DNA from: a virus | DNA length: 45,616 nucleotides | IMG/VR virus record: IMGVR_UViG_3300046171_000192 | Location: 1 to 45,616 of that record | Direction: 5' to 3' (one strand) | Shown here: one piece after another, positions 1-45,616 of the stretch | Layout of the letters: the number at the start of each line of letters is the position of its first letter | How positions within the stretch are numbered: position 1 is the first letter of the stretch | Made by a program: the position numbers and the translations under genes | Notes under the pieces: model-generated | The model's input: the letters and a program-made list of their open reading frames with translations, nothing else | The model's database searches: none | Told to the model about the DNA's origin: nothing

Positions 1-1831
1 ACTCCTTTGAATAATTAATGTAATACCTTGCCTTTCCATTCTTCCTGTCTCGGTACTGACAGCACCGACTATCAAACTCAAAACCAACCTTGCCTTCGTA
101 CATACCGTTTCGATTCTTAAGAACCTCTAGATACATATCCCACTGCTTGGTGTACTGCTCATCAGGCTCTTCACCTAGCATTTCAGCCTGCTCAATCTGC
201 TCAGATTTTCTTTTGTTTTTCCAAACACTTATGAATCCGTCCGCAAGATCAGTAATCGATCCTGAACCCTTAACGTCATATTTGTTTGGGGCGGAATACT
301 CTGATTCGCCTTTACGAACGTGAGTTACGATAAATATCGTTACCGGAAATGCCAGCTTAAAATTAACAAGCTTCTCTATAAATCTTTGCTGTCCTTCATA
401 GTCATCTTGGCGAACCATATTAGTTAAGGAATCGACAACAAACGTAGTGATACCGTAACGGCGATATGCATACTCGAAACAAGACATCAGGTCTTCAGGC
501 TTAGGAGTTAGCTTATCGACAAACAACCATAGGTTTGGACACATCCATTCTAATAATTTTTTTCTGTAGGGTTGTGGTGGAGCTTCAGAACCCGCCGCCT
601 GACGGATCATCCGACCCATCGTTGCCTTAGGTGTCATCTCCATCGATGCAATTAGAACCTTTTGATCTTGCTCAACTGCATTCAAAGACAATTGATTTAG
701 CCACATGGATTTACCATGACCATTGATGCCGCAGACACCCCACAACTCATTAGGTCTAAACTTTATGTCTTCTTCGTCTAACTTCGCCCAACCTGACCCA
801 AAGCCTTGCGTGTCATCCATCTTATTTTCAAAGTAGTCGTCGATCTCTGCTTCAAAATCCAACACCGATCTAAGTGTCTCAGGGTCTTTCCATCGAGCCT
901 CTTCATATGCACACTTCAGCATCCACTGAGCTTGTTCATATCCTTCTTTTTCAAGTAACTCGTTGATGTCTTTGGTGGGTAGGTTTACGCGATAACATCG
1001 GTCACCAAGGCGAGACATAATTTCTGCGGCGGCAAGCTCCCCTTGTTCATCCATGTCAGTAGCGATAAGAATCTCTTCGAATCTGGCAAGGTTGTCGTAT
1101 TCATGAGCTATCCACTTGGTTTGCTTGGCACCCTTACCTCCACCCATTGGTACGGACAGGGCAGGGAAACCTAATTCACCACAAGCAATCGCATCCCATT
1201 CACCCTCAGTAATCCAAACCTTTCGGGCATCATCCGGCATGGCTTGCCAGCCAAACAAAATTGGCTTCAGGTCTTTCTGAGTAGAAGGATTACCATCATG
1301 ATTAATAGGCTTAGTCTTGAGGAATGTTTCTTTACCTTGAGTATCAAGGAAGGGAAACACTACATCCTGTCCTCCCCTTGAATCTGTCTCATAGATCTTC
1401 CATCTAAAGCAGATCTCCCCTACATCTTTAAAGCCTCTCTTCTCCATGTATTCATGAAGATGTTGATGTTGATTCTTTGGGGGTGGCTTGGGTTGGGTGT
1501 AGTTCTTTTTTTCCGCCGGAGCAACTTTTTTGGCGGGCGTGTTGTCTCTAATACCATATCGTTTCTTCGCCCATTCCATAGCATCAACAAGAGTCATACC
1601 TTGGCTGTACATAATTAGGTCAAGCAGATCACCACCTTCACCAGTACTAAAGTCCATCCACTTACCGCACTGATCACCGTTGAGATAGACAGACATGCTC
1701 CTGCCTTTTTCTCCCTGAATGCTGCCAATCTTGTAGCACCCAGACTCAACACGTCCGTCTGGATATAGTTCATTACATAATCCTGCGGCATGAGGTGCTA
1801 GGCTCTGGGCTAGCGTTTTTACGTCCATCAT
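1..1831 (-). CDS. Phage DNA primase-helicase (T7 gp4-like), 3' end cut by window
   Basis: Bifunctional replication enzyme expected to prime and unwind DNA at the phage fork. About 610 residues are visible and the C-terminus runs off the left edge. In order: a degenerate zinc-binding-type primase N-terminus (about 20-80) without the usual cysteine set; a TOPRIM core with ITEGEWDA near 206 and the acidic ATDMDEQG near 255; then a DnaB/RecA-type helicase with Walker A GINGHGKS near 367-374, the following SMEMTPKATMGR segment, and Walker B FVVDS near 466. The start is ATGATG at 1831/1828; the first ATG overlaps the stop of the initiator gene as ATGA, so the two genes are translationally coupled. 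The loss of zinc ligands suggests altered or absent sequence-specific priming, which is an inference. Family assignment is secure. Confidence 0.92.
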   Translation of the reverse strand, partial: MMDVKTLAQSLAPHAAGLCNELYPDGRVESGCYKIGSIQGEKGRSMSVYLNGDQCGKWMDFSTGEGGDLLDLIMYSQGMTLVDAMEWAKKRYGIRDNTPAKKVAPAEKKNYTQPKPPPKNQHQHLHEYMEKRGFKDVGEICFRWKIYETDSRGGQDVVFPFLDTQGKETFLKTKPINHDGNPSTQKDLKPILFGWQAMPDDARKVWITEGEWDAIACGELGFPALSVPMGGGKGAKQTKWIAHEYDNLARFEEILIATDMDEQGELAAAEIMSRLGDRCYRVNLPTKDINELLEKEGYEQAQWMLKCAYEEARWKDPETLRSVLDFEAEIDDYFENKMDDTQGFGSGWAKLDEEDIKFRPNELWGVCGINGHGKSMWLNQLSLNAVEQDQKVLIASMEMTPKATMGRMIRQAAGSEAPPQPYRKKLLEWMCPNLWLFVDKLTPKPEDLMSCFEYAYRRYGITTFVVDSLTNMVRQDDYEGQQRFIEKLVNFKLAFPVTIFIVTHVRKGESEYSAPNKYDVKGSGSITDLADGFISVWKNKRKSEQIEQAEMLGEEPDEQYTKQWDMYLEVLKNRNGMYEGKVGFEFDSRCCQYRDRKNGKARYYINYSKE

Positions 1832-2550
1832 TTCACTGCCCCCAATAGATCATTCTTTCTATCGTGACCCTGAAAGCACTTGAGTGATGACCAATCTGGC
1901 TTACCGATGGACTGCCAGCCTCTGGCGATTGCGTTATCCACAACGCCGGAGAGATCAAAGCCCTCTTTCTTAAATACTAAGAAGTCCTGAGAAATTGTGG
2001 TAATCATCTTCTTAGCAGGCTTTCTGCCTTTACGGTCCTCTAACTTGTATTCCCACCATTTAGCCCAAGACTGTTTTGATATACCTTCTGGTGGATTGTT
2101 AAGGAGAGATGAACGCCAGCATATTTGTTCTTTGTTATGTTCTTTAGTAATAATATTTGTTCTTTGGGTTTGATTTACTTGATCTGGGTTTACTTGATCT
2201 GGGTTTTGATGATCTAGTGGAAAACGACCTCTCATATCAGTAACTAACCAGTCCCATCGGATAACGTGACCGCTTTCGTTTCTAATTACTTGCCTTCGGA
2301 TATACTCAGCACGCTCTAACTCATCAGTAATGCGGGTCATCTTTACGTTACCGACACCAAAAACTGTGCAGAGTTGATTGTTAGTTATTTGCCAGTCATC
2401 GACATGGCTTAAAAGGTAGACAAGAACTCCAAGGGATTCGGGGCTAAGTCCGTCGCCTCTGTACTCGCTGGCGGAAAATCCGCCTCTTAGGAGTAAGTTG
2501 GGGATTCGGGTGTAATAATCTTGTTTAAGATTGGCGGGACGAAAAATCAT
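1828..2550 (-). CDS. Winged-helix replication initiator-like protein
   Basis: A 240-residue protein placed directly upstream of the primase-helicase and overlapping it by 4 bases, a position typical of lambda O/P-type or DnaT-like loaders. The N-terminal half (about 10-95) has the pattern of phage helix-turn-helix replication proteins: YTRIPNLLLRGG, then PESLGVLVYLLSHVDDW, then a recognition-helix region and RAEYIRRQ. A Gln/Asn-rich linker with the repeated peptide PDQVN joins it to a C-terminal segment ending VVDNAIARGWQSIGKPDW, which resembles replisome-organiser C-termini. The linker DNA carries the direct repeats listed at 2121-2204. Start ATG at 2550 is preceded by GGAG. The role as origin-binding initiator or helicase loader is inferred from context; it could instead be a transcription factor. 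Confidence 0.7.
   Translation of the reverse strand: MIFRPANLKQDYYTRIPNLLLRGGFSASEYRGDGLSPESLGVLVYLLSHVDDWQITNNQLCTVFGVGNVKMTRITDELERAEYIRRQVIRNESGHVIRWDWLVTDMRGRFPLDHQNPDQVNPDQVNQTQRTNIITKEHNKEQICWRSSLLNNPPEGISKQSWAKWWEYKLEDRKGRKPAKKMITTISQDFLVFKKEGFDLSGVVDNAIARGWQSIGKPDWSSLKCFQGHDRKNDLLGAVK
2121..2204. repeat. Direct repeats inside initiator gene (iteron-like, candidate origin)
   Basis: Two repeat families lie side by side. ATATTTGTTCTTT occurs exactly at 2121-2133 and 2153-2165, with an extra GTTCTTT at 2139-2145. The 15-mer TTACTTGATCTGGGT is an exact tandem pair at 2175-2189 and 2190-2204. The left part is very A/T-rich. Repeats plus an A/T-rich stretch within the middle of the initiator gene resemble the lambda ori inside gene O. 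Origin function is inferred. Confidence 0.5.
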
Positions 2551-2588
2551 TAATGAGACGGCTCCATGTAAAATTCATTTGAGCAGAG

Positions 2589-2617
2589 ATAATAATGTGC
2601 ATGTATTCTTTTGGCAA
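2589..2617 (-). promoter_or_regulatory. Leftward early promoter (sigma70-type)
   Basis: Read on the minus strand: -35 TTGCCA (2617-2612), a 17-base spacer, -10 TATTAT (2594-2589). Each hexamer has one mismatch to consensus. Predicted start near 2582, about 30 bases before the initiator ATG. It would drive the replication genes leftward. Confidence 0.55.
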
Positions 2618-2635
2618 ATTTATTTGTCTGTGCAT
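2596..2635. promoter_or_regulatory. Candidate operator: two TGTGCAT sites 33 bp apart
   Basis: TGTGCAT occurs at 2596-2602, inside the spacer of the leftward promoter, and again at 2629-2635, on the far side of its -35. The 33-base offset is close to three helical turns, so a dimeric or tetrameric regulator could contact both from one face. The adjacent HTH gene at 2675 is the obvious candidate binder, but this is inference. Confidence 0.35.
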
Positions 2636-2674
2636 CTTGTTTTATGATTTTTAATATGGAAAATCTTTAGGTAC

Positions 2675-3106
2675 ATGGAGGAGAGACAATGGAAGAACCA
2701 CATAATAAAAAAAAACAAAAGAGCTGCGATCTTTAAAGATGCTCTTGATCGTGCAGGAATCCCAGAATGGGGAAGGGGTGCCAGCATAGTAAAACAGACA
2801 GGCTGTAGTCCCGCGTCTGCACAGGCGTGGATTCGAGGAAGCTTGCCAAGTGATGGTGAGCGAATCGTAGAGCTTTGTGATCTATATAATATAGATTTAT
2901 ATCAATGGGTTACGTTGCAATCCCGCAACAACATCAATCCTCAAATCAACACAATGATTGAAGCAATTATTTATGTGAAAGACTTTGAGGAAAAATCAAA
3001 CTTTACCCTTACTCCGGCACAGTTCGCACACTTGTGTGCTGCTTACCTTGATGAAGATAAAAGAGCGAATATTGATGAAATCGTAAGCATACTAGGAAAG
3101 GACTAG
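2675..3106 (+). CDS. Small HTH regulator (phage repressor/CII-type)
   Basis: A 143-residue protein divergent from the replication genes. Residues about 20-75 carry an XRE/CI-like helix-turn-helix: ALDRAGIPEWGRGASIVKQT followed by GCSPASAQAWIRGSLP. The C-terminal half is acidic and helical, without a RecA-cleavable peptidase motif, so it is not a classical LexA-like CI. The start is odd. ATG 2675 has no good ribosome site, whereas GGAGGAGA (2677-2684) is ideally placed for ATG 2689, which is in another frame and meets a stop at 2734-2736. A run of nine A at 2707-2715 lies between; loss of one A would join ATG 2689 to this reading frame. It may control the leftward promoter and lysogeny. Confidence 0.7.
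   Translation: MEERQWKNHIIKKNKRAAIFKDALDRAGIPEWGRGASIVKQTGCSPASAQAWIRGSLPSDGERIVELCDLYNIDLYQWVTLQSRNNINPQINTMIEAIIYVKDFEEKSNFTLTPAQFAHLCAAYLDEDKRANIDEIVSILGKD
2707..2715 (+). other. A9 homopolymer that decides the regulator frame
   Basis: Nine consecutive A follow CATAAT. The well-placed ribosome site and ATG 2689 read ATG GAA GAA CCA CAT AAT AAA and then stop after 15 codons. With eight A the same start would continue into the HTH protein. Long A runs are known sites of transcriptional slippage and also of sequencing error. Confidence 0.5.
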
Positions 3107-3121
3107 CGCAGAAGGAGAAGC

Positions 3122-3280
3122 ATGGAGAAAGGTCGAGGTAGAAGACTGAGCTGTAAAGAAGTAGCTAAATTAATTCAAAAAATGCCTGAACTTAATGGGG
3201 TTTTTGGCGAGCTGACCGAAAACAGTAAAACATGGATGGTGTATGTGAACAGCTTGACTGATGTTGAGTGTAGTAAATAA
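3122..3280 (+). CDS. Small basic hypothetical protein (52 aa)
   Basis: Short gene between the regulator and the recombination genes. Start ATG 3122 follows a strong ribosome site, AAGGAG, at proper spacing; it ends with TAA at 3280. The product begins MEKGRGRRLSCKEVAKLIQK, then has a short neutral part including TWMVYVNSLTDVE. The KEVAKLIQKM segment could be a single helix, but no HTH can be claimed. I do not recognise the family. Its good ribosome site and its fit between neighbours support it as real. It is likely co-transcribed with the regulator. Confidence 0.6.
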   Translation: MEKGRGRRLSCKEVAKLIQKMPELNGVFGELTENSKTWMVYVNSLTDVECSK

Positions 3281-3290
3281 TCTATTAGTG

Positions 3291-3318
3291 TTGAAATAAA
3301 TCTACAAGGTGGTAATAT
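3291..3318 (+). promoter_or_regulatory. Possible promoter before recombination genes
   Basis: TTGAAA (3291-3296), 16-base spacer, TAATAT (3313-3318), followed by the strong ribosome site GGAGATATATAC before ATG 3346. The -10 has two mismatches, so support is modest. It would give the recombination module its own transcript. Confidence 0.3.
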
Positions 3319-3345
3319 ATCTTCTGAACTAACGGAGATATATAC

Positions 3346-3972
3346 ATGGATATGCTTACCCGCGCCCAAATCTGGGCGGACTTATCTAATATAGATGTAG
3401 CACCTTTCTGCACTGAGACTGAGATTATTGAGGATAAAGTCCTCACATATCTTCCTTGGATGAAAGCTCACGAAATTATGATGGGCGCATTTCCAGAATA
3501 TCACTGGGAATTTACCGAAGACCCTGACGGTCGTGAGTGCCATTACTTTAACGACGGTTCTGCCGAAGTCCGTTGTCGCATGACTATTGGTGGACAAACC
3601 AATATTACCTACCTTCCCGTTCACCGATCTGGGAAAGCCATAGACCAACCCTCAGCAACCGACATCAACACTGCTAAGCAGAGATGTCGTGTTAAAGCTA
3701 TGGGTGAGTTTGGTTTGGGCTACACCATGTGGATTAGTTCTCAAATAAAAGAAATAGAAGAAGCAGAAGAGCCAGTTGTTGAAGAGGTAAGTGAAGAAGA
3801 AAAGATTATAGAGGTCTGGAAACTCTGCAAGTTTGATGAAGCTAAGACGCTTTCACAGGCACAAAAGAAATACGACAAACTTAAAACTCAGTTAGCCAAC
3901 AGAGGTCTGACTGACGATGGTGTCTATTGGGCAAAGCTTTGTGAGCGGCGAGGATGGAGGGCTTCTAAATGA
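3346..3972 (+). CDS. Single-strand annealing protein, DUF1071/Sak3 (Rad52-like) type
   Basis: A 208-residue recombinase that should pair complementary single strands made by the adjacent exonuclease. The diagnostic DUF1071 pattern spans about 34-130: TYLPWMKAHEIMMGAFPEYH, then AEVRCRMTIGG, LPV, then ATDINTAKQRCRVKAMGEFG leading to LGYTMWI. The C-terminal third is acidic then basic and probably mediates contacts. Start ATG 3346 follows GGAGATATATAC; a second ATG two codons later is less likely. It overlaps the exonuclease by ATGA. Family assignment is good; activity is inferred from family and operon. Confidence 0.82.
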   Translation: MDMLTRAQIWADLSNIDVAPFCTETEIIEDKVLTYLPWMKAHEIMMGAFPEYHWEFTEDPDGRECHYFNDGSAEVRCRMTIGGQTNITYLPVHRSGKAIDQPSATDINTAKQRCRVKAMGEFGLGYTMWISSQIKEIEEAEEPVVEEVSEEEKIIEVWKLCKFDEAKTLSQAQKKYDKLKTQLANRGLTDDGVYWAKLCERRGWRASK

Positions 3973-4997
3973 GCTTAGCTGTCCAAGGATCACCTCAATG
4001 GCACGCGGCTAGAGCCGGTAAGATTAAGGCTTCAGTTTGCGCGGCATTTGAAGGCAAGCACCCGTACATGAAACCTGCTGACTTGGTTCGCCAAGAGGTC
4101 AGGGCTTTAGCTGGTGCTGAGTCTGAATTTAAAATGGTTCCGGCTGTTGCTCACGGTCAAATGATGGAAGATCACGCCCGTATCTTTTTAGAAAACCTGC
4201 AAGGTTACACAGTTGAAGAAACAGGTTTGGTTGTTCATCGTGAACATGAATTTATAGCTGCAAGTCCTGATGGTCTAGTTGGTATAGACGGATGTGTTGA
4301 GATTAAGTGTCCGTTCCCTCAATACACCAAGACTCCCTACTCAATATTCGATAAGAAGCGAAGCATGTATCTAATGCAGGTGTATATGCAGATGGAAGTG
4401 CTTGATGTTGAGTGGTGTGATTTTATTTGTTACCTCGCAAAAAATGAAACGGCAGAACCCCAATATACGTTAGAGAGAGTCCATCGTAAGGAAGACTTTC
4501 TGACTGAACTGCTGAGCCGCAAGTATCTGCCACAACCAGAGAAAGGAACCATCTCTCGCTTAGATCTTTATAGGTGCTGGCATAACTGGATACAAGAGCA
4601 ACACAGAGATGAGGTGATCAGAGCCGGTCATGTAAAAAGTATTGAAGTTGATGCTCCAGAAGTCATTAAAACTGACGAGGAGCTGAATCGTTTGACTGCA
4701 ATGCAAAACAGAATTTCAGATATTAAGTCACGCATCAGTGACGATCTAGAAACCTTGGATGTTCTGGGTAAGACCAGTGAATCCCTGAAAAAAGATATTG
4801 CCGAGCGGTACAAAGGTTCTGTCAGTAATGGCAAGACAACCGTCAAGGTGATTATGAAGAACCCTCCTATTGATTACCGCAAAGCGTTTGAGTTTTTAGG
4901 TGGGGAAGATGCGGTGCTTAACAAAGACGAGTCCATCGATTCATTTAGAAGAACGACGGGCACGATGCAAATACAAATTCAACATGGAGAGCAGTAG
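3969..4997 (+). CDS. YqaJ/lambda-Exo-type viral recombinase exonuclease
   Basis: A 342-residue alkaline exonuclease of the PD-(D/E)XK fold, expected to resect 5' ends for the annealing protein. Seen: SPQWHAARAGKIKAS near 8-22 (family N-terminus with the RxGxIxAS pattern), HGQMMEDHA near 62-70, the catalytic core SPDGLVG (D101) followed by EIKCP (E111, K113), and the trailing YLMQVYMQM helix with Q137. The C-terminal 100 residues form a helical, coiled-coil-like extension beyond the usual core. It begins inside the stop of the annealing gene (ATGA) and is followed two bases later by the next gene. This is a classical two-component recombination pair. Confidence 0.9.
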   Translation: MSLAVQGSPQWHAARAGKIKASVCAAFEGKHPYMKPADLVRQEVRALAGAESEFKMVPAVAHGQMMEDHARIFLENLQGYTVEETGLVVHREHEFIAASPDGLVGIDGCVEIKCPFPQYTKTPYSIFDKKRSMYLMQVYMQMEVLDVEWCDFICYLAKNETAEPQYTLERVHRKEDFLTELLSRKYLPQPEKGTISRLDLYRCWHNWIQEQHRDEVIRAGHVKSIEVDAPEVIKTDEELNRLTAMQNRISDIKSRISDDLETLDVLGKTSESLKKDIAERYKGSVSNGKTTVKVIMKNPPIDYRKAFEFLGGEDAVLNKDESIDSFRRTTGTMQIQIQHGEQ

Positions 4998-4999
4998 AG

Positions 5000-5377
5000 A
5001 TGCAAAATAAACCAACAGCATTTGAATCGTTAAAAGCAGGCAAGGGTCGTCTATACCCAATGCCAAAAGAGAAGCGCATTGAAGAGTGGAACCGTCTCAA
5101 GCAGTACGACTGGGCTACCAAGGCGCATGTTCCTAAGTTTGACGGCTTTATTAAAGTCAGTCGTGAATTAGTCGCAGATCTGCAGTCTGCACTTGATGTG
5201 CATGGTGGCAATGACTTCCGATACAACATCAAAGTGTGTGAGCAAATGGGTGATGACGGAAACCTTCAGCAGTTAAATGTTGACTACTGGATTCCCAAAC
5301 CCAATCCGAATACGGCTAGCGTTTCTCAAACAACAACTAATTCTGTCGATGACTTCGACGACGACCTACCTTTCTAA
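5000..5377 (+). CDS. Small protein with SSB-like acidic C-terminal tip
   Basis: A 125-residue protein following the exonuclease, start ATG 5000 after GGAGAGCAG. The tail (117-125) reads DDFDDDLPF, almost identical in type to the acidic tip by which bacterial SSB recruits partner proteins. The N-terminal 100 residues are basic then mixed and do not show an obvious OB-fold SSB pattern, although segments such as FDGFIKVSRELVADLQSAL and FRYNIKVCEQM followed by NVDYWIPKPN could be strands of a compact or divergent OB fold. Best reading is a phage SSB or SSB mimic in the recombination module. The SSB role is inferred from tail and neighbours. Confidence 0.6.
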   Translation: MQNKPTAFESLKAGKGRLYPMPKEKRIEEWNRLKQYDWATKAHVPKFDGFIKVSRELVADLQSALDVHGGNDFRYNIKVCEQMGDDGNLQQLNVDYWIPKPNPNTASVSQTTTNSVDDFDDDLPF

Positions 5378-5386
5378 GGACTTCTC

Positions 5387-5788
5387 ATGCCATTAAGAAT
5401 TACCCGATCAGCTGGCTCCGTATTTTATGGCGGAGAAAGTCTCGATCCAAACAACCTTGAGGGATCTTTTGATCACCGAGTGTGGGTTCGTGGGGTGATT
5501 GACTTGGATGGCAGGCACGAAACTCTCCTTAACGTTCATTCAAAGCGTCAAGGACATCAGGAGCATGTCTTAAAGGCTGGAGATGAAGGTCTCCAGCTAA
5601 CTGATGATGTGTTTGTCGAGATGACAGGTATACAGCCTTACTATGTAAGACCAAACGTGCCTTGCCCAGAGTGCGGAAGGAGCGGAGAACAAAGCGCAAG
5701 CTCGTTCATGCTGCCTCAAGCCAAGCTTTGTATAGGCGCACCCCGAAAATATCAAATAGTGCGTGACGACGCGAGGAAAAAGAAATGA
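5387..5788 (+). CDS. CsrA-like candidate with two insertions and a CxxC pair
   Basis: A 133-residue protein. Its start, MPLRITRSAGSVFYGGE, resembles the first CsrA strands (L-x-L-T-R-x-x-G-x-x-x-x-I-G), and its end, CIGAPRKYQIVRDDARKKK, resembles the CsrA segment I-G-x-x-A-P-K-x-x-x-V-x-R-x-E. Between these, TDDVFVEMTGIQ could match strand 2-3. Two extra segments interrupt the match: about 60 residues after the first strands, and about 25 residues carrying CPECGRSGE before the last strand; a further Cys precedes IGAP. Known CsrA proteins are about 60 residues and bind GGA in mRNA leaders. The similarity is by eye and partial; the protein could instead be an unrelated zinc-binding phage protein. 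It ends in an ATGA overlap with the next gene. Confidence 0.5.
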   Translation: MPLRITRSAGSVFYGGESLDPNNLEGSFDHRVWVRGVIDLDGRHETLLNVHSKRQGHQEHVLKAGDEGLQLTDDVFVEMTGIQPYYVRPNVPCPECGRSGEQSASSFMLPQAKLCIGAPRKYQIVRDDARKKK

Positions 5789-6036
5789 GTGAACAACCAC
5801 AAATCATCTCTATAGATGACACCCCGTATTTAATTGACGACCTTAGTGATAGCTGCAAAGAGAAGCTTGGAGCTTCGCAGCAGGCTAAGCAAGCCGTTGG
5901 AATGTTTGCCGCATTGATTCAAGCGGCACAAAAAGGTGCGGATCTTGATTTTAAAGAAGCTGTAAAGCTTCTACCTGATCCTTATCAGCCAGAAGAAGCT
6001 GCTGAAGAGACGGAAGTTGTAGACAACCGTCACTAA
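5785..6036 (+). CDS. Small acidic conserved phage protein (DUF6447-like)
   Basis: An 83-residue protein starting ATGA inside the previous stop. The opening IISIDDTPYLIDDLSDSCKE resembles small cyanophage and pelagiphage proteins of DUF6447 type, which begin with an I-x-I-D-x-x-x-Y-x-x-(D/E)-D-L-S pattern. The centre is a helix (QQAKQAVGMFAALIQAA) and the tail is acidic. Function unknown. Last gene of the rightward early set; a terminator-like hairpin follows. Confidence 0.65.
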   Translation: MSEQPQIISIDDTPYLIDDLSDSCKEKLGASQQAKQAVGMFAALIQAAQKGADLDFKEAVKLLPDPYQPEEAAEETEVVDNRH

Positions 6037-6054
6037 ATCTCCCCTAAAGGGTAT

Positions 6055-6080
6055 GGGCGTTTCCTCCTCACGTCCTTTTT
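6055..6080 (+). terminator. Terminator of rightward early operon
   Basis: Stem GGGCGT (6055-6060) pairs with ACGTCC (6070-6075) with one G-U pair and a 9-base loop, followed directly by TTTTT (6076-6080). It lies 19 bases after the stop of the last early gene. The rest of the gap to 6179 shows a 5-bp ACAGG/CCTGT hairpin but no convincing promoter. Confidence 0.5.
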
Positions 6081-6179
6081 ATACAGGCTTGGTCTACCTG
6101 TCCCTTGAAACAGACCTTTATTAATGAGATTGGAGCATGGTAACCTGCCATTGCTGTTGGTCTCTTCACGGAGACGAAT

Positions 6180-7097
6180 ATGAAATTAACATTTAAAGAA
6201 ATAACTGATCGTTATTTGGCACAACCAAGCGCACATAACGATGAGAAGCAGAGAACTACGGTAGTTGTTGCTAACAACCTTGTTAAGGTTTTTGGTGATA
6301 AGCCGATTAAAGCATTCGAAAAGATCGCACTTTTTGATAACTTTATTGAAAATCTGCGGGTACAACCATCTAAGAGGAAAATTGGTCAAAGAGTCAGTAA
6401 TAGCTGGGTCAACAAGCACACAATTATTATGCGGGCTATTCTCAACTATGCTTACAGTAAAGAGCACATCGATAGAGTGCCTAAGCTGTCTGTGTTGCCA
6501 GAGACGAAGAGCAAGATCTTTCTTCAGCCTCAACAGGTTCTTGATCTTATTGGAAGCTTGGATGAATTAAGAGCAGATCAAGTTCGATTTGCAGTAGCGA
6601 CAGGATTGCGAAAGACGAACATCAGACTTTTGAAGTGGGAACAAATATCAGAAGATTTGTCGTCACTACTTGTTGATGGGAAAGATGCCAAGATGGGCGA
6701 GGATATCCTCATCCCGTTAAACGCAGATGCTCGAGCAGTCTTGCTGCGACGAAAAGATTTAAACGATGCTCTAGTAAAGAAGCATAGGTATCTTCGCAAC
6801 AAGATAGACTATGTTTTTGTTCAACAGTCAGGAGGTAAGACGAAGGTAGGAAATGTTTTAAGTGAAATCACAAACAACACCTACAGGAATGCGTGCAGAA
6901 AAGCTGGATTACCAGAAGGAACAACCTTTCACACCATGCGTCACACGTTTGCTAGCTGGCACATTGAAAACGGAACGAGCGAGATGGTTCTTATGGAGTT
7001 AGGGGGGTGGAAAGATCGTACTTCATTGCAACGATATGCTCATCTAAACCAAGCTCAAAGAAAGATTGCATCATCTAACATTGAAGGAATGCTGTAA
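6180..7097 (+). CDS. int: Tyrosine-family site-specific integrase
   Basis: A 305-residue phage integrase that should catalyse insertion and excision. Catalytic residues visible: R144 in TGLRKTNIRLLKW, a probable beta-hairpin lysine near K171 (DGKDAKMGE), H251 and R254 in HTMRHTFASWH, W277 in LGGWKD and the nucleophile Y286 in RYAHL. The N-terminal 100 residues are the core-binding, SAM-like domain; a large arm-binding domain is short or absent. Start ATG follows GGAGACGAAT. It lies alone after a terminator and before a candidate attP, so it probably has its own transcript. All catalytic residues are intact, which indicates a temperate lifestyle. Confidence 0.95.
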   Translation: MKLTFKEITDRYLAQPSAHNDEKQRTTVVVANNLVKVFGDKPIKAFEKIALFDNFIENLRVQPSKRKIGQRVSNSWVNKHTIIMRAILNYAYSKEHIDRVPKLSVLPETKSKIFLQPQQVLDLIGSLDELRADQVRFAVATGLRKTNIRLLKWEQISEDLSSLLVDGKDAKMGEDILIPLNADARAVLLRRKDLNDALVKKHRYLRNKIDYVFVQQSGGKTKVGNVLSEITNNTYRNACRKAGLPEGTTFHTMRHTFASWHIENGTSEMVLMELGGWKDRTSLQRYAHLNQAQRKIASSNIEGML

Positions 7098-7117
7098 AAA
7101 CATTTGAAATATAAAAT

Positions 7118-7252
7118 CGCGCAAGTCATTGATATATAAAGATAATCTTGACCTTAAATTGCTTCGTAAGCAATTGCTTGGGAAGCAGGTGATTGGTCTT
7201 TTTATTCATTTAAATCAATAACTTAGAGACCGGCAGCAAAGACTCTTGCGCG
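7118..7252. other. Candidate attP region downstream of int
   Basis: An inverted pair CGCGCAAG (7118-7125) and CTTGCGCG (7245-7252) flanks two tandem near-palindromes at 7157-7186. Inverted arms around a core with a 7-base centre are the usual layout of tyrosine-integrase attachment sites, and the position next to int is typical. Not proven; it needs comparison with a host genome. Confidence 0.4.
7157..7186. repeat. Tandem 15-bp near-palindromes with tRNA-anticodon-like centres
   Basis: AATTGCTTCGTAAGC (7157-7171) is followed at once by AATTGCTTGGGAAGC (7172-7186), 13 of 15 identical. The first with its flank forms AATTGCTTCGTAAGCAATT (7157-7175), equal to 6-base arms around TTCGTAA. The second has TGC arms around TTGGGAA. 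Confidence 0.75.
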
Positions 7253-7270
7253 CACAACTGGAGACTAAGA

Positions 7271-7459
7271 ATGGATATTAAAAAGCTAATTAAAGAAGCA
7301 AACGACTTTGCTGATTCAGCAATTTCAAATACAAGCGATGACCTTAAGACTATTGGAGATACATTTACTCAATGGGCTAACTCAGGATCATACAACTTAA
7401 ACAATAAGCACTTACTTGCCTTAGGTCTTGTTATTGTTCTTTTGTTTATAGTGTTTTGA
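7271..7459 (+). CDS. Small C-terminally anchored membrane protein (62 aa)
   Basis: Start ATG 7271 follows GGAGACTAAGA. The first 43 residues are charged and helical (MDIKKLIKEANDFADSAISN onward), then one hydrophobic segment LLALGLVIVLLFIVF reaches the C-terminus, giving a tail-anchored topology. It lies between the candidate attP and a strong terminator, so it could be a lysogenically expressed accessory protein, for example for superinfection exclusion; that is speculation from position and topology only. I do not recognise the family. Confidence 0.65.
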   Translation: MDIKKLIKEANDFADSAISNTSDDLKTIGDTFTQWANSGSYNLNNKHLLALGLVIVLLFIVF

Positions 7460-7527
7460 AATAACAAAAAATCATACGGCTAATTAAGAAAATGCATTAG
7501 TCGTCGTGGTAAAACAACACTACAATG

Positions 7528-7562
7528 CGCCCTCATTTGACTTTAATTTTGAGGGCGTTTTT
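7528..7562 (+). terminator. Strong rho-independent terminator
   Basis: Perfect 8-bp stem CGCCCTCA (7528-7535) and TGAGGGCG (7550-7557), 14-base loop, followed by TTTTT. It ends the integrase-region transcript before the convergent late operon. The T tract exists only in the rightward sense. Confidence 0.87.
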
Positions 7563-7564
7563 GT

Positions 7565-7777
7565 ATGTTGCTTGTTTGTTTCTGTGTTCTTTTTGGATTG
7601 GCGGCTATTGCTGCTGATGATTTAAATATTAATACTGAAGGTGGTAGACAGTTGCTGAGAACTGTTAAGTCCATCAGACAAATAAACTACCTGAATATTA
7701 AAGCGTACACAGTAAAACCAAGGAGTATTAGAGCGAGAATCAACCCGCCCCATGTATATTTGTCCGACCAGTCTTGA
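7565..7777 (+). CDS. Possible small secreted protein (70 aa), doubtful
   Basis: The frame opens with a plausible signal peptide, MLLVCFCVLFGLAAIAADDL (possible cleavage after the Ala run), followed by a basic, Arg-rich region. Against it, the frame starts two bases after a terminator, has no ribosome site, and converges on the late operon. It may be a chance frame or a decayed moron gene. No family recognised. Confidence 0.25.
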   Translation: MLLVCFCVLFGLAAIAADDLNINTEGGRQLLRTVKSIRQINYLNIKAYTVKPRSIRARINPPHVYLSDQS

Positions 7778-7784
7778 CCTGAAA

Positions 7785-8027
7785 TCATTCGAATATCTCC
7801 GTCGTTTCTGGATCTACGTATTTAGGTTTACAGTAAGCTCTTACGGGAACAGGAAATGCCTCTTTGAAAGTAATCCCTGCGGTTCCTTCAATACCTTGTA
7901 GGCTAATACTTCGGGCAAAGTATGTGCATTTATTTACATCAGCCCACACACCATATTCTTCTGTCTCTATAACAAGACTGTCAGCAGTCAGCGTTTCAAG
8001 CATTAATGCAAAAACTAACTGCTTCAT
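7785..8027 (-). CDS. Small secreted protein A (80 aa)
   Basis: Last gene of the late operon. MKQLVFALMLETLTADSLVI looks like a short signal or anchor, followed by two well-spaced cysteines (NKCTYF, AYCKP) and an acidic tail. It overlaps the upstream gene by ATGA. Length, N-terminus and cysteine pattern resemble the neighbouring 63-residue product, so the two are probably diverged relatives. Marine phages often carry such short periplasmic proteins near their lysis genes; function unknown. Confidence 0.65.
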   Translation of the reverse strand: MKQLVFALMLETLTADSLVIETEEYGVWADVNKCTYFARSISLQGIEGTAGITFKEAFPVPVRAYCKPKYVDPETTEIFE

Positions 8028-8215
8028 CTTATAACTACACTATTAACATCAACCCACTGGACCTGACATTTGCAGTCAACGGGTTCGTATTTATTGCTAG
8101 GTCTTGATAACTCCTGACACATATAAATGCAGTGTGACTTTTTCAGGTAATAAAGTGTCTGCTCAGCGACCACTTCGCCGTTGACGAAAAACAGTAAAGC
8201 AAACACCATCTTCAT
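8024..8215 (-). CDS. Small secreted Cys-rich protein B (63 aa)
   Basis: Begins MKMVFALLFFVNGEVVAEQT, a short hydrophobic leader, then KSHCIYMCQELSR and VDCKCQVQW with four cysteines that may form disulfides outside the cytoplasm. Coupled on both sides: its start overlaps the upstream stop (TAATG) and its stop overlaps the downstream start (ATGA). Possibly a spanin-like or envelope accessory protein, but no lipobox is visible. Family unknown. Confidence 0.65.
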   Translation of the reverse strand: MKMVFALLFFVNGEVVAEQTLYYLKKSHCIYMCQELSRPSNKYEPVDCKCQVQWVDVNSVVIR

Positions 8216-8517
8216 TACTGTTTAGCCAACAACGCCTGTACTAATGCCTGTATCTGCTCATTAGTTTTTTCTTGAATTTTTTCTTGTCTAGCCAATGACT
8301 CTACGATTGCATCAACTTTAGTCTCTGTTACAGCCTGTGCCTGTCCGTTAGCCTGTGCTTTCTTAGCAGTCTCTTTAACTATGACTTCGATTCTTTTAAC
8401 TTCCTTAGTAGTAGTCTCTGCGTTAGCTTGTGCTGCACCATAAGAAATAGCACCAACGAATAATGAAACGACTAATGGAATTGCCCACGTTGGGATTACG
8501 ATACCTTTCTCTGACAT
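8215..8517 (-). CDS. Membrane-anchored coiled-coil protein, holin/spanin candidate (100 aa)
   Basis: One N-terminal transmembrane segment (about 9-30, IPTWAIPLVVSLFVGAISYG) is followed by about 65 residues of Ala/Glu/Lys/Gln-rich helix with strong coiled-coil character. That topology fits an inner-membrane spanin subunit or a small holin-like protein. Start ATG 8517 follows AGAGAGATAAATC. It sits at the end of the late operon, just after the giant ejection protein, where many podoviruses keep lysis genes. A second membrane protein at 27578 is a better classical holin, so a spanin role is slightly favoured. Confidence 0.6.
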   Translation of the reverse strand: MSEKGIVIPTWAIPLVVSLFVGAISYGAAQANAETTTKEVKRIEVIVKETAKKAQANGQAQAVTETKVDAIVESLARQEKIQEKTNEQIQALVQALLAKQ

Positions 8518-8537
8518 GATTTATCTCTCTCTGTTAA

Positions 8538-11500
8538 TTAATTCTTAATACCTTTTTCAGCTTTCCTGTAAGCCTTGTTGTAAATGTCGAATATTTTGTT
8601 TTCATTTTCTAGCAGTTGTTCAAGTAACTCTCGGCGGCGTTTATCTGAAATATCCTGTCGCTCAACAATCTTTCGCGTTCTGGATATGTTTCTCAGATCT
8701 CTATTAGACATTTTGTACAGGCTGTTTTTACCGCCATCTATAACCGGAACAAATGACCGATACTTGACGCGAAGATCATCTAGCTCTGCTTGATCCGCTG
8801 CCTCTTTAAACTTAGCCTCAATCTTTCTGGTCTCATCCCAGTTTGCATAAAACTCAAACCGATCTTCATACTCAGAAGGGCTTTCAAAGAATGTTCCGAC
8901 AATAGGCAGGTCTTGCTTTCTAAAATCCTCATCAGCCATCATTCTTGACGCAACGTCCGACGACTGACTCACAAAACGTCCTACACCACCCAAGAAGTAT
9001 TCATACACATACTCCATCTTGTCTGGATTCATTGATATGTATCCGTCCGTGTACTTGTCTCCGCCTGTAGCATCATTTAAAAATTCTGCTGTTGCGGTAA
9101 ACGCTTTGTCTGTAGACCTTCTTGAGTTGTAAGCGTTGGATCTTTCAACAATAAATGAGTTCTGCTCAATATAAATATCACTACCAAAGAAATTTTTGTT
9201 AGCTAGCATATCTAAATGGACTTCAAGTAGGTCAGGATAAAAACCTCTCATCTGCTCTTCCCAGCTATCCCCGCTCGACGGGGGAACGGGAACAAAATTA
9301 AGCAGCATATTTTCCCAAAGATTGACGGCGGACTCTTCTGGTGAATTAATACCAAAAGCTAGCTCAGCACCTAATCGACCTATATTTGTAAAGAAGTTGT
9401 AACCATAGGGTGCTGGTAGAGCAAACCCTTCTTCGCTGTTATACATGAACAATAATGAACGATTCTTTGCATGTTCAGGCAAATCTGCATAAACCTTCTC
9501 ATCATCATCGTCATCTTCAGACATAAGAATATTTATAGCGGCTAATGTACCGCCCAAAGCAATCAGCCCAGCAGCAGTTTTTTGTGCTGTGGTGGCTTTT
9601 CCTGTATCACTACTTAGAGCTTGAGCTATGTTTACGTTACCCTGTACCGCAGCATTGAAGAACAAGAATCCTGCATTGACTACTGCGGTGTTCTCACCCT
9701 TGCGATTAAAGTTAACGGTCAGGTCTTTTGCTAAAGTTGCAGCTGTTTCTCTGTCAGTTCCAGCTTTTCTTGCCTCAACATATGCAGACAAACGTACAGA
9801 GTTCTCCATTGTGGTATTGAAATCTTCAACCCATTTACCGATAGCTCTCAACGCCTCTCTGGTATAACCTTTCTTCAATTTGCTTTTAAGAATTCTTAGC
9901 TGCTCGTCTTGATCACGAACTAACATCATTCCTGTAGATGCACCATCTTCCATAAACTCTGATGCGTACTGATCTAATGTGTTTTCTCGAACAGGCTTAC
10001 CGCGCATTACACGATACATAGATCTCATGGAAGGAAGATAACTCTCAGCCATCTTGCCAATCAGGTTCTCACCCTGAACTCTACTACCGAGCTTGTCCTT
10101 AGATGACAGGGCATACATAAGACCAGTCTGAACATCTCGCAACGGGTTAACTAATCCCCATGAGGGGTTATAGTTTATTAGCATGTTACGTCTAAATGTC
10201 TGGAACCTAGTTGCTAGGGTTAGCACTTTGCTTACGTCGTCGTTAGCCCTGCTAAGCATAGGCACGCTCATGTTCTGTAGTGCGTGATTTAAGCTGTCGC
10301 TTCTGAACTCAATAAAGAATGTCTGCCCACCCTTTTTAACCTCTACATACTTAGGGTCACCGTTAGGTCTAATATCCCTCGACATCTGATCAAGATCTTG
10401 CATGGTCAGTTCATCGCTAGGCTTAGGTGGTCTAAACTTATTGTTGTATATCGTGTATGAGTCGCTGTTACCTAGATTGCTTAAAAGATCTAATAAGGTT
10501 TGGGCGGTTTCATTTTTTCTCGCCCGAATAATTTTTCTCTGCACATCTTCAATAGCGGTAAATAGCGGATTTACAGGCAATGTCTTTCTGCCTTTAGCCT
10601 TCATGCTCTCGCTACCTACAATAGAGAAGCCTCTTGAAGAAGAGCTGCGAACGTATTTATCTCCATCTTCCTCGGCAGCAAAACCTTTTAAAGGAACGTA
10701 AAACTCATAAGTGTCTTCCCAATCAGCCTTTGATTCACCATCAAGCAAACCGGCTTCAACCATACGATCTCTCTGGAACTGAAGCATTTCGTATACTTTG
10801 TCGGCAATACGATCCATGTCTGCTTTAGTGCCTTCTCTTTCAGCTAAATTTAAAACGCTTTCAGCTTCAGCATATGTCATGCCGGAACCAGTATCCTGAA
10901 ATTGAAGCGGCAAGGTTTTGTATGACTGCAATTTTTCTTGCAAGTTAGCTATCTGAACGGTGTGATCTACCTCAACATCCTCTTGCAGTTTTTCTATCTG
11001 ACGCTCTGTTCGTAAAATGTTGCGCTCACGTTGAGCTTTTACTTTCTCAGCAATAACGTCATTACGCTCTGCCGCGTGCTTGGCAATAAGGTAGGTTCCG
11101 ACAGCATCTGGATCGACTTTTAGCTCAGCTATAAGGTCGCCCAAAGGGTCAACGTAATTTTCGTGGAAGGCATCAAGGTCATTTTGAATCTTGCCATGTG
11201 ACAAGTTTTCTTGATCTCTAGGTGATAAGCCAGCCGGAAGTCTACCCTTATCAAGGAAGTCTGCAGCTTGGTTTTCGAAATCTTCTAAAGGGGCATAACG
11301 ATCTACTAACGATTTATATATCTTCTTGCCTTTAAGTCTTCTAGCAAGATCGGACTGTCCGTCTATTTCGTCGTTGTAGCTAAATCGATTTGTTGAGGGG
11401 GTACCGTCGTCAAGAGTATTATTCTTGGCGTTGTTGATTTTCTTCTGAACAAAGGAAACTTCTTCTAGGGGTGAGTCTAACTCTTGTCTGGAGACATCGG

Positions 11501-14500
11501 TGTCGGGCTGACTTTGAAGAGTTCCTTCAAAAGTATATTCCCTTTGAGTCGCTTTTCTTCCAGCGTTTTCTTTGAGGATTTCGTCAAGTTTTTCTCTGTT
11601 AACTCCTTCTGCTTCATACCACGGGAATCCTTTGTCATATGTACTTACCTTGAAGTTTTTAGGTAAAACCCCTGCTTTTGGTTTTTTTATCTCATTTAAA
11701 AAATTTCTAAATTCATCGCGAGACAAGCGATAGGGTTCGCTCTTAGAATCATTATATATGAAATAAGGCTCTCCCGCCTCATCTCTTGCATAGATGGCTC
11801 CATAAGCAAACGTGTTTTGTTTTCCCTCTGGAGCACCCATAAAGGCATATGGGTCGGAATTACCCTCCATGTCTTTTACAATTCCCTGCATAGTTGGATG
11901 GGCTACCACCTGTCCCGAGTTTAATACCCAGCTCTCCCAATGATAGCGTCCGACAGAAGCGTCTTCCGGTCTGCCAATGGCTTCGTACAGCTGACCGACT
12001 TTTAGTGCTAGCGACTTCTCCATAACTTCATATCTAGCAACACCGTGAAGACCATTAAACTCGTCAGCTATATCATCATAAATAAGCTTTCCGTAACGAC
12101 CGGAATCCCACATAGTGTTTAGCTGTATTCGATCCAAGATAACCACATCGTCACGACCAGTCATCAACATAAGGAATGAAAACACCTTGTTATCAATTCC
12201 GGCATTTTCAAGCATACCCTGAAATTGACGCCGGACCTCGCTAGTTGGCGTGGACCTGTCTTCGATAAGATTGTGCAGCTTTTGAAGCTTGGACACACCC
12301 TGCTCATCAAGCTCTGAAAGCTTCAGCATCAACGAGCCAAATGCATTTGCGTTAGAAGTTCCTCCTTTACCAAAAGATCCTTGAGGTATTAGGTTTGGTA
12401 CTTTGTTACGCCACTCTGCTAGATCATCCTGAGTCATGTTTCCTTGCAAAGCTTTTTCTGAAAGCTCTGACACAGCATTGTTTTTGGTTAATAAGTCTAC
12501 AAAGGCGGCTTCTTGCGAACTTGCCGTTAACATGCGAGATAACATTCCCCAAAGCATCAGCTTAGAGGTATGCTCCGGCAAAGCGTTTCCGCTACCGTAA
12601 AGCTCTCCCATCTTATATGCTGTTTGTAGCCCTCTGTCTGCTGCCTCTATTTGCTCTTTAGTTAATCTAGAGTGCGTCTTAGCCCAGAGATCTATGTCGT
12701 TATATAAGGCTATTAAGCCGTGCGGCGGTCTAAGAGTTTCATTACTTCCGGTCAAATCTCTTTCAAATGCCAGCCAGCTATCCACTGAATCTAAAGCGCT
12801 TGGGTGTCGATCAACTAAATCTTTTAATAATGGCAGCTGAGCATCAGCATTCTTGGGACTAATGACTTTTGTAATCGCAAAGTTTGGTTTTCCTTTTGCA
12901 GATTTTTCCCTTACATCACCCTCAGAAGTCTGTAGTAAATACTCTGCACCCTTCTTAATAAATAAAGGATCATCCAGATCATCATTAGCAAGTCGATCAA
13001 ATTCTGCCTCTTCGGCAATCATGCGCTCGTCTGCTAAACGCTCTTCTTCAATAAGCTTTACCGTCTCTGGATTGACAATGAAGTCGCCATCCATCTCAAA
13101 GATATCTGCCGCTTCTTTGGGGGTGCCGAAGCCATCTGGTTCGTTGTCTAGTAATCTCTCCACAAGATTATCAAACTGATTGTCTTCAAGTTTCTTAAAC
13201 TTTTTCCGTAGGTCAGTAAGCTTGAGCTTACCTTCTGGGCTGTCTACGATTAGATCGTAACCCTTGCTGTAGGTATCAAAACTAACCTCAGGCTCTAAAG
13301 GGGTGTTAAAAGAATTTTCTCCCGCCGAAACTAATTTTTCGCGGTGGTCAATGATTGTCTGAAGAGCCTCTTTTTTGGTCGTGCCAAGATCAGCATCAGC
13401 GATTTTGCCGTCAATAGACCGATAATAAACATCATCATCACCGGATTCCCTGCCTTCGCTTGCATCCTCATCAAAGTAAATCTGATAACGATCACCGTCT
13501 GGGAATGTGACTATCTGAGTACCGGTGCTTTCCCAGTTCTCAGCTTTTTTAAATGTCGGCTTTTTACTACCTAGTTTTATTGTTACGGGAGTGTCTTCAA
13601 CAGGCTTCATGTTCCTAAACGTGGAGACATCGCGATTGTCACGAAGATCTATGCTTCCAGATAGGTAACCTTCGCTATATATTCCTCCGCGAGAATCACT
13701 GTTATCGTCTAGCTTGAAGCTTAAACCGTTTTTGTTCTGGTAGCCGTCTCTATAACCCTCAACAAATATCTTTCTGTTTTCTTCTGTGTAATAACCGTTC
13801 TTAGTGCCGAGCTTGCCCTGCGCTGCAGTATAAAGGCGATTACCTAGTGTCGTCTGTTCAGAAACAGTAAGCCTTTTTACATTAGGTTTTTGTACATCTG
13901 ATCGTTCACGTTGCCCAGTTTCTTCTTGGACCTGTCCCGCCACTGGGGTATCGGCTGTCCCGTCTCCAGTGCCTGCTTCGCCATCTGATCCAGCTGATTC
14001 AGGCTGTACGACCTCGACGCTTCCGGACTCTGGCGGTGCCCGAACTTCTCCTGATATGCCTTCAGGTTGGGAGGTGTCTGGGGTGCTGATACTAGTCGGC
14101 GCTTCATCGTTTACCTCTACTGCTTGTGCAGTCTGTAAGTTATTGTCTCTTATTTCTTTTATATAATTATACGCCTGCGGTGCAAGCTCTTGTAGTTCTT
14201 TTGGATTAGAGTGGAACAGCGCACCTAACTGAGCGAACACTTCCTCTCTCATTGTTGAGTTTACTTTAGCGTTATCTTTTTCAGGATCTAATATGTGAGC
14301 CTGAAGATCGTTAAATGGATAATCAAAGCGCTTACCTAATGCAGTACCTTGCTCCCAGTTGTCGTAAATCTCTTCCATGATGTCGCCCATAACCACTGTA
14401 GGCTCATCAATAGATTCGTCAATCTGTATGTTAAATCGGCTGTCTTTATCACTTAGCCCCATAGAAAAATCGGCAGCATGATAAATCTCGTGAGTCATTG

Positions 14501-16529
14501 TCCAAGCCAACTCACCCAGCATGTCTTGACCTGTCATAGATCCATTAATTAAGTCTTCATTAACAGATATGCCCCTAGTCTGTTTTCCTGTAAGTGCTGG
14601 CGCATCTATCTCGATTTCTTTATGGACGTAAACGCCTGACACTTGATCCATAAACGATGTAGGAACACCGTTTGCAGACAGGTCAGCCATAACTCCAGCT
14701 AGAGCATTTGTCGCATCCTCTGCACGATCACCATAAGCCTCATCTATAGTAGGAAGACTTTTTCCTTTAGGCTCTTGCGTAGTTGGAATTTGGATTGAGT
14801 CGTTGCGGTCAAATATTCTATTAATGTCATCTTGATCTATAGCCTCTACAACAATATCTGTATTGTTAGGATCTAAAGCTTCTGGACTATTAGCCTTTAC
14901 TGATAGATCTAAAAGCTGTTCCTGTATTGGCTTTTCAGCTGGAGATATTTCTGCATCCCATCTATGGTCAGATCCAAACTCTCTCTTGCCTTGAGGTACA
15001 GCTCTTCCTCCAAACATAGGCGATGAAGAAAAGTCTGTAACTATATCTGCCTGAGGAGCTTGAGGGGAGGGAGGTAATGTATTTTCCCCGAACTCTTTAT
15101 TTTCTTGATCGACCGCAACTTTAGAAACTTGAAGCGGATCAGCTTTAGCGTCAACCTCAGGAACTTCAATCTGAGTCCCGTCATAATCTGTTAGCTCAGA
15201 TAGCCCAGCCTCTCTGCGCTCTGCGTTTGATAAGGGAGGGTTGTCATCAAGGAATGAGGTGTCACCAACATCTATAGTGGTTCGACCATTTCTTGCATTA
15301 TTTTCTGCTTCAGAAAACATCTCTCTTATTCGAAGAGCAAACTCAGGGTCATTTACTGACCTTGTTCGAACCTCTTTAGCGTCGTCGCCTAACTTAACAT
15401 CTTGACTATAAGCGCCGGTCGCACCCTTAAAAGCACCGCCTACTGAACCAGTAACGCCACCAAATAAAAACCCTGCTGCTGCCGATTCGATTAACGCTCC
15501 GCGCTTTCTTTCATTACTTAGATAATCAAAGTATTCTCTTTGTTCATTATCGCTGTAGTTGTTGTTGACATAAGAGATTATCTCTTCCTCAACAATTAAC
15601 TGTAATGCTTCGGTGCCACCCTCTACTCCCATTTGAGTTGTTGCGTCTTTTACAAACTGACCAACCCATGCAGGTTTATCATTGACAGCTCCTGAAATAA
15701 ACTCACCAACCTCATCCGCTTTTCCTTTAGGCAAAAACTTATTAAGTGCTGTAAAAGCAGGGATGGCATTTAAAGCACCTATTGTTAAACCAGAAACAGC
15801 AGCTGCGACTGGAGCTTCTTCGCCTGTCTCCTCTAACGTTCTGGAAAACGTGCTAGACGCTCCCTGCTGTGTTCCATAAAGAACTGCCCCAGCAGTTGCG
15901 CCTCTAGTCGTTAACTTTGCAACTTTATCTGCTGCAAATTTATCCGCCATGTTTCTTGCAATCTTATCTGCCGCTTGTTTTTCGAGACCTTCCTTAAGTA
16001 AGCGATCTGAAGCTTGTTGAGCCAGCGTGTCCGCCATCTCTCCAACGCCCTTCTTTACAGCCTGCTTTGTTACTAATCCACCAACTCCACCTGTAACCGC
16101 CATTCCAGCTAAATCCGGAACAACTGAACCCAAGGTATAAGCAGCCCATGCACCAAAGTCTGTAGCGCTGTCTATATCTTGAAAGGTTACGTCAGGGGCG
16201 TACTGCTCTGCTTCTTTGGTTTGCTCTTGGTAATACTCCATGCCCTCTTGAACATATCTATCACCAGCATCTTTCAGGCTTTCAGAGTCAAAAAATTCTC
16301 CGGCGCCTCTTACCGCAGTTCCTGATAAGGCTTTAAGCCCTCCACCGAGAGCCTGCATATTATCTATACCGCCTTTTAGACCGCGAACAAAATTACCGTC
16401 ACCTTCTGGTTCCAGTTCTGGTTGTGAGACTTTTACGGCACCCGACTTAAACTTTTTTGGGTTATTTTCCCCGTACAAAGAATCCCAGTATTCATCTTCA
16501 GTCTTTTTGCGACCTGAGGTTAAGGGCAT
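8538..16529 (-). CDS. Giant polyvalent internal virion (ejection) protein with HExxH and LPD38-like region
   Basis: A 2663-residue protein, probably carried in the capsid and injected, in the place of T7 gp16. Visible regions: N-terminal Gly/Ala-rich hydrophobic stretches (about 130-165 and near 350) suited to membrane passage; HEIYHAAD at about 680-687, a zinc-metallopeptidase motif with a preceding hydrophobic helix; an acidic linker near 750-830; a central conserved-looking domain about 1230-1600 (DDVVILDRIQLNTMWDSGRY, then GRPEDASVGRYHWESWV); and about 1870-2340 a region like large-polyvalent-protein domain LPD38, including INYNPSWGLVNPLRDVQTGL, then ENSVRLSAYVEARKAGTDRE and a hydrophobic helix before EDDDDDE. 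The C-terminus is Arg/Lys-rich and helical. No lysozyme domain is evident. Confidence 0.85.
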   Translation of the reverse strand: MPLTSGRKKTEDEYWDSLYGENNPKKFKSGAVKVSQPELEPEGDGNFVRGLKGGIDNMQALGGGLKALSGTAVRGAGEFFDSESLKDAGDRYVQEGMEYYQEQTKEAEQYAPDVTFQDIDSATDFGAWAAYTLGSVVPDLAGMAVTGGVGGLVTKQAVKKGVGEMADTLAQQASDRLLKEGLEKQAADKIARNMADKFAADKVAKLTTRGATAGAVLYGTQQGASSTFSRTLEETGEEAPVAAAVSGLTIGALNAIPAFTALNKFLPKGKADEVGEFISGAVNDKPAWVGQFVKDATTQMGVEGGTEALQLIVEEEIISYVNNNYSDNEQREYFDYLSNERKRGALIESAAAGFLFGGVTGSVGGAFKGATGAYSQDVKLGDDAKEVRTRSVNDPEFALRIREMFSEAENNARNGRTTIDVGDTSFLDDNPPLSNAERREAGLSELTDYDGTQIEVPEVDAKADPLQVSKVAVDQENKEFGENTLPPSPQAPQADIVTDFSSSPMFGGRAVPQGKREFGSDHRWDAEISPAEKPIQEQLLDLSVKANSPEALDPNNTDIVVEAIDQDDINRIFDRNDSIQIPTTQEPKGKSLPTIDEAYGDRAEDATNALAGVMADLSANGVPTSFMDQVSGVYVHKEIEIDAPALTGKQTRGISVNEDLINGSMTGQDMLGELAWTMTHEIYHAADFSMGLSDKDSRFNIQIDESIDEPTVVMGDIMEEIYDNWEQGTALGKRFDYPFNDLQAHILDPEKDNAKVNSTMREEVFAQLGALFHSNPKELQELAPQAYNYIKEIRDNNLQTAQAVEVNDEAPTSISTPDTSQPEGISGEVRAPPESGSVEVVQPESAGSDGEAGTGDGTADTPVAGQVQEETGQRERSDVQKPNVKRLTVSEQTTLGNRLYTAAQGKLGTKNGYYTEENRKIFVEGYRDGYQNKNGLSFKLDDNSDSRGGIYSEGYLSGSIDLRDNRDVSTFRNMKPVEDTPVTIKLGSKKPTFKKAENWESTGTQIVTFPDGDRYQIYFDEDASEGRESGDDDVYYRSIDGKIADADLGTTKKEALQTIIDHREKLVSAGENSFNTPLEPEVSFDTYSKGYDLIVDSPEGKLKLTDLRKKFKKLEDNQFDNLVERLLDNEPDGFGTPKEAADIFEMDGDFIVNPETVKLIEEERLADERMIAEEAEFDRLANDDLDDPLFIKKGAEYLLQTSEGDVREKSAKGKPNFAITKVISPKNADAQLPLLKDLVDRHPSALDSVDSWLAFERDLTGSNETLRPPHGLIALYNDIDLWAKTHSRLTKEQIEAADRGLQTAYKMGELYGSGNALPEHTSKLMLWGMLSRMLTASSQEAAFVDLLTKNNAVSELSEKALQGNMTQDDLAEWRNKVPNLIPQGSFGKGGTSNANAFGSLMLKLSELDEQGVSKLQKLHNLIEDRSTPTSEVRRQFQGMLENAGIDNKVFSFLMLMTGRDDVVILDRIQLNTMWDSGRYGKLIYDDIADEFNGLHGVARYEVMEKSLALKVGQLYEAIGRPEDASVGRYHWESWVLNSGQVVAHPTMQGIVKDMEGNSDPYAFMGAPEGKQNTFAYGAIYARDEAGEPYFIYNDSKSEPYRLSRDEFRNFLNEIKKPKAGVLPKNFKVSTYDKGFPWYEAEGVNREKLDEILKENAGRKATQREYTFEGTLQSQPDTDVSRQELDSPLEEVSFVQKKINNAKNNTLDDGTPSTNRFSYNDEIDGQSDLARRLKGKKIYKSLVDRYAPLEDFENQAADFLDKGRLPAGLSPRDQENLSHGKIQNDLDAFHENYVDPLGDLIAELKVDPDAVGTYLIAKHAAERNDVIAEKVKAQRERNILRTERQIEKLQEDVEVDHTVQIANLQEKLQSYKTLPLQFQDTGSGMTYAEAESVLNLAEREGTKADMDRIADKVYEMLQFQRDRMVEAGLLDGESKADWEDTYEFYVPLKGFAAEEDGDKYVRSSSSRGFSIVGSESMKAKGRKTLPVNPLFTAIEDVQRKIIRARKNETAQTLLDLLSNLGNSDSYTIYNNKFRPPKPSDELTMQDLDQMSRDIRPNGDPKYVEVKKGGQTFFIEFRSDSLNHALQNMSVPMLSRANDDVSKVLTLATRFQTFRRNMLINYNPSWGLVNPLRDVQTGLMYALSSKDKLGSRVQGENLIGKMAESYLPSMRSMYRVMRGKPVRENTLDQYASEFMEDGASTGMMLVRDQDEQLRILKSKLKKGYTREALRAIGKWVEDFNTTMENSVRLSAYVEARKAGTDRETAATLAKDLTVNFNRKGENTAVVNAGFLFFNAAVQGNVNIAQALSSDTGKATTAQKTAAGLIALGGTLAAINILMSEDDDDDEKVYADLPEHAKNRSLLFMYNSEEGFALPAPYGYNFFTNIGRLGAELAFGINSPEESAVNLWENMLLNFVPVPPSSGDSWEEQMRGFYPDLLEVHLDMLANKNFFGSDIYIEQNSFIVERSNAYNSRRSTDKAFTATAEFLNDATGGDKYTDGYISMNPDKMEYVYEYFLGGVGRFVSQSSDVASRMMADEDFRKQDLPIVGTFFESPSEYEDRFEFYANWDETRKIEAKFKEAADQAELDDLRVKYRSFVPVIDGGKNSLYKMSNRDLRNISRTRKIVERQDISDKRRRELLEQLLENENKIFDIYNKAYRKAEKGIKN

Positions 16530-16538
16530 CTAAATTAC

Positions 16539-18029
16539 CTACTTGGTTATGTATCCTTTGCGAGCAAGTTCTGCCGCAAGAGCAACTGGGTCTTTAATTA
16601 TTACGCGACCCTCATCATCCTTGTCGTAGTAAGGAGCAAGAGCAGAAATTAGCTGAGGACTCCACTGTTCTTCAGGTATAAGGTTGTTAAGGGTAGATTT
16701 ACCCTCTGGGGTTGGTGCAGACAGCAAAGCTGTATAAGTTTCTTGAAGCCATTCTTTTGCTCGCGTTTGTGTAGGTTTTTCCTCCGCCCCAAAAAGTATC
16801 TGCTCTTCAATTCTTCTTTTCATGTTACTCATTTGTTGCTCGCTGAGCTGCTGCTCTCTGTTTAGCTCAGCAAACTCTGGGGAGCCGCCAATTAAGGAAC
16901 TAGTGTTACTGCCATTTTGAATTGCTTTACGATTGCTCTCTAAAATACCCTGAACTCTGGCTTCAAACTTTTCAACGCCATTGTCACCTTGACTGTTACC
17001 AAATTTAGCTTTAATCCTAGCCTGTTTTACTAACGGCTTTATTGACGGACCTACATTCTGAATAAAGTACGCAGAACCTGCAGCTGCCTGAGATACTTCG
17101 TCTAAAGTTAAGTTAAGATTTTGAGAGCTTATATTTGATCGGCTTTCCGTTAGAGGAGGAAAGTAAAACTGAACATCACTTGGGTCATCTCTATTTTGTA
17201 CTTCGACAAACAATTGCCCATTTACCTCACCGTTTGAACCTGACACATTTGCGCTAAATAGACCTTGAGATACTACCTCATAGCCTGAATTTCTCATTGC
17301 ATCTGGAGCGTTTACAAAACTTGAGTCTAACTCTCGACCAACTGCCGCCGAAGAATCTAAAGCAAGAGCTGTAGTAAATGCTCTAAGCACGTTATCGCTC
17401 ATTTCAGGATCTCGACCTTGAGCCACGTCAGCCAAAAAACCTTGAATTTCTTGAGTGCCGCGCATATGAACATCTGAAGCTACTGTTCCAAGATTGAAAA
17501 ACCCAGAATTTTTATTTTGTTGATACATCTCGGCAACCCTGTCGAGCTGAGCATTACCATATATACCGTCAGCATTGCTTGCCATGTCATAAATAGAACT
17601 GACGTTAACTGCAGCATTAAATCTATTTTCCTGATTATTTATTCTATTAGTGTCGGATTCGTATTTTTCTGTCTGCGCTTCGTTTTCAGCTATCTCGGAA
17701 AGACCTTTTTTGTAGTCGATAGATTCAGGGTTTGTTGCATTCTTTGCGTTAATCTTTGATGTTTGTGCATTTAACAATGCAGCCTGACCTGAGATTCCAG
17801 CGTTTTCTGCTTGTTTCTGAGCTGTCTGAGCACGCAAACCCGCAAGAAGCGAATCACTTTGTTGACTAGCTCTTTTGATTTTGAGGTCTTCTTCTCTGTA
17901 CGCTTTAAGGTCGCTTGCTTGCTGTCTTTTGTATTCTTGATCAGCTTCTATCTGATCGCGCTTAAGCTCTCTATCCTTAACGTCACTTATTAGCCCGAAG
18001 CCACTTCTAAAACCTTCTGCAAATCCCAT
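16539..18029 (-). CDS. Internal virion / ejection protein (gp15-like position)
   Basis: A 496-residue protein directly upstream of the giant ejection protein. The first 130 residues are strongly charged and helical, including RDQIEADQEYKRQQASDLKA, with long Gln/Lys/Ala coiled-coil patterns. The middle is mixed and Asn/Ser-rich; the C-terminus ends KDPVALAAELARKGYITK. No membrane segment or enzyme motif is seen. Gene order (small Ala/Gly-rich proteins, then this, then a giant protein) matches podovirus internal-core genes, so a DNA-ejection channel component is inferred. Start ATG 18029 with upstream AGGTAATTATC. Confidence 0.65.
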   Translation of the reverse strand: MGFAEGFRSGFGLISDVKDRELKRDQIEADQEYKRQQASDLKAYREEDLKIKRASQQSDSLLAGLRAQTAQKQAENAGISGQAALLNAQTSKINAKNATNPESIDYKKGLSEIAENEAQTEKYESDTNRINNQENRFNAAVNVSSIYDMASNADGIYGNAQLDRVAEMYQQNKNSGFFNLGTVASDVHMRGTQEIQGFLADVAQGRDPEMSDNVLRAFTTALALDSSAAVGRELDSSFVNAPDAMRNSGYEVVSQGLFSANVSGSNGEVNGQLFVEVQNRDDPSDVQFYFPPLTESRSNISSQNLNLTLDEVSQAAAGSAYFIQNVGPSIKPLVKQARIKAKFGNSQGDNGVEKFEARVQGILESNRKAIQNGSNTSSLIGGSPEFAELNREQQLSEQQMSNMKRRIEEQILFGAEEKPTQTRAKEWLQETYTALLSAPTPEGKSTLNNLIPEEQWSPQLISALAPYYDKDDEGRVIIKDPVALAAELARKGYITK

Positions 18030-18038
18030 GATAATTAC

Positions 18039-18644
18039 CTAGTCAAATAATTTGTTAAGTAGAAAAGCTACACCCAAACCAATAGCTACTGGGGCTGCTA
18101 AAGTGGCGAGGCTTGCCATAGCTCCAGTGCCTGCGGCACCTGCAGCACCAACTGCCGTAGTCCCACCAGCAGCAGCGGCTCCAGTTGCCCCCGCTCCCGC
18201 CGCTACGGTTCCGGCTCCCGCCGCTCCCGTTACTCCTGCTGTTCCTGCTGCAGCTCCTGTGGCACCTGCTGTTCCTGCTGCAGCTCCTGTGGCACCTGCT
18301 GCCGCGCCCGTGGCACCAGTAGTTCCTGCCAAGCCTATTCCTGTATTTGCCGCCTGAGCAGCGGTGGCTGCGTTAGCATTTACTACTGCGGTTCCGGCTG
18401 TCGTGCCAGTAGCTCCAGTTGCGGCGGTGCCCGCTTTTGCTGCTCTTGCCGCTGCCGCTAGCTTGTTTGCACCAACCATTCCGCCAATACCAGCTCCCGT
18501 ACCCATTAATGAAGATTCAGCTGCTTTTTCTTGAGCCTTTAGTGCCATCCTTTGCTGATTTTCAATAGACTCAGCTTTAGACATGGCGCCATATCCACGA
18601 AATGCGAGATCCCTGAGGTTCTGTCCTACCGCAATCATTGTCAT
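18039..18644 (-). CDS. Gly-Ala-Thr repeat protein with C-terminal membrane helix
   Basis: A 201-residue protein. Residues about 1-50 are an ordinary helix, about 65-175 are low-complexity Gly/Ala/Thr with GAT, GAA and GTAG motifs, partly in a collagen-like glycine-every-third pattern, and the end, ATLAAPVAIGLGVAFLLNKL, is one hydrophobic segment. Start ATG 18644 overlaps the upstream stop (ATGA). Its place among ejection genes and its amphipathic, membrane-active look fit a small ejection protein in the position of T7 gp14. DNA repeats inside it are listed separately. Function inferred from context. Confidence 0.65.
   Translation of the reverse strand: MTMIAVGQNLRDLAFRGYGAMSKAESIENQQRMALKAQEKAAESSLMGTGAGIGGMVGANKLAAAARAAKAGTAATGATGTTAGTAVVNANAATAAQAANTGIGLAGTTGATGAAAGATGAAAGTAGATGAAAGTAGVTGAAGAGTVAAGAGATGAAAAGGTTAVGAAGAAGTGAMASLATLAAPVAIGLGVAFLLNKLFD
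18241..18300. repeat. Exact 30-bp tandem duplication inside the Gly-Ala-Thr gene
   Basis: 18241-18270 and 18271-18300 are identical. The unit encodes ten residues of the GTAGATGAAA type. Related but diverged units lie on both sides, so the segment grows or shrinks in 30-bp steps without changing frame. Confidence 0.95.
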
Positions 18645-19156
18645 TGTCCTGTACTCCTTGCTTTCTGAGCGATTCCCGATAGAGAACCGGAAAGAATTGA
18701 CTGACGTCTATCTGAATCTCTGAGTCTTGTGTCGTTAAGTCCACCCACTAATCCGCCTACAGCGGTTGTGCTGTTAGCTATGTTTGAAGTGTTTTGTAGA
18801 CCCATTCGAGCCATGTTTCGATCTTGCTGACCCTGAACGTTAGTTACAGCTCCACCAATATTTGATCGAGTTCTTTCAAGGTCTCCAGCTAAAGACTTAG
18901 TACCTGTTGCGGTAATTTGTCCTGCCAGAAAATTTTCCATTGGGGCAAATCTAGTATTGTAGTCCTGAGTTTGCGCCCTAATAAGGTCTGCATATAACTT
19001 GTCCCCTGGATTATCTTCTGGACTGAGACCTGCATATCGGTATGGATTTATATTTGCGTAAGGGTTGCTGCTGTTATATGCGGGCATCCCATAAAAATCA
19101 CCCACAGCACCTGCGACCTGTGGATTTAACATAGACATATAAGCATTAAAATTCAT
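18641..19156 (-). CDS. Small virion protein, ejection cluster (171 aa)
   Basis: Ser/Gly/Asn-rich protein starting ATG 19156 after a textbook GGAGG ribosome site. It has a disordered N-terminus (tyrosine- and asparagine-rich, PYANINPYRYAGLSPED), then a helical middle (RFAPMENFLAGQITATGTKS) and a repetitive polar tail (NTSNIANSTTAVGGLVGGLN). The middle resembles part of the next upstream protein (FVPLENMFINDTKAM), suggesting distant paralogy. No enzyme motif. Probably an internal head or ejection component. Confidence 0.6.
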   Translation of the reverse strand: MNFNAYMSMLNPQVAGAVGDFYGMPAYNSSNPYANINPYRYAGLSPEDNPGDKLYADLIRAQTQDYNTRFAPMENFLAGQITATGTKSLAGDLERTRSNIGGAVTNVQGQQDRNMARMGLQNTSNIANSTTAVGGLVGGLNDTRLRDSDRRQSILSGSLSGIAQKARSTGQ

Positions 19157-19158
19157 GA

Positions 19159-19725
19159 TTAACCTCCACCTAGACCGTATCCGCCAGCTGCTATACCAGT
19201 TCCAGTTCCAGCAATAGTTGCCAGACTCTGTGATCTAGCAAAATCTGCTTTAGCGGCAGCACCGGCTCTATCTAAACTGTTTTGCATTCGGTCTATATTT
19301 CCTGTCATTGCGTCAGACTGTAGCCCCTGACCCATCGCTATTACATTACCCAAACCTTGATAAGCGGCATCGGTGTAACCAAGACCTGCATCTGCACCAG
19401 CAAGACCCATGCCTCTAGCTTGAGCTTCTCTTAATGCTGATGATTCTTTTTTAGCTCTTCCGGATGTTGGATCTAAACCCATATTGAACTGAGCGCCCTG
19501 CATGTCTCCCAAGCCTTGCTCATACATAGCTGACGTTTGATTCTGAGCTGCTGCCATTGCATTGTCGGCGGCTCCTTCTTCAAACATTGCTTTAGTATCA
19601 TTGATGAACATATTTTCAAGAGGGACAAACACTTGCCCGTAACGCTGTAAAGCATTAGCTGCTTGCTGAGCTAACGCCTCTTTGCTTTCTAATTCTTTCG
19701 GATCGCTTCCGCCACCACCACACAT
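19159..19725 (-). CDS. Small virion protein with MCGGGG start, ejection cluster (188 aa)
   Basis: Begins MCGGGGSDPKELESKEALAQ, a Gly run with one Cys also found at the start of internal virion proteins in other podoviruses. This is followed by an Ala/Gln-rich helical body and a Gly-rich end (TGTGIAAGGYGLGGG). The segment FVPLENMFIN matches FAPMENFLAG in the 171-residue neighbour, and both contain a similar Met-Gly-Leu region. Start ATG 19725 follows GAGG. Likely a small ejection protein; no catalytic features. Confidence 0.62.
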   Translation of the reverse strand: MCGGGGSDPKELESKEALAQQAANALQRYGQVFVPLENMFINDTKAMFEEGAADNAMAAAQNQTSAMYEQGLGDMQGAQFNMGLDPTSGRAKKESSALREAQARGMGLAGADAGLGYTDAAYQGLGNVIAMGQGLQSDAMTGNIDRMQNSLDRAGAAAKADFARSQSLATIAGTGTGIAAGGYGLGGG

Positions 19726-19728
19726 AGG

Positions 19729-20193
19729 CTAAACCTCGTTCTTTAATAAAACCCCGACCTCTTTAAAGCCGTGGCACTTTAATAATCCTTTGTAACCTTC
19801 ACCTGCTATACCGGACGTGATGCCTACCGCTACCTCAACAACATCTTTTGTCTCAGCCCACAAGCAAAAGCTTGAAATCATTTTGCTGATAGCACTTCCT
19901 ATCCCGTCTCTTTTATCAGGTTCAAAAACCATAACGAGTTCTTGTGCTATTTGTTTCTCAGAAAAAAAGTACTCAACTACATTTCCCAAGAAGAAACCGA
20001 TCACTTTCTCATTCTCTTCAGCCACTAACATGAACGTGTCTGACGAGGGGTTTGAGCCACCCTTAACGAAGGCATACGCCTTACCTTCTGACCAACCGCA
20101 ATCCTTGTAGTTGCTGTTTTCTTGAAACCATTTACCCAAAGCATTAATCTGAGGGAAGTCGTTTATAGACGGATCACGCACGACAATTGCCAC
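19729..20193 (-). CDS. GNAT-family N-acetyltransferase
   Basis: A 154-residue GNAT protein. Features: the FMLVAEENEKVIGFFLG strand-turn-strand (about 54-70), the acetyl-CoA motif A VFEPDKRDGIGSAISKM (about 89-105) with the R/Q-x-x-G-x-G/A-like RDGIG, and the motif B-like GYKGLLKCHGFKEVG near the C-terminus. Acetyltransferases of this type sit among tail and ejection genes in many T7-like and marine podoviruses; the substrate is unknown. The start is GTG at 20193; no ATG gives the full domain. Confidence 0.8.
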   Translation of the reverse strand: MAIVVRDPSINDFPQINALGKWFQENSNYKDCGWSEGKAYAFVKGGSNPSSDTFMLVAEENEKVIGFFLGNVVEYFFSEKQIAQELVMVFEPDKRDGIGSAISKMISSFCLWAETKDVVEVAVGITSGIAGEGYKGLLKCHGFKEVGVLLKNEV

Positions 20194-20342
20194 TAAAGCC
20201 TGCCTTTAATATGTTGGATTTTTGTAAGCTATATTCGTGTATAAACGAGTAGCTAATTCGGGGTGAGATGTTCCGGAGGTCGGAGTCCCGCTTTACCCTT
20301 ATGATACTTTAAAATCAAGTAAAATACTAAAAAAAGTAATTA
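20194..20342. other. 149-bp non-coding gap in the late operon
   Basis: No open frame with a start is seen. On the minus strand a weak TTAGCT / 17 bases / TATAGC promoter-like pair and short imperfect hairpins exist, but neither is convincing. A short A/T-rich stretch (20310-20340) follows the stop of the 115-residue gene. It could hold a late promoter for the ejection genes. Confidence 0.4.
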
Positions 20343-20690
20343 TTACGCTTTTGGATAAGTATCTTTTATTTCTTTTATTGCTGTAAAAAACTCACCTGTT
20401 TCATTAAGTGTACCGTTGTCTATATCGTGAAACAGTTTGTCTAACTGATTTGCAATGCTTGGGTACGATAATGCCCTAGACTCTGCATATGAAGGTTCCG
20501 GAGCTGATGCGGTAACATACTGTATAACTGTTCCAAACTCGTCATCTACAATATAGTCCACTTCATCTCTAGGTAATCTGTCAGGTGCTGGAGCATATGC
20601 ATACCAACCTGCCTGATCTTTCATTCCTGCTTGCGGTCCCGCTGTTACTCGACCCTCACTTGTATCAAATTGAACATATAGTTGCGTCAT
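20343..20690 (-). CDS. Tail-fibre-associated small protein (115 aa)
   Basis: Start chosen at ATG 20690, giving TAATG coupling with the long repeat protein upstream and the natural opening MTQLYVQFDTSEGRVTAGPQ; a longer in-frame extension would intrude into that gene. The C-terminal YPSIANQLDKLFHDIDNG followed by EFFTAIKEIKDTYPKA is a pattern frequent in marine phage proteins next to fibre genes, and it resembles small tail-fibre assembly or tip proteins. Likely acts with the 1747-residue protein. Role inferred. Confidence 0.65.
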   Translation of the reverse strand: MTQLYVQFDTSEGRVTAGPQAGMKDQAGWYAYAPAPDRLPRDEVDYIVDDEFGTVIQYVTASAPEPSYAESRALSYPSIANQLDKLFHDIDNGTLNETGEFFTAIKEIKDTYPKA

Positions 20691-23600
20691 TATCGTAGGC
20701 TCATAGCTATGCCTTCTAAGGCGTAAATTTTGTCGTAAACCCAATTTTTATATGGCTGAGAAGATGGAATGTAATACTTATTAAGATTGTAAACTCCAAT
20801 CCTTATTTCATAATCCACAGCTGAACTTGTCTTGGTTCCTAGACCCCCACTTATAGAAAACTGATAAGGATGATAATCAGAAGGTGATCTAAAGAAGAAA
20901 GAATTTACCATCGTGTACTGATTAGTTGTGTCCTGAACCTGAACGCTATTTCCTGTACTAATAATTGTGCCGGTAAGAGTGTAATAAATTCTTGTAGTAT
21001 TAGTTGATGATGTGTATCCAGCAGAGCTTACAGTTCCTCTTGCAGTGTTTGAAACTTTTAACACTGATCCTGACGAGACTAAAGATGTCACATCTCCTGA
21101 AAATTCTGCCCAGTGAATAAAGCTAAATAAACCATAACTTTGAATTCCAGAATTAGTTGCTGTACCTAGCTGAGCATCTGAAGTATTGGTTTCATTTGTC
21201 TTAATCCACAGTTCAATTCTGTATGCATCATCATTTTCAAATACACCCCAACCCTCTGCACTTATATAAGGTCTTTTCTCTACACCATCTGCTTGAGCAG
21301 GAATCTGACCAGTAAATATTGTTTGCTCTGCTCCGTTAGGTGCGTCGATTGAAACAGCTGAAGAGAGAGAGAACGGAATCAGATCATTGATATCACCAGT
21401 TATCTGATTAGCTCTCAGGTTGTCTACAGTAATATTGTCAGCGTCTATAGTTCCTGAAGTTATTTTGTCAGCTGATATATCGCCTAAGGTAAGTGTTGGT
21501 GTTCCATTGATAACCTGTGAGGTAATAAAGGTGCCATCAATTTCAAGGAGGGAGGTTGATATTTTTCCGCCCGAAATTCTATTTGCGCTCAATGTTCCTG
21601 TAATGTTTGCAGTATCAATTGTAGCGTTACCGATCTGCGCTGTAGTAATGGTACCGTTCTTAATAAAAGCACCATCCATATAAACACCAGCTGGTATTTC
21701 AATTCCATCTACAGTTTGTGTAGAGGTCTGAACAACAAATGGAACGACGGCGTCACTATCGTTGCTGGGAGAATTTGTACCCTGATTTGTTGAGCTTGGA
21801 TTTACGATTGCAAACTTATCAGCCCTAACAACAAACGCTGAAGTTGGAGTGCCATCTTCGCTAGGTGTAGAAGATAAGCCGAAACCACTAACTGCCCCTG
21901 TTCCAGAATCTATCTTTACACTGTACTGAGAGGTTAGACCATTAGTTCCACTAACAATATCTTGTGTAGTTTCAATGGCTGCTTTAATTCCGCTCTCGCC
22001 ATCTTCACCATTAACAACAACCTGCAGTGTGTCAATCTTACTTGCGCCAGTCTGATCTGTCTCAGACCCAAATACCTCTAGATTTATTTTAGACGCAAAA
22101 TCCGCACCCGCTAAAAGGACATTATTTTCAGGATCTCCACCATCCCAGATAGCTGCCGATAATTGAGAAACCCTAGATGCGCTGGAACCTACTGGAAAGA
22201 CTTCAAGCTTGACTTCGTCAAAATCTTCAGCTGTCGCTAGATTTAGTACTCCTTCTGTATCGCCATCAATAAACATGGATGCTGCCATGTTATCGACCTT
22301 ATCAACCAACGCGCCCTCATCATTTACCGTCGCATTGAGGTTGCTAAATTGTGCTGCTGTTGCCAAAGCTAACTGCTCATTCCCGTTAGCATCAGTGCTG
22401 TAGAGAACCGCTCTTAATCCATCTATTCTAGAGGCTGAAACATTTCCGTCGGGACCAAAAACTTCTGTTTGCAATGTTGAAAATGCGTCGGCATCCGCAA
22501 GCTTTACATTATTATTTTCATCAAATACGGCGGAGCTAAGAGCATCTATTTTAGAAGCTCCTGCGGCAGGAGTTACACCATCACCGTACACGCTAGCATT
22601 TAATACGGACACAGCACCGGAGGTTGCACTAAGACCTGTTGTTGGATTTGTTATTGTCGCATCTAACGTGTCTATTCGAGATGAGGTCGCACCGGAAGGC
22701 GTTACCCCATCGCCCCAAACCTCAGTTTCTAGCAGAGATAAGGCTCCAGCGCCTGCCAATTTAACGGTGCCATCCTCATTAAACATTGCTCCGTTAAGAC
22801 TTGTGACGTCATTTTGAAGAGTTTTGACCAATCCGGTTGGGGGATCGGTAGAGTCATCGTAAATAGCGGTTACTTTGTTCGTAAGAGAACTTAACGCAGA
22901 ACCTGTAGCAAGTCTTGAGGTATCATTAGCATTAAATACCTCAGCATCTAGACTGGTTACAGCTGCCTGTATGGCGCTAATCTGGGTAACGGCGTTAGGG
23001 TCATCTGGATTATAGATTGCCGTTACATCGTTAGTTAAGGTATCTAGTGCATCTACTGTAGCTAGCTTAACTTCATTTCCATTAAATACAGCACCTTCCA
23101 AAGATGTAGCTCTACCTTGCAATGACTTAATCGCGGAGGCTTCGTTAGGGTTGTCTGGATTATAGATCGCCTCAATACTGGTTGTTAAACCACTGACTGA
23201 ACTTTGCGTAGCTAAGGCAACAGTTCCGTCACCATTAAATACTGCTGACTCAAGATCAGTTACATCGCTTTGAATTGTCTTAACGACTGATGCTGCGCCT
23301 GAATCACTAGGGTTATAAATAGCCTCAACAGATGTTGTAAGACCGGACAATGCAGAAGTAGTAGCTAACTGAACATTTCCGCCAGCATCAAAAACAGAAT
23401 TATTCAAAGAGGTTATGTCATCCTGAACAGACTTAACAACACTAGCATTTCCGCCATCATAAATAGCTGTAACACTACTGGATACTGTATTTAAAGCAGA
23501 ACCAGTAGCTAAACGTGCAGTACCATCCGCATTGAATACTTCCCCTTCTAATGAAGTAATATCAGACTGAATTGTTTTTACAACAGACGCTTCACTAGGG

Positions 23601-25933
23601 TTGTCGGGATTGTAAATAGCTTCCACTTCAGAAGAAAGTGCAGATATAGCCGCAGACGTTGCTATTGCTACAGTTCCGTCAGCATTAAAGACTGCACCAT
23701 TTAAGGTTGAAACATCGTCCTGCACCGACTTAACAACACTAGCGTTTGTACCGTCATAGATTGCAGATACTGAATTGCTTACTCCAGTTAACGCTGAACC
23801 CGTTGCTAATCTAGCTGTACCGTCCGCGTTAAAGACCTCTCCTTCAAGAGCAGTTACATCTGTCTGAACAGTTTTAACAACACTAGCATTAGTACCGTCA
23901 TAGATCGCTGTTACACTGTTAGTAAGACCAGACAAAGCTGATCCTGTGGCGAGTCTTGCCGAACCATCAGAATTAAAAACTTCGCCTTCTAGCGCAGTTA
24001 TATCAGTTTGTATCGTCTTGACGACACTGGCGTTAGTGCCATCATAAATAGCTGTAACCGAGTTGGTTAGACCTGACAAGGCTGATCCTGTAGCCAATCT
24101 GGCAGAGCCGTCAGAATTAAATACTTCACTTTCTAAGTCAGTAATATCTGTTTGTACTGTCTTAACTACACTGGCATTTGTACCGTCGTAGATAGCCGTA
24201 ACACTATTGGTCAGACCTGACAGCGCAGTTCCCGTAGCCAATCTGGCAGAGCCGTCAGAATTAAATACTTCACCCTCTAACGCTGTTACGTCATCCTGTA
24301 CGCTTTTAACAACACTTGCGTTAGTTCCATCATAAATTGCCGTAACAGAATTAGTGACTCCGGTAAGTGCTGACCCCGTAGCTAATCTTGCAGAACCATC
24401 AGAGTTAAATACTTCACCTTCTAAAGCTGTTATATCGGTTTGAACTGTCTTGACTACACTAGGATTAGTTCCGTCATAAATTGCCGTAACCGAAGTGGTT
24501 AAACCTGTTAGGGCGGACCCAGTAGCCAGTCTAGCAGTGCCATCTGAGTTAAAGACTTCCCCTTCAAGATCTGTAATGTCCGTCTGAGCACTAGAGATAT
24601 TATTTCCGTTTGTTGTTACTGTATTTGTCAGGCTGGTTACAGCTGCTCCAGTAGCTAATCTTGCAGAACCGTCAGAGTTAAATACTTCTCCCTTTAAACT
24701 TGTTACGTCTCCAGATATAGAAGTTACCGTACCATTAAGATTTACAACGGTTGTGTCCAAAGTGCTTAATGCTGATGAAGTAGCCAGTCGAGCCGATCCG
24801 TCGCCGTTGAATACTTGAGAATTTAAAGAATTAATGGATGACTGATTAGATGCGATTCTAGGATCTGCGATACTTACCCAGTTAGATCCATCGTAATAGT
24901 ATGGAGTCATATTATCATCAGAGTCATACCATCTAGAGTTAGTCGCAATCGTTCCAGTTGGCGCAGAAGTCTGAACATAAACTGAACTGGTGCCAGATGT
25001 TAAATCTGATACAGATGTTTGAAGATTGCTTACGGATGTGTTTAAAGATGACAGGCTGCTATCAACAGATGTGTTTCTCGTGCTAACAGAGGTTTGAAGC
25101 GTGGAGACCGTACTGTTTAAATTTGTTGCGCTAGTTGATGCGGAATTAGCCGTTGCTTGAGCGGTACTTGCTGCTGAAGCAGCTGCAGTTGCCGCCGAGG
25201 CAGCCGAGGTTGTAGCAGTCTCCGTAGCAGTCATGCGACTTAAAAGACTTGCCCCGCTATAAGTAGACGTGAATCCAGTGTAAGTATCAAGAGAATCTAT
25301 TCTTCCATCCAATGTTGGAATAGTGCCGATTGAGGTAGATAGGCTAGACCCTAACTCTGACGTTGTAATTTGATTAGACAACAAGCCAAGAATGATCGAA
25401 GTATCTGTAGCGGTTTGTCCCACAGTTCCTGTTGAGGAGTTAAATGGTCCTGCAACACCATTCTGATTAACTGCTCTAACCCAATAATAATATGTTGTAC
25501 CGCCGCCTACCTGATCAGAATATATGCCATTAAATCCAGATACCTGACCTGCAAGTGTGGCACTAGAAACGCTATCCGATGTGTGCCTGAACACTTCACT
25601 GTAAGCGTGACCTTCGTAATTTTCTAAGTTCCAAGTTAGGAGTATGTTCTGAAAAGCACCGGTCGCCGTTAGGCTTGTAGGTGCTGGTGGTACCGCGTAG
25701 GTTGTAGCTGAAGTTGTAGGGGCTAATCCTGAAGAGTTACCCGTATAAGTTGTAGTTCCAGCAGGCAGCTTTACTATACCGCTATCTAATAAGTCTCTAG
25801 CAGTCAAAGCCCTATCTAAAGGATTTCCAGTATAGCCGCACAGAACATCAAGATTGTTCTTGATGGTTTCTCCGAATCTTTTATCTTGACCCGCCCATTT
25901 AGGCGGTACCGGCATGTTGCCTTTTCTAGCCAC
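20690..25933 (-). CDS. Long gpJ-like host-recognition/tail protein with 48-residue repeats
   Basis: A 1747-residue protein. An N-terminal short domain (MARKGNMPVPPKWAGQDKRF) is followed by a fibronectin-III domain at about 80-170 (APTSLTATGAFQ, ILLTWNLEN, YYYWVRAVNQNGVAG). Next comes an Ala/Ser/Thr coiled-coil region (about 240-340), about 15 clear copies plus decayed copies of a 48-residue unit (about 370-1050 and beyond), and then a DUF1983/lambda gpJ-like segment with GLSSTPSEDGTPTSAFVVRA, GTITTAQIGNATIDTANITG and a beta-rich C-terminus. Such architecture suits host attachment at the tail tip. Start is GTG 25933, directly after GGAGGAAATAG; it overlaps the upstream gene by 8 bases. Confidence 0.8.
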   Translation of the reverse strand: MARKGNMPVPPKWAGQDKRFGETIKNNLDVLCGYTGNPLDRALTARDLLDSGIVKLPAGTTTYTGNSSGLAPTTSATTYAVPPAPTSLTATGAFQNILLTWNLENYEGHAYSEVFRHTSDSVSSATLAGQVSGFNGIYSDQVGGGTTYYYWVRAVNQNGVAGPFNSSTGTVGQTATDTSIILGLLSNQITTSELGSSLSTSIGTIPTLDGRIDSLDTYTGFTSTYSGASLLSRMTATETATTSAASAATAAASAASTAQATANSASTSATNLNSTVSTLQTSVSTRNTSVDSSLSSLNTSVSNLQTSVSDLTSGTSSVYVQTSAPTGTIATNSRWYDSDDNMTPYYYDGSNWVSIADPRIASNQSSINSLNSQVFNGDGSARLATSSALSTLDTTVVNLNGTVTSISGDVTSLKGEVFNSDGSARLATGAAVTSLTNTVTTNGNNISSAQTDITDLEGEVFNSDGTARLATGSALTGLTTSVTAIYDGTNPSVVKTVQTDITALEGEVFNSDGSARLATGSALTGVTNSVTAIYDGTNASVVKSVQDDVTALEGEVFNSDGSARLATGTALSGLTNSVTAIYDGTNASVVKTVQTDITDLESEVFNSDGSARLATGSALSGLTNSVTAIYDGTNASVVKTIQTDITALEGEVFNSDGSARLATGSALSGLTNSVTAIYDGTNASVVKTVQTDVTALEGEVFNADGTARLATGSALTGVSNSVSAIYDGTNASVVKSVQDDVSTLNGAVFNADGTVAIATSAAISALSSEVEAIYNPDNPSEASVVKTIQSDITSLEGEVFNADGTARLATGSALNTVSSSVTAIYDGGNASVVKSVQDDITSLNNSVFDAGGNVQLATTSALSGLTTSVEAIYNPSDSGAASVVKTIQSDVTDLESAVFNGDGTVALATQSSVSGLTTSIEAIYNPDNPNEASAIKSLQGRATSLEGAVFNGNEVKLATVDALDTLTNDVTAIYNPDDPNAVTQISAIQAAVTSLDAEVFNANDTSRLATGSALSSLTNKVTAIYDDSTDPPTGLVKTLQNDVTSLNGAMFNEDGTVKLAGAGALSLLETEVWGDGVTPSGATSSRIDTLDATITNPTTGLSATSGAVSVLNASVYGDGVTPAAGASKIDALSSAVFDENNNVKLADADAFSTLQTEVFGPDGNVSASRIDGLRAVLYSTDANGNEQLALATAAQFSNLNATVNDEGALVDKVDNMAASMFIDGDTEGVLNLATAEDFDEVKLEVFPVGSSASRVSQLSAAIWDGGDPENNVLLAGADFASKINLEVFGSETDQTGASKIDTLQVVVNGEDGESGIKAAIETTQDIVSGTNGLTSQYSVKIDSGTGAVSGFGLSSTPSEDGTPTSAFVVRADKFAIVNPSSTNQGTNSPSNDSDAVVPFVVQTSTQTVDGIEIPAGVYMDGAFIKNGTITTAQIGNATIDTANITGTLSANRISGGKISTSLLEIDGTFITSQVINGTPTLTLGDISADKITSGTIDADNITVDNLRANQITGDINDLIPFSLSSAVSIDAPNGAEQTIFTGQIPAQADGVEKRPYISAEGWGVFENDDAYRIELWIKTNETNTSDAQLGTATNSGIQSYGLFSFIHWAEFSGDVTSLVSSGSVLKVSNTARGTVSSAGYTSSTNTTRIYYTLTGTIISTGNSVQVQDTTNQYTMVNSFFFRSPSDYHPYQFSISGGLGTKTSSAVDYEIRIGVYNLNKYYIPSSQPYKNWVYDKIYALEGIAMSLR
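22750..24830 (-). repeat. About 15 coding repeats of 144 bp (48 aa)
   Basis: Unit pattern: E-V-F-N-x-D-G-x-A-R-L-A-T-G-S-A-L, then LTNSVTAIYDGTNASVVK, then TVQTDITALEG. Central units differ by only a few residues but by many bases, mostly at third positions. Outer units gain small insertions (AIYNPDNP types) or decay. Boundaries are approximate. Confidence 0.88.
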
Positions 25934-27578
25934 CTATTTCCTCCGGACTCTCGTATACACAAACTTCATTAATAGGGACAGAGCCGGTTAGTTCTATTTC
26001 AAACTCATTGGCTTTGTATCCGCTAGGTAGTCTAAAAATATTGCTATTAGTAACTGTTTGCGTGTGCTTAAGAGTGCCGTCAGCGTATAGTTTAAAGGTT
26101 GGGGATGAGCTATAGCTATCACACTGTACTTTAGCAACAGCAGGGTTTATTGGTCTGGGGGAATAAAACTTTTTTCCGCGCCAAACAAAATTTGAATCAG
26201 CAGTTCCTTCAGCAAACTTAACAACACTACCTCCAACCACTAAGTACAGTTGATCATTTTCTAAATCGTTAAATCCTGCGGTTGCATGAAAGTCTAATTT
26301 TACAAATGAATTTTTGCCGCCTCTAGGATCAAATATAAAACCTTTGCTCTCTGATGAATTTGTATAGAAACCGATATAATGACCTTCCCACTGAAAGCCT
26401 ATGATTGTTTCAGGATCAAATTCTTGCCACTGATCTCTGGAAAATGTTTGTTCTGTAATTAGATTTAATCCGTTATCTGATGCCATAACTAAACCATCTG
26501 GAGAGGCATACATAACAAACTCTCCAAGATCAACAACAGATCGTTTAGAGACGCAAGACAATGTACTGTCAACTTCCATCATACTCATAGCAGACGGATC
26601 TAAGCCTTGAACAATTGCAGGTTTTTCTTTTGTTAGAACTAATAACCCAGTATTTAATGGAGCTATAGCAACAACATCAGATTTGACAGTTAGCTTATAT
26701 CCTTCAGGAAATGCATGAGGCTGAAACGCCTCAGAGAAAGAAACTGTTTGTCCTGAAAATCCAGCTAATATTCCGTTGGGCATTGCAACCAAACCAAGAA
26801 GCGGTCCGTCTTTATGATCTGCAGTTACGTCATCAGCTGGTGCATCAAACGTTGAGGTTGGAAGTTCTTCGCCTAAATTTATTTCTTCCACAGAATCTGC
26901 ATACGTATCTGTTGCTATAGGTACATCAGCAACAAATCTAAACGTACCTCCAGCATCAGTTCGGTAAACTCTCTTAAATAAAAGATTATAGGCTCCTGAA
27001 GGATTCGGTGGAAAATCTAACGTTACTGTTTGATCTGTATGTACATCTACTACCTGTGCTGCTTCAGCGTCACAATTAACGCCTTCCTCACCATAATAAG
27101 AAACGTACGTAAAAATGTACGACCTTGATTGAGGAACTTCTGTATCTACATTAGCAGAGGTTGTTGGCGATAAAGTCACAGATGTAAGGTCAGCAGGTTT
27201 AGGAATGCCTAATCTGTAATAAGTATTATTTCCAACTATTGAAGCTGTTGTCATTCTGGGATATCCAGATGAACCACCTATACCAGTAACATAAATTCTT
27301 TCGTGTGGATCTTCAGCAATAGGAGATCTAACTATATCTATATCCTCATCGCTTCCCATCCAAATTGAACTGCTGTATCTAAACAAGGTTTTGGTTTGCG
27401 ATGATGCTGAGTATGAACCTACAAAGGAAATAGATGATGATGCATTGCTTTTCCAAGGCTCCAGTCTTCCAGAGTCTAAGCGACAATTGGTAGCGGTCTG
27501 CGCCATATCTTCAGGTAGAAGACGTGCGTAAACTTTAGGTGCTTGTCCGCTAAATGTTTGCAGCTTAAAACCTGCCAT
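25926..27578 (-). CDS. Tail nozzle-like beta-propeller virion protein
   Basis: A 550-residue protein opening GFKLQTFSGQAPKVYARLLP then EDMAQTATNCRLDSGRLEPW, a start widespread in podovirus structural proteins that assemble below the adaptor ring. The body is beta-rich with repeated strand-turn elements and aromatic Gly turns (PDGLVMASDNGLNLIT; VWRGKKFYSPRP), consistent with a propeller like that in P22 gp10 or T7 gp12. It sits beside the tip protein, with which it overlaps, and couples by TAATG with the holin gene upstream. The nozzle role is a structural inference, not a motif match. Confidence 0.65.
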   Translation of the reverse strand: MAGFKLQTFSGQAPKVYARLLPEDMAQTATNCRLDSGRLEPWKSNASSSISFVGSYSASSQTKTLFRYSSSIWMGSDEDIDIVRSPIAEDPHERIYVTGIGGSSGYPRMTTASIVGNNTYYRLGIPKPADLTSVTLSPTTSANVDTEVPQSRSYIFTYVSYYGEEGVNCDAEAAQVVDVHTDQTVTLDFPPNPSGAYNLLFKRVYRTDAGGTFRFVADVPIATDTYADSVEEINLGEELPTSTFDAPADDVTADHKDGPLLGLVAMPNGILAGFSGQTVSFSEAFQPHAFPEGYKLTVKSDVVAIAPLNTGLLVLTKEKPAIVQGLDPSAMSMMEVDSTLSCVSKRSVVDLGEFVMYASPDGLVMASDNGLNLITEQTFSRDQWQEFDPETIIGFQWEGHYIGFYTNSSESKGFIFDPRGGKNSFVKLDFHATAGFNDLENDQLYLVVGGSVVKFAEGTADSNFVWRGKKFYSPRPINPAVAKVQCDSYSSSPTFKLYADGTLKHTQTVTNSNIFRLPSGYKANEFEIELTGSVPINEVCVYESPEEIGG

Positions 27579-27940
27579 TACTTTTTATCCTTCTTATTCA
27601 TGACACCCTCAAAGGCGCCACCACCAAAGTAAAAACCAACTATCGTTAGCATGATCCAGTCAATCTTAAATGCGCTAATTAGTTCCTGAACAGGACCAAT
27701 GTCCTTATCCATAAAGAACAAAGCTAAAACCATTAAGTATGAAGCAACAAACGTAAAACCAAATATTAAAGCTAAGTACCGTTGAGCAATCTTAAATGGA
27801 GCGTAACTGGTTAAGAGATCAGTTTTCGCCTTAGTCTTTGCTTCGATAGCTTCTGTTTCTGACGTATGAAAGCTGTCAATAAGATCTAAACCCTTACTGA
27901 CGACATCACCGCTGCCTAATATCTGACTTAATATGCCCAT
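27578..27940 (-). CDS. Holin-like membrane protein (3TM/GTA type)
   Basis: A 120-residue protein with a charged N-terminal helix (SFHTSETEAIEAKTKAKTDL), the short SYAPFKIAQRYLAL motif and two clear membrane segments (about 55-77 and 93-112, the latter GFYFGGGAFEGV), ending in a Lys-rich tail. The R-Y-x-A-L-I start of the first helix and the Gly-rich second helix match holins of the 3TM/gene-transfer-agent class. Lysis timing would be its job, although it lies among tail genes. Start ATG 27940. Confidence 0.72.
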   Translation of the reverse strand: MGILSQILGSGDVVSKGLDLIDSFHTSETEAIEAKTKAKTDLLTSYAPFKIAQRYLALIFGFTFVASYLMVLALFFMDKDIGPVQELISAFKIDWIMLTIVGFYFGGGAFEGVMNKKDKK

Positions 27941-27943
27941 TGA

Positions 27944-28273
27944 TTACCAAGGCACTTCCGCTACGACTGAAGGAGCCTTAGACTCAGCAATCTGATTTGC
28001 AATAGATGCTTCAAGAGAAGTTACTTGCTCTTCTCCCATAGAATCTTTACACCACTGAATCGCTACAGCTTCTGTAATATCTGCAAATGCTACCCATGAT
28101 TCGCTTTCAGGGTCTGGGGTAAATGAAGAAGTGCCGTAGGATGATCCATAATGACTGACTGCGTCATCACCTGATCCTACTTCTTCTGAGTCTGATGCTC
28201 GCCAATGGGCAACGATTACACCATCGTCACTTGCATTGCGCTCTAATTGTACTACTGTCCAAGTTACTGCCAT
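27944..28273 (-). CDS. Small conserved tail-region protein (109 aa)
   Basis: Begins MAVTWTVVQLERNASDDGVI then VAHWRASDSE, with SSYGTSSFTPDPESESWVAF and an acidic helical end. This W-T-V/I-x-x-L-E-R opening and S-Y-G-x-x-x-F-x-P pattern recur in small proteins beside fibre genes of cyanophages and pelagiphages (a DUF7936-like type), with no known function. Probably a structural or assembly partner of the fibre. Start after GAGGTATAG. Confidence 0.65.
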   Translation of the reverse strand: MAVTWTVVQLERNASDDGVIVAHWRASDSEEVGSGDDAVSHYGSSYGTSSFTPDPESESWVAFADITEAVAIQWCKDSMGEEQVTSLEASIANQIAESKAPSVVAEVPW

Positions 28274-28277
28274 TTTT

Positions 28278-28523
28278 CTATACCTCTGTTAAAGATGCTT
28301 GATATGCGGCAATAACCGCGTCTGTATGTACAGCGGCACAAATAGCTTGCACCTCTGTAGATTCGCTTGAGTAGTCGTCACCAGCATTAACTACGTGCCT
28401 GTGGTAGCCAGAAGATATTTCAACGCCATCCTCTAAGACTTGCGTACAAGTCCTGATTTGAACCGTTTTATGTACTCCCACGATTTCTATTTTATCTTCT
28501 GATATTATTTTTTCTAAAGCCAT
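28278..28523 (-). CDS. Small conserved tail-region protein (81 aa)
   Basis: Begins MALEKIISEDKIEIVGVHKT then VQIRTCTQVLEDGVEISSGY, HRHVVNAGDD, and ends VQAICAAVHTDAVIAAYQAS. The order of these phrases is shared by small marine phage proteins next to tail fibres. Ribosome site CAGGAG is good. Function unknown; a fibre-linked or chaperone role is inferred from location. Confidence 0.62.
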   Translation of the reverse strand: MALEKIISEDKIEIVGVHKTVQIRTCTQVLEDGVEISSGYHRHVVNAGDDYSSESTEVQAICAAVHTDAVIAAYQASLTEV

Positions 28524-28550
28524 TGTATTGCTCCTGTCTGTGCCATATTG

Positions 28551-31500
28551 TTAAGCTGTTTGATAGGTAAAACTAAAATTAAAGTACGCATTAGCCGGAG
28601 GTGCCGCGCCATTTGTTGCCTTTATAACAGCCGTAGTTGCATTGTTGCCAACACTAACAAACACACTTACTCCTGTTTGTGCGACTTCTTGACCAGAACC
28701 ATTGCCTGATTGACCACCTAATACACCAACAGCAAAAGGTAAAGTCATACTGTAAGACGTTGGTACTGTTCCTGACGTTGGTACATAATGGGATGTAACT
28801 GCAACATTAACTACTCTACCAACTTTTGTATATGTACCAACATTTGTACCTGTTACAGTACCAGCAGTACCTCCACCGGCTACAGTATAAGTAGGCGTAA
28901 AAGTTCCCTCCTCATAGTCATCTAACTTATTAGCCGCGCCTGTACCGCCTAGGTAGACACCGCCTGATAGGTAGAGGTCTTTAAAGCGATAGTTAGTCTC
29001 ACCAATATCTACGGTGTTATCGTTGACGGTTCCTGATCCACTTGTCGGATATATTTTTCCAACTCCAGAGTCAAACCTAAGTCCAGTAGCACCCCCTGCA
29101 ATGTAAAGGTCATCACCACCGACAACGCCCACACCGCCCACAAATGCCCCTGCCTTTCTAAGGCTAATAATTCTGCCGTCTGTACCCATTCTATTGAGAT
29201 ACAGGCACTCGCCACTGTCTACGGCACTTTGAACTTCTCCACTAGCCCTAAGATCTATGCCACTACCGCTAGAGTTATTAAAAACATTTGTGTCAGTAGT
29301 CCCCACAAGCAAATCACCGCCAGCCGTCAGCATCATGTTGGTCTGAGGTGTGGCAGTGTTTCCTGCTGTACCTGCTGGAGCAGTAGCCCAATAGTGTATG
29401 CCGTTAGTTATTTGATAACTACCGACTGCTACAGAGCTGACAGAATACTTGTAGGTTGATGCCGCGTCCCAAAATAAACCAGACATAAAATGAGTATCTG
29501 CCGCACCTCTACCTGTTATGCTTGAGCCAGAATTACCAATTTCTAGAGATTTATAGTGTGAAGCTGAAGGAACAACACCAATACCCACCGACCCTGATGA
29601 GTCTATGGTTATGGCTTGTGAATTGTTTACATAGAACAACATCTTATCTACGGAGTGCGAATACTCAATTCTTCCTACATAAGCGGCTGATCCTGCAGTC
29701 CCGTCAGCAAAGAATATATTGCTTTCTCCGCCACCATATATTGTCATCCCTTCTGAACCACTACCGCTACCAATAACTAAATTATTAGCACCCGAGTTAA
29801 ACGAACTAGCAATAGCGTTACCAATACCCACGTTGCCTGAATTATCAATCGTCATAGCAGTCGTCCAGCTTATTGCTGAGTCTGCTGATCCAGACGGTGC
29901 AACTTTAAATAAATGAGTACCAGCATTTTGAAAATACTGAGATGCTTCATCTGTTGCAATGTACGACTCTTGATTGCTTGAGTTTATGTAAGAGTTTGCG
30001 CTGAGATAAGTACGTGAAGGATTTACTGTATTTCCCGCAAATGATGCACCCAGACCAACTTGTAATACGTCAACAGTTGATAGCCAAGTTTCTGGAACCA
30101 CACCAATACCCACGTTGCCTGATGAGTCTATTCTCATGCGTTCTGTTTGAGACGCAATTTCAGATGCACCAGTTGTAAAGGTAATACCGTCATAACCACC
30201 AAGATTTAGATAGTTACCTACACCTGCATAAGCCCCTGCCGCCCCACGCCAAATTCCTACGTTAGCGCCAGTAGAGTTAATATCACCTAAAGACAACAAG
30301 CCTCGTCCGTTGTCATCACCTAATTTTGCATTGCCTGACACTTGTAAAGTCGTTGAAGATTTAAGAGTAACTGGTGTGCAACCAATACCCACGTTGCCAG
30401 CGGTATACATGCTTCCATCACCGTTAACGTAGTGGGTGTAAGTGTTACTTGTTGTGCTTCTTACTAAATAAGTAGAACCACCATCTGCAAGAGACATAAT
30501 GGCTTCGCTACCGTCTATATAGCCTCCTGCAACATTCACACTTGTGCTTGTTTTCTTCAGTAATAGAATGCCGCCTGATGTGAGCCTTGCGCGTTCTTGT
30601 GATGCTGTTCTGAACAATAGATTTTCTGAACCACCCATAGTTCCAATAACACTATCACCGCCTTCAACACCAATGAGCTGTAATCCGCTAGTTCCAAACG
30701 TCCCAATAACGTGCTGACCATTGTTTGATTGAACAATACTGCCATTGACTGAAAGTTTGGCTCCTGAGTATGCCGAACTAGTGCCAATACCCACATTCCC
30801 TGATGAGTCTATTCGCATGCGTTCTGTGCTGTTAGTGCCAAAACGCATAAAGTTACTGCCACCATCATTTTGAGCATAGGTAATAAAACCAACGCCCGAA
30901 ACGCTATCACTAAATCTAATAATACTTTCAGCACCACTAGCTTCTGGGGCTTTTAAATCTAATACTGCATCTCCACCTCCCCCTGCTTCTATTGTTGCAG
31001 TTGCAGTAGTAGTGCTTTTAATATGTAACAATGAACTAGGCGCAGTGGTGCTTCCCACCATAAGGGAGTTGTACACGTTAAAATGACCTGACGAACCATC
31101 GAACATAGCAATCGCTTGCTGTTTGCCGTTGCCAATTCTTAAGTCTCTAAACTTCGTTGTGCCACCTTGATAGCCTTCAAAGTTAATCCAAGTGGAGTGG
31201 TCATCTGAATTTGCATTCCAACCACTACTAAATGAATTACCTACGCTATCTCTAAAGTAACCATTGCCACCATCGAGGAATGTAGTTCCGTCTATGGTCA
31301 CTGCCCCGCTGAATGTGCTTGCCCCTGCATCGCTTATGACTAATGGAAAAGTGTTATCAGTCACATTGCGTATAACAAAGCCGTTGTTTGTTACACCTGA
31401 CTGTCCACCACCTATAGCATACGTTTTTGCGCCCTGTGTGTTTGTAAAGGTTGTGTGTGCTTGTTCGCCAGTTGCTGTAGCTCCTGTAATAGCTATTTTC

Positions 31501-33749
31501 CCACTAGCTCCTCCACTGCCTGTACTCACGCTACCTGAGAATGTGGCGGCTTGAGATGTACCAGCTAGTCGTAAAGCTTGTGTAGCAGTTGAACTACCAG
31601 CCGTGTAAAAAGTTATTCCTCCGTTGTCGGAAGATACAATATCGCCTACTGTGATTTTTGCGTGATTAGCGTTGCCGCTACAACTTTGTAGTGTTGCTAC
31701 TCCAGTAGCTCCACTGCTTCCAAATATAGTTGGGGAATACAAAGCTACACTTAAATGAGCATTTTTAAACCTCGCGCTGGTACTACCTAAGTCAATAGCA
31801 TTATCCCGAATACCGCCCACGCTATTTGCTGGTAGCACAGATGAACCGTTGTAAAACAAAATGTTTGAATCGGCTGTACCTATGAAAAGGTCTCCACTCG
31901 CTGTGCCTATCGTGCCGTTGTATGAAGTACCAAATAGAATTTTGCCAGAGGTAAGACTTAAGTCTCCTGAGAATGTGGCGTTTTGAGAGGAGTCTAATGT
32001 TAGAGCCTGTGTGCCTGTTCGTGTTGTTGTATTTGCGGCAGTATTAAATGTTATTTGAGTAGCGGCATTATATTGTGAAGAAGCACCGCCTATATCTATT
32101 CTATTAAGTGATGAGTTTGCAAAGTATTGTAATACCTGAAAACCTTCTGTTTCTGTTCCAGAGTCGTATTGACGGGCTAATAAATGTCCCTCTTTATTAG
32201 TATTGTCAGTATTGTTGTTGGCAAAAGTAAAGTTTTGGTTGGCTGTAATTGAACCTGAAAAAGTGGCGTTGCCATTAGAGGCTATAGATAAATATTCGCT
32301 TAGACTATTGTTAGCATCTACTTGTCTGCCGATTGAAAATCTGTGGTTTGTGCCAATTCCCATCTGCCAGTATTTTTCATTAGTGCCACCAGTTGAACGA
32401 GTAAAGGTTTGGTATACAGAATTAGCACCACCTGAATTCAGTTCAAATTTAGTTGTAGGAGCAGTGGTGCTTCCCACCATAAGTGATGAGCCAATGCTGA
32501 CGTTGCCTGTATTTGAAATAAGCATATGACTAGCATTATCAGAGCCGCCTAAATATAACCCTGAATAAGATGATATGTTTGCATTTTGACTGCCGCTGTT
32601 TGCAGAGCGTATTTTAATAAATCTGCCATTAGTGTCGTCAACCATCACCATTGCGCCACTACTATTTTCTACATCTAAAGTAGCACTAGGCGAACTAGTT
32701 CCAATTCCCAAATTTCCGCCAGTATTAAAATAGCTGTCTGAGTTAGCGTTTGATCCAATAAGAACATTAAGATTACTGCCGTCATACAATCTTAGCGTGG
32801 CGGCATCAGTAGATTGCTGATGTATCCATGCTATGCTATTACCACCGCTCCCTTTTAATAATATGCCGTTATCGTTTCCAGATGATTTCACTTCCAACGT
32901 GTTTGAGGGAGCAGTGGTGAAACCCACACCAATTTTGCCATTGGGGATGTTGACGTTTTGTGATGAACTAATTGTTAAGGCGTCAGAACCATTTGTTGCG
33001 ATTTTTACATAGTTAGATGCATTTGAACCAATGATGTAGTTTGTACCACCGCCCCACTCCAACTTGTAACCATCAGAAAGCCGTGGGTGAGACAGATTAA
33101 AATAGCTTCGGTTTCCACCACCATCTACAGTAAGCCCATCGGCTACAACTGAGCCTGTTACGTCTATGCCTGTGGAGGTGGTGGCTAGTTTGGGTGCATT
33201 GTTATAAAAGAGTTTTACTTCTGCTCCATCGTTGCCATGTATAAAGTCTTTTGTGTTGTCTGCGTTTCCAGCACGAAACTCATTAGCATTTATGTATAAG
33301 TTGCCGTAACCTGAATCAACGATATAACTGTTGTTGCTATCATGGTAAATCTGTAAGTCAGAGCCAGCACCAAACTGTGCCTTGACGTTATCGCCAAGTG
33401 ATAGGTTGCCTGTCATCGTATCTCCAGATATGGAGACAGATTCTGTATCACCTTGAGTGCTTAGATCGTTTAAAGATGCAGCCGTAACACGCAACGCAAC
33501 TTCATCACCGGAAGAATGGCTAATAGCAGACGTACCGTCTTGCGCCCGCTGAATGGTAAACGTGGTCCCAGAAACACCTGTTACCTTGACAATTTCAGAT
33601 CCCGAATCAATACCTATTGTCGCGTAGAAATAATCGCCACTCCCAAGAGTTGGGAATAGAGAAGCGCTGGTAACACTAATAGACGTTGCTGAGTCAGAAA
33701 CGCCACTAGCCAGCGTAGTGCTAGCTAGGTTCGAAAACTTAATCGCCAT
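28551..33749 (-). CDS. Long repetitive tail fibre (1732 aa)
   Basis: Fibre built of beta-rich repeats. It has an N-terminal attachment region (MAIKFSNLASTTLASGVSDS, then SGSEIVKVTGVSGTTFTIQR), then at least seven GNVGIGT-type turns (GNLGIG, GNVSIG, GNVGIGT, GNVGIGV) and several ATFSGS-type turns spread over about 1400 residues. The C-terminal domain starts at about KLDDYEEGTFTPTYTVAGG, a fibre end found in many marine phages. No S74 auto-chaperone motif is visible. DNA repeats persist in places: a 23-base identical stretch occurs at 31042-31064 and 32461-32483, which would allow recombination between repeats. Start ATG 33749 after GGAG. Confidence 0.85.
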   Translation of the reverse strand: MAIKFSNLASTTLASGVSDSATSISVTSASLFPTLGSGDYFYATIGIDSGSEIVKVTGVSGTTFTIQRAQDGTSAISHSSGDEVALRVTAASLNDLSTQGDTESVSISGDTMTGNLSLGDNVKAQFGAGSDLQIYHDSNNSYIVDSGYGNLYINANEFRAGNADNTKDFIHGNDGAEVKLFYNNAPKLATTSTGIDVTGSVVADGLTVDGGGNRSYFNLSHPRLSDGYKLEWGGGTNYIIGSNASNYVKIATNGSDALTISSSQNVNIPNGKIGVGFTTAPSNTLEVKSSGNDNGILLKGSGGNSIAWIHQQSTDAATLRLYDGSNLNVLIGSNANSDSYFNTGGNLGIGTSSPSATLDVENSSGAMVMVDDTNGRFIKIRSANSGSQNANISSYSGLYLGGSDNASHMLISNTGNVSIGSSLMVGSTTAPTTKFELNSGGANSVYQTFTRSTGGTNEKYWQMGIGTNHRFSIGRQVDANNSLSEYLSIASNGNATFSGSITANQNFTFANNNTDNTNKEGHLLARQYDSGTETEGFQVLQYFANSSLNRIDIGGASSQYNAATQITFNTAANTTTRTGTQALTLDSSQNATFSGDLSLTSGKILFGTSYNGTIGTASGDLFIGTADSNILFYNGSSVLPANSVGGIRDNAIDLGSTSARFKNAHLSVALYSPTIFGSSGATGVATLQSCSGNANHAKITVGDIVSSDNGGITFYTAGSSTATQALRLAGTSQAATFSGSVSTGSGGASGKIAITGATATGEQAHTTFTNTQGAKTYAIGGGQSGVTNNGFVIRNVTDNTFPLVISDAGASTFSGAVTIDGTTFLDGGNGYFRDSVGNSFSSGWNANSDDHSTWINFEGYQGGTTKFRDLRIGNGKQQAIAMFDGSSGHFNVYNSLMVGSTTAPSSLLHIKSTTTATATIEAGGGGDAVLDLKAPEASGAESIIRFSDSVSGVGFITYAQNDGGSNFMRFGTNSTERMRIDSSGNVGIGTSSAYSGAKLSVNGSIVQSNNGQHVIGTFGTSGLQLIGVEGGDSVIGTMGGSENLLFRTASQERARLTSGGILLLKKTSTSVNVAGGYIDGSEAIMSLADGGSTYLVRSTTSNTYTHYVNGDGSMYTAGNVGIGCTPVTLKSSTTLQVSGNAKLGDDNGRGLLSLGDINSTGANVGIWRGAAGAYAGVGNYLNLGGYDGITFTTGASEIASQTERMRIDSSGNVGIGVVPETWLSTVDVLQVGLGASFAGNTVNPSRTYLSANSYINSSNQESYIATDEASQYFQNAGTHLFKVAPSGSADSAISWTTAMTIDNSGNVGIGNAIASSFNSGANNLVIGSGSGSEGMTIYGGGESNIFFADGTAGSAAYVGRIEYSHSVDKMLFYVNNSQAITIDSSGSVGIGVVPSASHYKSLEIGNSGSSITGRGAADTHFMSGLFWDAASTYKYSVSSVAVGSYQITNGIHYWATAPAGTAGNTATPQTNMMLTAGGDLLVGTTDTNVFNNSSGSGIDLRASGEVQSAVDSGECLYLNRMGTDGRIISLRKAGAFVGGVGVVGGDDLYIAGGATGLRFDSGVGKIYPTSGSGTVNDNTVDIGETNYRFKDLYLSGGVYLGGTGAANKLDDYEEGTFTPTYTVAGGGTAGTVTGTNVGTYTKVGRVVNVAVTSHYVPTSGTVPTSYSMTLPFAVGVLGGQSGNGSGQEVAQTGVSVFVSVGNNATTAVIKATNGAAPPANAYFNFSFTYQTA

Positions 33750-33758
33750 TTATGGCTC

Positions 33759-34205
33759 CTAGCTAGCTGTAATTGTCCACGTTATGGAAAGACTATCCGT
33801 ATTTGCCTTGTTTATAATCGAGAATACCGTTCTGCAAAGCATTGTTCCGCCAGAAGATGCATTCAAGATTGCTGCCTCAACAACACCAGCAGCAGAGGCA
33901 GGTGTTCCAGCTGGGAACGTCGCCACATAAACAATGTCGTTTCCTGAAGCTGTTGTGCTAGTTAAAGCAACTCTAGCAACCTCAGAACCTAACGTAGTAT
34001 TTCCAACCGCAGCAGCGGTGCTAGATGTACCAATAGCCATGTGACTCATAACGCTAGCTGATGTTCCAGCCATGCGAGAAGCAACAAAGGTCTTACCGGT
34101 AGTAACAACCAAATTGGGAATTTCTTGTGTTTCTTTTACGGTGCCATTCTCTGCTATTAGGTTAACAGTCAGGCGCCCTTTTAATTTAAGATCATCAACG
34201 ATCAT
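33759..34205 (-). CDS. Structural protein before tail fibre (148 aa)
   Basis: Beta-rich protein: MIVDDLKLKGRLTVNLIAEN, PNLVVTTGKTFVASRMAG, SVMSHMAIGTSSTAA, and a final strand pattern FSIINKANTDSLSITWTITA. The T-G-K-x-x-x-A-S-R-M and H-M-A-I-G-T motifs are common in short phage tail proteins near fibres. Start ATG after GGAGACCTACC. It is the first gene after the internal promoter and structured leader, so it and the fibre may form one transcript. Exact role unknown. Confidence 0.62.
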   Translation of the reverse strand: MIVDDLKLKGRLTVNLIAENGTVKETQEIPNLVVTTGKTFVASRMAGTSASVMSHMAIGTSSTAAAVGNTTLGSEVARVALTSTTASGNDIVYVATFPAGTPASAAGVVEAAILNASSGGTMLCRTVFSIINKANTDSLSITWTITAS

Positions 34206-34237
34206 GGTAGGTCTCCGAATTAATCAGCATTCAATTC

Positions 34238-34270
34238 TAAAATTGCCGAGTATTCTTAAAAACCGGCAAT
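34238..34270 (-). terminator. Weak terminator or attenuator hairpin in leader
   Basis: Stem ATTGCCG/CGGCAAT with a 15-base loop, then TTTTAG. A rival pairing AATACT (34273-34268) with AGTATT (34254-34249) uses overlapping bases and would prevent the first, so the two forms are mutually exclusive. The T tract is short. Confidence 0.4.
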
Positions 34271-34371
34271 ACTGAACTGTCAGATTTTCCTATCCATGAA
34301 GACAGCGTAGATACGTCTTGTAGCTTTACTATATATATAGCTGACTTCGACGCATAAAAGTCATTAAATCT
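34238..34371 (-). ncRNA. Candidate structured leader RNA or small RNA
   Basis: RNA expected from the strong promoter just upstream. Three stems in order: ATGCGTC with GACGTAT (34355-34349 with 34317-34311, one G-U pair) enclosing the palindrome CTATATATATAG (34329-34340); CTGTC with GACAG (34305-34301 with 34281-34277); and ATTGCCG with CGGCAAT (34270-34264 with 34248-34242) followed by TTTT. The total is about 134 nt if termination occurs at the last hairpin, or a leader of about 165 nt if not. No canonical start gives a protein of useful length here. No known RNA family recognised. Confidence 0.4.
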
Positions 34372-34377
34372 CTTACC

Positions 34378-34406
34378 ATTATAGGCGCTGAAAGAGTATT
34401 TGACAA
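34378..34406 (-). promoter_or_regulatory. Strong internal late promoter (sigma70-type)
   Basis: Minus strand: TTGTCA (34406-34401), 17-base spacer, TATAAT (34383-34378). One mismatch in the -35, perfect -10 and optimal spacing, in the only 235-bp gap of the structural block. Predicted start near 34371. Confidence 0.72.
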
Positions 34407-34440
34407 AGTAAATAATTCCTGCTCAGCGCTTCAATTGTTA

Positions 34441-35397
34441 CTAGGCATTTAATACCATATTGCCCATTAAGGACTTGTTAAGAACAGAGCTTGTTATTAA
34501 GTGATCAAACTCTAACGTTTCTGTTAGTCCTATTACGTTTGTTTTAACACCTTCAACATCTTTATCTATTTGAGCAAAATCATCTAACGTAAAGAAGTCT
34601 TGAAGTGTCTTGCTTACAACAAATGATGAGATGTCCTCAGAGACTGTCAATGAATCTGAAGGCTCACCTGTAACAGTTACAACACCAGACAGTTCGTTAA
34701 AGACAAAGTTATTTGGCTGTCTTGTTATTGTTAAATTATCAAGAATAAATGCAGGCTCTGATATTCCCTTACCTACATTAAATGTCTGTGACTCACTAAA
34801 TGACTGTGTATCGAATATTCCTTTATTGGGGTGAGTAGTTGTTTCATCCGCAAAATTAAAATTATCAGAAGTAGCTTTACCAAAGCTTACCGCATGAGCA
34901 TCAACCACGCTCACAGGGCTGTTAAACTGTCTTATAAATGTAAGAAGAGTGTGTACGTTTTCAGTAAATGAAAAATTATCTGATGCTAATTTACCCACAG
35001 AAAACGTGTTTACATCTAGCAGGCTGACAGAATCTTGTTCAACTTTACCGGCATGAGTTCTGGCAAAGTCAGAAAAGCTAAAATCATCTGATAAAACTTT
35101 ACCGACAACAAATACAGGATCTGCAGAAAGGAAGCCGACTTGATCTGAAACCGATTTGGTTACTGCGAATACAGCAGCATCATTAAATGCAAACTGATCA
35201 TCAAAGAGGTAAATAGTTCGTTCAGCGTTAACGTGAACATCATGCAGATATAAGTTTTTCCAATTAGCAACCGCGACCAGTTTCTGAAAAGAAACCTGAT
35301 TGCCAAGTGCTGGAACTAATGAGGCATCAATACTTAAATTGCGATGCGTTGCAGTAGCGTGTACTGATCTAAAACTTACAGTCGCTCTGATAGCCAT
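34441..35397 (-). CDS. Repeat-containing structural protein (318 aa)
   Basis: After an N-terminal part (MAIRATVSFRSVHATATHRN) come imperfect repeats of about 36-38 residues marked by V-G-K-x-x-S-D-x-F-S-F: FVVGKVLSDDFSFSD, FSVGKLASDNFSFTE, SFGKATSDNFNFAD, FNVGKGISEPAFIL, FVVSKTLQDFFTLDD. Such alternating polar and aromatic strands suggest an extended beta fibre or a sheath-like accessory. No known domain. The ribosome site is weak and it follows the BppU-like gene closely. Probably a minor tail or fibre-connector protein. Confidence 0.6.
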   Translation of the reverse strand: MAIRATVSFRSVHATATHRNLSIDASLVPALGNQVSFQKLVAVANWKNLYLHDVHVNAERTIYLFDDQFAFNDAAVFAVTKSVSDQVGFLSADPVFVVGKVLSDDFSFSDFARTHAGKVEQDSVSLLDVNTFSVGKLASDNFSFTENVHTLLTFIRQFNSPVSVVDAHAVSFGKATSDNFNFADETTTHPNKGIFDTQSFSESQTFNVGKGISEPAFILDNLTITRQPNNFVFNELSGVVTVTGEPSDSLTVSEDISSFVVSKTLQDFFTLDDFAQIDKDVEGVKTNVIGLTETLEFDHLITSSVLNKSLMGNMVLNA

Positions 35398-35403
35398 GAG
35401 CGA

Positions 35404-35778
35404 TTAACCGAACTGAGATCTAACTTTAAACTTAATTAAATCCAAAACAGTTTGAGTTCTTGATGATGAGTCCGTGAACTCTATTTCACCTTCTAAAACT
35501 CCACTTGATGACAAAGTGTCTGAGTCAAATAAGAATGTTACCTTGCCTTGAGTTGGATTGGTTATAGTTCCAAGAAGAGTGTCAATCAAAGCTGTTTGAC
35601 CCACAGTCCGAACTCTCATCCGAACTGAGCCATTAGTTAAATCAAGCGCTGCAAAGGTAGTAGGGTCATCTGTATCCAAGACCAATCCTGCAGCTGCTGT
35701 ATTACTATCTTTTAAAGTTATCTCTATTTCAGGAAGCTGATCACCCTGAACCAAATCAATAGTTGTTAAATATGCCAT
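35404..35778 (-). CDS. BppU N-terminal-domain-like protein (124 aa)
   Basis: Single beta-sandwich domain: LTTIDLVQGDQLPEIEITLK, ALDLTNGSVRMRVRTVG, PTQGKVTFLFDSDTLSSSGV, LEGEIEFTDSSSRTQTVLD. The pattern (Q-G-D near the start, L-T-(N/G)-x-x-V-R-x-R-V, a hydrophobic G-x-V-x-F strand, then G-x-x-x-x-E-x-E-F and Q-T-V) matches the BppU N-terminal or Ig-like domains used as fibre adaptors. It couples to its upstream neighbour by TAATG. Likely joins fibres to the tail hub. Confidence 0.6.
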   Translation of the reverse strand: MAYLTTIDLVQGDQLPEIEITLKDSNTAAAGLVLDTDDPTTFAALDLTNGSVRMRVRTVGQTALIDTLLGTITNPTQGKVTFLFDSDTLSSSGVLEGEIEFTDSSSRTQTVLDLIKFKVRSQFG

Positions 35779-36401
35779 TAGATAAATGCCCTCGCTTTAC
35801 AGGTTAGAGATCCACCACTAAATCCATATTTAACCTGACGTATCACACGACCAACGCTTCTCTCAAAAAGCTGCTTATTTACACCAGCAGCACTTGGATT
35901 AGACCAAGGTTGACCTGACATCATTTGCAGCCGGTACAAAGCTCCATGAGAAATTGCTTCCCTATGCTCCTTTCCTACACTATCTGGAATGCTTGAGCTG
36001 GTTGATGTAGGTTTAACCGAATACAGAACTCGAAATGAATCTGATTCAGCGGGAATTGGTGCTATGTAAAAATCTAGGTTGTCACGTTGAGCGTAATAGG
36101 CTGGAGTACCAGTTGTGTTTTCATCACCTAATCTCAAAAGTAACTGGCTATAGCTAATAGGCTTTAATGCAGACTTATCATTAAAAATATCAAGTATGTG
36201 ATTTAACTCTGTACCAGAAGGTAAAGAAACGGCATATTCATTTAAACCTGCAATGACTGTAATAAACTCAGGTTCTGGAATATAGATATCAGTTCTAGCA
36301 CAGAAATCTATTGCCGAATCTCTCACCGACCTTTCAATAAGAAAGTCAGGAGCGCCTTGCGCCTCAGGTCTAACGTACAAAGAAAAATCAGAATACTTCA
36401 T
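35778..36401 (-). CDS. Head-tail adaptor or tail completion protein (207 aa)
   Basis: MKYSDFSLYVRPEAQGAPDF followed by LIERSVRDSAIDFCART with helical character, central beta strands, then GKEHREAISHGALYRLQMMS and a basic end. The arrangement (helix bundle with V-R-D-S-A-I-D-F-C, then the A-I-x-x-G-A-x-x-R-L helix) is typical of a second adaptor or tail-tube gatekeeper in podoviruses. It is flanked by the first adaptor and the BppU-like gene, with TAATG overlaps on both sides. Assignment rests on pattern and gene order. Confidence 0.62.
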   Translation of the reverse strand: MKYSDFSLYVRPEAQGAPDFLIERSVRDSAIDFCARTDIYIPEPEFITVIAGLNEYAVSLPSGTELNHILDIFNDKSALKPISYSQLLLRLGDENTTGTPAYYAQRDNLDFYIAPIPAESDSFRVLYSVKPTSTSSSIPDSVGKEHREAISHGALYRLQMMSGQPWSNPSAAGVNKQLFERSVGRVIRQVKYGFSGGSLTCKARAFI

Positions 36402-37066
36402 TAGCCATTACCCATCATAGGTGGTACCGGAGTAGTTGCGCTATCTGCTTGAGTCTTAACGCCTAACGCATTAGCAAAGCTTTGATAGTGCATCATTGCT
36501 CTCTGAGCGTTACCAGCAAACTCAGAATCCTTCTGATATGAGCGATACAATACATAATCTAATATGCAATTCGCATAAACATCGTCGAGACTGATAACTG
36601 TAGTGTCTGAAGAAAAATCACTTATAGAAATTTCTGAAGGCGCAGAGCTGTATATAACCTCTAAGCTATGAGTACCACTCGCACCTTTTGGATAAATATA
36701 AAAATTCTTTGGGTCGGCAGGATCATAAACATAGTGTTCAATCTTGTTTGTTCCCGCTGCTGTTTCATGCCAGTTAGGCAAAGTTTCATCAAGTATTCTT
36801 CTTTCAACCTGAGTAACTGCTCTACCACTTACATTTCTAACTACATCAATCAAGCGCAAAGCTTGTGATGGTAGTGTCTGCTTACTGCCTGTTGTGCAAG
36901 CAAACGTTGTATTTACCATTGCAGCATCAGGTCGATGCAATACAACTTCTTTTTGAGCGTCGTTAAAAAACTTTAAAAGCTCTGTGTTTGGAAACCGGAC
37001 ATTCGTATTATCCTGAAGAATAATTGCAGCCCGATCCAAAATGTCTAATACCTTAGTTGTCGCCAT
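36401..37066 (-). CDS. Head-tail adaptor (P22 gp4-like / DUF6682 type)
   Basis: A 221-residue protein: helix VLDILDRAAIILQDNTNVRF, PNTELLKFFNDAQKEVVLHR, a beta core (QTLPSQALRLIDVVRN), FYIYPKGASGTHSLEVIYSS and the C-terminal helical part ILDYVLYRSYQKDSEFAGN then AQRAMMHYQSF. This layout is characteristic of adaptor-ring proteins between portal and nozzle. It overlaps the upstream 93-residue gene by 14 bases. It should bind under the portal dodecamer during head completion. Confidence 0.72.
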   Translation of the reverse strand: MATTKVLDILDRAAIILQDNTNVRFPNTELLKFFNDAQKEVVLHRPDAAMVNTTFACTTGSKQTLPSQALRLIDVVRNVSGRAVTQVERRILDETLPNWHETAAGTNKIEHYVYDPADPKNFYIYPKGASGTHSLEVIYSSAPSEISISDFSSDTTVISLDDVYANCILDYVLYRSYQKDSEFAGNAQRAMMHYQSFANALGVKTQADSATTPVPPMMGNG

Positions 37067-37331
37067 TGTCGGTCTCCCATTCGATTACTTGTAAATCGGG
37101 GTTGTTTTTAAAAATCGGGTTGTAGTCAAACTCGTTACCGGTGATGACGTTTTTGACCCGCTTTGGGACAAGCTCTTCAGTCTTCTTTGGAGGGTTAGCT
37201 TTATCTTTTGCTAGCCTCTGCACCTGATCTTCTAGCTGTTCAAGGGTTAGCCTTCTATCTAGCTTGACGTTAAAGTCTTCCTTCGCCTGAATGAATATCT
37301 CGTCTTTTTTTGTCTTTGCTTTCTTTGTCAT
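37053..37331 (-). CDS. Small protein after coat gene (92 aa)
   Basis: Start moved to ATG 37331 (MTKKAKTKKDEIFIQAKEDF); the longer frame would run back through the terminator hairpin. The product is Lys-rich and helical, with a final conserved-looking phrase NVITGNEFDYNPIFKNNPDL then QVIEWE. The N-V-I-T-G-x-x-F-x-Y-x-P-I-F-x-x-N-P-D-L pattern recurs in small phage proteins between coat and adaptor genes. Possibly a decoration or head-completion protein; unproven. Confidence 0.62.
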   Translation of the reverse strand: MTKKAKTKKDEIFIQAKEDFNVKLDRRLTLEQLEDQVQRLAKDKANPPKKTEELVPKRVKNVITGNEFDYNPIFKNNPDLQVIEWETDNGDN

Positions 37332-37343
37332 AAGTGACTCGCT

Positions 37344-37368
37344 AAAAAGGGGGAGGAAAACCTCCCCC
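37344..37368 (-). terminator. Terminator after major capsid gene
   Basis: Perfect 8-bp stem GGGGGAGG/CCTCCCCC with a 4-base loop (37349-37368), followed on the minus strand by TTTTT (37348-37344). It lies 17 bases after the coat stop and would cut transcript levels between abundant coat and scarce tail genes, as in many phages. Confidence 0.87.
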
Positions 37369-37385
37369 AATTATTAGCCGATATC

Positions 37386-38243
37386 TTAGGTCCACTTACC
37401 AACGCAAAGTGCGTCAGGAGTGATTACCTTAGAACCGTACACCTTCAATCCACGAACCTGATCGCCAAAAGTGCTTTCCATGCGAACAGTTTCAGTGTTA
37501 GTGAACTGCGACGCGAAAGAAATAGCTTTTGGGTGACCTGCTAGGACATGCGTGTAGCCTGAGTCAGCACCAGATGCTGCGGTGTAAACCATGTTGCTCT
37601 GGAAAACTTTGAAGCGGTCAACCATTCCAACCAAGCCGTTACGGAGAGGTGAAGTAGCATCGCCAGTCAAGTAAGCTTGACGTAGCTCAGACTGCTTGAG
37701 CATAGAGATAAACTCAGGAGAAAGAACGATGAATCGACCTTCTTCTGGAATATTCAGCTCATCAAGAGTCTTGGATAGAACCAAGATGTTTTCCAAGATG
37801 TTGGATGAAGTAATAGTAGTTTGAGAACCGATAGTGGTTGCACCAGTTACGGCAGCTGACAATACGTCAGTCTCAACAGCAATACGCATACCTTCAGAAG
37901 CATCAGTAGATGCAGCTTCCAACATATTAATGTCAGCTTGAGCAGCCAATACATCATCTACTTTAAAGCTGTAGTACTTAGCTTTATCAATGAGCATTTC
38001 CACCTTAGCAGTAGTTAGCTCTTGAGTAGTGATTGATCCGCTATAGTCGTTGATAGTTACAGCAGGAACTGTACGTACAACAATCTTGTCGCCCTGACCA
38101 GAGATTTCACCTTCATAATCGGTGTTTGAAATTTCGGGTAGAATGGATTTGCTGTAAAACTTCGCCTGAAGGAGTTTTGAAAACACCTCTGGGATGAAGT
38201 TCACCTCAGATGTAGTACCCGTTGAAAATTGTGAAAAAGACAT
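37386..38243 (-). CDS. Major capsid protein
   Basis: A 285-residue protein with features of HK97-fold coat proteins of podoviruses: N-terminal MSFSQFSTGTTSEVNFIPEV then FSKLLQAKFYSKSILPEIS; beta strands GDKIVVRTVPAVTINDYSG; a spine-helix-like segment (MLIDKAKYYSFKVDDVLAAQ); LDELNIPEEGRFIVLSPEFI; and a final domain MESTFGDQVRGLKVYGSKVI. The position right after the scaffold and before a strong terminator is standard. Start ATG 38243 after GAGGTATTAAA. High expression is expected. Confidence 0.88.
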   Translation of the reverse strand: MSFSQFSTGTTSEVNFIPEVFSKLLQAKFYSKSILPEISNTDYEGEISGQGDKIVVRTVPAVTINDYSGSITTQELTTAKVEMLIDKAKYYSFKVDDVLAAQADINMLEAASTDASEGMRIAVETDVLSAAVTGATTIGSQTTITSSNILENILVLSKTLDELNIPEEGRFIVLSPEFISMLKQSELRQAYLTGDATSPLRNGLVGMVDRFKVFQSNMVYTAASGADSGYTHVLAGHPKAISFASQFTNTETVRMESTFGDQVRGLKVYGSKVITPDALCVGKWT

Positions 38244-38266
38244 TTTAATACCTCACAAGAGATTGA

Positions 38267-39187
38267 TTAGCGGCGTATCGATCCACTTTCCATCGCCTTG
38301 AGTATTTCTGTTTGATGCTTTTCAAACACTTTGTTTGGCATCCTCATAATCTCATCGACGGTCCAGTATTTCTTATCGCCTTTAATTTGTGACTTTCGAG
38401 CCTTAGGCATCTTCGGTTCTGCAACCGTCTTAGCCCGCTCAAGAGTCTGCTCTTGCAGCGTGGGAGCCGGTACACCCATATCAGCTTTAAATCGAGAGAG
38501 AACTGTGTTCACATCATTTGACGAACCTTCTTGTATCCAAGTCTTCGTCTGAGCATCTGCATCTTCTAACCAGTTCAACCAGTCTGCCGTCTCAATAATC
38601 TGATCGACATCAGGGTGCGCTGATCGAATCCGCTCAAAGTGCTCAGCTTGCGCCTGCGCTTCTAGCTCTTGATATTTACTTTGTTCTTGCTCGGCTAAAG
38701 CATCTTTAGCTTTACCAACTTCATCTTGCGTCCGTTTAAGCTCATCAAGCAAAGGTCCGGCTAAATCAGGGTAGTCTTCCCTAATCTGTGCCAGCTTGCT
38801 GTCATCCCTAGAAACTTCTACAAGTTGACTCTTCAACTCTGTAACACTTTTGATCAGGTCGGCGTTATGCCGCTTCAAGTCAGCCGCTTCTTGAGTTGCT
38901 TTCGTCATTCTCGCCTGTGCGCCTTTCATTGCTTTCTCGGCTTTTTGTAAAGCCAACTTCAGTTCCGAGTCCTCGCTGCGTTCTGACTCTTCTACTGTGT
39001 CCTCATCCGCTTTAATCTCAGCCGTATCCGTGGGATCGGGGGCTTCTACTTGCAGCTCGTCCGGTTCTTCTGGGGTATCCACTTGAGGTTGATCTGCCTC
39101 TGGGGTCTCAGTCCTACCTTTAGTCATCTGCTCGAACAATTCTTTAGCTTCTGCTTCCAGTCGCGCTGGGTCATTTCTCTTTGACAT
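38267..39187 (-). CDS. Scaffolding protein
   Basis: Start placed at ATG 39187 (MSKRNDPARLEAEAKELFEQ), with the upstream GAAGGAAATAAC as ribosome site; an 8-residue longer frame lacks one. The 306-residue product is almost wholly helical and highly charged: an acidic Pro/Glu N-terminal third, a long coiled coil (KLALQKAEKAMKGAQARMTK then ATQEAADLKRHNADLIKSV), and a basic C-terminal part (AEPKMPKARKSQIKGDKKYW) with a final helix. Acidic-coiled-coil-basic order and location between portal and coat are typical of scaffolds that guide coat assembly and then leave. Confidence 0.8.
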   Translation of the reverse strand: MSKRNDPARLEAEAKELFEQMTKGRTETPEADQPQVDTPEEPDELQVEAPDPTDTAEIKADEDTVEESERSEDSELKLALQKAEKAMKGAQARMTKATQEAADLKRHNADLIKSVTELKSQLVEVSRDDSKLAQIREDYPDLAGPLLDELKRTQDEVGKAKDALAEQEQSKYQELEAQAQAEHFERIRSAHPDVDQIIETADWLNWLEDADAQTKTWIQEGSSNDVNTVLSRFKADMGVPAPTLQEQTLERAKTVAEPKMPKARKSQIKGDKKYWTVDEIMRMPNKVFEKHQTEILKAMESGSIRR

Positions 39188-39222
39188 TGTTATTTCCTTC
39201 GAGTCCCACATGGGGATATTCG

Positions 39223-39426
39223 TTAGTCGATTGCGGATATCCTCTTAGGGGTCCGCGCTTTGTCTAGAACGGCTTTTGCCGCATCTTCAAGTTCAAGCAT
39301 AAATCGCAGCTCTAAAAGCCTGCCTTGCTCAAACCTAAAATTTGTTGCATCCGCTCTTTCCAACAAGTCTTGTGCGCTATCAAATCTGGCTTTAATTAAG
39401 CCCGACAGGAGATCCCATTCCGGCAT
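39223..39426 (-). CDS. Small helical protein between portal and scaffold (67 aa)
   Basis: Start at ATG 39426 (MPEWDLLSGLIKARFDSAQD) inside the end of the portal gene, overlapping it by 35 bases; a longer frame exists but would overlap the portal by over 120 bases. Helical throughout: LLERADATNFRFEQGRLLEL then RFMLELEDAAKAVLDKA. Short proteins with an F-R-x-x-Q-G-R-L-x-E-L helix are common next to portal genes of podoviruses; function unknown, perhaps in head assembly. Confidence 0.6.
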   Translation of the reverse strand: MPEWDLLSGLIKARFDSAQDLLERADATNFRFEQGRLLELRFMLELEDAAKAVLDKARTPKRISAID

Positions 39427-41380
39427 CGACCTGAGACGGAGGACCGCCTGCGCTTGCTGCTTGTTGCATTTGAGCTTGGAGTAACTGTTGTTGTTGCTGT
39501 TGTTCAAGAGCAATCTGCTCCTCAGTCTTCATAATTTTATCTGGGTCTATATCCATGCTTTGAGCTATCTCTCTCAAAAGCTCAGTCTGCTTAACAACTC
39601 CGCCTGAGTTGTCGCCAACAATAGATAAGAACTGAAGTAGCCTCTGACTTTGTACTTCTTTCTGTACAAGCGCAGTGCTTCCTCGAGCTACAATTCTTAA
39701 GTCACCCTTAGACTTCTCATTGGTTCCAAATTCCATATTGAAATGAAATAAACTTTCAATCATTGGTTCAATCAAGAAGTCATCAATATTTTTAATGGTG
39801 CTTTTAAGAGCAATGTTTGCTGCTCCCATAAGCATAGACATACCGGTTGCCGTCTTGTTTAAACCTTGAGTCTGCTCACCGTGTGTATAGGAGGGCAGTG
39901 ACGTGGTCTCATCAGCAAATCGACGGAAAATCTCAACAATCTGATTTAATCCGTTAGCATTTGCGACAGGCTGATACCATCTGACAGCAGGCATAGAACC
40001 GTCTCCACCCTCACGCAAGAATACTCGCCAAGGATGGATGTCTGTCGGGTCTTCTCCTGCTGCAAGCAAGTCTGTATTCACCTCAACCATAGGACCAGAA
40101 GACAAAGCCATATTGTCTAGCCAAATTCTAGTTGCGGTGTTCATAGTTCCCTGTGAATCTCGCATCATGCGAGGCACACCTGTACCCCAGAACTGATGAG
40201 GTGACCTTTCATAAGGGAAGATGTGATATGGAATCTTGTAACCAGTGATCGGGTTTAGCATAACTTTCAGCACTTTCCCGTCACAGAACCAAACACAAGC
40301 AGAGTAATCATCTGAAAGATCTGAACCTTCAGGAAGCTCTATGCCATGCTCTTCTAACTCGTAACCATCAACTGTTCCCCAATACTCCATAACAACAAAG
40401 CGATTGGACTCAGAGTTCTCATTAATGCCAGCAATTCTTCGGCGAGTAGTCTCATGGTCTTCTTCAGTATGATTACCGTTACGGTGAATCTTAAGTAAGT
40501 ACCTGACCATGTCAGAATCAAACTGTGGCAAGTCAGCTAAATCTCGCATTTGACGGCGTGTCAAAACATGACGCCGGAATAAACCATCACAATCTTCAAG
40601 TGTCGTACAATAAGGATCAGGATATAGATCAAAAATACTGACGCTTTCCACATCAGGAGCAACAGTTTCTACAACGCTTAGCGCATATCCCTGCTCACCA
40701 GTCTCAGGGTCTAGCATTTTTGAGTAAGACTGCTTTTTATCAATACGTACCGTGCCAGCTTTTACAGCACCAGAACCAAAGATACATGCTTCTAACATGC
40801 TTTCTTTTAGTTTCATTTCAGCATTGGTTTCTATTAGCTGATCTTCTATATCAATTGTCATAGACTCAGCAGCTTCACGAGCTATTTCTTTTTCAAGCTC
40901 TAAAAACTCTCCCTCTAGCTCCATCATCCGAGCTTTGACTAAGTCCTGATTCATCATCGGGTCTTGTCCAGAAGCCATCATGATCTGATCCATAGCCATT
41001 TGACGCATCTCCATCGCCTTTAACGGATCAATCTGCGGTACGGGTGTAGGATCTACAGAGAAGAAAACATCGCCGTGCTGAAACAACAGGTCTATGATTC
41101 GGCTGTAAGCAGCCATTACTTTTGTTCGTGTTAGCCCGACGAATACTTTTGATCGTGAACCAGACGCGGCATCTAGGCGTGCAAGTACATCAGGCTCATA
41201 AATGCCCTGATATTGGCGTAAGTCTTTTAGCCACTCGTTTTCTGTTTCTTTACGAGCGTCCTTGTACTCTTGAAAAGTTCCGGCAAGTCTTGAACCAAGG
41301 CTCTGCATACTTTGTGCTTGCAGACCATCTGGTTCTTTTTCTAACTCTTCTTCCTCGCCTTCATACTCTAGCTCATGCAT
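39392..41380 (-). CDS. Portal protein (P22-like)
   Basis: A 662-residue protein. It has an N-terminal helical arm (RLAGTFQEYKDARKETENEW), then SGSRSKVFVGLTRTKVMAAY followed by SRIIDLLFQHGDVFFSVDPT, the core domain with VESVSIFDLYPDPYCTTLED, FRRHVLTRRQMRDLADLPQF, PYHIFPYERSPHQFWGTGVP, RMMRDSQGTMNTATRIWLDN, and the helical crown ending in a Gln-rich tail (EEQIALEQQQQQQLLQAQMQ). These phrases are standard for P22-type portals. It forms the head vertex ring that passes DNA. It lies 4 bases after the large terminase stop. Confidence 0.9.
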   Translation of the reverse strand: MHELEYEGEEEELEKEPDGLQAQSMQSLGSRLAGTFQEYKDARKETENEWLKDLRQYQGIYEPDVLARLDAASGSRSKVFVGLTRTKVMAAYSRIIDLLFQHGDVFFSVDPTPVPQIDPLKAMEMRQMAMDQIMMASGQDPMMNQDLVKARMMELEGEFLELEKEIAREAAESMTIDIEDQLIETNAEMKLKESMLEACIFGSGAVKAGTVRIDKKQSYSKMLDPETGEQGYALSVVETVAPDVESVSIFDLYPDPYCTTLEDCDGLFRRHVLTRRQMRDLADLPQFDSDMVRYLLKIHRNGNHTEEDHETTRRRIAGINENSESNRFVVMEYWGTVDGYELEEHGIELPEGSDLSDDYSACVWFCDGKVLKVMLNPITGYKIPYHIFPYERSPHQFWGTGVPRMMRDSQGTMNTATRIWLDNMALSSGPMVEVNTDLLAAGEDPTDIHPWRVFLREGGDGSMPAVRWYQPVANANGLNQIVEIFRRFADETTSLPSYTHGEQTQGLNKTATGMSMLMGAANIALKSTIKNIDDFLIEPMIESLFHFNMEFGTNEKSKGDLRIVARGSTALVQKEVQSQRLLQFLSIVGDNSGGVVKQTELLREIAQSMDIDPDKIMKTEEQIALEQQQQQQLLQAQMQQAASAGGPPSQVDAGMGSPVGLN

Positions 41381-41383
41381 AGA

Positions 41384-42964
41384 TTAATAACCCGTCACAG
41401 GATCTAACGATTTAAAACGTTTTTGTATAGTCCGGTGCCGAGGTCTCGGCATAGAAGCAAGTCCATGCAGGGCAATAGCATAAGCCATCACCCTGTCATC
41501 ATAACATCCATTTTGAGAATTGTAACTCCCTTTATCATCAATGATGTAAGTTCGCAACTCATTTAATAGTTCAATATCTGCAACACCACTTTCACCCTGC
41601 CTTAACAAGGTCGCTAGATTGTCAACAATTAAAGGTTTAGTTTTACTTGTTGTTAAGAATCCTCCGCGTTTTGTCAAGCGATCTCCGTAGGCACCATCGA
41701 CAGAACTTTCTACAAATAAATTTGAATAACCTAAATCCTGTATTTTTCGAAGCGTACCCAGACCGTGATTGTTACGCTCAACGATTACATATGCGGTGTT
41801 ATAGCGTTTACCTAACATTGCAACTAGGGCGCCATAATCAAAAGGATCAATGTGACCATGCCAGCAGGCTACCTGATTACCTAGAGAGTCAAGTACTTGA
41901 GCACAGCTATAATCGCCATAAGCTAGACCTTCGGCAACGTCCACCCCAATACAATAATTTTCTTCTCTTAAGGGCGGATACCACTCCTGATAATTTCCAT
42001 GCTCACGTTCAATTAAGTTGCCATCAATAATGTCGCCTTTAAAATCTGCGGTGTAACAATTACTCTCACACTGAGAAATAGCTGTCTCTTCCACAAAGCA
42101 GCGACCTGAAGTAAGAAACGCTTCAAGGGGTGTGCTTGGATACTCCTGTCTAAAAAGATCTGTTCCGCCCAGCTCATCTAATTTTGCGCGTCTAAATGAA
42201 AGTTGAGAGTCGTCCAAATTATATTTTTGGGCAAGGTCATACTCTTCAGGGGTGGCAACAAAATAGGGTGATGGTTTTTTTCTATACTCGGGCATCCAGT
42301 ACCAAGGTATAAAACAAGTAATCCATTCAGACTCACCACGCAAAGACTTCATCACCTGATCGTAAAACCAACCACCAGCACCATTCGCAGTACTTTCTAA
42401 AATAACTTCAGTATTCTTACCACCAACTGTCTGTAAGAGACCTGCGACTATGTCTGATCCTTGTGGGTAGAACGCCACTTCACTTCCGTGGACAAATCTA
42501 TTTGTTTGTCCTCGTCCTGTTTGTGTCGATCTCGCTGTGCCGACGCGGTATCTTGAATTGATTTCATCAAATACCAGCGTTGACGCCGACTGACTAGCGA
42601 GCGGCGGTTTAAACGCAGGATGCGGGACATTGTCATAAAAGTATCTCACCATGTTAAAGATTGCGTTAGTTGATTCGGCAAGATGCGACAGTACGAATGC
42701 GTTAGCGTTACGGTTCTGCGTTACTTTCCAGAAATTTCTGCCCTGTGTGTATGTCGATATTCCGGTTTGGCGTGCTTTAAGTACCAAAGCACGGATATTT
42801 CCCTGTTCAGCGAGCTGATTTTCGAGCATTTTGTGGACATGCATCTGAGCTGAATTAAGCACGAAAGGCTTAGATTCACCCTCTTTTGTCACGATTTTTA
42901 GCATGTTTTTGCTATATAAAGGGAAGTTCCCCTTTAACTTTCGAGCTACGTCTTCAATTCTCAA
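41384..42964 (-). CDS. Terminase large subunit
   Basis: A 526-residue packaging motor. ATPase: Walker A VLKARQTGISTYTQ (about 61-74), a FVHGSEVAF Walker-B-like segment near 157-165, coupling motif VILESTANGAGGW near 187-199. RNase H-like nuclease: first acid in GVDVAEGLAYGDYS (D342), a middle acid in VDGAYGDRLTKRGG, and the last in DDRVMAYAIALHG near 492. The start is TTG 42964 (LRIEDVARKL region), overlapping the HNH stop; ATG codons downstream would remove N-terminal helices. All motor and nuclease residues look intact. Packages DNA into the prohead through the portal. Confidence 0.93.
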   Translation of the reverse strand: MRIEDVARKLKGNFPLYSKNMLKIVTKEGESKPFVLNSAQMHVHKMLENQLAEQGNIRALVLKARQTGISTYTQGRNFWKVTQNRNANAFVLSHLAESTNAIFNMVRYFYDNVPHPAFKPPLASQSASTLVFDEINSRYRVGTARSTQTGRGQTNRFVHGSEVAFYPQGSDIVAGLLQTVGGKNTEVILESTANGAGGWFYDQVMKSLRGESEWITCFIPWYWMPEYRKKPSPYFVATPEEYDLAQKYNLDDSQLSFRRAKLDELGGTDLFRQEYPSTPLEAFLTSGRCFVEETAISQCESNCYTADFKGDIIDGNLIEREHGNYQEWYPPLREENYCIGVDVAEGLAYGDYSCAQVLDSLGNQVACWHGHIDPFDYGALVAMLGKRYNTAYVIVERNNHGLGTLRKIQDLGYSNLFVESSVDGAYGDRLTKRGGFLTTSKTKPLIVDNLATLLRQGESGVADIELLNELRTYIIDDKGSYNSQNGCYDDRVMAYAIALHGLASMPRPRHRTIQKRFKSLDPVTGY

Positions 42965-43406
42965 AACTATTCACCACCGCACGACACCACCAGACAAGAT
43001 CATGGTCATTCATCGCGCCTCTCATTAGATTTACTCGGGCACAAACAAGTCGAATATTGCCTTCTATATACCCTTTCGACGTATCAATCCTGTCAGGACT
43101 AACGGAAAAATCTGAATGATCCGTTGAAATGTGCATAGGTATGTTGGAAATAGCGCAAATCCCTCTCTGCTGATCGTATAAGCGCGACAAATAATCAAGC
43201 GATACCGTAGCACCTTCATAATTTTTTGCCTTATGGCGTTGTTTTAGGGAGGTTAATATCTTTGTAAGAAATCCCTCCAAACTAGAATTAGCTCTTTCTT
43301 TATTTTCTAAAGTGCGGCAGTCGTTGCATTTTTTGCGATTACCATTAAAAGAACTTAAGGGTTTTGTAATCCCGCAAACGGTGCATTTTTTATTACCAGA
43401 CGCCAA
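42954..43406 (-). CDS. HNH endonuclease next to terminase
   Basis: A 150-residue protein. An N-terminal zinc-finger-like motif CTVCGITKPLSSFNGNRKKC then NDCR (two CxxC pairs) precedes an HNH core: GICAISNIPMHISTDHSDFS then VSPDRIDTSKGYIEGNIRLV. The S-x-D-R-I-D-x-x-K-G-Y-x-x-G-N pattern is diagnostic of phage HNH enzymes. It starts with TTG 43406, with GAGGGACG as ribosome site; an in-frame stop lies just upstream. It overlaps DUF5675 by 52 bases and the terminase by 11, so it is embedded, not simply inserted. Either a homing enzyme or a packaging cofactor as in HK97-like phages. Confidence 0.78.
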   Translation of the reverse strand: MASGNKKCTVCGITKPLSSFNGNRKKCNDCRTLENKERANSSLEGFLTKILTSLKQRHKAKNYEGATVSLDYLSRLYDQQRGICAISNIPMHISTDHSDFSVSPDRIDTSKGYIEGNIRLVCARVNLMRGAMNDHDLVWWCRAVVNSFEN

Positions 43407-43765
43407 TCTACGTCCCTCGTAATCTCCTCAAACCTTGCCACTGCTTTACGGCTACTACTTACAGCCACACGATCTCCCATAAGACCTGTGCCTAGCCCTA
43501 TACATCCCTGAACATCTTTTGAAAAATTTGCTACATGGATAAGGATATAAGTTCTATCCGGAACATCCTTTATGTGCCATGTCTCACCAAAGCGAGGAGA
43601 GTCTCTCCATCCTGCCTCATAGCTTCCTTCCGGAATACAGGAAACATTTGGGGCGTTATCTAACCAAGGGCGCTCAATCGTATAGAATTTTTCTCCATCA
43701 AAATCTATTACGCCTAAAGTCCCTTCTGGGTGATAACAGAATCTATTTAACTCAATATCAATCAC
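43355..43765 (-). CDS. DUF5675 protein, candidate wall-active enzyme (136 aa)
   Basis: Start set to GTG 43765, because the frame further upstream is occupied by another real gene. The sequence is typical DUF5675: RFCYHPEGTLGVIDFDGEKF, TIERPWLDNAPNVSCIPEGS, SPRFGETWHIKDVPDRTYIL, IHVANFSKDVQGCIGLGTG. The H77 ... G87-C88-I pattern recalls the His/Cys pair of L,D-transpeptidases (H-G ... G-C-I-R). No other lysin is visible in this window, so it may be the phage cell-wall enzyme; that is inference. It overlaps the HNH gene downstream. Confidence 0.75.
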   Translation of the reverse strand: MIDIELNRFCYHPEGTLGVIDFDGEKFYTIERPWLDNAPNVSCIPEGSYEAGWRDSPRFGETWHIKDVPDRTYILIHVANFSKDVQGCIGLGTGLMGDRVAVSSSRKAVARFEEITRDVDWRLVIKNAPFAGLQNP

Positions 43766-43766
43766 G

Positions 43767-43931
43767 CTATGCTTGACCTCTTTTCCTAGCTCTAAGAGCC
43801 TTCCTGTCTTTGCGCTCCGCCTTGGAGTCATCAGCTCCAAAAATACGATCATAGTTGTCAGCAAACTTCTTACTATTTTCTGGGCGGCGGTTATCACCCT
43901 TGCTGTAAAGTGTTTCACGAGAATTTTTCAT
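43767..43931 (-). CDS. Small charged protein (54 aa)
   Basis: Read from ATG 43931 (ATGA overlap with the gene before) to TAG at 43767. The product MKNSRETLYSKGDNRRPENS then KKFADNYDRIFGADDSKAER and a basic end matches a small protein type frequent in phages upstream of terminase (Y-S-K-G-D-N-R-R-P ... F-x-x-x-Y-D-x-I-F-G). This frame, not the antisense or the extended DUF5675 frame, explains the segment. Function unknown; possibly nucleic-acid binding from its charge. Confidence 0.75.
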   Translation of the reverse strand: MKNSRETLYSKGDNRRPENSKKFADNYDRIFGADDSKAERKDRKALRARKRGQA

Positions 43932-44182
43932 TTCCGGTGCCTTGCTGTTTTCTTAGCTATCTTCTTGGGCTGAGCACTGTGCTGCTTACCAGCCTTTGTA
44001 TCAGTACGTTTTTTTCTACTAGTGGCGGCATACTCCTTTTTACTCAAAGAGTCTCGAGCCGACTTAGGCAGATATCGCTCACCTGTAGCCTTCTTACCTT
44101 GAGTAGAGTTCTTACCACTCTTAGTGCCCCATTTTTCTCCGGTCCACTTCTTTAAACTCTTTTGAGGTTTCTTAAGTGCCAT
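43928..44182 (-). CDS. Lys-rich small protein (84 aa)
   Basis: Very basic: MALKKPQKSLKKWTGEKWGT then KSGKNSTQGKKATGERYLPK, SARDSLSKKEYAATSRKKRT, ending QPKKIAKKTARHRK. The phrases L-K-K-W-T, G-E-R-Y-L-P-K-x-A and Q-P-K-K-I-A-K-K-T-A are shared by small basic proteins of cyanophages and pelagiphages. Overlaps on both sides (ATGA with the next gene, one base with the previous). A nucleic-acid or virion-DNA binding role is plausible from charge but not shown. Confidence 0.72.
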   Translation of the reverse strand: MALKKPQKSLKKWTGEKWGTKSGKNSTQGKKATGERYLPKSARDSLSKKEYAATSRKKRTDTKAGKQHSAQPKKIAKKTARHRK

Positions 44183-44385
44183 CAGTCTCTATAGCCTCCA
44201 CCTGCTGCCTTGTATTCCTTAGCTAACATTTGAGCCTTACGAGCACTCCACTGACCCGCAGACCCACCTTTACTGCCAGCCTTAATCTTGTTAAACAGTC
44301 GCTTACGCATGGCAGGCTTCGTATAATTACCCGCACTGTTTACCGTCGATTTTTTCTTGGGCGCAGCCTTCTTCTTTGCAGGCAT
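44182..44385 (-). CDS. Lys-rich small protein with SARKAQ...GGGY motif (67 aa)
   Basis: MPAKKKAAPKKKSTVNSAGN then YTKPAMRKRLFNKIKAGSKG and GQWSARKAQMLAKEYKAAGG ending GYRD. The W-S-A-R-K-A-Q-x-x-A-x-x-Y-K-x-x-G-G-G-Y core recurs in small basic proteins of phages and some giant viruses. The start ATG 44385 overlaps the stop of the 37-residue gene as TAATG. Probably DNA-binding or virion-associated; unknown. Confidence 0.72.
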   Translation of the reverse strand: MPAKKKAAPKKKSTVNSAGNYTKPAMRKRLFNKIKAGSKGGSAGQWSARKAQMLAKEYKAAGGGYRD

Positions 44386-44498
44386 TACTTCTTCTTAGCT
44401 TTAGCTTTTGGCTTAACAGCCGCTTTTTTAGCCGCAGCTTTAGCTTTAGCCATTCCAGATTTTGTATATGAATATTTCTTACCGTTGACCATTGGCAT
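44385..44498 (-). CDS. Tiny Lys/Ala-rich protein (37 aa)
   Basis: ATG 44498 after GGAAGCTAATT, ending TAA at 44385. Product MPMVNGKKYSYTKSGMAKAK then AAAKKAAVKPKAKAKKK. The M-P-x-V-x-G-K-K-Y-x-Y-T opening with a Lys/Ala tail is a recurrent tiny phage protein found near terminase genes. The tail resembles a histone H1 end. TAATG coupling to the next gene supports translation. Confidence 0.75.
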   Translation of the reverse strand: MPMVNGKKYSYTKSGMAKAKAAAKKAAVKPKAKAKKK

Positions 44499-44500
44499 AA

Positions 44501-44812
44501 TTAGCTTCCTTTTTTCCACTTAGTTGAAGGCGACTTCGTTTTAGAGGGCGCCCATTTGGTTTTTGCAGCCCAATAAGCTGCACTCATCTTTCCTTTGCTG
44601 ATATTCTTTGCATGTCTAGATTCAAAAGCCTTTCTTTGACCTACCGTCTGATTAGTTTTTACACCCTGCTGTCCAAATCTAATCGTTTTAACCTTGCCAC
44701 CTTCCTTAGCTACAACAACATGAGACTTAGTCGGGTGAGACGGAGTACGCTTGGGCTTGTTATAACCACTAACCCCAGCGCTCTTTAACCTAGAATCTTT
44801 TTTCTCTGCCAT
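44501..44812 (-). CDS. Basic conserved phage protein (103 aa, DUF6321-like)
   Basis: Start set at ATG 44812 (MAEKKDSRLKSAGVSGYNKP); upstream sequence in this frame belongs to another gene. Phrases: KRTPSHPTKSHVVVAKEGGK, KTIRFGQQGVKTNQTVGQRK, AFESRHAKNISKGKMSAAYW, AAKTKWAPSKTKSPS. These recur in marine phage proteins of DUF6321 type. R-F-G-x-x-G and K-x-R-H-A-x-N-I-x-K-G-K-M-S-A-A-Y-W are the strongest parts. Basic, likely nucleic-acid binding; function not established. Confidence 0.78.
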   Translation of the reverse strand: MAEKKDSRLKSAGVSGYNKPKRTPSHPTKSHVVVAKEGGKVKTIRFGQQGVKTNQTVGQRKAFESRHAKNISKGKMSAAYWAAKTKWAPSKTKSPSTKWKKGS

Positions 44813-44813
44813 A

Positions 44814-44972
44814 TCAAACCTTCTTATCAACAAACCTGCTGTGTTTTTGATAACCCTTGCACTTGTTACACCAGACAACAGACTTATATGGCTTAACCGT
44901 GTATACACATGTGCAAATTTCATCCTTTTTTATAACTGCTTTTTGTATATTTGATACCGTAGGTACTCTCAT
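44814..44972 (-). CDS. Small zinc-ribbon-like protein (52 aa)
   Basis: ATG 44972 to TGA 44814: MRVPTVSNIQKAVIKKDEIC then TCVYTVKPYKSVVWCNKCKG and YQKHSRFVDKKV. Cysteines form CTC and WCNKC, a C-x-C ... C-x-x-C arrangement that could bind one zinc. It lies between the 103-residue gene and a conserved small gene, with only a 2-base gap to the former. The G-rich sequence before its ATG is an imperfect ribosome site. Role unknown. Confidence 0.6.
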   Translation of the reverse strand: MRVPTVSNIQKAVIKKDEICTCVYTVKPYKSVVWCNKCKGYQKHSRFVDKKV

Positions 44973-45221
44973 AAGGACCGCCCCCCCTAATCAACTAGGT
45001 GCAAATGCACCCCATCCTCAGAAGAAAGCTCTATCAACGTATAAACAGCATCCGTTAACTGCTCAGTCAGGTAATAAGCCTGCGTACCAAAGCGTAAAGA
45101 CGCAATATGAGGAAGAATAAACGTATCAAACGCAATCTCATCCATGTCTAAGTAGTCAAGTGCCGTAACACGATGCATTAATAGTTGCTTCATTTTTGCC
45201 TCGGTACTCTCATAAGACCCG
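44962..45221 (-). repeat. Duplicated 19-bp leader (two copies, 17/19 identical)
   Basis: GGTACTCTCATAAGGACCG (44962-44980) and GGTACTCTCATAAGACCCG (45203-45221). On the minus strand each contains ATGAGAGTACC: the first opens the zinc-ribbon gene, the second opens a 7-codon frame (MRVPRQK) whose stop overlaps the start of the 68-residue gene. Confidence 0.7.
44987..45193 (-). CDS. Small hypothetical protein after terS (68 aa)
   Basis: Start at ATG 45193, with GAGG six bases upstream: MKQLLMHRVTALDYLDMDEI then AFDTFILPHIASLRFGTQAY and LTDAVYTLIELSSEDGVHLH. Acidic, helical and not recognised. A GTG at 45274 would add 27 residues (WFHGGNISPYRRILTPDGSY), but that part lies in G/C-rich sequence that is open in two frames. 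The exact start is therefore uncertain. Confidence 0.6.
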   Translation of the reverse strand: MKQLLMHRVTALDYLDMDEIAFDTFILPHIASLRFGTQAYYLTEQLTDAVYTLIELSSEDGVHLHLVD

Positions 45222-45390
45222 TCGGGGGTCAAAATACGGCGGTAGGGGCTGATATTGCCCCCATGGAACCACACTCTCGATCGGCGCCAGAAGCCAGAAA
45301 CTACCCCGACCCCTACCTTTTATTACGCATGACCCGCGATACCACACATCACCTTTTATGGACCATTTGCCCTATGAGCAGTTGATCGAA

Positions 45391-45616
45391 CTAGTGTAAG
45401 TCCTTGATATTGCTAGGCTCTTCATCTCCAAAATCCTCAACTTCAGGCTCTTCAAGGTCCAAATCAGCCAAAAAGGAACCGTTATACTGCACAACTTCCT
45501 GCTTTTCTGGTGCAATCCAGCCCTCAGCCTTGAATAATTGCTCGATAGCCCTGAGACGGTCAGAATCCCTCTTAGCCGCCGTTCCCAGCTTCTCCAACCT
45601 ATCGATCCACTCAACC
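45391..45616 (-). CDS. Probable terminase small subunit, 5' end cut by window
   Basis: Only the last 74 residues are present; the frame is open to the window end (VEWIDRLEKLGTAAKRDSDR at the edge). The C-terminal part reads LRAIEQLFKAEGWIAPEKQE then VVQYNGSFLADLDLEEPEVE, a short helix then an acidic tail. K-x-D-x-x-R-x-x-A-I-E-x-L-x-K-x-x-G at the end of a gene leading the packaging block fits a small terminase. The DNA-binding part is outside the window, so the call rests on pattern and position. The 116-bp stretch before 45275 holds no convincing gene. Confidence 0.6.
   Translation of the reverse strand, partial: VEWIDRLEKLGTAAKRDSDRLRAIEQLFKAEGWIAPEKQEVVQYNGSFLADLDLEEPEVEDFGDEEPSNIKDLH

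Follow-up and report, generated by a model that had tools for sequence, protein, structure and literature searches.

A conserved pseudoknot and anti-Shine-Dalgarno hairpin in the leader of a phage tail-fibre gene, and their possible role as a translational switch

SAM-II and preQ1-II are translational riboswitches built with a pseudoknot. Among DNA phages, pseudoknots that control translation are rare: the leader of T4 gene 32 carries a 5′ H-type pseudoknot, 67 nt upstream of the ribosome site, that acts as a translational operator, and a 2010 review that knew of gene 32 only believed it to be the only viral pseudoknot in translational autoregulation (PMC3014915). In T4 genes e, soc and I-TevI, intramolecular pairing masks the Shine-Dalgarno (SD) sequence and the transcripts of one promoter are kept silent (PMC3014915). 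The put RNA of phage HK022 consists of two stem-loops, acts on RNA polymerase at early promoters and is present in two copies per genome (PMC9378689). Here we describe a leader in front of tail-fibre genes of uncultured phages that shares traits with each of these systems.

The window, i.e. the whole stretch of 45,616 nucleotides analysed (IMG/VR virus record IMGVR_UViG_3300046171_000192), has a gap of 235 bp between a stop at 34441 and an ATG at 34205 on the minus strand. About 26 kb of same-strand genes lie downstream of the element found in this gap. In the direction of transcription, the features are:

34441..35397, minus strand: 318-aa upstream protein with an early end (tail GNMVLNA-stop)
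34206..34440, minus strand: gap with a frameshifted remnant of the 3′ end of the upstream gene; the same region is open in relatives
34401..34406, minus strand: −35 hexamer TTGTCA; Leu-Ser codons TTG TCA where the region codes in relatives
34378..34383, minus strand: −10 hexamer TATAAT after a spacer of 17; predicted transcript start at ~34371
34358..34363, minus strand: 5′ arm of helix S1, TGACTT (covariation)
34349..34353, minus strand: 5′ arm of helix S2, GCGTC, inside the S1 loop (covariation)
34342..34347, minus strand: 3′ arm of S1, AAGTCA (covariation)
34313..34317, minus strand: 3′ arm of S2, GACGT, 31 nt beyond GCGTC (covariation)
34276..34306, minus strand: hairpin P3, GCTGTC, loop, GACAGT; the most conserved part
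34298..34303, minus strand: anti-SD GUCUUC in the P3 5′ arm and loop; exclusive with P3 and the best leader window here
34242..34270, minus strand: hairpin P4, ATTGCCG/CGGCAAT; clade-specific, missing from L027/L047
34211..34216, minus strand: SD GGAG plus AC, complementary to the P3 arm (from sequence)
33759..34205, minus strand: 148-aa tail-fibre-associated protein, the gene behind the leader (phrog_5417, 3e-23; phrog_4176 tail fiber protein, 2e-7)
28551..33749, minus strand: 1732-aa tail fibre protein, the next operon gene (phrog_8469 tail fiber protein, 7e-24)

Using the 148-aa protein as query, we found 80 IMG/VR loci and read 220 nt upstream in each. In most loci, the upstream gene spans the element, and its terminal GNxxLNAD-stop, or a variant of it, leaves 9 to 17 nt to the start codon of the fibre gene (hereafter coding relatives). 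In the window, L003-L008, L027-L030, L043-L047 and others, it ends early (GNMVLNA-stop) and is followed by frameshifted remains (hereafter non-coding relatives). The upstream protein is built from repeats and ranges from ~230 to 560 aa across relatives with an unchanged C-terminal tail; its gene (window 34441-35397 and relatives) has apparently had its 3′ end exchanged or duplicated on the upstream side of the element. Elsewhere in the window, a strong terminator-like hairpin with a T-tail (37349-37368, minus strand) stands directly 3′ of the major head protein gene, as one does after that gene in G004 (L263). The fibre genes might for this reason benefit from a second promoter, which we offer as a suggestion only. 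A 2663-aa protein (8538-16529, minus strand) contains an LPD38 domain (Pfam, 1e-30) and is a large polyvalent virion protein.

The preliminary description had reported a near-perfect sigma70 promoter, and this holds in every part: TTGTCA (34406-34401), 17 bases (within the 16-18 of sigma70 promoters) and TATAAT (34383-34378) on the minus strand, a match of 11/12. Two promoters scoring at least 11/12 occur in the window against 0.83 expected, which, taken alone, is not above chance. The predicted fold of the 134-nt RNA in the window has a z-score of −1.67 (14 of 200 shuffles are equally good), and that of the leader up to the start codon −2.98. Such window statistics (promoter count and fold z-score) are not decisive by themselves, and the significance comes from the relatives.

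About 65 of the 80 loci have the promoter before the same 148-aa fibre gene. TTGTCA-17-TATAAT is retained in the clade of the window and the −10 hexamer in wider relatives; TATAAT or GATAAT stands at the same site in every knot-bearing relative, and the outgroups keep the −10 with a weaker −35. Among non-coding relatives, identity reaches 94% in the −35 region (TTGTCAAA) and 93% in the −10 (CTATAAT) versus 42% in the spacer. In coding relatives, the −10 is formed by the codons ATA ATN, and the first Ile codon is ATA in 20/20 genes versus 33% elsewhere in those genes, the sequences being related and the trials hence not independent. This conservation supports the earlier proposal of a host-type promoter within the late block, and we regard it as a sigma70-type promoter of predicted activity. 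Six outgroups (L053, L055, L057, L066, L073 and L077) keep TATAAT upstream of the 148-aa gene and lack the knot, the site of which holds other short inverted repeats (e.g. AGCGATTACC/GGTAACGCT in L055). L010 has two promoter-like copies at ~3480-3800, one within the coding 3′ end and one before the knot, which suggests a duplication of the 3′ end of the gene.

The RNA behind this promoter had been described as three successive stems. The inverted repeats are present, but the first 'stem' belongs to an H-type pseudoknot as its second half; the other helix, S1 (34363-34358 with 34347-34342), had been missed, so that the fold is a pseudoknot followed by P3. The pseudoknot was first recognised by eye from an alignment of relatives, in which S2 occurs as GCGTC/GACGC, GTGTC/GACAC, ACGTC/GACGT and GCGCC/GGCGC. 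In a MAFFT alignment (A2), 93.6% of cells pair versus 28-44% with the partners slid, and double changes occur at 10 pairs. With registers set per sequence, paired cells number 247/280 for S1, 204/210 for S2 and 208/210 for P3. We assessed the pairing with (i) a phylogeny-aware null, in which column substitutions were re-placed randomly on the gene tree of the downstream gene with per-sequence registers (S1 registers were hand-set for eight sequences), and none of 1000 simulations reached the observed pairing and double changes of S1, S2 or P3; and (ii) a permutation test that maximises the register identically for true and swapped partners, which gave 0/2000 overall and 0/2000 for S1 in non-coding loci alone. 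Both pseudoknot helices thus covary across an uncultured phage group, and two findings that would have refuted the preliminary description, namely a lack of compensatory changes and an element absent or unstructured in relatives, were looked for and not obtained. The structure lies on the sense RNA because wobbles in S2 and P3 are G-U (28 cells) rather than A-C (1 cell). The knot is not indispensable, as L043 lacks it and keeps the promoter and P3.

The 5′ arm and loop of P3 (GUCUUC, GUCUCC or GUCCCC) are complementary to GGAGAC of the fibre gene. Among 12-nt leader windows, the P3 arm is the best or in the top 10% of anti-SD sequences in 25 of 26 sequences (on average, 2.9% of windows are better), whereas in six outgroups that have no P3 the corresponding segment is outdone by 11-70% of windows. 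The anti-SD strand is mutually exclusive with a conserved hairpin, the arrangement of a translational-switch leader. The complementarity is mostly invariant, with covariation of its own in one lineage only (L056), one mismatch in the L009-type clade (CCC) and absence in L136. Predicted SD accessibility averages 0.18 versus 0.29 for shuffled leaders, in folds that cannot represent the pseudoknot; unconstrained folds, with the same restriction, often use the pairing between P3 arm and SD, and nested folding, which ignores the pseudoknot, puts P3 0.5-9 kcal/mol above alternative folds. At minimum energy, the leader of the window folds with its start codon masked by CAUGGAUAGG:CCUACCAUG, a pairing that we rejected because L003 is the one other sequence to have it.

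Conserved among the sequences compared are the promoter, the pseudoknot, P3, their position, the sense strand and the complementarity to the SD. From this we infer promoter activity, an ON/OFF exchange and its trigger. The reading that we favour, and give about an even chance, is a host-sigma promoter combined with a translational switch that acts in cis on the fibre genes. That the full copies found lie before the 148-aa gene, one per genome, speaks for a role in cis. Located where the upstream structural gene ends, or in the remains of that 3′ end, the promoter would start a short leader RNA that runs on into the fibre genes; the 5′ region of this leader would fold into the pseudoknot (S1 + S2) and then P3. 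With P3 formed, the ribosome site would be free (ON); with P3 opened, its 5′ arm would pair with the SD and mask the site (OFF). The pseudoknot may set which fold wins, via the order of folding or the binding of a phage or host factor. Transcripts of an always-available promoter would in this way be kept untranslated at the wrong time, e.g. in the lysogen. Where the upstream ORF spans the element, translation of the long late mRNA may unfold it, and transcripts of the internal promoter would then be the main target of the switch. The proposal makes it a testable question how temperate phages with a host-type promoter among their late genes avoid tail-fibre production in the lysogen.

Alternatively, the nascent pseudoknot and P3 could bind RNA polymerase and cause read-through of the long tail operon, i.e. 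put-like processive antitermination, which we consider unlikely. The structure starts near the transcript 5′ end, like putL behind its promoter (PMC9378689), ~26 kb of same-strand genes follow, and a T7-type RNA polymerase was not seen in these phages in a search that had no positive control. However, each phage genome has a single full match to a covariance model built from S2 and P3, located before the 148-aa gene and away from the operon head; put consists of two stem-loops of ~70 nt, unlike a pseudoknot plus hairpin; Rfam has no family above the gathering threshold for the leader; and the conservation of the anti-SD would be left unexplained. G002 and G007 show a weak second model match (39 bits), which corresponds to a paralogous repeat of the protein lying 219 nt upstream. 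Pattern scans of IMG/VR DNA for P3 returned contigs of the same phage family, and the element was matched neither in cultured phage DNA records nor in a prophage search of bacterial genomes; protein relatives in a Neomarinimicrobiota MAG and a Nitrospina MAG lack it.

The internal promoter could instead produce a trans-acting phage small RNA, possibly in the lysogen, with the position before the fibre genes incidental. The near-consensus promoter, the compact conserved fold, the persistence of the element without an overlapping protein and the temperate nature of the phages, which follows from an integrase in 11 of 12 records, are consistent with this. Against it, (i) no terminator is conserved after P3 or P4; (ii) P3 is only ~30 nt from the ribosome site in L027/L047; and (iii) its arm is complementary to the SD of the phage itself. 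We hold a trans-acting RNA to be improbable. The terminated small RNA of ~134 nt that had been predicted has no conserved 3′ end in relatives, because the T-tract, four T only and unlisted in the terminator scan, is not conserved, and the last hairpin (P4) is wholly absent in L027/L047. On the same grounds, and because AGTATT/AATACT is broken already in the nearest distinct relative (L003), an attenuator with exclusive pairings is unsupported. The switchable structured leader before the fibre genes that was proposed at the outset is supported; its ATTGCCG/AATACT switch is not conserved, and the exclusive pairings found here are P3 and the anti-SD. Pseudoknot-programmed frameshifting was likewise set aside, since the upstream ORF either stops before the knot (non-coding lineages) or reads straight through it (others) and needs no recoding, and so was an antisense gene, the antisense frame not being open across the element bar three short loci.

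The pseudoknot and hairpin could also merely protect the 5′ end, stabilising the fibre mRNA or serving RNase processing with no switching. The structure is close to the predicted 5′ end and the remaining leader is variable, but such protection needs neither a conserved P3 loop sequence nor an anti-SD, and we find this explanation quite doubtful.

The overlap with the upstream gene provides a view of selection on the element apart from the protein. In eight coding relatives, synonymous variation occurs in 3 of 35 codon columns of the element versus 36 of 69 nearby (Fisher p = 6e-6). In non-coding relatives, islands of identity coincide with the 5′ part of the knot (64%), the S2 3′ arm (89%), P3 (86%) and the stretch from SD to start (84%), versus 30-43% between islands (35% between P3 and SD). 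On the gene tree, the non-coding lineages nest within coding ones in about three places (the window group; L010/L017/L031 beside coding L037; and L038), which makes the loss of coding a derived state, probably reached more than once: the frame was lost in the lineage of the window and, probably, two others, while promoter, knot and P3 stayed. A dual-coding regulatory RNA would here have outlived the reading frame that hosted it. That the element is a by-product of the repeated protein, with Leu-Ser and Asp-Ser codons giving complementary words and TTG-TCA and ATA-ATN resembling a promoter by chance, is highly improbable, for although the arms lie on repeat motifs (ASK, DA, LS and SDS) in coding relatives and the paralogous repeat in G002/G007 matches the model weakly, lineages that have lost the frame retain arms, promoter and P3 with compensatory changes, synonymous sites are frozen, and the fold is missing from outgroups that have this protein too.

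More tentatively than the switch itself, we propose that these leaders may form an undescribed class of phage regulatory RNA, in which an internal host-type promoter is combined with a pseudoknot translational switch that senses a signal of phage or host, arose within a coding gene and became free-standing after frame loss. Compared with HK022 put, the leader is likewise a structured temperate-phage RNA immediately behind a sigma70-type promoter, but it departs from put in fold and copy number (a pseudoknot plus hairpin, in a single full copy in the late region). It shares a pseudoknot and putative SD masking with SAM-II and preQ1-II, whereas Rfam recognises no aptamer in it and its gene is structural and has no metabolite link. 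As in T4 gene 32, a 5′ H-type pseudoknot lies upstream of the ribosome site in a phage mRNA leader. Unlike gene 32, which encodes a single-strand DNA-binding protein that binds RNA, the gene here is tail-fibre associated (phrog_5417 and phrog_4176), belongs to temperate phages, follows a host-type promoter and has no known binding protein, and its leader adds a conserved hairpin with an anti-SD and overlaps an upstream ORF. The proposed masking of the SD by intramolecular pairing resembles that in T4 genes e, soc and I-TevI, where, however, a T4 late promoter inside the structure removes the 5′ strand; here, the promoter is upstream and its transcript would hold the whole structure. By analogy, the leader would work like T4 gene 32 in its pseudoknot and like the gene e type in its SD masking, and it is a member of neither.
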